Shown here piece by piece: positions 1-40,003 of a stretch of 40,003 nucleotides of DNA; positions within the stretch are counted from its first letter, which is position 1, and each line of letters opens with the position of its first letter. Position numbers and translations under genes: made by a program. The notes beneath the pieces were generated by a model. It saw only the letters and a list, made by a program, of their open reading frames with translations. It had not been told where the DNA came from and did not search any database. Source of the DNA: Deltaproteobacteria bacterium (GTDB taxonomy: Bacteria; Myxococcota_A; Polyangia; Polyangiales; Houyiibacteriaceae); NCBI GenBank assembly GCA_004283055.1, contig SHLP01000019.1:1-40003 (forward strand), in the 5' to 3' direction.

Positions 1-469
1 CAAGCAACCCCTCCACCAGACTCACCGTCACCTCCTCCAAATCGCCTGCAACAGCCCCCGTCGCGTTCAGGCTCCGGCCCGACCTCTGCACCAGGGTCAG
101 CGTGACCTCCTGGCCGCCGCTCTCGCGCGACCAAATCGCAGGCACGATTGCAAACGCAGCGCCGGCCGCATCGAGGGCCCGTTCGATGCACTCGGGCGTT
201 TGGCAAGCGACGAGCGCTCGGCCGACGAGCTCGCGGAAAAACGACGCGTCATATCCGTGCGCCTCGAGGGCCCGTCGAACGGTCGCGGTCACGCGATCGC
301 CGTCCCGCTCGCGGAGCGACGAAGTGCCCTGCACCGGCGCGAGGAGCGCGGGCACTGACGCTGGCACTGACGCTGGCACTGACTCGGACCCCGACTCCTG
401 CGCCGACACTGGCGGTGCCAGCATCACTGCGAGGCACAGCGCACCGAAGCTCGGCCCCCCGGCTCTCAT
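1..469 (-). CDS. Secreted hypothetical protein, N-terminal part (runs off the left edge)
   Basis: An open frame of 156 codons starts at the ATG 469-467 and continues past the left edge. It begins with a clear signal peptide (MRAGGPSF, a hydrophobic stretch, then a PVSA-Q cleavage site). A short linker in which SVPA occurs three times follows, then a soluble domain with two Cys (CQTPEC). The ATG overlaps the TGA of the upstream PEGA-protein gene as ATGA, so the two are probably translationally coupled and work together at the envelope. The visible part resembles the N-terminal half of periplasmic proteins often paired with PEGA/TPR proteins in myxobacteria, but I do not recognise a named family. 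The reading frame, signal peptide and coupling are seen directly; the function is unknown. Confidence 0.75.
   Translation of the reverse strand, partial: MRAGGPSFGALCLAVMLAPPVSAQESGSESVPASVPASVPALLAPVQGTSSLRERDGDRVTATVRRALEAHGYDASFFRELVGRALVACQTPECIERALDAAGAAFAIVPAIWSRESGGQEVTLTLVQRSGRSLNATGAVAGDLEEVTVSLVEGLL
351..386. repeat. Short tandem repeat, 12-bp unit, about three copies
   Basis: The 12-base unit GGCACTGACGCT occurs twice perfectly in tandem (351-362, 363-374), followed by a third copy whose first nine bases match. It lies inside the truncated secreted-protein gene and encodes a repeated SVPA linker on the minus strand. The unit length keeps the frame, so copy-number change would only lengthen or shorten the linker. 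Confidence 0.85.
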
Positions 470-2238
470 CAGAAGGCCTTCCGCACACGGATCAGAGCGC
501 CTTGCCTCGTGGCCGAAACGGACGGCTCGACGCGCAGGGGACGAAACAGGTAGACCAGCGGGATCGACAGCAGCGGCGCCGCACCCGCCAGGGCCAACGA
601 CAAGCGGCCCGTCTCTTGGCCGCGGGCGACGCAGGAACGCACCGCCGCTTCGTCCGCGATGTAGGGATCGGGGCAGCCGGTCATCGTGACGCCTTCGTAG
701 ATCGCGTACCCGGTGAGCCCGAGGCCGACGGCGCCGAGGGTCCAGCCCCACCAGGGCGTCCGCTGGTGGTTGGGCAAGATCAAGGGCATCGCTGCGCTGG
801 TTGCTGCGCCGCCGAACGCTGCGGTCGCCCAAACTCCGATGCGAGCGTTGTTCCATTGCTGGGCGGCGCTTAGGTCGTCGGGTGAGCCGGTGAAGCGGTC
901 GCCGACCTTGCCGCGCCATAGATGCAGGCCCACGCTGGTGCCAATGCTGGCCGCGCCGACGCCGAGAAGCGACCAGCCTGCGATACGCTGATTGCGCGGG
1001 CGAGGGACGCCGGGTGGGCTCTTCGAATTCGGCTCGACGACGGCCGCCGTGGCTGCCCCGAACTCGGCTTGGGGCGCCCGCTCTGCGCGCCAGCTCGCGC
1101 GCGCCATCGGATGGGGCCCGGTGAAATCCACCGACCGCCCCTCCAACAAGGCATCCATGACGCGTCGAACGTCCTCGGTTTCCGGCGCGCCATACCGGAC
1201 CGCGAGCCACGCTGATGCAGGCTCATACTTGAGAGCGCTCAGATCCACGCGTATCGACCCTGCCCCCTGAGCGGTCAGCACCAAGATGTCTGCGCCCCCG
1301 AGGATGTTCCCCACGCCGCTGGCTTGTCCCATTCGCTCCGACCAGGCCTCGTGCGAATCGTACTGGAGGTGAAGCACCGGACGCGTCCGCACCGCGCGTT
1401 CGAGCGCTGCGTTGAACTCGAGCAGGTTCGGGCCGCTCGAGATGCCGACGCGGTGAATGCGCCCGCGCTTGTCCTGTTCGCATTCGACCTGCATACGATA
1501 AGTGCCGACCGGCAGCTCGATGTTCGAGAGAGGCGTACGCCCGAACTCCACGCCGTTGATTCGCACCACGCAATCGGACGGAGTGCTGCGAACCTCCAAG
1601 GTGCCCGGCGCCTCCGAAGCCATCTGCTGGTCGACTTGGGCCAAAAGCTCGCGGACCTCTGGCGTGTGTCGGAACGCACTCGGCTCGACGCGCGGCACCA
1701 GACGCCGGCACTCGCGAGCTTGCTTGCGGGCCTCCGCGTCGTTTTGGGTTTCGACGTACGCGCGCACCATGAACAGGCAGGTGTCGAGCACCTGCTGCGC
1801 GCGGGCCGCCTCGCGGTTGAGCTCGGCCGCGGCCCTGTTCGCAAGGCGCTGCGCCGCTTTGAGCTCGCGCCGCGCCGCTTTGTAATCGGCCCGTGCCAGG
1901 TACCGCACGGCGGCGCGAGAACGCTCCACCCAAAGGTCGATATCGCTTTGGCTGATCGTGGGTGCAGGCGCCGAACCCAGGACTTCGAAGCGTTCCGACG
2001 CCCGGTCAGCGCGCCAAACCGAGTGTCCGCGCACGACGAGCTCTTGCCGTAAGGCTTCTGCGGTGATGTGGAGTTGTTCAATGCTACCGCCCTCCGACCG
2101 CGGCTCCCCGCCGAGCGTCGGCACGACGAGCCATCGGTGAGCCGCGACCTGCATGCCCGGCTCACCGCCTTGCGCGCGTGCCGATGCCGCCGTGAATGCA
2201 GCCAGCGCTGCCGCAAAGACGCAAACGACTGTGTGCAT
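469..2238 (-). CDS. PEGA-domain membrane-associated protein
   Basis: The 589-residue protein has an N-terminal signal peptide (MHTVVCVF..., Ala-rich, ending ARAQ). A helical, Ala/Arg-rich TPR-like region with two Cys covers about residues 100-200. A PEGA domain spans roughly 212-260 (GTLEVRSTPSDCVVRINGVE, then PVGTYRMQVEC). The C-terminal third (about 420-580) has four hydrophobic segments. PEGA domains are extracytoplasmic beta modules, usually in surface-associated proteins. I chose the start at 2238, not the ATG at 2256, because GGAG lies at the right distance before 2238; the longer frame would overlap the upstream gene's stop codon. It follows the MopE-like lipoprotein gene by 8 nt and overlaps the next gene as ATGA, so the three look like one operon. 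Confidence 0.8.
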   Translation of the reverse strand: MHTVVCVFAAALAAFTAASARAQGGEPGMQVAAHRWLVVPTLGGEPRSEGGSIEQLHITAEALRQELVVRGHSVWRADRASERFEVLGSAPAPTISQSDIDLWVERSRAAVRYLARADYKAARRELKAAQRLANRAAAELNREAARAQQVLDTCLFMVRAYVETQNDAEARKQARECRRLVPRVEPSAFRHTPEVRELLAQVDQQMASEAPGTLEVRSTPSDCVVRINGVEFGRTPLSNIELPVGTYRMQVECEQDKRGRIHRVGISSGPNLLEFNAALERAVRTRPVLHLQYDSHEAWSERMGQASGVGNILGGADILVLTAQGAGSIRVDLSALKYEPASAWLAVRYGAPETEDVRRVMDALLEGRSVDFTGPHPMARASWRAERAPQAEFGAATAAVVEPNSKSPPGVPRPRNQRIAGWSLLGVGAASIGTSVGLHLWRGKVGDRFTGSPDDLSAAQQWNNARIGVWATAAFGGAATSAAMPLILPNHQRTPWWGWTLGAVGLGLTGYAIYEGVTMTGCPDPYIADEAAVRSCVARGQETGRLSLALAGAAPLLSIPLVYLFRPLRVEPSVSATRQGALIRVRKAF

Positions 2239-2246
2239 TCCGCTCC

Positions 2247-3644
2247 CTAGAAGCACCCCAGCAAGGTTAGGGAGGAGCCCGCATCACGGCTTACCTGCAC
2301 GACAGCCGCTGTGTTGCCACTCACCGCGACGTCGATGCGACGGACCGTATCGGACAGCGAAGTTAGCTCGAGCGATTGCTTGACGATCGCGTTGCCTTCG
2401 AAACGCCCGACCACCACCAACCGTGTGCCGGCAGCGACGAACCAGGTGTCCCTCGCTTCGTCGTAGGCGAGCGCAGTGGGACCTTCGAGCTCACCGGCCG
2501 CAACCTCGTCATCGCACAAGCCCCCATCCGAGCACTGTACGGACAGCGCGGCCAACTCGCTCAAGCGAAGGCTTCCGAGACGGGTGTAAGCGACCCCGAT
2601 TCCCCCAGCTCGCACGGCGACGCTGGGGGCCGATCCTGGCGCGACGTCGATGTCGAGCTCGAGGCTGCCGTCGTCGAGCAGCCGGCCGGCACGAGTGTTC
2701 TCGCCCTGCTCCCAGACAAGAAATTCCCCTGCGGTGTCGAACACCGAAAGCGGCGAGACAGCCGCGACAACGGTTGGCTCCTCTGTGAGGCCGGCGAGGT
2801 TGTCGCCGCGAAAAGCAGCCAGGGCAAAGGTGGCGATGTCCGGATAGCCAACGAAGCGGGGCGGGGAGGCTGTGATGCGTGGGTGAAGGGGCGGTGCGTA
2901 CGCTCCAAACGCCGGGATGCCTTCCTGTTGCGTCGGCTGATCCCAAGCGGGATGAAGCTGTTGCGTGTCCAGGATGATGGGAACGAGGTCGGAGTCGACG
3001 TGGACATCGAAGGCGTGAAACTTCAACCCACCGAGGCTCAGGAGCACGCGACTGCCGCTGCTGTCTGAGGTCATGAAAACGAGGTCCGGGACCGGGTTGT
3101 TGATCGCGTCCACCTTGCCGGTGGCCTCGCCCGAGCTGTCATAAGTCAGGACCCTGAACTCGTCTTCGGCGATTCGCGCGACCAGGTAACCGTCTTCAAC
3201 CGTGGCTACCGTCGCGTGGCCGTCGAACACATGAACTTTGGTCGACAGAACCCCTTCATCGATCAATCCGTCGCAGTCGTTGTCCTTTCCATCGCAGATC
3301 TCCTCCACGGGATCGACCCCACCATCACACACGACGCCATCGCCATCGACGGCGCAAACCCATTCACCCTCTACGCATTCGCCCGCCGCCTCACCGCAGG
3401 CCTCACCGAGCTGGGGCCAATCTTCATCGACTTCGGTGTCGCCGTCGTTGTCGACCCCGTCGCAGAGCTCGGCGCCCGCCGCCTGGTCGAGCTTCACGCA
3501 CACCCCGTCGACGTTGCTGAGCGGTGCGGGGCAGCTGAGCTCCCCGCAGCCGGCGAGCGGAGTGGCCAACGCCAAGGCCCAGATGACGCCAAGAGGGAAC
3601 GCGCGCGAGGCGCAGCTCGGATGTGCTTGCGGGAGTGGTGGCAT
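2247..3644 (-). CDS. MopE-like lipoprotein with putative metal-binding motifs
   Basis: The 465-residue protein has a signal peptide ending in the lipobox LAGC (Cys33), so it should be lipid-anchored. Two Cys/Asp-rich motifs follow: CDGVDNDGDTEVDED (about 61-75) and CDGKDNDCDGLIDEG (about 117-131). These are the 'putative metal-binding motif' repeats of MopE-type proteins, common in large numbers in myxobacteria and thought to bind calcium. The remaining ~330 residues have alternating beta-strand character and may form a propeller-like sensor domain (phrases such as VFDGHATVATVEDGYLVARI), but this is inference. It is first in the minus-strand operon with the PEGA protein. A 256-bp divergent spacer separates it from the plus-strand lipoprotein at 3901 and should hold both promoters; I could not pick out convincing -35/-10 boxes. 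Confidence 0.8.
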   Translation of the reverse strand: MPPLPQAHPSCASRAFPLGVIWALALATPLAGCGELSCPAPLSNVDGVCVKLDQAAGAELCDGVDNDGDTEVDEDWPQLGEACGEAAGECVEGEWVCAVDGDGVVCDGGVDPVEEICDGKDNDCDGLIDEGVLSTKVHVFDGHATVATVEDGYLVARIAEDEFRVLTYDSSGEATGKVDAINNPVPDLVFMTSDSSGSRVLLSLGGLKFHAFDVHVDSDLVPIILDTQQLHPAWDQPTQQEGIPAFGAYAPPLHPRITASPPRFVGYPDIATFALAAFRGDNLAGLTEEPTVVAAVSPLSVFDTAGEFLVWEQGENTRAGRLLDDGSLELDIDVAPGSAPSVAVRAGGIGVAYTRLGSLRLSELAALSVQCSDGGLCDDEVAAGELEGPTALAYDEARDTWFVAAGTRLVVVGRFEGNAIVKQSLELTSLSDTVRRIDVAVSGNTAAVVQVSRDAGSSLTLLGCF

Positions 3645-3900
3645 GTCGATGACGGGGTTATCGACGTGACGGAGCGAAGGTTGCGTGTCTTTTTTTCGAC
3701 GCCGAGCGTACCGCTTTTTGCTCGAGCCAGGGTGTGATCCGCCTCACAGCGTCCGGCGATACTCGTCCCCTCCTGCCGCCTTTCGACGGGCGCAGAAGCA
3801 TGCTAACCCCTTACGACTAAACGTTCGCTCGTGCGGTCGGTTTGCTCGGTCCACGCGCGATCAGTGCGCAACTTATCTTTATCTTAGCCATGGAGGCGTC

Positions 3901-4308
3901 ATGCCTAAACGACCTTTGCTTATGCGCCGAGCGTATGCGCCGGCGTTCCTTCTGCTTTTCGTCCTTGGGAGCTGCTGTCCTCCCAACATTCTCACCGACA
4001 GCCTGCCACCAGGGCGGGTCGGGGAGCCGTACCGGGTCGCGCTCCAGGCCGAGTGCTCCGGTGGGCTCTGGTGGGTGAGCGGAGAGCTGCCGCCAGGGCT
4101 TTCGTTCAACAGCGATGGCATCTTCAGTGGAACGCCTCGTTTTGCGGGCCTCTACTTCCTGAACGTGACCTGGGAGGATGTTTTCGAGGGCGACGTGATC
4201 TCGAGCGTGACCCGGGCGTTTGACCTTCTGATCTTGGAGGCAGGGGAAACCCTTGCCGGCGAAACAGAGCTCGAATCCCTCAGCGGCTCGGGCGATTTTG
4301 TGTTCTAG
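3901..4308 (+). CDS. Small lipoprotein with one putative Ig (He_PIG-type) domain
   Basis: The 135-residue protein starts at 3901, where GGAGG lies five bases upstream; an in-frame extension further upstream lacks this support. The signal peptide ends at a lipobox (VLGSC). The mature part carries the signature of the putative-Ig family: LPPGRVGEPYRVAL..., then LPPGLSFNSDGIFSGTP. Such domains are cell-surface beta sandwiches, usually in multiple copies in adhesins; here there is one. The stop is 24 nt before the next lipoprotein gene, so the two are probably cotranscribed. Its specific role is not apparent. Confidence 0.75.
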   Translation: MPKRPLLMRRAYAPAFLLLFVLGSCCPPNILTDSLPPGRVGEPYRVALQAECSGGLWWVSGELPPGLSFNSDGIFSGTPRFAGLYFLNVTWEDVFEGDVISSVTRAFDLLILEAGETLAGETELESLSGSGDFVF

Positions 4309-4332
4309 GGCGCGCGCCCCATACTAGGAGGG

Positions 4333-5676
4333 ATGAATGCTTCCTTCCCTTGCGCTGGGGTGACGCGCGGGCCTCTTCTCATCATGCTCGCGGCGCTGAT
4401 CGGCTGCGGCGACGATGCAATACCGCCCCCCGGGACCGACCTTCCGTACGAGCTCTACTGCGACATTGCCAACGGGAACTGCCAGCGCACGATTTACAAC
4501 TCGGTTGCGGCCAAGCTCGAAGCAACGGAGTTCGCGCCCCCGAGGATTCGGACGATTTCGGTGCAGCAACACGCGGACGAGATTCGACGCAGCGTCGACC
4601 TGCAGGACCTGACGGGCGAGGACGCGACGAGCCGCGGCCTGCGCTTGCTGGGTTTCCTTCCGGAGGCGTCCGAGAGCGTGACGGCATCGCAGACGGAATT
4701 TCGGATCAACCAGATCGCGGCCTACTACAGCCCCGGCGACGACATGATCACCGTGGTCGATCGAGACTACGAAGAAGTGAGCGCTCAGGCGCTCCTGGCG
4801 CACGAGTTCACGCACGCCATCCAAGAGCGTCAGTTCGGTTTTGCCGGAGTCTGGGCCGACGTAGACAGCGAGGACAAGGTGCTTGGGGCGCGCAGCGTGA
4901 TCGAGGGCGATGCGAGCCACACCGAGTACGCCTGGGCGTACGAGCAACTCGGCTATCTTCCGGAGGAGATCGACTGGGAGGCCCTTTATGCGGACAACGA
5001 GGCTTGGATCGAGGGACGCGTGGACGACCGCGAGGCGGCGCTGCTCGATACAGCCTCGATCTTTCCGTATGTCCATGGCTTGGCCTTCATGAGCAGGGCA
5101 ACCCTCGACCTTGGGCTCCAAGCGCGAGGGCTCGCGTTCGGTGCGCCGCCCAGCTCGGCATTCGAGGTGATGCGCGGCGTGTTCAATGCGCCCGCCACGT
5201 TCGATTTCCCGGGCATCGCCCATCCTGCACCCGTCGAAGGGCACACCCGGGAGGTCGAGGATCGAATGGGCGCCTGGTACGTGTATGCTTTTCTTCGGCG
5301 CAATGGCGTGGCGGCACAAGACGCTTGGACGAGCGCGCTGAGCTGGCGCGGCGACGAGCTTGCGATCTACGATACGGGCACGGAGATCGCGGCGGTCTGG
5401 AGAGTCCGCTTCGACGAATCGGCGAGCACGGTCGGCGACGCGATCAACGCCGAGACGGAGGGGCGCGTGCAGACGGCGGTTGTATTCGGGCAGGACGTCT
5501 TCGTCCTTGCCGCGGAGAGTGAGCCGGCGCTGCTCGCCTGGGCGGAGCGGCCGCTCGACACGATGGCGGCGGCGGTGGTTCTGAAAGACGGTCGACGCCA
5601 GGGGGGCCTATCGGCCGGTACCTGTATGAGATCACTGGACTTTCACTTGCCCATTCCGCCTCCCCTCTTGCAATAG
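4333..5676 (+). CDS. Lipoprotein with HEFTH zinc-metallopeptidase motif
   Basis: The 447-residue protein begins at an ATG with AGGAGG just upstream. A lipobox (LIGC, Cys25) predicts an anchored envelope protein. The motif LLAHEFTHAIQERQFGF (HEFTH at 157-161) is a classical HExxH zinc site. About 35 residues later, VIEGDASHTEYAW supplies an ExxA/E-type downstream segment that could give the third metal ligand (Glu in EGDA). This layout resembles bacterial lipoproteins annotated as hypothetical metallopeptidases in deltaproteobacteria. The metal site is seen; peptidase activity and substrate are inferred. It probably forms a two-gene unit with the Ig-like lipoprotein before it. Confidence 0.75.
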   Translation: MNASFPCAGVTRGPLLIMLAALIGCGDDAIPPPGTDLPYELYCDIANGNCQRTIYNSVAAKLEATEFAPPRIRTISVQQHADEIRRSVDLQDLTGEDATSRGLRLLGFLPEASESVTASQTEFRINQIAAYYSPGDDMITVVDRDYEEVSAQALLAHEFTHAIQERQFGFAGVWADVDSEDKVLGARSVIEGDASHTEYAWAYEQLGYLPEEIDWEALYADNEAWIEGRVDDREAALLDTASIFPYVHGLAFMSRATLDLGLQARGLAFGAPPSSAFEVMRGVFNAPATFDFPGIAHPAPVEGHTREVEDRMGAWYVYAFLRRNGVAAQDAWTSALSWRGDELAIYDTGTEIAAVWRVRFDESASTVGDAINAETEGRVQTAVVFGQDVFVLAAESEPALLAWAERPLDTMAAAVVLKDGRRQGGLSAGTCMRSLDFHLPIPPPLLQ

Positions 5677-5694
5677 CAATAAATCATGGCTATT
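5672..5694. promoter_or_regulatory. Inverted repeat, probable operator of the Xre/RES operon
   Basis: AATAGC (5672-5677) and GCTATT (5689-5694) form a perfect 6-bp inverted repeat with 11 bases between them. The centre-to-centre distance is 17 bp. It ends 22 bases before the antitoxin ATG and overlaps the stop codon of the preceding gene. Xre antitoxins of this class autoregulate by binding short palindromes at their promoter, so the position fits; binding is inferred. Confidence 0.5.
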
Positions 5695-5716
5695 CTTGCT
5701 CTTGAAAGGAGCGGGA

Positions 5717-6094
5717 ATGTCTGTCGCCGTATCTAGCGCCCCGGACGAAGCCAGCGTCGTGAGCAAGGCCTTGCTGCGCGCTGCCGAGACCCTCGGGCTT
5801 TCGTCTGCGGAGCTGGCCGAGATCGTCGGCGCCAGCGAGTCGACCCTGTCGCGAATCCGCAACCACAAGCGCGGGCCATTTGCGCTCGGCAGCAAGGAAG
5901 GCGAGCTGGCCCTCTTGTTTCTCCGCGTGTTTCGTAGCCTCGACGCCTTGGTCGGGGGCAACGAAGCGCACGCGAAGGCCTGGCTCCGCGCCGAGAACCG
6001 CCACGTGGGGGGCGTTCCGCTCGTGCGCATGAAGAAGATCGAGGGGCTGGTCGATGTCGCTGAGTATCTGGACGCGATGCGCGGAACGATTTGA
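5717..6094 (+). CDS. Xre/MbcA/ParS-type antitoxin
   Basis: This 125-residue protein starts at the ATG preceded by AAAGGAG; a TTG 21 bases upstream is less likely. A helix-turn-helix covers about 25-55 (LGLSSAELAEIVGASESTLS, then RIRNHKRGPF). The C-terminal half has the DUF2384 pattern: ALLFLRVFRSLDALVGGNEAHAKAWLRAEN, then GGVPL and LDAMRGTI. This C-terminal domain occludes the active site of RES toxins in the family. The gene overlaps the RES gene by 41 nt, as is usual for type II toxin-antitoxin pairs. It should both neutralise the toxin and repress the operon through the upstream inverted repeat. Confidence 0.9.
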   Translation: MSVAVSSAPDEASVVSKALLRAAETLGLSSAELAEIVGASESTLSRIRNHKRGPFALGSKEGELALLFLRVFRSLDALVGGNEAHAKAWLRAENRHVGGVPLVRMKKIEGLVDVAEYLDAMRGTI

Positions 6095-6821
6095 GCCACA
6101 GCGGCTCTCCGGGCCGGCGTGGCGCGCGGTCGAATCGCAGCACGTGACCTCCACGCGCAAGCTCGTCGACTCCGACGACGATCAGCAGGTTCTCGAAGCG
6201 CTGATCGACGCTGCGAAACCTCCTTGGCCCTCCGGGCGTCGGTTCGTCGGCCTTCACTACCTGCTTGCCACGCCGTTTCGCCATCCGCCGCTTCGCTACG
6301 GCTCGCGCTTTGGCACGCGTCACGAGCGCGGGATCTTCTACTGTGCTGAAGCGCAGCCGACCGTGTTTGCGGAGAAGGCGTACTACGTCTTGTTGTTCTT
6401 GGAAGGCACCGATGCCGACATCGAACCTCTGACGCGGCCTCTGACCGTCTTTCAGGTTCGCATCTCGACCAAGAAAGGAGCGGACCTCACGCGCGCGCCC
6501 TTTGACACCTTCACCGAGCAGATCTCCTCGCCGAGCAGCTACCGTGACTCGCAGCCGCTTGGCAGAGCCATGCGCGAGGCGGGGATCGCGGCGTTCCGGT
6601 TTACCTCGGCGCGCGATCCGCTCGGCGGTGCGAATCTCGGTCTCATCGAACCGGTGTTCAGCACCAAGCACCCGCTCCACGCCGAGCAGTGGATCTGCAC
6701 GGCGACCCGCGCGCGCGTCGAGCTTCACCCGGGGCCGGCGGTGATGCGGTCGAGGACGAGCTTGTTGCGCGAAGCGTTCGAGGTGCAGGGGCGCCTGCCA
6801 AGTCCGGGGGCCGAGGCCTGA
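6054..6821 (+). CDS. RES-domain toxin (NAD-degrading family)
   Basis: The 255-residue protein carries the RES core RYGSRFGTRHERGIFYCAEA followed by QPTVFAEKAYY. Arg85, Tyr96 and Glu107 have the 11/11 spacing of the family's catalytic Arg-Tyr-Glu set. Characterised relatives (MbcT, P. putida RES) deplete cellular NAD+. The start at 6054 overlaps the antitoxin gene by 41 nt and has GAGGGG upstream; a shorter start is possible because the family core begins near residue 20. No truncation or missing key residue was noticed, so the toxin is probably functional. Its stop lies 4 nt from the convergent envelope gene. Confidence 0.88.
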   Translation: MSLSIWTRCAERFEPQRLSGPAWRAVESQHVTSTRKLVDSDDDQQVLEALIDAAKPPWPSGRRFVGLHYLLATPFRHPPLRYGSRFGTRHERGIFYCAEAQPTVFAEKAYYVLLFLEGTDADIEPLTRPLTVFQVRISTKKGADLTRAPFDTFTEQISSPSSYRDSQPLGRAMREAGIAAFRFTSARDPLGGANLGLIEPVFSTKHPLHAEQWICTATRARVELHPGPAVMRSRTSLLREAFEVQGRLPSPGAEA

Positions 6822-6825
6822 GCCG

Positions 6826-7821
6826 CTACAGATCGCCTTCGTGCAGGATGGGGCTGGTCTGAATGATGGCGCCCACCGTGAGGACCCAGCCGTCGGCCAC
6901 CGGTACCGTGTTGGTGCCGCTCGGAGGATTGACGTACACGAATGGATTCCAGCCAAACCGCGCAAAGACGTCGATCATGACGATCTTCCGGACGACGTGG
7001 GTGTAGCCGCCGCCGACGCCGAGCGGAACGAAGATTTGGTTGCGGGCAACGGGGAACGCGAGGTTCGAGTCTCGGTAGGTTCCGCCGGTCAGGTTGCGCG
7101 CGACGTTTTGAAACGAGAAGCCGCTGTCGGCGAAGATGAAACCCGCTGGCGTGATGCTGTAGGTGGCTTTGAGGGGGACTTCGGCGTTGAGACCGGCGCC
7201 GTTGGTCAGAAGTACGAGCTCGGCGCCGGTGTCGACGGTGAAGACATCGCGGACACGCAGCCGCATGGGAAGCCCGGCCGTGACCGACATGTTGGTCCAG
7301 GTCGGCAGCAGAAGGACGAAGTCGAGGGCCATTTCGAAATAGCGCTTCTGCAAGAAGCTGTAGCGAACGTAGAGCGGCATGTCGCCGAAGGTGCCCCGCG
7401 GCGCGACCACGATCGGGAACATGCCCTGGCCGGTGTTAGGGGGCGTCGAACCGAGGCGGTAGTTGCTGACGCCGACTTCCAGCTTGTCGGAGACTGCGAA
7501 CGCGGCTCCGAGATCGATCGAGACGAGGGGAGCGCCCGTCGCTCTTCCCGAGGTGTTGTTGGGGACGGCGCGCTTCACGTCGACCAGCATGGTCCCTCGA
7601 ATCATGAATTTGTTCATGGTGAGCGGCCTCGCGGCATAGGCCTTGGGGTAGTGCCAGTCGGGCGCCGCGGTTTCGATGACCGCTTCGCCGACGCTAGTCG
7701 CTTCGACGAACGGCTCGGCTGCGACGGGGGCGGGGTCTTCTTCGGCCCGGTCCTCGGCCTTTACACCGGCGGCGACCAATCCGCAGAGGAGCGCGACCCC
7801 AAACCACCGAGCGCAAAGCAT
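6826..7821 (-). CDS. Secreted or outer-membrane beta-barrel-like hypothetical protein
   Basis: The 331-residue protein has a signal peptide (MLCARWFGVALLCGLVAAGVKA). After an acidic linker the sequence alternates aromatic and hydrophobic residues in strands such as SIDLGAAFAVSDKLEVGVSNY, PLYVRYSFLQKRYFEMALDF and FVPLGVGGGYTHVVRKIVMI. This pattern, repeated to the C-terminus, fits an outer-membrane barrel or porin-like protein. No named family was recognised. It is a single gene, convergent with the RES toxin and divergent from the esterase-like lipoprotein at 7916. Confidence 0.65.
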   Translation of the reverse strand: MLCARWFGVALLCGLVAAGVKAEDRAEEDPAPVAAEPFVEATSVGEAVIETAAPDWHYPKAYAARPLTMNKFMIRGTMLVDVKRAVPNNTSGRATGAPLVSIDLGAAFAVSDKLEVGVSNYRLGSTPPNTGQGMFPIVVAPRGTFGDMPLYVRYSFLQKRYFEMALDFVLLLPTWTNMSVTAGLPMRLRVRDVFTVDTGAELVLLTNGAGLNAEVPLKATYSITPAGFIFADSGFSFQNVARNLTGGTYRDSNLAFPVARNQIFVPLGVGGGYTHVVRKIVMIDVFARFGWNPFVYVNPPSGTNTVPVADGWVLTVGAIIQTSPILHEGDL

Positions 7822-7915
7822 AGGGTCTGGAGGCTAGCATCGTTGACGCCGCGCATGCAGCGGGCTACCACTGGCCGCGACCGCATTGGCTGATGCGGTC
7901 ATCATGGAGGTTTGG

Positions 7916-9097
7916 ATGCGATTGAATGTCTTAGTCTTGGCTTTGGCTCCGCTTGCCGCGCTCTCAGGCTGTGGAAGTGACGGTGCGACCAGCACGACGG
8001 GGTCTGGTTTCGAGGAGTTGTACGCGCAGGGGCTCAGCAAGTACGTCGGCGCGTTCGAGCCGGCGAACGAGCCCGAGGTCGTGGAGGGCGTCAAGACGCA
8101 CCAGTTTGGGGTGCCGGCCGATCCCGAGGCAGAGCCGCGCGGGCCTCTGTGCCTTCGGGGCACCGAGTACACCGTCGACACCCGGGAAGGGGGCTCCGAA
8201 GCGCTGGTGATCTTTTTGCAGGGCGGCGGCGCCTGCTGGGAGGACTTCTGCGCCGCGTTTGAAGAGACGACCCCGCTCCCATCGTCGGGCATCCTCGACC
8301 CCGACCTCGCAAGCAACCCGGTCGCCGATTGGGATGTCCTTTACTTGCCGTACTGCGACGGCTCGCTCTTCGCTGGCGACGTCGATCGCGTTCTGCCCAC
8401 CAGCGCGCTCGTGGAAGGCGGCCCCACCGAGAGCATGGGTTATCAACGCGGCCTGCAGAACCTCACCGCGGCGCTCGACGTTGGGCTTGCCGAGTTCCCC
8501 AACCCAAGCCGCATTCTTCTGACCGGCGTGAGCGGGGGAGCATTCGGGACGATCGCAGCGCTGCCGCTCGTTCGTTTCTACTACCCGGAGACCGAAATCC
8601 TCGTGTTCAACGATTCGGGCGTCGGCGTCGCGAAGGAAGGCAATCCCGACTTCATCAACGAAACGCTCATCGCGGGCTGGAACGCGTCGTCGCTCGTGCC
8701 CGAATCCTGCCCCGACTGCACGAGCAACGGTCACGCCACGCGGCTCATCGAATGGCAGCTCGCCGCGGACGACAACTTCACGATGAGCGCGCTCAGCTTC
8801 AGCGCCGACGCCGTCATTTCGTTTACCTTTCTTATGGTCACCCCGGCCAACTTCACGAGCTGGCTCTTGGCGGAGACCGAGCGGACGACCAACTCGTTCG
8901 AAGACCGCTACAAGCGGTTCATTCCGAGCGGCACGGCGCACACGACCCTGCTTCGTGAAACCTCCGAAGGTGGCGACGGCATTCAGATCGGCGCGCTCGA
9001 CACCGAGATCGCCGGCGTGAGCGTGCTCGACTGGCTCAGCGCCATGATCGATGGGACCGAAGGCTGGGTCGACCTCGTCGACGAAGGCCTCGAATAG
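7916..9097 (+). CDS. Pectinacetylesterase/Notum-family lipoprotein
   Basis: The 393-residue protein starts at 7916, with GGAGG five bases before the ATG. The lipobox is LSGC (Cys19). The pectinacetylesterase family pattern is clear: ALVIFLQGGGACWED (oxyanion region, about 96-110), DWDVLYLPYCDGSLFAGD (139-155), and the nucleophile elbow LLTGVSGGAFG with Ser206. Family members are serine carboxyl-esterases that deacylate polysaccharides or lipidated proteins (Notum). Anchoring suggests action on polysaccharide outside the cell, but the substrate cannot be read from the sequence. In bacteria such genes are often just 'PAE-like'. Confidence 0.85.
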   Translation: MRLNVLVLALAPLAALSGCGSDGATSTTGSGFEELYAQGLSKYVGAFEPANEPEVVEGVKTHQFGVPADPEAEPRGPLCLRGTEYTVDTREGGSEALVIFLQGGGACWEDFCAAFEETTPLPSSGILDPDLASNPVADWDVLYLPYCDGSLFAGDVDRVLPTSALVEGGPTESMGYQRGLQNLTAALDVGLAEFPNPSRILLTGVSGGAFGTIAALPLVRFYYPETEILVFNDSGVGVAKEGNPDFINETLIAGWNASSLVPESCPDCTSNGHATRLIEWQLAADDNFTMSALSFSADAVISFTFLMVTPANFTSWLLAETERTTNSFEDRYKRFIPSGTAHTTLLRETSEGGDGIQIGALDTEIAGVSVLDWLSAMIDGTEGWVDLVDEGLE

Positions 9098-9163
9098 ACG
9101 ACAAGAACGCCCGCAAACCCAGAGTGCTTTTGGCGTTGACCCCCGGCGCGCCTTCCTGCAAAC

Positions 9164-9177
9164 TAGAACATGTTCTA
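9164..9177. promoter_or_regulatory. 14-bp perfect palindrome of the KstR/TetR-operator type
   Basis: TAGAACATGTTCTA is perfectly palindromic and fits TNNAACNNGTTNNA, the operator form described for the TetR-family sterol regulator KstR in actinobacteria. It lies 56 bases before the ATG of the nitronate-monooxygenase-like gene, a natural operator position. Which regulator binds it here is not known, and no TetR gene is in the window. Confidence 0.55.
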
Positions 9178-9183
9178 TTCTCG

Positions 9184-9206
9184 AAAAAGGGGACTGTCCC
9201 GTTTTT
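9184..9206. repeat. REP-like palindrome
   Basis: Five A, then G, GGGAC, a central T, GTCCC, G and five T form a 23-base palindrome with one mismatched pair (the flanking G/G). Short dispersed palindromes with a GGGGAC core and A/T flanks occur in many deltaproteobacterial genomes and are mobilised by RAYT transposases; that identity is inferred. It could alternatively act as a terminator or operator for the gene at 9233. Confidence 0.45.
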
Positions 9207-9232
9207 TGAAGGGTTGATGTTCGGGTGTTTGT

Positions 9233-10366
9233 ATGAAGACTGAGATCTGTGAGCGACTGGGGATCGAGTTCCCCATCTTTGCGTTCAGCCACTGCCGTGA
9301 CGTCGTGGCGGCGGTGAGCCGGGCCGGCGGGCTCGGGGTGTTGGGCGCCGTGGCCTACAGCCCCGAGCAGCTCGAGCTCGAGCTGAAGTGGATCGACGAG
9401 CACGTCGACGGCAAGCCCTATGGGGTCGATACGGTCATCCCCGCCAAGTACATCGGCAAGGACCAGGGCGACATCAGCAAAGAGCAGCTCGACCAGATGA
9501 TCACGCCTGCGCACCGCAAGTGGATCAACGATTTGCTCGAACGAAACGGGGTGCCGCCGCTTCCGGACGACGTCCAAGAGATCGAAGGCCTGCTGGGCTG
9601 GTCAGCCTCGGGCGGGCGAGCGCACTTCGAGGTCGCGATGAAACACCCGATCGCGCTCATTGCAAACGCGCTTGGGCCGCCCCCAGAAGACATCATCAGC
9701 CAGGCGCACGACCAGGGCGTGATGGTGGCGGCGCTCTGCGGCACGGTGCGGCAGGCGATCAAGCAAAAGACGGCCGGCGTCGATATCGTGATCGCGTCTG
9801 GCTTCGAAGCGGGCGGCCACACCGGCGAGATCGGGACGATGGTCCTGTTGCCGCAGGTCGTCGACGCGGTGGCGCCGACCCCGGTGCTTGCAGCAGGCGG
9901 AATCGGCTCGGGCCGTCAGATGGCGGCCGCGATGGCGATGGGCGCCGCTGGCGTTTGGACTGGCTCGCTCTGGCTTGCCACCGAGGAATCCGACTCCATT
10001 CCCTCGCTCATCGACAAGCTGCTCGTCGCCGACTCCACCGAAACGGTTCGCTCGCGCTGCATCAGCGGCAAGCCCGCCCGGCAGCTCAAGACGGCGTACA
10101 CCAGGGCCTGGGACGACGACCCGGAGTGCCCCGGATACCTTCCGATGCCACTCCAGTTCATGGCAACGGCCGAGGCGACGCAGCGCATCACTCGTTTCGC
10201 GCAGACGGGCGCTGAGGGCTCGGACACGCTGCTCGGCACCCCTGTCGGTCAGGTCGTGGGTCAGATGAATACGCGCAAGCCGGCGCGTCAGGTCATCGAA
10301 GAAATGGTCAGCGAGTACATCGACGCGGTCGCCCGCGTTTCGAGCCTGCTTCCGGACGCCGAGTAG
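9233..10366 (+). CDS. Nitronate monooxygenase / 2-nitropropane dioxygenase-family flavoprotein
   Basis: The 377-residue protein has the NPD-family TIM-barrel pattern. N-terminus: CERLGIEFPIFAFSHCRDV with GGLGVLGAVAYSPEQLE. Middle: GVDIVIASGFEAGGHTGEIG. FMN-phosphate region: PVLAAGGIGSGRQMAAAMAMGAAGVWTGS. Members oxidise nitronates or act as FMN reductase-like enzymes. A subgroup (IpdC) functions in sterol C/D-ring breakdown, which is relevant given the KstR-type palindrome upstream, but the subgroup cannot be fixed by eye. The gene is convergent with the TPR gene, 10 nt apart. Confidence 0.85.
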   Translation: MKTEICERLGIEFPIFAFSHCRDVVAAVSRAGGLGVLGAVAYSPEQLELELKWIDEHVDGKPYGVDTVIPAKYIGKDQGDISKEQLDQMITPAHRKWINDLLERNGVPPLPDDVQEIEGLLGWSASGGRAHFEVAMKHPIALIANALGPPPEDIISQAHDQGVMVAALCGTVRQAIKQKTAGVDIVIASGFEAGGHTGEIGTMVLLPQVVDAVAPTPVLAAGGIGSGRQMAAAMAMGAAGVWTGSLWLATEESDSIPSLIDKLLVADSTETVRSRCISGKPARQLKTAYTRAWDDDPECPGYLPMPLQFMATAEATQRITRFAQTGAEGSDTLLGTPVGQVVGQMNTRKPARQVIEEMVSEYIDAVARVSSLLPDAE

Positions 10367-10376
10367 ACGCCGGCCG

Positions 10377-12812
10377 CTACTTGCACTGGCGCTTCAGCTC
10401 GCGCGCTCGGCTCGCGAGCTTGCCGCCTCGATTGGCCTTCAGGTAGCCTGCGGCCATCGCGCAGCCTTCTTCGGTCGGGCCGAGCAGAACCGCGAGCCGA
10501 CCGGCCGCAATGGGCATCGAGACTGCAGCGCCGGCGGCCTTCCGAAGGGGCGCCTCCGGAGAGCGCTCGCGGTCTTCTTCGATATCGGCGCGGAGCAGGT
10601 GGAGGTCCGCGTCGTCTGGAGCGACCTTCATGGCCTGCGCCGCGTATCGGACGGCGAGGCCGCGCTTCTCGTTGGCGAGGGCGAGCCGGGCGCGGACGAT
10701 GAGCTCCCAGACCTCAACCTGCGGGCTTGCCTTCAGGCGATTCCCTTCTGCGTCGACGGCTTCGAGCGCGCGCTCGAGCGAGTTCTCGGCACCCAGCGTT
10801 CGGCGGCCGTAGAGCTGCGCGAGCGCCAAGGCGGTGTCGGCGAGACGCGCATCGGCGCCGTTACGTTTGGCTTGCTGATAGTACGTGCCGGCACGGGCGT
10901 AGTCTTCTGCTTGCAGCGCGACGCGCGCACCGGCGAGTCGCAGCGGCACGTTCTTCGGGTGGCGGCCGATCGCGTTTCGCATCGTCGACATGCCGCTCTG
11001 CCCGGCGGCCGTGAGGATCGCAAAGCGAACGCGCTGCTCGTCGGCCCGTAGGTCGTGGACTTTGGCCTCGTCCATTTGCTCGATGACTCCAGCGGCCCGA
11101 TCGAAGTTGCCAGTGTCGATCAAGAGGGTTGCGAAGCCGGACAAGGCGCGCGCTTGCGCCGGATCGAGCTCGAGCGCTTTTTCGTAGGCCGCTTTCGCGT
11201 CGTCACCCGAGCCGACCATACGGGCGGCGTCGCCGCGAAGCCCATGCAGGCTGGCGTCCCCGGGGCTCAGCTCGACGGCGCGCTCGAGCTCGGCCACCGC
11301 CTTTTCAGCATCGCCCTGCGCTAGAAGAACCCGCGCGTAGCTGCCGTGTGCCCAGCCTTCACCTTCGAACGCAGCGAGCGCAGCCGAGGTCACCTTCTCG
11401 GCTTGGGCGAGCTGGCCGGCTGCGACATACGCCTCGGACGCGGTGTCCACCAAGCTCAAATGATTGGGCGCCGCAGCGAGCCCCGTTTCGAGCGCTGCGA
11501 TCGCCTCCTCGACCTTGCCGTCTTCGAGGAGCGAGCGCGAAAGCCCATTCGAGGCGGCCACCCCCCATCGCCGATCGCTGGCGGCCTCTTGGTAGAGCGT
11601 GGCGGCGCGGCCCCGCTCGGCTGCTCGAGGGGAGCTATTCAGCAGCTCGGCGATGACCAGCGCTCGAAACGCCGGTTTGGCTTCATTTTCTGGACCAAAA
11701 CCGGCGCCGCTGAGCGTGGCGAGCCCCGCGCGCCGGTCGCCGGTCTGCGCGTACCACCACGCGATCACGTGCGCCCGCGTGGCGAGGTCCGCAGACGGAC
11801 CGCTCGAGAGGCGCTTGAGCACGCCCTTGGCCTCGCTGGTTCGTCCGAGCGCGAGCAGAAGCTGTGCGGTCCCCACGATCAAGGTCTCGTCCGCCAGAAT
11901 CTCGCGTTCGGCCGCGGCGCGCGCACGGTCGAAGGCTTCGCCGATTGCGCCTTGCCGGTAGGCGAGCACGCCCTCGATCAAATCCGCCCACGCCTTGTGG
12001 ACTGGCGACGCATCTTCGTCAGAGCGGACCTCTTCGACGAGCGAGAGAGCTTCGCTCGCGTTCCCTTGGAGCAGGCCAACGACCTGCGCACGCACGATCC
12101 TCGTTGCCGACGTTTCTTTGTTTGCCCTGTCGAGCGTTGCGAGCGCGGTTTCGGCGCCGTCGGTGCGTGCCTGGATGCGGGCGAGCAACGCGAGGGGCTC
12201 GGGTGCGCCCGGTCGCGCATCTACGACTTTCTCAGCGTCGGGACGCGCCTTTTTCCACTGACCGCGTGCGATGGCGGTCGACGCCCGTCCAAGAAGGAAC
12301 GCATCGGCTTGCTCCGAGTACTTGGCCGGCCGTTCGGCTTCGGCGTGTGCGGCCCGCGGGTCGCCTTCGGCGAGGAACGCGTAGATCTTGGCTATTCGCT
12401 GGTCGGGATCGTTTTGCTTTGTGGACTCTGCGAGAAGCGCTTCGGCTTGCTTCAGCTTGTCGAGATCACCGCCGAGGCCCGCGGTGGCCAGTAAGCGTGC
12501 TCGGACAGAGCCATCCGGGTCGTCCCGAAGGAGCGCCAGGGCGTCGTCGATGACATCCGGGCTCGCATCGCTGATGACCTCGTCCAGAGATGAGGCCAAG
12601 CGAGCATCGTGAATCCAGCCGAGCACCGTGTGAACGATGAAGAAGAAGATGAGCGCCGCGATCCCTGCGGCGATGAAGCGCCGAATACGTCGCTTGAGCG
12701 CTTCGGCCGGCGGCAAGACGATCTTGTTGACCGGTGCAATCGACGGCGTGGCGTTTTCGACCTTGAACAGGTCGGACGGTTCTTTACGCGAGCTGGAGTC
12801 CTTGTCGGCCAC
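10377..12812 (-). CDS. Large TPR-repeat membrane-anchored protein
   Basis: The 811-residue protein has a charged cytoplasmic N-terminus, one transmembrane helix (about 46-66, RFIAAGIAALIFFFIVHTVL) and then some 700 residues of helical Ala/Leu/Glu-rich repeats. Several fit the TPR consensus, for example GWAHGSYARVLLAQGDAEKA, ELSPGDASLHGLRGDAARMV and AKAAYEKALELDPAQARALS. TPR arrays are protein-interaction scaffolds, here probably in the periplasm. No enzymatic domain was seen. The specific partner is unknown; the gene stands alone between convergent and co-directional neighbours. Confidence 0.8.
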   Translation of the reverse strand: MADKDSSSRKEPSDLFKVENATPSIAPVNKIVLPPAEALKRRIRRFIAAGIAALIFFFIVHTVLGWIHDARLASSLDEVISDASPDVIDDALALLRDDPDGSVRARLLATAGLGGDLDKLKQAEALLAESTKQNDPDQRIAKIYAFLAEGDPRAAHAEAERPAKYSEQADAFLLGRASTAIARGQWKKARPDAEKVVDARPGAPEPLALLARIQARTDGAETALATLDRANKETSATRIVRAQVVGLLQGNASEALSLVEEVRSDEDASPVHKAWADLIEGVLAYRQGAIGEAFDRARAAAEREILADETLIVGTAQLLLALGRTSEAKGVLKRLSSGPSADLATRAHVIAWWYAQTGDRRAGLATLSGAGFGPENEAKPAFRALVIAELLNSSPRAAERGRAATLYQEAASDRRWGVAASNGLSRSLLEDGKVEEAIAALETGLAAAPNHLSLVDTASEAYVAAGQLAQAEKVTSAALAAFEGEGWAHGSYARVLLAQGDAEKAVAELERAVELSPGDASLHGLRGDAARMVGSGDDAKAAYEKALELDPAQARALSGFATLLIDTGNFDRAAGVIEQMDEAKVHDLRADEQRVRFAILTAAGQSGMSTMRNAIGRHPKNVPLRLAGARVALQAEDYARAGTYYQQAKRNGADARLADTALALAQLYGRRTLGAENSLERALEAVDAEGNRLKASPQVEVWELIVRARLALANEKRGLAVRYAAQAMKVAPDDADLHLLRADIEEDRERSPEAPLRKAAGAAVSMPIAAGRLAVLLGPTEEGCAMAAGYLKANRGGKLASRARELKRQCK

Positions 12813-12890
12813 CGTGCATCCCTCCCCGATGATGTGCGCCCTTGGCCGCCCATTGTCGCGTCAATCCGGGCGGGGACGCAAGTCTACGGA

Positions 12891-13685
12891 CTAGAGGACG
12901 AACGGAATGATCGCGCGGCGGCTTTTTGGGTAGTCCCCGAAGTGTTCGAGGTACCAGCGATGGTTCGAAAAAGCCCGTGGGACGAGATTCATGGCGGTGA
13001 ACCAGGCGAAGATCCAGGCGGGGACGGTCCAGGCGGCGAGCGCGAAGCCGAGCCATTCGATGATTTCCCCGAAGTAGTTCGGGCTCGAGAGCCAGCGGTA
13101 GAAGCCGCCATGGGGGATCTTGTAGCCACTTTCGCCGGGTTTTCGAAGATTCATGAGGATGGCGTCGGACTGCTGGTTGATCGCGTAGCCGGTCGTGAAG
13201 ATGACGATTCCCGCCATGAAGCGCGGGTCGGTGAGCCAGCCGCTGCTCCACAGGTGCGGGGCGAGCTCGGTGATCGCGAAGGCGTTGGTCGAGCCGTTGG
13301 CGGTATTGAAGAAGAACGCCAGCAGGCCGGTGAGGATGGGCTTTTGCTTGTGGCCCCCGCGCATCCGGAACGGGTAGATGAAGGACCGGTACACGTAGTG
13401 CAGCATGAAGAGCCCGCAGAGGATGAGTGGGACCGGCCGAAACGCGTTGTCCGACATGAAGTAGACCATCGCGAATGAAATCGGCGACGGCGCCTCCATC
13501 AGGACCCACAGGGCCCGCGCGTTCATCGTAGGGCCCCACCCAGGCCGGAGGTGGCGGCCGTAAGGAGCCGAGATGAACAGCAACAGAACGAAGCTGACGA
13601 TGCCCAGGACGACGATCCCGAGCAGCGCCCAGGTATAGATGGGGTGCGCCTGTAAGGATTCGCTGAACGCTTGTGTGATGGGCAT
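12891..13685 (-). CDS. Steroid 5-alpha-reductase-family membrane protein
   Basis: The 264-residue integral membrane protein has about six hydrophobic segments, the first at 17-40. The C-terminal half carries the family signature: GGFYRWLSSPNYFGEIIEWLG..., MNLVPRAFSNHRWYLEHFGDYPKSRRAIIPFVL. This NADPH-binding region is shared by 3-oxo-5-alpha-steroid 4-dehydrogenases and related enoyl reductases. Length matches family members (~250-270 residues). The steroid substrate is inferred from the family; bacteria also have related proteins of unknown substrate. It is divergent from thpR with a 41-bp spacer. Confidence 0.85.
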   Translation of the reverse strand: MPITQAFSESLQAHPIYTWALLGIVVLGIVSFVLLLFISAPYGRHLRPGWGPTMNARALWVLMEAPSPISFAMVYFMSDNAFRPVPLILCGLFMLHYVYRSFIYPFRMRGGHKQKPILTGLLAFFFNTANGSTNAFAITELAPHLWSSGWLTDPRFMAGIVIFTTGYAINQQSDAILMNLRKPGESGYKIPHGGFYRWLSSPNYFGEIIEWLGFALAAWTVPAWIFAWFTAMNLVPRAFSNHRWYLEHFGDYPKSRRAIIPFVL

Positions 13686-13726
13686 GGGCTCTCGCGGGGG
13701 GGCTGGCTTGGAACTAGACTCGTCCG

Positions 13727-14278
13727 GTGGATGCTAATTGGTTCATCGCGTTCCCGATGCAAATGAGGCATTTTCATCTGCGACCGGTTCCGCCCGCCCG
13801 CGTCCGCGTGTTCGCGGCCTCAGACCTTCACATCACCTTGGGCTTTCTCGGCGCGGTGCAAGAGTCGGACGCGAGAAAGGCGTGGGACCAGATAGAGAAA
13901 GTTGCTTCGTTTCGGCAGGTGCAAGGGTCGTTCTCGGGCGTCGAGCCGCTTGGGCACCCCCGAAAACCCTCGGCGCTCGCGGCGATGGTCGAGACCGGGC
14001 GCGATGCGCTGAGCGAGATGATCGCGGAGGCCAGGGCTCCCTTACTGAGGGCAGCGGGCGCCCGCGAAGACAGCCGGCCGCCGCTTCCGCACGTGACGCT
14101 GGCCCGGATTCAGCGCAGGGCGCGCGCCGAGGAGCGTCGGGAGGCGCTTCGCTGGGCTCGGTCCATCGACCTGCGCGGCGTGACCTTCGCAGCGGCCGCG
14201 GTCGCGCTCTACACCTGGTCCGAGAATCGCCAGGAGCGCCTCTTCCAAATCGTCGAGCGCTACGAGCTCGACGGCTGA
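13727..14278 (+). CDS. thpR: RNA 2',3'-cyclic phosphodiesterase (LigT-like, 2H family)
   Basis: The 183-residue protein carries both 2H-phosphoesterase motifs: DLHITLGFLG (His35, Thr37) and LPHVTLARI (His122, Thr124). A GTG start at 13727 is needed to include the usual first strand (ANWFIAFPM); the nearest ATG, at 13731, is out of frame. ThpR hydrolyses 2',3'-cyclic phosphates on RNA ends to 2'-phosphates. Length matches the family. The N-terminal loop MQMRHFHLRPVPPARV is slightly longer than usual. Confidence 0.85.
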   Translation: MDANWFIAFPMQMRHFHLRPVPPARVRVFAASDLHITLGFLGAVQESDARKAWDQIEKVASFRQVQGSFSGVEPLGHPRKPSALAAMVETGRDALSEMIAEARAPLLRAAGAREDSRPPLPHVTLARIQRRARAEERREALRWARSIDLRGVTFAAAAVALYTWSENRQERLFQIVERYELDG

Positions 14279-14417
14279 CGGGCCGGCGCGGGCACCCGAT
14301 GGGGCGAAGGCCCCCACGATTTGTGTGCTTCCTCGCGCAGCGGTCGCCTTTGCTTTGCCGGAACGTGGCATTTTTTTCGCGAATCGAGTTCAATGCAGCT
14401 CGTAGGCAGACCGCGCG

Positions 14418-14735
14418 ATGTGGAAGAAAGCAGTCTTTGGGACCGTTTCGGCAGGCTTCTTTGGCTATGTCATTTGGCTGTCTTGTCTCAGCCCAGCGCG
14501 CCACCAAATCGAGTGGGACGTCGCCACGCGTGTCCGCGATGTCCTCGAACGCACCGGCTTCGAGGAGGTCGTGCCCGTCGTCGATGGACGAGACGTCGAA
14601 CTTCGCGGAGGGGTCTCGTCAGCGTCCGAGGCACGGCGGGCGGAGCGCATCGTACGTATGGTCCGGGGGGTGCGCGTCGTGCGCATGGACCTGCGTGTAG
14701 CCGGCGAGGACAGCCTTGGGGGAGGTGAGTCATGA
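14418..14735 (+). CDS. Single-TM protein with a BON-like domain
   Basis: The 105-residue protein has a hydrophobic helix at about 6-25 (VFGTVSAGFFGYVIWLSCLS). A BON-like domain follows (ATRVRDVLERTGFEEVVPVV, DGRDVELRGGVSSASEARRA, ERIVRMVRGVRVVRMDLRV). BON domains are small alpha/beta modules that bind lipid or peptidoglycan, usually in the periplasm. The gene overlaps the next by ATGA, so the two products are probably made in fixed ratio and act together. The BON match is by strand/helix pattern and the conserved VRGV.V segment. Confidence 0.65.
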   Translation: MWKKAVFGTVSAGFFGYVIWLSCLSPARHQIEWDVATRVRDVLERTGFEEVVPVVDGRDVELRGGVSSASEARRAERIVRMVRGVRVVRMDLRVAGEDSLGGGES

Positions 14736-15538
14736 CGTATCTCATGCTGCAGATGATCGGCGGATTGCTGATTTCGGCCTTGCTCGGAGCGCTCCTGCTA
14801 TGGCTTGGCCAGGTTTTTTGGGGGCGGCTCGTTGCTCCAGTGCGAGCCAAGACACTCGAATACGAGCTCGAGGAAGCGCGCGCCGACCTCGAGACGCAGG
14901 GCTCGCGAATGCATGGACTGCAAAAGGAGCTCGGCGGCCTGACGCAGAAGGTCGAGACCCTGCAGCGCGCGAAGCGGCAGCTGACCGCGACCTTGGATGC
15001 GCGGAATCGCGCCATGCAAGAGGTTCGCGAGCGTCTTTCGGAGGCCGACCTCGAAGCGGAGCCAGGCTCGCGCGAGTCGGCCGACGAGCTGCGAAATGAG
15101 CTTCGCATCGCGGTTCAGGAGCGAGACGAAGCCAACACGACGCTACGGCAGGCCGAGGCGCGGGGTGCGCGCTTGCAAACCGAGCTCGAGGTACTCCATG
15201 GGATTCACGAGCGAATGCTCGACGACATCGAACGCCTCAAGGGCCGGCTTCGAGACGTCGAGCTCGAGGCGCGCAGCGGCGGCCAATCGCGACCGCCGGC
15301 CTGGGTCATGGTGCAGCCGTTCGGTCCTCGCGACGACTTGCAGCGGCTCGAGGGCGTCGACCCGAGCCTCGAACGGATGCTGAATCGACTCGGCATTTAC
15401 CACTTCCATCAAATCGCTCGGTTTGAGGCATCGGACGTCGAGTGGCTCGTGGAGCACGTGGACGGCGTTCCCGAGCGCACGATTCGCGACAGCTGGATCG
15501 TCGACGCCGCCCACCTCTGCGGCGCAGCCGAGAACTGA
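14732..15538 (+). CDS. Membrane-anchored coiled-coil protein with C-terminal helix-hairpin-helix domain
   Basis: The 268-residue protein has an N-terminal transmembrane helix (LISALLGALLLWLGQVFWG, about 13-31) and a long coiled coil (about 40-175, heptad-rich in Leu, Glu and Arg). The C-terminal HhH domain reads DDLQRLEGVDPSLERMLNRL, GIYHFHQIARFEASDVEWL and PERTIRDSWIVDAA. This C-terminal module matches one found at the ends of NADH dehydrogenase subunit-E-like and other membrane proteins and is often annotated 'flap endonuclease-like', without demonstrated activity. It is translationally coupled to the BON protein and ends 6 nt from the convergent kinase gene. A scaffolding role is inferred. 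Confidence 0.8.
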   Translation: MTYLMLQMIGGLLISALLGALLLWLGQVFWGRLVAPVRAKTLEYELEEARADLETQGSRMHGLQKELGGLTQKVETLQRAKRQLTATLDARNRAMQEVRERLSEADLEAEPGSRESADELRNELRIAVQERDEANTTLRQAEARGARLQTELEVLHGIHERMLDDIERLKGRLRDVELEARSGGQSRPPAWVMVQPFGPRDDLQRLEGVDPSLERMLNRLGIYHFHQIARFEASDVEWLVEHVDGVPERTIRDSWIVDAAHLCGAAEN

Positions 15539-15544
15539 CCCGGC

Positions 15545-18166
15545 CTAAGAAGCGGCTTCGAGTGCACGGTCCGCGAGGGCGGTGAGGGCCTCTCGGGCAC
15601 CTTCGAGGTCGCTTTCGAGGTCGTCGAGGAGCGATCCCGCCTCCTCGATGGTCCTGGTGGTTTCGATCTTCGAGGTGGTGGCTCCAAGCCGACGCGCGCC
15701 GAGCTGCTGACTGCTCCCCCGAATCATGTGAGCACCGAGGTGCAAGGCTTCTAGGTCTTCGTTTTCGACGGCTGCTCTCATTCGAGCGAGGTTTTCCTCG
15801 GCGTTTTTGAAGAAGCTGTCGATGACGTCGGAGACGAACCCGGGGTCTTCCTCATCGAGCTCCAAGAGCTGAGCGGTGATCGTGGTGTCGAGAGCGTTGG
15901 GGGGGAACTCCGAAATGCTGGCAGCGGGTCGGGCCGCCCAGCGGTTGAGTGCTCGTTGAAGCTCTTTCCGCGTGAACGGCTTGGTCAGGTAGTCGTCCAT
16001 CCCCGCGGCAAGTGCGGTGCTTCGATCGCCCTTCATCGCGTGCGCCGTAAGAGCGATGATCGGAACGCGCCGCTGGCCCGATGACAGCTCGCGTGCGCGC
16101 TGCTCGCGGGCGGCTTGGTAGCCATCCATCCTCGGCATTTGCCCGTCCATGATGACCGCGGCGTAGCCGTGTCGGCCGTTGCTCAGGGCTTCGAGCGCCG
16201 CGACGCCGTCGTTGACCGCGTCGACTTCGTATCCGAGCGCCTGTAGGTGCGCGACCACCACCCGTTGGTTGATCTCGTTGTCTTCGGCGACGAGAACCTT
16301 CATTCCATTGGACTGCAGCGCCATCGGCACCGAAGGCGGCAGGGATGCATCGCTTGCTTCGTTCGACGCGGGCGCCGGCTCGCTGATCCGGTTGAGCGTT
16401 TCGAGCAGGGCCGCGATGATCTTCGCCCGTCGAATCGGCTTCTCGACATGCACTTGGATGCCCGTTTCGACCAGCTCCCTGATTTCATGGCGGTAGGAAC
16501 AAATCGCGACCAGCGAGATGCCTTCGTTTGCTGCAATGGTGTTGAGCTCGGTAATTCGGCTTCGCCAGTCGGTCCCGAGGCTGCGAAGGTCGATCAACAT
16601 GACGTTGAGCTGCTGCGACACTCGCAAGGTGCTGAGGGCGCCGTCGAATGTCGTGGTCGCCCAGGGTTCCATGCCCCAGGATTCGAGCTGTGCGCTGAGG
16701 GTTTCGCGTGCGCGGTTGTTGCTCTCGAGGATCAGGACCTTCATCCCGTGAAGCGCTTCGGTGACCGCCTGCAGCTCTTCGCTCAGGCGCTCTTCGAGCT
16801 CGAACCGCGCTTCGAAGAAGAACGTGCTTCCCTGTCCGACGGTACTCAGCACTCGGAGCTCGCCGCCCATCAAGGCAACCAGCTGTCTGCAGATCGGGAG
16901 CCCAAGCCCCGTGCCTCCATGCTCACGCGTCGTCGAATCGTCTGCCTGTGAGAACGGTCGAAAAATGCTTTCCGCACGAGCGTCGGGAATTCCCTCGCCC
17001 GTGTCGGTGACTCGGACTTCGAGATCGACGTGCCAAGGCCCGCGGTCGCGAACGCGAACGCTGACGACGACCTCGCCCTCTTTGGTGAACTTGAGCGCGT
17101 TGCTCAAGAGATTGGAGATCACCTGCCGCAGCCGGAGCGGGTCCCCGCAGACCTCTGCCGGGACTTCGGGACCGACATGAGTGATGAGCTCGATGCTCTT
17201 GCCCTGAGCCGCCGAAGCGTAGTTGACCGCGATCTCTTCGGTCATCGAAACGACGTCGAAAGGGACCGATTCGAGGCGCATTTCGCCAGCCTCGATTTTC
17301 GAGAGGTCGAGCAAGTCGTTGACGATCGCGAGAAGCGCACGGCCCGACTTGTGGACCTCGAGGAGATACTCGTCCTGCGGTTTGGGCAGGGCGTTTGCAT
17401 CGATCAGTTGAAGCAGCCCGAGGATGCCGTTCAGGGGAGTGCGAACCTCGTGGCTCACGTTGGCGAGGAACTGCCCTTTGGCCTGTGCGGATGCCAGAGC
17501 CGCATCGCGCGCGCCTTCCAACGTGCGCGATTGCTCGGTTGCGAACTGACGCATCTCCTCGGCCTCGTCGGCCTGGTCGTAGAGGCTGAACATCAGCTGA
17601 CGCCGCGACCAAAGGAACAACCCCCCGACGGTGCTGGCCGCCACGAGTTGGAGGATGCCCATGCCGATCTCACGGCTCTCGACCCCAAGCGCAAGAGGTA
17701 GCCATCCGACGAGCGCAATGAGGATCATCACCGCATAGATCGAAGGCCGGTAGGTCACGGCGGCCGTGGCCATGATCGCGATGGCGAGCGTTGCCGTGTT
17801 GCTGAGCGACCCGCTGAAAGCGAACATCGCCAGGCCCATGCCCGCCGCGATGAAGATCGTGGCGACTGAGGCCGGCGTGTCGTGGCGTGGATCGTCCACG
17901 CGCGCGAGGGTCCAGACCAGCAGCGACAGCGCCGCCGCGACCGCACAAATCAAGACGTGAGGCGCGTTCGGGACGAATGGAGGCGCCAAGAGGAAGAGGA
18001 CGGCGCCGGCCGCGTAGATGAATGCCAGGATCGGCAGTACGTGCTGGAGCGCGGCGAGCGAACGAAGCCGCATTTGCTCGTCGCGCATTTGCTCGCGACG
18101 AGCTTCCCGTCCCGCCTCGCGGTCCGCCAAAAGCTGCCCCTCTCGGTCCATCCCCTCTCTAGACAA
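15545..18166 (-). CDS. Hybrid sensor histidine kinase with two receivers and an HPt domain (BarA/ArcB-like)
   Basis: The 873-residue protein has about six transmembrane segments (43-60, 68-89, 100-117, 122-138, 143-160, 168-186) and a coiled linker. The HisKA domain has His239 (ANVSHEVRTPLNGILG). The ATPase domain shows SNLLSNALKF, DTGEGIP and GGTGLGL. Receiver 1 covers 475-595; its acidic pocket is degenerate (LESNN instead of EDD), though Asp526 and Lys576 remain. Receiver 2 (622-742) is canonical with Asp674 and Lys729. The HPt domain has His813 (AHMIRGSSQQLG). The chain His239 to Asp674 to His813 would feed a separate response regulator, not present here. The input signal must be sensed by the membrane part, since no periplasmic domain is visible. 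Confidence 0.92.
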   Translation of the reverse strand: MSREGMDREGQLLADREAGREARREQMRDEQMRLRSLAALQHVLPILAFIYAAGAVLFLLAPPFVPNAPHVLICAVAAALSLLVWTLARVDDPRHDTPASVATIFIAAGMGLAMFAFSGSLSNTATLAIAIMATAAVTYRPSIYAVMILIALVGWLPLALGVESREIGMGILQLVAASTVGGLFLWSRRQLMFSLYDQADEAEEMRQFATEQSRTLEGARDAALASAQAKGQFLANVSHEVRTPLNGILGLLQLIDANALPKPQDEYLLEVHKSGRALLAIVNDLLDLSKIEAGEMRLESVPFDVVSMTEEIAVNYASAAQGKSIELITHVGPEVPAEVCGDPLRLRQVISNLLSNALKFTKEGEVVVSVRVRDRGPWHVDLEVRVTDTGEGIPDARAESIFRPFSQADDSTTREHGGTGLGLPICRQLVALMGGELRVLSTVGQGSTFFFEARFELEERLSEELQAVTEALHGMKVLILESNNRARETLSAQLESWGMEPWATTTFDGALSTLRVSQQLNVMLIDLRSLGTDWRSRITELNTIAANEGISLVAICSYRHEIRELVETGIQVHVEKPIRRAKIIAALLETLNRISEPAPASNEASDASLPPSVPMALQSNGMKVLVAEDNEINQRVVVAHLQALGYEVDAVNDGVAALEALSNGRHGYAAVIMDGQMPRMDGYQAAREQRARELSSGQRRVPIIALTAHAMKGDRSTALAAGMDDYLTKPFTRKELQRALNRWAARPAASISEFPPNALDTTITAQLLELDEEDPGFVSDVIDSFFKNAEENLARMRAAVENEDLEALHLGAHMIRGSSQQLGARRLGATTSKIETTRTIEEAGSLLDDLESDLEGAREALTALADRALEAAS

Positions 18167-18253
18167 AGTGCCTCAGCGGCAAGGGGATGTCACAACATCA
18201 CCCAAAAGGCCGATGCAAGCCCGTGGCGGGGCGGGCTATCTCCTGTTGAGTAG

Positions 18254-20362
<2,109 letters not shown>

Positions 20363-20365
20363 GGC

Positions 20366-21514
20366 TCAGAGCTCCGGCACTGCGCGCGCCAAACGACGCA
20401 GGCCCTCTTCGATTTGTTCGAGCGAGGTAGCGAAGCTGAACCGGACGAAGCCCTCGGCGGCTTCTCCGAAGTCGCGGCCGGGGCCGAGCGCCACGTGCGC
20501 TTTTTCGAGAATGTCGAAAGCCAAAGTCAACGAGTCGCGCCCGAACTGGCGCATGTCGACGAGCACGTAGAAAGCGCCGGGTGGATCGATCGGAATGGAA
20601 AAGCCCATCTCGCGGAGCCCGTCGATCAGAATGCGCCGGCGAATCGCGTACTGCTGACGCATGTGTTCGACGTGCTCGGCGCCGTGTGCCAGAGCCGCGA
20701 TGCCCGCCTGCTGGACGAACTGTGAGGTGGAGATGAAGAAGCTCTGCATCAGGCTCTGCAGAGGCCTCATCGCATTTTGTGGGGCGATGAGATAGCCCAG
20801 GCGGAACCCTGTCATTGCGTAGCGCTTGGAAAAACCATCGAGCACGTAGCAGTTTTCGGTGAAACCCATCGGAGAGGCGACCTGGGCCCCGTCGTAGGTG
20901 AGACCGTCGTAGATTTCGTCCGAGAGGATGGGGATGCCGAGGTCGCTCAGCTCTTGGACGACTTCGCGCGGTTGCACGGCGCCCGTAGGATTGGCGGGCG
21001 TGGCAAGGAAGATCGCGCGCGTCCTCGGCGTAATGGCTTCCCGAACTTTGCCAACGTCCATCACGAAGCCATCTTCGGGACCGGTCGGCACGAGCACCGG
21101 TGTACCTCCACAAACCGAGATCATGTTCGGGTAGCAAGGGTAGTGGGGGGTAGCAAGAATCACCTCGTCGCCCGGATCGACCAAGAGGTTCAGGCAGAGG
21201 AGAATCGCCGGCGAGGTGCCGCTCGTAACGATGATGTGGTCCGGGTTCACCTCCACACCGCGACGCGTTTTGCAATCGTGCGCAATCGCTTCGCGCAGAA
21301 CGAACAAGCCGCGGCTGTCGGTGTAGTGCGTTTCTCCAGACACGAGCGAGTCGACCGCAGCTTGGACGGCCGCCGGCGGCGCATCGAAGTTCGGTTCGCC
21401 AACCCCGAGTTGAACGATTGACGTGCCGGCGCGAGCCATCGCCATGCCACGCTCCATCACTTCCATTGCGAGGAACGGCTCGACCTCTCCTGTGCGCTTC
21501 GCGAACATCGGCAA
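20366..21514 (-). CDS. Class I/II PLP-dependent aminotransferase (aspartate aminotransferase-like)
   Basis: The 382-residue enzyme shows the fold-type I signature. ATPANPTGAV has the substrate-binding Asn, PILSDEIYDGL has Asp199 that contacts the pyridine nitrogen, and DGFSKRYAMTGFRLGY has the Schiff-base Lys230. SGTSPAILLCL is the phosphate-binding loop region. The N-terminus VQLGVGEPNFDAP matches the family. Substrate cannot be fixed from sequence; the closest resemblance is to Asp/aromatic-type subgroup enzymes. The preceding region holds the promoter, shared back-to-back with the ACT-domain gene at 21649. Confidence 0.9.
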   Translation of the reverse strand: MPMFAKRTGEVEPFLAMEVMERGMAMARAGTSIVQLGVGEPNFDAPPAAVQAAVDSLVSGETHYTDSRGLFVLREAIAHDCKTRRGVEVNPDHIIVTSGTSPAILLCLNLLVDPGDEVILATPHYPCYPNMISVCGGTPVLVPTGPEDGFVMDVGKVREAITPRTRAIFLATPANPTGAVQPREVVQELSDLGIPILSDEIYDGLTYDGAQVASPMGFTENCYVLDGFSKRYAMTGFRLGYLIAPQNAMRPLQSLMQSFFISTSQFVQQAGIAALAHGAEHVEHMRQQYAIRRRILIDGLREMGFSIPIDPPGAFYVLVDMRQFGRDSLTLAFDILEKAHVALGPGRDFGEAAEGFVRFSFATSLEQIEEGLRRLARAVPEL

Positions 21515-21648
21515 ACGCTCTAAGGCCCTAACTGCCCGAGATCTAGCCGCTTCTGCGGCGCCGATCGCAGCGACCCCGGCAGGCCTCCCGGACGCTACCT
21601 GAAAAGCCTTGGAATGTCGGATGATTACGGGTATGCACCGTGTCCCCT

Positions 21649-22167
21649 ATGGAGTCGCTCGTCGTTACCGTGATTGGGAAGGATCGGCCTGGGCTGGTCG
21701 AGTCGGTGTCCGCTGCCGTCGAGGCAAACGGCGGAAGCTGGGTGGAGAGCCGGATGTCTCGCCTGGCGGGAGAGTTCGCCGGAATTCTCCGGGTGAGCGT
21801 GCCCGCTGCGCAGGCCGATGCGCTGTCCGGTGCGCTCGAAGCGCTCCGCGCCGACGGGCTTCGGGTCGTGGTCGAGCGCGGCGTCGAGGACGCCGTCGAG
21901 GAGGGGCATCTCATCGTCCTCGAGCTCATCGGGAGCGATCGGCCTGGCATCGTTCACAAGATCTCCGAAGCGCTGGCGGTACGCGGTGTCAACGTCGACG
22001 AGCTCAACACCGAGTGCGAGGGCGCTCCCTGGTCCGGCGACACCCTGTTCAAGGCGATGGCCCGACTTCGTGCACCGAAGGGACTAGACCTCGATCATCT
22101 TCGAGAAAGCCTCGAGGCGATCGCCGCTGACCTCATGGTCGACATCAGCATCGGCGAGGCAGACTAG
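21649..22167 (+). CDS. Double-ACT-domain regulator (GcvR-like)
   Basis: The 172-residue protein consists of two ACT domains: LVVTVIGKDRPGLVESVSAA (1-80) and LIVLELIGSDRPGIVHKISE (85-165). The DRPG turn appears in each. GcvR and its relatives bind glycine or other amino acids and modulate partners without DNA contact. I start at ATG 21649; a GTG at 21640 is in frame, and neither has a good Shine-Dalgarno. The 3' end overlaps the convergent gene by 84 nt, which is unusual in this window. Confidence 0.8.
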   Translation: MESLVVTVIGKDRPGLVESVSAAVEANGGSWVESRMSRLAGEFAGILRVSVPAAQADALSGALEALRADGLRVVVERGVEDAVEEGHLIVLELIGSDRPGIVHKISEALAVRGVNVDELNTECEGAPWSGDTLFKAMARLRAPKGLDLDHLRESLEAIAADLMVDISIGEAD

Positions 22168-23934
22168 CGCGTTCGCCCGCGCGCGAGGGTAACGCCGCAG
22201 CAGCTGCCTCGCTGCGCGCGCCTTCTCTTCGGCGCTCATCCACATTCGAAGCGTTGCGAACCGATACATCGCACGAATGTTCGGGAACAGCGCCAGATAG
22301 ATTTGCCACGAGCCCTCGTACGCGCTTGCATCGAGCGCGAACGCTAGCTGCTCTTCGCCGACAGAGGTCCCATCGAAGCCGCGCATGGCCACGAGTGCGC
22401 GGACGAGGCGGTCGACGGCGTGCCGTCGCGCCCGGTGCATCGTGCCGCCGCGCGGATTGAAAGAGCTACGCCGGCGCGTCCAGCTCTTTCGCCAGCGCTG
22501 ATCCCAGGCGTAGAGCAAGGTGTTGTCGAAGTGAGCGAGCGCGATGAGCCGGCTCCAACGCATGCACTGCTGCACCGTCCCGCTCGCTCGAAGATTCACC
22601 TCGGGCACCTCGTCGCGCGAGATCGGCGCACGCCGCGTTCTAAACTGCGCTTCGAGCCACGTGAATTCGGCCGGGAAGTCGTTCGCCGCGATCTGCAGCG
22701 GGTAGCTCGGCTGCTTTCCGAGGTCGAGGGCCATGTCCTTGAGGTCGTCGAAGATCTGAAACGACGCCAAGAGATAGCCCCAGCGGCGGATTTCGCCCGC
22801 GTACTTGGCGGGGTCGAGGCCGAGCAGGTGGGCCCGCAGGTCGAGCCAGAGCATCATGACCATGTTGTTCTTGCGATAGAAATGCCAGGCCGTGTCCTGC
22901 AATCGCATGCGATCGGCCCGCCGTTCACGCGCGCAGCTACAGAGCTCCGCTTCATCGAGGTAGGTCTGAAAGCAGTGGTGCAGGAAGAGGTTGGTTGCGT
23001 GAACCGTCTCCCGCCTGGCGTCGGCGAGTCGCGAATCGATGGACGTGGCGACTTGGTCGAGCGCGTCGAACAGCTCCGACAAGGTAATTCCGAACTTCGT
23101 CGTGTGCGCGTCGGGCCAGATGCCGAGCGAACGAAGGTGCGAAAGGGAAAGCTCGCGGAGTGGGCGCTCGGCCGTGTCGTCCCGGTAGAGCGCCCTCAGG
23201 AGCTTTCCCGCTGCGTCGTGTCCGCCAACCGCGGCGGCCAGCTCGTCCAGGAACTCGTCGGCCAGCTGCATGTACAGAAAGGCGAGATCGGCGATGGCGA
23301 CATCGGTCGAGACAGGCGACGCAGCCGCCCCCCTGAACGCGAAGTTGTCGACGAGAGGCCCGATCTCCTCGATGGCGGCAAAGGTTTCACGGAGCTGCGC
23401 GTTGTCCGTCACGACGCGCGGGACGAGCCTGCGAATCCGCCGGCGCCTGAGCCAGTAGAAGGGAAGGGTTGCTCCGTGACGAACGAAGTCTCTGCTTTGC
23501 GCCGCTTTTTCGGAGAGGATTGACTCGAGGTCACGGCGTTGTCGCAGGCCTTCCCATCGCCTGGTGATCTGAGCCACCTGTGCAGCGGGTCTCTGTCCGC
23601 GTGGCAAAGACTCGGGCCCGGGGTGAAGCAAAAGAGTGGTCTCGTAGCGGAGGCCGACCTCATCGGAGCCCGGCTCGTCGTGCACGGCCTCGGCTAGCTG
23701 TGCCTCCCAAGCGCGGAGCTTGGCTCGAAGCGACAGCGTGTTCGAAGGGCCCTCGGTGTGAAGCAAGGCGAGACGCGTGCTCAACACTCCCTCGAGCTCG
23801 CGGGCGAGGGGGCCTTGGCTGCCGAGGTCGATGCGCATGTAGGGGTGGCAAGCGAGCACGCTTTCGATGCGTCGCAGCGCCAGCCGTTCGGAGGGCGTGA
23901 AAGAGGGCATCGTGATGGAAGCGAGCACGGTCAT
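22084..23934 (-). CDS. Divergent isoprenoid-synthase-like helical protein
   Basis: The 616-residue, mostly helical protein is not a family I can name with certainty. It has two acidic motifs set 170 residues apart: DEFLDE (226-231, in LAFLYMQLADEFLDELAA) and FDDLKD (395-400, in LLASFQIFDDLKDMALDLGK). The second closely resembles the FQIxDDxxD...GK motif of trans-isoprenyl diphosphate synthases, and the first sits where their first DDxxD lies. The helices around them are amphipathic, as in that fold. N-terminal ~200 and C-terminal ~150 residues are extra. Catalysis is uncertain because motif 1 is not canonical. It could equally be a terpene-cyclase relative or a non-enzymatic homologue. Confidence 0.5.
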   Translation of the reverse strand: MTVLASITMPSFTPSERLALRRIESVLACHPYMRIDLGSQGPLARELEGVLSTRLALLHTEGPSNTLSLRAKLRAWEAQLAEAVHDEPGSDEVGLRYETTLLLHPGPESLPRGQRPAAQVAQITRRWEGLRQRRDLESILSEKAAQSRDFVRHGATLPFYWLRRRRIRRLVPRVVTDNAQLRETFAAIEEIGPLVDNFAFRGAAASPVSTDVAIADLAFLYMQLADEFLDELAAAVGGHDAAGKLLRALYRDDTAERPLRELSLSHLRSLGIWPDAHTTKFGITLSELFDALDQVATSIDSRLADARRETVHATNLFLHHCFQTYLDEAELCSCARERRADRMRLQDTAWHFYRKNNMVMMLWLDLRAHLLGLDPAKYAGEIRRWGYLLASFQIFDDLKDMALDLGKQPSYPLQIAANDFPAEFTWLEAQFRTRRAPISRDEVPEVNLRASGTVQQCMRWSRLIALAHFDNTLLYAWDQRWRKSWTRRRSSFNPRGGTMHRARRHAVDRLVRALVAMRGFDGTSVGEEQLAFALDASAYEGSWQIYLALFPNIRAMYRFATLRMWMSAEEKARAARQLLRRYPRARANALVCLADADVDHEVSGDRLEAFSKMIEV

Positions 23935-24013
23935 GAGAAGAGCGCGGTTGTGACATGCCTAGCCCGGAGGCTCCAATTCCCGCGGCCAGAGTGCTAGGGT
24001 CACCGTCTAGACC

Positions 24014-26992
24014 ATGACAGCTAAGGGCCGAAAACAGAGCTGGCGAACGCCTTTTCGCCGCGTCGCCATGGCGACCGAGAACGCCCTCGAGCTGGCGCGT
24101 CTAGGACATTTCACCGACCCGGAGCATGCTCCGTACAAGGTCGCACACCAGATGCGGATCGCGCGCCTGCGCCGCTACGGGGGGGACGAGCACCGGCCGA
24201 CGGTTGGCGCGCCCCTGCTGCTGATTCCGCCGCTCATGGTCACCGCGGAGATCTACGACGTCGCGCCGGACATCAGCGGGGTGACCGCATTGACGCAGCT
24301 GGGGCTCGACGTTTGGGTGATCGACTTCGGCTCCCCCGAGCAAGAAGAGGGGGGCATGAAACGCACCCTCGACGATCACATCAAGGCGGTGAGCGACGCA
24401 ATCGACTGGGTGCGCGGAACCACCGGCCACGACGTGCATGTAGTGGGGTACTCGCAGGGCGGGATGTTCGCCTATCAAACCGCGGCCTACCGAAGCTCCG
24501 AAGGCATCGCGTCCTTGGTGACCTTTGGCAGCCCGGTCGACATCCATCGGAACCTCCCGATGATCCAAGACAGCGTAGCGGGGCGCATGTTCGAGCTTGC
24601 GCAAGGTGCTCTCGATGCACCGCTCGACAAGCTGGAAGGCCTTCCCGGCTTTTTGACGAGCACCGGGTTCAAGCTCCTCGCCGCCCACAAGGAAGTCGGC
24701 CAGCTCATGGACTTCGTTCGTAAGCTGCACGATCGGCAGGCGCTCGAAAAGCGCGAAGCACGCAGGAGGTTTCTCGGTGGAGAGGGCTTCGTGGCCTGGC
24801 CTGGCCCGGCCCTCAAGAAGTTCATCGACGAGTTCGTCGTTCACAACAGGATGCTCTCTGGCGGGTTCGTCGTCGACGGGCGCACCGTCACCCTCGCGGA
24901 CATCCGCTGCCCCGTTCTTTTCTTCGTCGGTGAGCGCGATTCGATCGCAAACGAATCCGCGATTCGCGCCATTCGAGGCGCCGCGCCCAACGCCGAGCTC
25001 TTCGAGGTCTCGATGCGAGCGGGGCACTTCGGTCTCGTCGTGGGCAAACAAGCCATGTCGCTCACCTGGCCGACCGTCGCGAGCTGGATACGCTGGCGCG
25101 AAGGCCTTGGCCCCGAGCCGGCTGCTCTCCAAGCGCCGGCCCCGCTCCAAGAGCCCGAGGAAGCAGGCTTCGAGGAAGTCGATTTCGACGTCGAGCTCTT
25201 CTATCGAACGGTCGTAGGCACGGTCGGCGCCTGGTGGAATCGCATGGGGCGGGCAGCGACCGACCTCGGCGAGGAGCTCGACAGCCTTCGCTGGCAGGTG
25301 CCCCGCCTCAGCGTGCTTCAGCAGATGCAGCCCGACACCCGCGTGAGCCTGGGTCTCGCCCTTTCCGAACAAGCGCATGCCAATCCCGAGGGGACCTTCT
25401 TTCTGTGGCAAGGCCGTGCTCTGTCGTACGCACAAGCGGATCGGCGGGTGGACCATGTCGTCCGGGGTTTGATTCGCTGCGGTGTCCGTCGCGGTGAGCC
25501 GGTGGCCGTCTTGATGAATGCGCGCCCCAGCTATCTGTCGATGACCACTGCGTTGAGCCGCTTGGGTGCGGTGTCGATCTTGCTGAGCCCGAACCGCTCT
25601 CGCGCCACGCTCGAAGATGCGCTCCATGGGTCCGCGCCCCGTTTCCTCGTTACCGACCCGGAGAACGCGGCCCTCGGCCTGGAGCTCTCCGAAGAGGTTC
25701 TCGTCCTCGGGGGCGTGGGCGAAGAGCGCTCGCTACCAGCCGGAGTCATCGACATGGAGCAAATCGACCCCGATGCGGTGGAGCTTCCCGGCTGGTACGA
25801 GCCGAACCCTGGGCTCGCGCGCGATTTGGCGATGATCATTCTCACGGCTGGAAGGGGAAAGAGCCCACGGGCGGCCAAAATCACCAACCAGCGCTGGGCC
25901 TTTTCGGCCTATGGCGCCGCTGCCGCCTGTACCCTGTCGCCACGCGACACGGTGTACTGCTGCCTGCCGCTGCATCACCCCGCCGGCATGCTGGTAACCG
26001 TGGGCGGCGGCCTCGTGGGCGGCTCGCGCTTGGCGCTCGCGACGGCGTTCGACCCCGACGCGTTTTGGGCCGACGTGCGTCGCTACGGCGCGACGGTCGT
26101 CTTTTATGCGGGTGAGATGCTGCGCGAGCTCTTGCGGGCCGAGCCCTCTGCGTCGGACAACGAGAACCCGATCCGCCTATTTGCCGGAAGCGGGCTTCGG
26201 CGCGATGTCTGGCAGCGGATCCTCGATCGATTCGGCCCGCTCGGCATCTTGGAGTTCTACGCGGCGACCGAAGGCAATGCCGTCCTCGCGAACGCATCGG
26301 GTGAAAAGGTAGGCGCACTCGGCCGTCCCCTTCCAGGGAGCGCGGAAGTCGCGCTGGTTGGCTATGACTTCGAGGCCGACGAGTTTGGACGCGACGAGCA
26401 TGGCCTGCTGATTCGCTGCGAAGATCATCAGCCTGGCATTCTCCTGGCGCGACTCGACGCCGAGCATCCGCTCGCGAGCTTCACCGGCGGCGACGAGGCC
26501 GGCCGACGCCTGCTTCGCGGGGTCTTCGAGCCCAGCGACACCTGGTTTGTCACCTGGGATGTCCTCAAGCGTGACGCGGACGGAGACTTCTGGTTCGTCG
26601 ATCGGGCGAGTCGAATGCTACGGACCGCCCACGGCGTCGTTGCGACTCGGTCCATCGAGGATGCCCTCTACGGCTTTGCGGCCCTTCGTCACAACGTGGT
26701 GTACGGGATCCACCAAGGCGGCTTCGACCGTCCCGTCGCCGTCGTCGTCACGGAGGGCAACCGAGGGCTCGATTTGCAGGCCTGGAACGAGTTTGCCGCA
26801 GAGCTGGACGCGCGGGAGCGCCCGCACTGGGTCCATCGCCTCGAACGTATCCCCATGACCGACGGCTTTCGCCCCGATAAATCGGCGCTCGAAACCTCGG
26901 CTCTCCTCGAAGGCGCCGAGCTCTTCGCCTACGACGAGCGGGCCCAGCGGTACGGCGCTGCGCCCCAGGACGGCTCCGTGATCGGAGCCTAG
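24014..26992 (+). CDS. Alpha/beta-hydrolase fused to a fatty-acyl-CoA-ligase-like domain
   Basis: The 992-residue protein joins two enzyme folds. Residues 1-370 form a PhaC-like alpha/beta hydrolase: PLLLIPPLMVTAEIYDVAPD, nucleophile elbow VVGYSQGGMFAY (Ser147), acid VGERDS and His in MRAGHFGLVVG. True PHA synthases have Cys at the elbow; this has Ser. Residues about 430-992 resemble FadD6/FATP-type ligases (YAQADRRVDHVVRGLIRCGV, EFYAATEGNAVLAN). The adenylation motifs are damaged: near 608-620 the usual TSGTTGxPK loop reads TAGRGKSPRAAK; near 862 DRxGDxxR reads DRASRMLR; near 947 the catalytic TGxxK reads TDGFR. Either the ligase is inactive or it is an altered subfamily. No frameshift was seen, so the fusion appears genuine. 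Confidence 0.82.
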   Translation: MTAKGRKQSWRTPFRRVAMATENALELARLGHFTDPEHAPYKVAHQMRIARLRRYGGDEHRPTVGAPLLLIPPLMVTAEIYDVAPDISGVTALTQLGLDVWVIDFGSPEQEEGGMKRTLDDHIKAVSDAIDWVRGTTGHDVHVVGYSQGGMFAYQTAAYRSSEGIASLVTFGSPVDIHRNLPMIQDSVAGRMFELAQGALDAPLDKLEGLPGFLTSTGFKLLAAHKEVGQLMDFVRKLHDRQALEKREARRRFLGGEGFVAWPGPALKKFIDEFVVHNRMLSGGFVVDGRTVTLADIRCPVLFFVGERDSIANESAIRAIRGAAPNAELFEVSMRAGHFGLVVGKQAMSLTWPTVASWIRWREGLGPEPAALQAPAPLQEPEEAGFEEVDFDVELFYRTVVGTVGAWWNRMGRAATDLGEELDSLRWQVPRLSVLQQMQPDTRVSLGLALSEQAHANPEGTFFLWQGRALSYAQADRRVDHVVRGLIRCGVRRGEPVAVLMNARPSYLSMTTALSRLGAVSILLSPNRSRATLEDALHGSAPRFLVTDPENAALGLELSEEVLVLGGVGEERSLPAGVIDMEQIDPDAVELPGWYEPNPGLARDLAMIILTAGRGKSPRAAKITNQRWAFSAYGAAAACTLSPRDTVYCCLPLHHPAGMLVTVGGGLVGGSRLALATAFDPDAFWADVRRYGATVVFYAGEMLRELLRAEPSASDNENPIRLFAGSGLRRDVWQRILDRFGPLGILEFYAATEGNAVLANASGEKVGALGRPLPGSAEVALVGYDFEADEFGRDEHGLLIRCEDHQPGILLARLDAEHPLASFTGGDEAGRRLLRGVFEPSDTWFVTWDVLKRDADGDFWFVDRASRMLRTAHGVVATRSIEDALYGFAALRHNVVYGIHQGGFDRPVAVVVTEGNRGLDLQAWNEFAAELDARERPHWVHRLERIPMTDGFRPDKSALETSALLEGAELFAYDERAQRYGAAPQDGSVIGA

Positions 26993-27052
26993 GCCAGGTC
27001 TCTGCTGTACAAAAATCGCGCGTCCCCGGCTCTCTTGCTACATACCGTCTCG

Positions 27053-27688
27053 ATGAACCCCCGAGCGCTCCTTCTGCCCGTTGCTCTGCTCACGGCGCTT
27101 CTGTTTGCCTGTGCAAAGCCGCTGAACGAGGGCAGCGCGTGCTTCCAGACCTCGGAGTGCCGCGGCGGTTCGATCTGTGCCGAGACGGTCTACGGAAATT
27201 TCTGCATAAAGACCTGCAGTCCCGATCAGGTGAAATGCGCCAACGGCGCCTCGTGTTTGGAATCGGCACAAGCGCTCGGCGATCTCGAAGGCATCGGAGG
27301 CAGCTCCGGCGCAGGCGGCCAGGGTGGCATGGGCGGGGACGCCGGTGCAGGTGGTGCAGGTGGCCTCGGCGGGATCGGCGGGGTGGGCGGCGCTCCTCCG
27401 GAGCTCTGGCTCTGCCTACCCGGGCAGCTCGAGAGCCCGGACTACTTTCCGAAGGCCATCGGCTTCGTGTGCGACTTCAGCATCGAATGCGTCCTCGGCG
27501 CCGTCTGTGTGTGCATCCCCGGAGCGACGTGCGAGGGAGAGGGCAGGAACGGCCCGACGTGTCAGCGGATTTGCGAGTTGGGCGCCAGCCAACCGTGTCC
27601 GAATGTGGCGGACCTGACGCCTCAGTGCACCGATCTCGGGGACGGCCGTGGTTTTTGCGACCCAACGACCATCACGCTCGACCCATAG
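27053..27688 (+). CDS. Cys-rich, Gly-linker lipoprotein
   Basis: The 211-residue protein starts at ATG 27053. The signal peptide ends at the lipobox LFAC. Cys-rich segments (GSACFQTSECRGGSICAE, FCIKTCSPDQVKC) resemble EGF/Dickkopf-like modules of myxobacterial secreted proteins. They flank a low-complexity linker of Gly with Ala/Met/Leu (about 89-118). The C-terminal half has more paired Cys (CDFSIECVLGAVCVCIPGATC), so disulfides are likely. A surface lipoprotein; function unknown. Confidence 0.75.
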   Translation: MNPRALLLPVALLTALLFACAKPLNEGSACFQTSECRGGSICAETVYGNFCIKTCSPDQVKCANGASCLESAQALGDLEGIGGSSGAGGQGGMGGDAGAGGAGGLGGIGGVGGAPPELWLCLPGQLESPDYFPKAIGFVCDFSIECVLGAVCVCIPGATCEGEGRNGPTCQRICELGASQPCPNVADLTPQCTDLGDGRGFCDPTTITLDP

Positions 27689-27748
27689 CGGGGGTCCTCC
27701 GAATTGGCCATTTACGTGGCCCGGTCGGAACATTAGACTCCCCCGGTC

Positions 27749-28435
27749 ATGCCCACACCCCAAGAAACAGTCGACGCCCTTCGTTCTTACTTGCGGATGC
27801 ATCCCGAGGAGGTTGGCCGTGCGGTCCGTAGCGCGCTGGGCCTGAGGGTCGGCGTCCCGCTCGCGGCTCTTCGATGGCTCGGTCAGCAAGCGGAGCGCAG
27901 CGGCAAGGTCGAAGATTTTCACATTGATTCGGTTCCGCCGGGCCTTCGCCTGTCGGGCAACCTCGACTTGATGAACACGCCGATTCGCGCGGGCGCGATC
28001 GTTTTCGTCGAGCGCATCGTGTTCAACGACGAAGAGCTCACGGTGGCGCTCAGGCTCGAAGAGGTGAAGCTCAAGCTGAACGGAGAGTCCGATTCCCCCA
28101 TTGCCGCCTTGATCAAGTCTGGGGCGCTCGACCTGTCGAATCCGGGCACGCTGGTGAACTTCATGCCCGGCCGCTCCCCTGTTCTTGCAGAAGCCAACGG
28201 GAACCGAATCGTGCTCGACCTGATGCGCGATCCGAACATCGGCAAGAACCCGCTCGTTCGGCGCGCCGTCTCTTTGCTGACTTCGTTCGTGACGCTGCAC
28301 GGCGTCGAAACCGATCAGAAGCACGTCGATATCGCGTTCCGCGCGCTTCCGACCGGGTTTGGCGGGGCTTTTCGGTCGGTTCGACAGAACGTTCTGTTGC
28401 CCGGGATGAGCCGTTTCCTGCCGCGGGCGAGGTAG
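27749..28435 (+). CDS. Conserved hypothetical protein
   Basis: The 228-residue protein has no signal peptide or membrane segment. The N-terminus is helical (HPEEVGRAVRSALGLRVGVP). The middle is beta-rich (GLRLSGNLDLMNTPIRAGAI, VFVERIVFNDEELTVALRLE) with repeated strands, like lipid- or membrane-associated LmbE/SRPBCC-type layers, though no family was identified. It is followed after 6 nt by the small zinc-ribbon ORF, so both are probably cotranscribed. Confidence 0.65.
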   Translation: MPTPQETVDALRSYLRMHPEEVGRAVRSALGLRVGVPLAALRWLGQQAERSGKVEDFHIDSVPPGLRLSGNLDLMNTPIRAGAIVFVERIVFNDEELTVALRLEEVKLKLNGESDSPIAALIKSGALDLSNPGTLVNFMPGRSPVLAEANGNRIVLDLMRDPNIGKNPLVRRAVSLLTSFVTLHGVETDQKHVDIAFRALPTGFGGAFRSVRQNVLLPGMSRFLPRAR

Positions 28436-28441
28436 CGCGCC

Positions 28442-28618
28442 GTGCCGACCTGCCGATCGTGCAAAGACGAAGTCGATGAGCTCGTCGCCGTCAAGGTAGA
28501 GGGGCGCCGCACCAAAGTCTGTGAAGACTGTGCGGAGCGAATCGCCGAAGAAGCGGAAATCGCCGAGCTGAGCGAGTCCGTCGTGCAGGACATGATGGGC
28601 TACAAGGGCCGCCGCTAG
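28442..28618 (+). CDS. 58-residue double-CxxC (zinc-ribbon-like) protein
   Basis: A GTG start at 28442 opens a 58-codon frame: MPTCRSCKDEVDELVAVKVE, then GRRTKVCEDCAERIAEEAEI and a charged helical tail ending GYKGRR. Two CxxC pairs (CRSC, CEDC) 20 residues apart should bind one zinc. It lies 6 nt after the previous gene and ends 22 nt from the convergent kinase. Similar small zinc ribbons are common but unnamed; a DNA, RNA or protein adaptor role is a guess. Confidence 0.7.
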   Translation: MPTCRSCKDEVDELVAVKVEGRRTKVCEDCAERIAEEAEIAELSESVVQDMMGYKGRR

Positions 28619-28640
28619 TAGCGCCGGAGAGCACGAGAGC

Positions 28641-30932
28641 TCAGCTTCCCGGCGACCGCTCGCTGGGCATGAAAGCATCCGGGTCGGGCTCCGCTGCGCG
28701 GGGCGCAGAACGTTCGCGGAGCGCTTTGAGCTCTTCCTCGGCGAACTCGAGCTCGAGCTCGGCGCGGCTACGCGCGGCGACCGCTCTGGCGACCGAGTCC
28801 TGCAGGTCCTGGGATTTTGAAAGCTCTGCGTTCAGGCGAGCGTCGAGCGCTGCGATCTCGCCCTGAAGCTCGAGTCGGCGCTCGCCTTCTCGCTCGAGCC
28901 GTCGTTGGATGCGCACCGCGCGTTCTTGCTCTGCGCTTAGCTCCTGCTTGGTGGCAGCAAGCCTCTGCTTCGCACCGGCGAGCGAACGCTCGGCGGCGGA
29001 CAGATCCCGCTCCGTCTCCGAGAGGTGCTGCTCAATCGTCGCCTTCTCTTGGCGATTCTGCGCGAGCTTCTCGCGCGTGCGCACGACGCGCCGCTCTTCG
29101 TCCTTGAGTTGCGTCTTCAAAGAGGCGACGTGTCCGTCGGTGCGCGCTAAGCGCTTTGCCAGCTCGGTGCGCGTCAGCCGGCTCTGCTCGTAGCGAAGCT
29201 CGAGCTGCTCGGCGATTTCGCGCGTGTCGGCGAGGTCGCGACGAAGATCCGAGGCGGTGAGCTTCGCTTGCTGCGCCACCTCTCGCTGGGTTTCGGCCTG
29301 CTGATAGAAGACCGTCACCGCAGCGCCGGAGGCTCCGAGCAGGGCAAGCGCCATCGGTATCGTCCATCGAAGTATCGTCTTCAAGCGTTCGCGGCGCTCT
29401 TCGGGGAGCGACAGCGCCGAGAGCTCCGATGCCAGCTCCTCGGCCGTCGGCCGCTCCTCTGCGTTCAGACTCAGCCAGCGGTTGAAGAACGGCGCGAGGT
29501 AGTTGAGCCCTTTGCGGTTGGGCCCATGGGGGGTCTCCTTGGAGCGATTCTCGATGAACGTATCGACGGCGCCAGCCGCCACGTCCTCCTGAGTTTCCGG
29601 TTCGAGCGCGTTCCGAAGCGACAGGGCAAGCGCGAACACGTCGGCCTTGTTGCTCACCACCGGCTTGCTCTCAACCGATGCGAACTGCGCCGCGACCTCG
29701 GGTGCGAAGTACGTCGGCGTCCCCGCGACCACCATCTCGGCCTCAGTGGCCGCTACGCCGAGATCGAGGAGCACAGGCGTGACCTCCTCCGTGCCGAACC
29801 CGGGAATTCGAGCCAGAAAGATGTTTTCCGGTTTGACGTCTTGGTGGCGAACGCCCGCGGCGTGCATGGCGGCGAGCGCGCGCGCGAGCGGCTGAAAGAT
29901 CGAGAGCGCCTCGGCGCGATTCAATGGCTCACGCTGAAGGCGCGACTGGAGCGTCTCGCCGTCGTACCAGGGCATCACGAACCAGAGTCGCTCCTCGAAC
30001 CAGCCGTGGTCCTTGAACTGCACGATGGACGGATGGAACACCGAGGCGATCAGCCGCAACTCGCGCAGGGCCGACTGTTTGGCCGACTTCGAGTGCGCTG
30101 GCTGGTGCAGCATCTTGAGGGCGACGACGTGGCCGGGAACTTCGGTGTCTTTGGCTCGGTACACGTCTCCGAAGGCGCCCAATCCCACGCGCGCCTCGAT
30201 GGAGTACCGTCCACCGACGATCGTGCCGTTGGACAAGGGCTCGACGGTTTCGTCTCCCTCGCCAGGGGGGCGCGGGGCGGGCTCTAGAGCAAAGGCCTCG
30301 ATGATGACGCGACCGAAGCGGCTGGCGTCGGAGACACCGTGCGCCGTGAGAATCCGCTCCGCCTGCGCCATCGCTGCGTTCACGCGCTCTTGAATGACAT
30401 CGGCCGATTGGCCGTACACGAACGCCAGCTCCTCGATGCTGAGCTCTCGTGCATGGCGAAGCTCCAACAGCTCCGAATCCTCGGTGCTCAGGTCGAAACG
30501 CAGCCCGTTGAGCGGGCTGGTCGAGTGATGCGCGGAGGGGAGGGCGCGCCATGGCAGCTCCTCGAGTTTTTCCTTGCTTGGCGGCTGGTGCGGGCGGCTC
30601 TGGTTGTGCATGTAGCCCCGCGCCGCGCGGTAGAGCCTCGCGCGGACCCCCGGCGGTTGGAGCAGCTCGTTGCTCTCGGTTTTCGCCACGTAGGCGCGAA
30701 GCTTGGCGAGGCATTGATCGGCGCGCTCGGTCGAGCCGGTTCTTATCGCGAGGTACTGCCGCAGACCCTCGGCGTAGTAGCGGAAGGCGCGGCCGTGCAG
30801 CACGTCGACGATCGTTTGCGGTTGGCCGTTGGTCAGCGCGATCGAAGCGGCCGCTTGTGTGAACGCCGCGCCGCCCTTTCCAAGTGGCCTCAGCTGATTC
30901 AAAAGAAAGGGGACGGTGCCCTGAGATCCCAT
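28641..30932 (-). CDS. Sigma-factor-like domain fused to a membrane Ser/Thr kinase with coiled-coil tail
   Basis: The 763-residue protein has four parts. (1) Residues ~33-200 resemble an ECF sigma factor: a region-2-like helix set (YYAEGLRQYLAIRTGSTERA, VRARLYRAARGYMHNQSR) and region 4 (LELRHARELSIEELAFVYGQ, SADVIQERVNAAMAQAERIL). (2) A kinase domain covers ~240-510 (GLGAFGDVYRAKD, VALKML Lys273, HQDVKPEN with Asp365, DLG with Asp390, APE 410-412). HQD replaces HRD and DLG replaces DFG. (3) A transmembrane helix lies at ~521-543. (4) A long coiled coil covers ~545-745. The start has GAGAGG upstream. Divergent from the L,D-transpeptidase gene with a 137-bp spacer, so signalling to wall remodelling is plausible but inferred. 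Confidence 0.85.
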   Translation of the reverse strand: MGSQGTVPFLLNQLRPLGKGGAAFTQAAASIALTNGQPQTIVDVLHGRAFRYYAEGLRQYLAIRTGSTERADQCLAKLRAYVAKTESNELLQPPGVRARLYRAARGYMHNQSRPHQPPSKEKLEELPWRALPSAHHSTSPLNGLRFDLSTEDSELLELRHARELSIEELAFVYGQSADVIQERVNAAMAQAERILTAHGVSDASRFGRVIIEAFALEPAPRPPGEGDETVEPLSNGTIVGGRYSIEARVGLGAFGDVYRAKDTEVPGHVVALKMLHQPAHSKSAKQSALRELRLIASVFHPSIVQFKDHGWFEERLWFVMPWYDGETLQSRLQREPLNRAEALSIFQPLARALAAMHAAGVRHQDVKPENIFLARIPGFGTEEVTPVLLDLGVAATEAEMVVAGTPTYFAPEVAAQFASVESKPVVSNKADVFALALSLRNALEPETQEDVAAGAVDTFIENRSKETPHGPNRKGLNYLAPFFNRWLSLNAEERPTAEELASELSALSLPEERRERLKTILRWTIPMALALLGASGAAVTVFYQQAETQREVAQQAKLTASDLRRDLADTREIAEQLELRYEQSRLTRTELAKRLARTDGHVASLKTQLKDEERRVVRTREKLAQNRQEKATIEQHLSETERDLSAAERSLAGAKQRLAATKQELSAEQERAVRIQRRLEREGERRLELQGEIAALDARLNAELSKSQDLQDSVARAVAARSRAELELEFAEEELKALRERSAPRAAEPDPDAFMPSERSPGS
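30909..30921. repeat. REP-like GGGGACGGTGCCC element
   Basis: The 13-mer sits near the 5' end of the kinase gene and is preceded by AAAAGAAA. It resembles the GGGGAC...CCC core at 9184-9206 and short dispersed palindromes of deltaproteobacteria. Here it is coding (residues GTVP of the kinase N-terminus), so if it is a repeat, the start codon lies inside one. Confidence 0.25.
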
Positions 30933-31069
30933 GGTTGCCTCTCACAAAGTGGGGAACTGTAAGGATGGGTCACCCTCGAGGCTTCACTCAACAAAACCGC
31001 AAGGAAAAGCCTCGTTTGGACGGCGCTAAATTTGCGTTGCCTCGGGTTCGGGCCCAAGGTGTCGGCGTC

Positions 31070-33280
31070 GTGTTTCATTGGCGCCTGGGAATATGTTCGG
31101 TTCTCGGCTGTGTAGTTTTCTATGGCTGCACACCGAAACAGGGTCCTGTCACTGCTCCGGTCGAAAGCGAGGCACAGCCCGAACAGACCGCCGCTCCCCG
31201 CAAGGAGGCCGAGCCGGTTGTGTTGGAAGACCCCGTGCCTCTGTGGAAAGACGGCAAGGCGCAGGGCCAGGTCGATGCCGCTACGGCCGATGAAGACGGC
31301 CACCTTCTGCTCGACCTCGGCGAAGATTGGACCCCGTACATCCTCACCGAGGGGTCGGGCGACGACGTCCCGAAACCGAGCGAGTACCGGGAGACCTACC
31401 TGGCGCTCGCGCGCGGCGAGTTTCCCGAAGACCGGCATGGCTATCGCGCCAAGAAAGACCAGTACCTAGAGCTCTACGGCATCCTCCCCAACCTGTCGTT
31501 GTTGAGGGACCGTTTCACCGAGGTTCGCTCGCTTCAATGCGCCGAAGAGCTCGACCTGGCGCCGCTTCACGAGTTCGAAGGCTTTCTGGCCTATCGGAAG
31601 GGCCGCCGGCCTGTGCGTCGCCTCGCTCGCTACGAGCTGCTCGAGCCGAAGATGGCCGCGCTCCTCGAGCGAGCTCAAGTCGAAAGCCTCGACCAGCTGA
31701 CCCGAGCGGACGCTGCGGATGCGGAACAATGGGAGCAGATCGAGGAATACCGGACCTTGGCACCCGAGATTGAGGCGATCGTGGCAGCCCAGGCGCGCCT
31801 CCAGTGCGAAGGCTTCTTCGATGGTCGTGGCGAGTACACGGCCGGCCTCTTCGATTGGCGCACGCACGAAGCTTTGGCGGAGTTCGAGCGCCGGCATCGG
31901 GTCTACGGTTGGGGCTTCATCGGGAAAGACACGCTCACCGTCCTACGAGAGACGCCTCAAGAGACCGAGCGTGAAGCCGTGATTCGAATGCTCACCGAGC
32001 GCGCGATGCACGCCGCACAAGTCATCGAAGACGGCAGCACCTCGTTTTTGCGGGACGGCGAGCCGCGTACCTTCAAGACCGAGGACGGTCGCGAGCTACC
32101 GATCCCCAACTTCGAGGCAGAGCTTCGTGAGCGGGTCATCGAGGCGTTCGGGCTTCAGACGACGGAGTCGACCTACGCCTGGCTGCAATCGCTTGGCGAG
32201 ATTCAAACAGAGCAAGTCGTCGCGCTCGAGGGAATCGATCGGCCGCCGTACTACGGCGACGTCATGGACCTGAGCGTCTCCATCGATCGGGGCGACGTCT
32301 GGTTCGAGTTCCCCTACGACGAAGAGGGCAAAGCGCGCTCCCAGCCTGTCAGCCGTCGGCCGCGACTCACGATTCTGGTCAAGTACAACGGGCAGAACAT
32401 TCCACTCGCGCGCTTTGGTACGACCATCGGCGGTTGGCGGACCGACTACATCGACGGCGTCGTGATGCTGAAGTACAAGGGCTCGCCCACCGGACGGCGC
32501 GTGTGGAGTCGCATTTCCGCGGCGCCGATTTGGGTTCCGCCAGAGAGCACGCCGCCACGCGTGATGGTCTACAAGCGACGCAAACGTGGCAAGGACTACT
32601 TCGATGTGGACTACCACACGACCGGACCGAGCTACGCGTCGGCGTACGGTTTGGTCGCGGCCTACCACCGCAAGTATTACCGAGGCGCGGACGGCACCAT
32701 TCAGGTTGGCGGCGACGAGGGTATTCGGACCCATGGCTCGGTCGACTACATGAGCATCATGCGGCGTCACTCGCACGGCTGTCACCGGATGCACAACCAC
32801 ATTGCCGTTCGATTGATGTCGTTCGTCCTCGAACATCGCCCGCACACCCGATACGGCCAGCAGCCGATGGTCTACAAACGCGAGTTCGAGTTCGAAGAAG
32901 AAATGTATCTGATGGAGTTCGACAAGGGCGGCTACAACTTCGTCCTGGACGAGCCCCTGTATGTCGACGTCCTTCCAGGGCGAATCCGGGGCCAAGTCAA
33001 AGAGCCGATCGAAGTCGCCCTGCCGCGCTACGACCGCGACGTGGGCGCCTACGTCATGCCGGACGGGGCATGGGTGAGCGTCGACCGCTTCGGCAACTTG
33101 ACGCCGCGCATCAAGCCGTTCGACTTCGACGCGCCTCTCGAAGCGCCCGAGATAACCGAGGATCCGCTCACGACGACGGCGGAAGTCGTGCCAGGCTCGA
33201 GCGAAACCGGCATGCCTGCGACTTCGCCAGCTGCGATTCAGGGTACTACCACCCCGGCACCGGCGTCTGCGACGCCCTGA
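31070..33280 (+). CDS. L,D-transpeptidase (YkuD-family) lipoprotein with peptidoglycan-binding-like region
   Basis: I choose the GTG at 31070, giving 736 residues. It yields a compact lipoprotein signal (MFHWRLGICSVLGCVVFYGC), whereas earlier ATGs would put 60 charged residues before it. A peptidoglycan-binding-like region is near 240-300 (CEGFFDGRGEYTAGLFDWRT, ALAEFERRHRVYGWGFIGKD). The YkuD catalytic domain is near 440-600, with GIRTHGSVDYMS and the motif HSHGCHRMHN; the nucleophile is Cys571. Family enzymes form 3-3 cross-links in peptidoglycan or attach lipoproteins. The C-terminus is Pro/Thr/Ser/Ala-rich. The location should be the periplasmic face. The divergent kinase may regulate it; that is inference. 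Confidence 0.88.
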   Translation: MFHWRLGICSVLGCVVFYGCTPKQGPVTAPVESEAQPEQTAAPRKEAEPVVLEDPVPLWKDGKAQGQVDAATADEDGHLLLDLGEDWTPYILTEGSGDDVPKPSEYRETYLALARGEFPEDRHGYRAKKDQYLELYGILPNLSLLRDRFTEVRSLQCAEELDLAPLHEFEGFLAYRKGRRPVRRLARYELLEPKMAALLERAQVESLDQLTRADAADAEQWEQIEEYRTLAPEIEAIVAAQARLQCEGFFDGRGEYTAGLFDWRTHEALAEFERRHRVYGWGFIGKDTLTVLRETPQETEREAVIRMLTERAMHAAQVIEDGSTSFLRDGEPRTFKTEDGRELPIPNFEAELRERVIEAFGLQTTESTYAWLQSLGEIQTEQVVALEGIDRPPYYGDVMDLSVSIDRGDVWFEFPYDEEGKARSQPVSRRPRLTILVKYNGQNIPLARFGTTIGGWRTDYIDGVVMLKYKGSPTGRRVWSRISAAPIWVPPESTPPRVMVYKRRKRGKDYFDVDYHTTGPSYASAYGLVAAYHRKYYRGADGTIQVGGDEGIRTHGSVDYMSIMRRHSHGCHRMHNHIAVRLMSFVLEHRPHTRYGQQPMVYKREFEFEEEMYLMEFDKGGYNFVLDEPLYVDVLPGRIRGQVKEPIEVALPRYDRDVGAYVMPDGAWVSVDRFGNLTPRIKPFDFDAPLEAPEITEDPLTTTAEVVPGSSETGMPATSPAAIQGTTTPAPASATP

Positions 33281-33339
33281 AATCAGAGCGATTTCGGTCC
33301 TCGATCCCGCTGTGGGCGACTTGGGCGCAACGCGCCGTA

Positions 33340-33370
33340 CTTGTGGAAAAAGAATCGGGTTTTCCACAAG
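33340..33370. other. Perfect 11-bp inverted repeat made of two DnaA-box-like 9-mers
   Basis: CTTGTGGAAAA (33340-33350) and TTTTCCACAAG (33360-33370) are exact reverse complements with a 9-base gap. Each arm contains TTTTCCACA or its complement, matching the DnaA-box consensus TTWTNCACA. It lies 59 bases after the L,D-transpeptidase stop, so it could also be that gene's transcription terminator, although no U-run follows. Confidence 0.6.
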
Positions 33371-33465
33371 CGAATTCCGTTGATCTCCTTCCGCGGATCG
33401 GTGACAAAAGGAGTCGGAAGATCGCGACAGCGAGCTCGGACGTTCTTTGAATCAACCCATCTGAC

Positions 33466-34501
33466 GACAGCAACGCAAGTTGCTGTCTCTCACTCTCACG
33501 GGGGTAAGAGGCGAGGCCGAGAGGTTTCGCAGTCGGGAGGCGCGAAGAACGCCGAACGTGTCCGTGGGTCGTGAGCATTGCACAAGCCGTTGGTCTGATG
33601 CGTGGGTCCGAGCCGAGCGAAAGCTCTGCCAAGGCCGTCGACGCGAGGAGCTACGGTGGAAGGCGCACCAGAATCGGGACGCCGCTCGGTTTCACCACAG
33701 AGCGAGCGCGAAGGTTCTAGACGAGCCGTCGGCGGCACCTGGCACTAGGGCCGACCGATGGCCGTGACGGCGCGTCAGAGGTTCGGAGCTCGGCCGTTTC
33801 GGCGATCGAGCCCCCGCCAAAAGCGAGTGCGACGGGGTGACACCGTCGGCTCACCGTCGGGAAGCCGGTTCGGAACCGGTGACGGTAATCTCACGAGGTT
33901 CGGGTGCCCATCTTTGAAAACTAAAACTCTGGATTGCACGCGTCGGCCTGAACATGCTGCGCAACGCCGCCGAACAGCGGGCGAAAGCCCCGGCGGCGCA
34001 GCGGAGTGCGGCATGAGCCATCGGATCCGCCACAAGCGCATCCCATTTATGCGCCCCTGGAGAGCCGAAAACCAGGGGTTCAGGCACGGCGAGAGTCGTC
34101 GCGGAGTCCAATCACGACGGTTTGCTAAACCCAAATCGTCGCTGGGGCTCTGTCCGAATGAAGAGCCTAGGGCGACCTAGGCGAGTCTTCGGTATCTCGA
34201 AGCAGCCATGCGAGAGGTACGACGGCAGCGCTCGGGACGTGTCGGTCAAAGCTCCTCCAGTGAGTCCAATAGCTCATGCGGGGGGTTAGCAGGCTTCCCG
34301 ACGGGGAATGCATCGCGCCGGAACGTGTCGCGCAAAGCAGGAGAGGCTGAATAAGCCCACCATCGAGCCTCGGCTCGAAATCCAGACAAAGTCGGTCGTG
34401 GTGAGTGCGACGTATTCGCACACACCGAGCCAAACGGCGAGTTTTCGTCGCAAGGTTAGCGAACTTCCAAAAGGGGCGTCCCGTGCCGGGGCGTCCCTTT
34501 T
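33466..34501 (+). ncRNA. Putative large structured noncoding RNA (class unknown)
   Basis: About 1.04 kb without a credible protein but with at least 14 consecutive hairpins. Examples: 33466-33487 (9 bp, GCAA loop); 33586-33635 (inner GAGC-GAAA-GCTC); 33683-33708; 33728-33755; 33789-33810; 33853-33886 (two stacked helices); 33965-33998 (8 bp, 6-base bulge, GGGC-GAAA-GCCC); 34054-34078 (7 bp); 34115-34141 (10 bp with one GU pair); 34161-34186 (GCCTAGG closed by GCGA); 34295-34308; 34364-34377; 34407-34451. Four loops are GNRA when read as plus-strand RNA, fixing the strand. It ends in a strong intrinsic terminator. GNRA loops suggest tertiary contacts as in group II introns or GOLLD/ROOL-type RNAs. 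I found no group II domain V, RNase P, SRP or tmRNA signature. The 5' end and promoter are unknown. Confidence 0.55.
34469..34501 (+). terminator. Rho-independent terminator at the end of the structured-RNA region
   Basis: A 15-bp stem (34469-34483 with 34487-34501) has a 3-base loop and only two GU pairs. It has AAAA at its foot and TTTT at its 3' side, followed by CT. The symmetry would allow termination in both directions. The nearest plus-strand protein gene ends 1.2 kb upstream, so the natural substrate is the structured RNA. Confidence 0.85.
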
Positions 34502-34565
34502 CTATGTAAGCTACCGAAACCAATGAAGTTTTACTGGTGGCACTTCACAGCCCGGTGCCGTCAGG

Positions 34566-34841
34566 GTGCCGTGGGAAGCGGACGAGCTTCACATCGACGG
34601 ATTTACGGCCTTTAGCGATCGGCTTGAGAAGAACGCGGCGCGGGCGGCGATCGAGCGTCTGCCTGACGCGCGGCAATGTGAAGTGCTGCGCCTGATCTAC
34701 GTGGATGGTCTGCCGCGGATGGACCTCTGCCGAATCATCAAACGGGATAGGCCCCGCGTCTTCCGCATTCACCAAGCGGGGATCGAGACGGTACCGAAAC
34801 TGCCGCTTCTCGGGAGCGCCCTCTCGTCCGAAATCTTTTGA
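34566..34841 (+). CDS. Small sigma-region-4-like protein (possible remnant)
   Basis: A GTG-initiated 91-codon frame contains an ECF-type region-4 helix-turn-helix: RAAIERLPDARQCEVLRLIY then VDGLPRMDLCRIIKRDRPRV and FRIHQAGIETVPKL. There is no region 2, so it cannot be a complete sigma factor. An ATG at 34523 opens MKFYWWHFTARCRQGAVG in another frame just upstream. A single frameshift near 34560 would join the two, so the gene may be broken. It follows the structured-RNA terminator by 64 nt. It could be a DNA-binding accessory protein or a decayed gene. Confidence 0.4.
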   Translation: MPWEADELHIDGFTAFSDRLEKNAARAAIERLPDARQCEVLRLIYVDGLPRMDLCRIIKRDRPRVFRIHQAGIETVPKLPLLGSALSSEIF

Positions 34842-34866
34842 CGACGTACACCTTGGCCTAGCGGGG

Positions 34867-35121
34867 CTAGGCCTCCACTGCCCCCGACAGCTCTGAATAG
34901 GCGTGCTCGATGCTGTCCCTCGCGTGCTTGACGCTGGCAACTGCGCTGTATAGTTCCGACTTGGCCAGACCGTAGTTCTGCTCCTCGATGTGTCGGGCCA
35001 CGGTCTCAAGGTCAGTCGTCTGCAAAAGGGATAGCGCCTTGTTGAGCATGCTCACATTGTCGGAAATCAATTCCCGAATGGCTGCCTCGGTGCTTGGTGG
35101 CGTAGTCTTTGGAGTATTCAT
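34867..35121 (-). CDS. Small helical hypothetical protein
   Basis: The 84-residue protein (MNTPKTTPPSTEAAIRELIS, then DNVSMLNKALSLLQTTDLET and VARHIEEQNYGLAKSELYSA) is predicted to be entirely helical with an acidic C-terminus. I start at 35121; an ATG at 35187 adds 22 residues without a Shine-Dalgarno or protein-like composition. No family recognised. It is convergent with the sigma-like ORF (25 bp apart). Antitoxin-sized, but no toxin partner is visible. Confidence 0.5.
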   Translation of the reverse strand: MNTPKTTPPSTEAAIRELISDNVSMLNKALSLLQTTDLETVARHIEEQNYGLAKSELYSAVASVKHARDSIEHAYSELSGAVEA

Positions 35122-35330
35122 CTTCGCTTCTTGCCCTTTCCGGTTTGTTGATTCCAACGGGTCATAGTTGCCGGTGTGCGCCGTCATGGGAGGAGTGCGT
35201 CTTCACGATGATGGGAGCGGTAGGTACAGCAATCAAGGCGGAGCATGACCGCGCACAGCTTTGAAGTCGAGCAGCTGCGAAACCACCGCCGAGGCACCCT
35301 CGACCAACTGGTCCGCTACAAGCGCGGCTT

Positions 35331-35588
35331 GCCGGCTTCGACCTTCATGCGAACACCTCGGTCCGTGCGAAGCGCCGGCCCAAGCTCGAGCGGCTGTGCT
35401 GGTATCTGCTCCGGCCGCCCGTCGCCGAAGACCGCTTGTCCGTCGCGCCCGACGGAAGCATGCTCCTCCGCCTCAAGACGCCATGGACCGATGGTACGAG
35501 TCACATGTCCCTTCAGCCGCGCGAAGTTGGTGCCGAGCTCTCCGCTCCGATCTTGAAATGGGCCACCCGGCCACAAAGGCCGGCGTGA
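35331..35588 (+). pseudogene. Relic of an IS91-family (Y2-type) transposase
   Basis: In one frame the DNA reads AGFDLHANTSVRAKRRPKLE, RLCWYLLRPPVAEDRLSVAP and DGSMLLRLKTPWTDGTSHMS before losing similarity and meeting a stop at 35586. This is the conserved core that follows the catalytic part of IS91/ISCR transposases as I recall it (GFDLHA, LERLCRYLLRPP, LKTPWRDGTSH). The N-terminal catalytic region and the C-terminus are missing and no start codon is near. It shows that a rolling-circle element once visited this spot. Confidence 0.7.
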
Positions 35589-36187
35589 TGACCGTGATGA
35601 TGCAAAGAGAATGCTAGAAGTTGGGCGACGGTGCCGTCGGCCATCAAGCCTGGTGCAGCCCCGGACATGCCCGTTTCCCATGTCCCTCTGCGGCCTTCCA
35701 AAACGACGCCACCATCGCCCAGTGACGCACGTATCATTTACCGGATTCTGAAAGAGGGTCGCACGGTCTTCTTTCCGTCGCGTTTCGGGCGTGCAAAAAG
35801 TTGATTTCATTGCGACCGCCCCGAAGATGAGCCCAGATGACCGCATCAAAACAAGCAAGTGGCCGAGTGGAGCCGGTTGTTCTCGCCGTTTCCGACGGAG
35901 AAAGGTCGGGGCGAACGCAAGGGAAATCGAGGGCATTGGCGAAGGCATTCTCTGCCGCTCGAGGTGTTGCATGCCCTGTTCAAGAGGGTGCTAGCCGGCT
36001 GTATTGAACCGTATGGAGTGCATCGGGGTGTGCTTGGCAACCCGCAGATGTGCATCTCCCGCACGCGCCCAAAGGAAAAGACCGCACAAGAGTTGTGATT
36101 CGCGGTCGAGCGAGGAGGAATGAGAGACGCTGGGAGGGTCGGGGGGCTCCGCTACTGCCGCACTCGGTCGTCGGGTATGTTGGGTCC
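35589..36187. other. Non-coding stretch between the IS91 relic and the transglutaminase gene
   Basis: About 600 bases hold only short, unlikely frames in both strands. Base composition is more AT-rich than the flanks. No repeat, tRNA or recognisable protein relic was found. The promoter of the transglutaminase gene should lie in its last part; no clear boxes were seen. Confidence 0.5.
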
Positions 36188-37024
36188 ATGCTAATTCGAA
36201 CTGGCTACGACATCGTGCTGGAGTACGCGGCGTCTACGCCGGTCCTCGCGATGCTCTATTACCATCCCTCTCGTGAGGCATCCGTCCGGCACCGCGAGGG
36301 CCTGGGCATCGACCCGCGGGTGCGGATCGAGGACTACACCGACAGCTTTGGCAACCGCTGCGCGCGCCTCATCGCCGGAGCGGGTCAGATTCGATTCCGG
36401 AACGAGGGCCTAGTCGAGGACAGCGGCGAGCCGGACCGGCAAGAGCCCGACGCGAAACAGCACGAGATCTACGCGCTGCCCGATGAGGCGCTCAGTTTTC
36501 TGCTGTCCAGTAGGTATTGCGAAGTAGATCGAATGCTTGACGTAGCGTGGCAGTTGTTTAGCGATACGCGCCCGGGTTGGGCCCGCGTCCAGGCAGTGTG
36601 CGACTTTGTGCACCAGCACCTCCGCTTCGACTACCTCGAAGCCCGCAGCACACGTACAGCCTACGAGGCGTACCAGGAGCGAGTGGGCGTTTGTCGCGAT
36701 TTCACGCATCTTGCGGTGACGCTGTGCCGTTGCCTCAACATTCCTGCCCGATACTGCACGGGCTACCTCGGCGAAATCGGTGTGCCTGCTACCGACGAAC
36801 CGATGGACTTCAGCGCATGGTTCGATGCCTATCTCGGAGGGGCATGGCACACGTTTGATGCCCGCAACAATACTCCCCGCGTTGGTCGCATCCTGATGGC
36901 GCGCGGACGTGACGCGGCCGATGTCGCGCTGCTGACTTCATTCGGCCCGAGTCGACTCGTACAGTTCACGGTGCGAACCGAGGAAGTCCCTGAAGAGACA
37001 CCCAAGGGGCGGGCGCTTCGCTAG
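36188..37024 (+). CDS. Transglutaminase-like cysteine-peptidase-fold protein
   Basis: The 278-residue protein starts at ATG 36188. The N-terminal half is a beta-sandwich (GYDIVLEYAASTPVLAMLYY, RVRIEDYTDSFGNRCARLIA). The transglutaminase-like core has the Cys in YQERVGVCRDFTHLAVTLCR, His in LGGAWHTFDARNN and Asp two residues on. This is the Cys-His-Asp triad of the family (Pfam Transglut_core with N-terminal Bact_transglu_N). Length and layout match widespread bacterial homologues that process cyanophycin-like or other amide bonds. The next gene, an N-formylglutamate amidohydrolase, also cleaves amides and is often found near such genes; joint amide metabolism is plausible. Confidence 0.85.
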   Translation: MLIRTGYDIVLEYAASTPVLAMLYYHPSREASVRHREGLGIDPRVRIEDYTDSFGNRCARLIAGAGQIRFRNEGLVEDSGEPDRQEPDAKQHEIYALPDEALSFLLSSRYCEVDRMLDVAWQLFSDTRPGWARVQAVCDFVHQHLRFDYLEARSTRTAYEAYQERVGVCRDFTHLAVTLCRCLNIPARYCTGYLGEIGVPATDEPMDFSAWFDAYLGGAWHTFDARNNTPRVGRILMARGRDAADVALLTSFGPSRLVQFTVRTEEVPEETPKGRALR

Positions 37025-37053
37025 CGTTGCGTCATCCTCGGTCGTTCCCCGAC

Positions 37054-37827
37054 CTACACCGAGCAACGGCGTTGCGCGGCGAGGGCCTCTCCGAGCACCT
37101 CGGTCAGCGCCTCGCGAGCCTCGCCTGCGCTCGCGGTCAACGCTTGATTGAGCTCGACTTCGATGCCGAGGTACGCCTCAGGAGGAAACACTCGTCTCAA
37201 CGTCGTGGTCAATCCATCGGCGTCCCCACGATATGGGTAGTTCCGTCGGACCCGAAGTTCCGGGGCCAGACTGCAAATCGATCTGCGCCACCTCGCACAC
37301 AGTTCCTTCTCTTGCGCTCGTTGGGGGTCGTAGAGCAAACCGATCTCCGCCTGGCGCACCCGACCCCCGAGGGTCGGCGCGAAGCTGTGGATACCGAGGT
37401 GCAGCGTCGTCCGCCCCCCGGTCACATGACGACGCACCGCTGCCTCTACCCGTTCACGATGCGGGAAGTAGTGGTCGCGCAAGAGGACTTCGCGCGCCGT
37501 TCGGTCAAGATGCCGCGTGAACTCCGACATGAGCTTCGGGTGCCCGATGGACTTGTTGAACTCGACCACCAGACGGCTCACGTCGCTGTAGATGAGCTCG
37601 GCGGCGAACCGCTTCGCGAGTGTCTCTGCGACGAAGAGCGCGCCGAGGTCATAGCCGCGATGACTCTCGAGCGCCGCAGTCGCGCGTGCAGTCTGAAACG
37701 CCGCTCGATAGCGTTCGGGAACCCTGTTGCCCGCGTGTTCGCAAGAGACAACGAGCGCGTCTATCGCCAAGGGGGGCATGGGCAATTCAAACAACCTGTC
37801 GGCGCCGCGCGCAACTCGAAATATCAT
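37054..37827 (-). CDS. N-formylglutamate amidohydrolase-family protein
   Basis: The 257-residue protein carries the family signature: LVVSCEHAGNRVPERYRAAF, ESHRGYDLGALFVAETLAKR, RLVVEFNKS, GIHSFAP and a C-terminal GIEVELNQALT. Glu and His in SCEHAGN and the later HSF are probable zinc ligands. Members hydrolyse N-formylglutamate or related N-acyl/N-formyl amides; some act in histidine degradation, but no hut genes are present here. The gene is convergent with the transglutaminase-like gene, 29 bp apart. Start ATG 37827 lies downstream of GGTGGA. Confidence 0.85.
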   Translation of the reverse strand: MIFRVARGADRLFELPMPPLAIDALVVSCEHAGNRVPERYRAAFQTARATAALESHRGYDLGALFVAETLAKRFAAELIYSDVSRLVVEFNKSIGHPKLMSEFTRHLDRTAREVLLRDHYFPHRERVEAAVRRHVTGGRTTLHLGIHSFAPTLGGRVRQAEIGLLYDPQRAQEKELCARWRRSICSLAPELRVRRNYPYRGDADGLTTTLRRVFPPEAYLGIEVELNQALTASAGEAREALTEVLGEALAAQRRCSV

Positions 37828-38850
37828 CTAGTTCCACCAGGGCGAACCCGGCGAGCTTCTTCGGCGCTCCGTCTGCGAAACTTCGAGTACGCTGCCCTTC
37901 GCTCTTCCGCTTCCTTTTGTTCGCGCTCGACAAGGGCAGCTTGTTGCTGCGGCGCATGGTGAGATTCGACGGGCGGCCGGCGCCATCTACGCTTCGGCTC
38001 TATCCAAGAAGCCAGTAAAATCAACGCGCTCGGTCCGCGCAATCTGGACTCATCGCTGCTGCGTCCAGGAACATTCTGGAGTCACGGCGGCGCATTTGCG
38101 ACCGCGTTGATAATACGAATGAATAGTTGAGTGGGCAGTGTGAACGCGCGACATGACTCACGGCGGTTTGCCTCCGATCTTGCTCGGCGAGCTTGATGCC
38201 GCGCGTGCCCACTACCTACTCCGTCTTTCCATGGCTCCATCTCGACTTACGGCGCCTCCGGTAAAGCCGGGCCGATTCATGTCGCATGGGGGTCGGAACT
38301 CGAGAGGGCGTTTGTTTCGGCTATGCTCCGGAATACATCCAATTGGTCGGCGAGAAGTAGCGGTTCGTAGTCGCGTTCGTCAGTTCCTAGTGCACCTGAC
38401 GCCCTTTGCCTAAGAACAGTTGCGGCTCGAGGCAAAGCCTTAGCTTTCGTTCGAGCAGGTAGTCTCCTGAGAGGAAAAGGGCACAAGCAATCGCAACAAC
38501 GGCCTTTGAACGTTCGGTTTTTTTGGGAAGGCCCGTTCCTCCGATCAACATCGGGTTCGCGGGGCGTGCCCAGACCAATGAACACGAGCAAGATCTGCAC
38601 CACTGGTAGGACCGGTGAGCGACTTGGCAAGTTGAAGACCACTCGAGGCGGCCGCACCGTAATTTGGCGCAAAATCTGCGGATTCTGGCCTCCGACCGCA
38701 AAGGCTGCGCTAGGAACGATTGCAACCCCGCTAAGTTTAATCGGATTGGTGCGTCGCACGGTGTCTGCTTGACCAGGGGTTCATCATGACAAGCAGTGAG
38801 GCACGCGCCTTGCATAAGTCCTAAAGCGGATTGGTTGCAAGGAGGTTGTC
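37828..38850. other. Gene-poor stretch, no supported gene
   Basis: About 1 kb contains overlapping short frames on both strands, none with protein-like composition throughout or a recognised motif. A minus-strand frame near 38480-38760 contains a hydrophobic run and may be a decayed gene, but neither frame is continuous with a start and ribosome site. The last part holds AAGGAGG, the ribosome site of the lipoprotein gene. Confidence 0.55.
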
Positions 38851-39648
38851 ATGCGCTGTTCCGCGATTCGGTTGGCATGCTATTGCGCATTGCTCGTGTT
38901 CTCAGTCGCGTTCAGCGCCGGTTGCGCTGATGAGGCAACTGGTAGCGGAGGCTCCGCGGGCGAAGGAGGGTCAGGGGGCGTCCACGCCTTGGCAGGCACC
39001 TGGGAAGGCCATGTGAGGCCCATCATACCCCTGCTATTCCCTCAAGGTCTCGGTGGACTTACCCTGCGCATTGACGGTTCCGGCGAGATTACGGAGATCC
39101 TCATCGACGGTTCCGCGTCCACGAAGCTGCTAGGGGGGCAGGTCGATGACGGGCCGGACATCTATCGGATGACATGGGTTACCGATTCCCTCGGGTCCAT
39201 TGCTTTTCCATTTCTCACGGATGTCGGGCAGGCCCATGCAGCGATCGCTCTCATGTTCGGGCCAGTGGCTACTATCGGAGCCTTGGAACGCGACGGTTCG
39301 CCGACCACGACTTTCTTCGAGTCTGACGTCGTTGGATCCTGGCGTGGATACGGGTATGCCTACGACCAGGACGCCCTCGACTTCGCGCCCTTTTCACCTG
39401 TGACGGTCGAGGCTACGTCGGGTACGCCTATCGATTTTTCGGTGACCATGCCGAGCGGCACCGTCACGGGAGTGCTTCCCGATTTCGCTAATCTCTTCGC
39501 CTTCTGGGGAGGAACAGCGGCCGTCAGCGGCGCTGAGGTGTTCGCAATCATGTCACCCGACAAACAGTTCGTCGCTGTAGAAACTCTCCCCGTCGGATAC
39601 ACCAACCTCGAAGATCTCACTTTCTTCGCTGTGAACCGGGAGCCGTAG
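38851..39648 (+). CDS. Hypothetical lipoprotein with Gly/Ser linker
   Basis: The 265-residue protein has a strong ribosome site (AAGGAGG) six bases before the ATG, a signal peptide ending at a lipobox (FSAGC) and a Gly/Ser-rich linker (about 31-44). The mature domain is beta-rich: LAGTWEGHVRPIIPLLF, GGLTLRIDGSGEITEILIDG, VVGSWRGYGYAYDQDALDF. Two WxG repeats suggest a lipocalin-like or duplicated beta-barrel, which is inference. No family recognised. It is the first ordinary gene after the accessory stretch. Confidence 0.8.
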   Translation: MRCSAIRLACYCALLVFSVAFSAGCADEATGSGGSAGEGGSGGVHALAGTWEGHVRPIIPLLFPQGLGGLTLRIDGSGEITEILIDGSASTKLLGGQVDDGPDIYRMTWVTDSLGSIAFPFLTDVGQAHAAIALMFGPVATIGALERDGSPTTTFFESDVVGSWRGYGYAYDQDALDFAPFSPVTVEATSGTPIDFSVTMPSGTVTGVLPDFANLFAFWGGTAAVSGAEVFAIMSPDKQFVAVETLPVGYTNLEDLTFFAVNREP

Positions 39649-39716
39649 CCCTGCCAAATGGGAAGATCCGCTCTCCGACGCAGCCTCGAACGCATCGAGC
39701 GAAAGATCCCGAACCG

Positions 39717-39884
39717 ATGAGCGAGCGAACGGCAACGTCTTGGAAACTGACACGCTGGCTGATCAAGTGGCCGCTGATCAGCGGCGCCGTGGCCATCGGT
39801 TTGATCCTGCTCAAGGCGGTCGTGTTCGGCCCACCGTCCGAGAGCGACGAAAAGACGAGCGTGATCAAGAGCCTGACGGAGTGA
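39717..39884 (+). CDS. 55-residue single-pass membrane protein
   Basis: The frame MSERTATSWKLTRWLIKWPL, ISGAVAIGLILLKAVVFGPP, SESDEKTSVIKSLTE gives one hydrophobic helix (about 20-38) between a basic N-terminus and an acidic tail, so N-in topology is likely. It lies 68 nt after the lipoprotein gene. The ribosome site is weak (GCGAAAG). It overlaps the 3' end of the minus-strand partial gene by 20 nt. Function unknown. Confidence 0.45.
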   Translation: MSERTATSWKLTRWLIKWPLISGAVAIGLILLKAVVFGPPSESDEKTSVIKSLTE

Positions 39885-40003
39885 GGCCGTCGTGATGGCT
39901 TGGCCGCACAACCGGCCATTCGGGAAACGCCGCCCGCCTCGCCTCTTCCAACTCGCGGATCATCCCTTGGAGACGCGTCCGCACTCCAGGGGAGAGCGAG
40001 TCC
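39865..40003 (-). CDS. C-terminal end of a gene entering from the right edge
   Basis: An open minus-strand frame of 45 codons ends with TGA at 39867-39865 (DSLSPGVRTRLQGMIRELEE, then ARRAAFPEWPVVRPSHHDGL). The charged-helix composition is protein-like, but the segment is too short to name. It would be convergent with the 55-residue membrane protein. Confidence 0.35.
   Translation of the reverse strand, partial: DSLSPGVRTRLQGMIRELEEARRAAFPEWPVVRPSHHDGLTPSGS

Follow-up and report, generated by a model that had tools for sequence, protein, structure and literature searches.

Evidence for a giant structured RNA gene family with DnaA-box-like sites upstream in a myxobacterial order

The window, by which we mean the whole 40,003-nucleotide stretch of DNA that was analysed, appears to carry, as one chromosomal copy, the gene for a giant structured non-coding RNA that is the short form of a new family, and we give this reading a probability of about 0.82. 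Comparison of homologous loci shows that both ends of the putative gene are conserved, the 5' one as a boundary region and the 3' one as an intrinsic terminator, and that it is non-coding and vertically inherited. The initial annotation had proposed at this place a stand-alone structured RNA of about 1 kb belonging to no described class, a proposal that the lack of any Rfam match, strong covariation and the conserved terminator now bear out. Such of its refuting conditions as sequence analysis could address all turned out negative. The features of the locus, in window coordinates, are as follows.

33342-33350, minus strand: DnaA-box-like site TTTTCCACA, matching TTWTNCACA and reading TGTGGAAAA on the plus strand
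33360-33368, plus strand: second DnaA-box-like site, also TTTTCCACA, in the opposite orientation
33380-33408, plus strand: predicted promoter, with -35-like TTGATC (33380-33385), a 17-nt spacer and -10-like GACAAA (33403-33408), from a comparative alignment of 21 loci
33415-34505, plus strand: probable giant structured RNA gene, short form (~1.09 kb), its 5' end predicted; conservation, covariation, negative Rfam search, non-coding
33417-33426, plus strand: conserved 5' element GAAGATCGCG, GAAG(T/A/G)TCGCG across clades
33442-33451, plus strand: boxA-like sequence GTTCTTTGAA, its conservation confined to the genus
33466-33487, plus strand: first perfect hairpin, GNRA loop GCAA, with compensated pair variation in homologues (alignment columns 35-59)
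33488-33582, plus strand: 5' domain with an invariant long closing helix, containing block TGTCCGTGGGTCGTGAG.ATTGCA, common to family f8 (model R2; g1 HMM against L155)
33766-33786, plus strand: conserved block GACGGCGCGTCAGAGGTTCGG, also in f8 and f12 members
33902-33946, plus strand: conserved block GGGTGCCCATCTTTGAAAACTAAAACTCTGGATTGCACGCGTCGG, also in L155, L148, L152, L137 and L154
33928-33935, plus strand: left arm TCTGGATT of a long-range helix, partner 34379-34386, covarying across families
34225-34361, plus strand: 3' core domain, the best-conserved domain between families (models R1 and R3)
34379-34386, plus strand: right arm AATCCAGA of the long-range helix, covarying across families
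34463-34505, plus strand: intrinsic terminator, 15-bp stem and T-rich tail, kept in other families

Fold, extent and coding status

The region had been described as rich in hairpins, and it is: the minimum free energy (MFE) of a 1000-nt fold is -475.7, with dinucleotide shuffles giving -419.0 +/- 8.0 (z -7.1), and the MFE structure of 33415-34505 contains 23 hairpin loops. Five of these are GNRA loops (33474 GCAA, 33518 GAGA, 33618 GAAA, 33982 GAAA, and 34171 GCGA), among which are all four picked out by the initial annotation (GCAA, GAAA, GAAA, GCGA). The 15-bp terminator stem reported at the end of the RNA is likewise present, with an energy of -25.5 kcal/mol, and is conserved. The extent originally assigned, 33466-34501, has to be corrected at its start: the predicted 5' end lies upstream, with the 5' element at 33417-33426 and a predicted promoter region from ~33340. 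The nonamer GAGTCCAAT, said to occur twice at about 34104 and 34262, is placed exactly at those positions; its second copy is not conserved, reading GAGCAAAAACAT in L015/L016, and the repeat is therefore not a feature of the family.

The absence of a credible protein was also correctly called. A Pfam search of the RNA region found no match, only 6 of 169 indel runs relative to 14 homologues are multiples of 3, and none of the open reading frames in the region stays open throughout all homologues; together with the lack of codon periodicity, these results led us to reject a protein-coding reading of the locus. In the genus alignment it is the helix positions that vary, while long unpaired stretches are invariant. 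In one homologue (L012, from genome G014), a variable 5'-domain hairpin is lengthened by an insertion of ~90 nt, lying between matches 1501-2464 and 2555-2652, from which it is seen that the variable hairpins tolerate growth.

Conservation, covariation and the wider family

The element is found by blastn in 16 of the 19 genomes of the genus, the window's own included, at 78-94% identity, and the matches span the whole length of the RNA except where contig ends cut them. It is present in one copy per genome and, in every carrier in the genus, is preceded by the same L,D-transpeptidase-like gene; the predicted RNA gene is syntenic and is passed on vertically. The initial annotation had placed it in an accessory region, a view we abandon, as conservation within the genus, and between families in the case of G039, extends to both the locus and the gene upstream, with only the downstream side varying. 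Three genomes of the genus (G006, G009, and G015), one of them rated 100% complete, returned no match to the RNA, and the same was true of all 14 genomes sampled from other genera of the same family; the missing matches may reflect loss, divergence or lossy search filters or, in the three genomes of the genus, a gap in the assembly. Among weak blastn matches outside the genus, two that were checked fall in long open frames (L022, histidine kinase-like, and L023, another) and were discarded as chance. Assembly contigs break within the RNA gene or at its end in L008, L011, L013, L017 and L020, as if the terminator repeat or the strong hairpins impeded assembly.

Compensatory change among the blastn homologues, suggested at the outset as a check on the stems, is in clear excess. 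RNAalifold applied to the genus alignment gives 307 pairs, 59 of them with double-sided change. For a non-circular test, 213 pairs of probability > 0.9, predicted from the window sequence alone, were followed in 14 homologues, with the null taken from simulations on the tree that retain each column's own rate (n=200). For these pairs, 91.2% of cells are paired, compared with 80.7 +/- 1.1% under the null, and 44 pairs are compensated, compared with 17.2 +/- 3.2 and a maximum of 26 in the 200 simulations. A neighbouring coding stretch, serving as control, has a modestly raised paired fraction but no excess of compensated pairs, with 17 vs 12.6 +/- 2.7 (2 vs 2.1 at a stricter cut), and the antisense strand of the RNA element scores below the sense strand. 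An all-against-all pair test on the genus alone, which has low power with 15 related sequences, detected no significant pair (best E 0.42). The long form (10 sequences, mean 66% identity) keeps 85.6% of its pairs where 62.9 +/- 1.1% would be expected, and shows 208 compensated pairs where 74 +/- 7 would be expected, with an excess in all four of its four segments.

In the 3' core compared across families, using an alignment obtained by fitting to the model and biased towards it, double-sided change occurs in 45 of 49 pairs, and 89% of cells are paired as against 38-49% with partners slid. The long-range helix, the arms of which lie ~450 nt apart in the window, covaries between families, reading TCTGGATT/AATCCAGA in the window and TGTAGATT/AATCTACA, TGTGGACT/AGTCCACA and TGTGGGTT/AACCCACG elsewhere. 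Comparative evidence of these kinds shows that the predicted plus-strand RNA secondary structure is under selection across the whole length.

Model R1, describing the 3' core, gave a weak match in G368, a genome from another family of the order. This match falls inside a 1.8-kb non-coding stretch that is conserved in its genus with 67-92% identity between species, and nine genomes of the genus have an R1 match at this position, the best scoring 43 bits. Reciprocal HMMs agree on the homologous core. Model R3, built from sequences of the G368 genus without any from the window's genus, recovers the window-genus elements at the right place (E about 1e-7), and adds members from further genera and from two more families; in all, the covariance models reach three other families of the order. 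Run against 377 genomes sampled across the phylum, R3 has matches confined to this order. Clade HMMs indicate collinear homology along most of the RNA length. Several of the weak family matches gain independent support from synteny, since G039, which belongs to another family, has an orthologue of the L,D-transpeptidase-like gene in the same upstream position (55% identical along 709 aa), and G353 has neighbouring genes in common with G280 and the g38 genomes. Matches not accepted into the family are L095 and L097, which came from blastn searches using the long form and were dropped on reading the sequence, and the R1 match in G380 (L064) and R2 match in G408 (L081), for which there was no other support.

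All fetched members sit in blocks without codon periodicity, the intergenic non-coding block measuring about 1.3 kb for the window's genus, as against 1.8-3.2 kb for the others. From the 5' element to the terminator, wherever both of these could be located, the RNA is 1085 nt long in the window and 1820 nt in f8; it reaches about 1920 nt in g38, about 2120 nt in g23, and 2245-2403 nt in g32 and g232. The window thus has the short form (about 1.1 kb), and the gene of the other families is 1.8-2.4 kb long. The common layout consists of DnaA-box-like sites, a promoter-like region, the 5' element, internal blocks, the 3' core and the intrinsic terminator; blocks common to the window's genus and other families include TGTCCGYGGGTCGTG, GCGTCAGAGGTTCGGC and TCTTTGAAA...TGGRTTGCA. 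The sequence GTTCTTTGAA near the 5' end has what we take to be a resemblance to rRNA antitermination boxA. A further boxA-like sequence, TCTTTGAAAA (window 33911-33920), is conserved between families, and might bind NusB/NusE for antitermination of the long RNA.

The upstream region and DnaA-box-like sites

The sequence immediately preceding the 5' element has the same make-up at these loci, with between one and three TGTGGAWAA motifs, an A/T tract and hexamers resembling those of promoters. Because a scan of the upstream region for the E. coli consensus promoter gave no match, the promoter is assigned from conservation. The giant RNA very probably forms a separate transcription unit driven by this conserved promoter-like region.

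At least one TTWTNCACA site occurs just upstream of the RNA in 19 of 21 family loci, against a density of 0.011 per kb elsewhere in the same loci. The consensus DnaA box is TTATCCACA (PMC11317965), with reverse complement TGTGGATAA; the sites in the window are TTTTCCACA rather than the perfect box, and perfect TGTGGATAA is found at this position in other clades. An alternative reading of the two TTTTCCACA sites is that they form a hairpin terminating the upstream gene. DnaA-box-like sites close upstream of a promoter-like region are present as a sequence pattern, and we would give an even chance that DnaA binds these sites and so ties synthesis of the RNA to replication or the cell cycle.

Such sites also raise the question of whether the locus is primarily a DNA element, either a replication origin or a DnaA-titration site like datA/DARS, with the RNA secondary. 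Perfect TTATCCACA is strongly depleted across the genomes of G149, G365 and G366 (2-6 copies per 9.5-11.9 Mb, below the reversed control), yet the RNA locus holds one of the two copies in G149, two of the four in G365 and two of the six in G366. In g32 and g232 there are two tandem boxes with 3 bp between them, the arrangement preferred by E. coli DnaA (PMC11317965), and the 3 kb around dnaA contain almost no DnaA box. These observations would suit a DNA element, but the locus has only one to three boxes, and parS lies near dnaA and away from the RNA: parS pairs are 13-17 kb from dnaA in G000, G016 and G018, where the RNA is on other contigs, and 1.7 Mb separate parS from the RNA in G013. Moreover, this reading would leave unexplained the conserved terminator and the strand-specific covariation that extends over 1-2.4 kb of RNA, and we regard it as improbable. 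Because it is away from dnaA and parS, the RNA locus is probably not the replication origin, and oriC was rejected as an unlikely candidate. GC skew is flat and gives no origin signal. Two parS-like palindromes stand close together at G000:C13 16140-16198 (also G016:C13 and G018:C7), and such pairs near dnaA likely mark the origin region of the genus.

The 3' end, neighbouring genes and known large RNAs

Tyrosine recombinase genes (PF00589) lie directly 3' of the RNA in G013 and G016 (L149 6219-7292, plus strand; L150 8286-9371, minus strand). Several genomes of the genus also have near-identical copies of the terminator at other places (L156 6467-6507 and 8810-8941, L157 7886-7919, L158 6114-6157, and L159 4382-4425), the L159 copy being 42 bases from an integrase gene, and in G003 a 2.3-kb interval between terminator copies is without an integrase. 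This arrangement suggests that integrative elements may use the 3' end of the RNA as a target, an idea that is only suggestive because the G003 interval holds no integrase.

The recombinase genes and dispersed terminator copies, along with the size and complexity of the RNA, could also be taken as marks of a GOLLD/ROOL-type RNA carried by a phage or mobile element. We consider this very unlikely, as the RNA is single-copy and keeps the same neighbours in different species and, for G039, in different families, and the integrases more likely target its 3' end. No homologue of the RNA was found in plasmid, phage and viral collections, viral contigs included, and no tRNA lies near it; a phage or plasmid origin was rejected on the lack of matches there.

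A terminator at the end of the RNA would likewise be compatible with a cis-acting leader, such as a riboswitch or attenuator, controlling a downstream gene. The genes downstream differ between clades, however, and are often on the opposite strand, which argues against a leader role; 1-2.4 kb is far longer than known leaders, and the terminator stands at the end of all conserved sequence, making this explanation highly improbable. More probably, the giant RNA would act in trans. No likelier than a leader is a ribozyme or other known class (group II intron, RNase P, tmRNA, OLE) in strongly diverged form, which the GNRA-capped stems, long-range helices and large size might recall, but for which a search of Rfam 15 gave nothing at gathering score and only noise at relaxed E-values, so that no known class was assigned; ARAGORN and Rfam found no tmRNA, RNase P, SRP or 6S RNA, there was no Rfam intron match, no reverse transcriptase was noticed close by, and the RNA is intergenic, with its own terminator in place of splice sites.

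To our knowledge, structured bacterial RNAs of more than 600-800 nt are very rare once rRNA is set aside, and we know of none with the length of the giant RNA; 2.4 kb exceeds 16S rRNA. OLE, ROOL and GOLLD each brought unexpected architecture. The family is two to three times longer than the known large classes, and it is represented by a conserved chromosomal gene, not a phage passenger, with sites like those of the replication initiator in front.

The large, covariation-supported structure without a protein product is shared with GOLLD, ROOL and OLE, which are the nearest in kind, though not in sequence, setting or size. GOLLD is very large and elaborately folded, with many members > 800 nt, and is carried by phages and prophages, frequently close to tRNA islands (PMC12286853), whereas the giant RNA has no sequence or covariance match to it and is chromosomal and syntenic, with no tRNAs nearby. 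ROOL, of about 660 nt, is also large, highly structured and stand-alone, phage- or prophage-borne, with its protein partner unknown (PMC12286853); the giant RNA, by contrast, has no covariance match to it, measures 1.1-2.4 kb and is vertically inherited. OLE is a large ornate chromosomal RNA, of extremophilic bacteria by its name, that forms an RNP and RNA dimers (PMC12286853), but the giant RNA has neither a covariance match to OLE nor any OLE feature. What is new is therefore a class without a relative, together with an unusual upstream region, while the general kind, the large ornate RNA, already exists. The literature searched, with incomplete coverage, contains no description of the giant RNA, and the main text of a survey of 50 bacterial genomes includes no myxobacterium (PMC11109978).

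As to function, the likeliest guess, given somewhat under even odds, is that the giant RNA would be an RNA machine or an RNP or RNA-only scaffold. Tentative to a similar degree is a broader proposal, of a new giant RNA class of up to 2.4 kb, possibly the largest class of structured non-ribosomal bacterial RNA, which would be gated by DnaA and serve as a replication-cycle RNA/RNP machine of myxobacteria. The family would offer a new RNA machine to study, and a link between DnaA and the giant RNA would become directly testable. A partial parallel is CcnA of Caulobacter, a cell-cycle ncRNA at the replication origin that is presumably CtrA-activated (PMC8959179). In both cases an ncRNA would be controlled by a cell-cycle regulator; unlike CcnA, the giant RNA has DnaA-box-like sites upstream, and its locus lies away from dnaA and parS.
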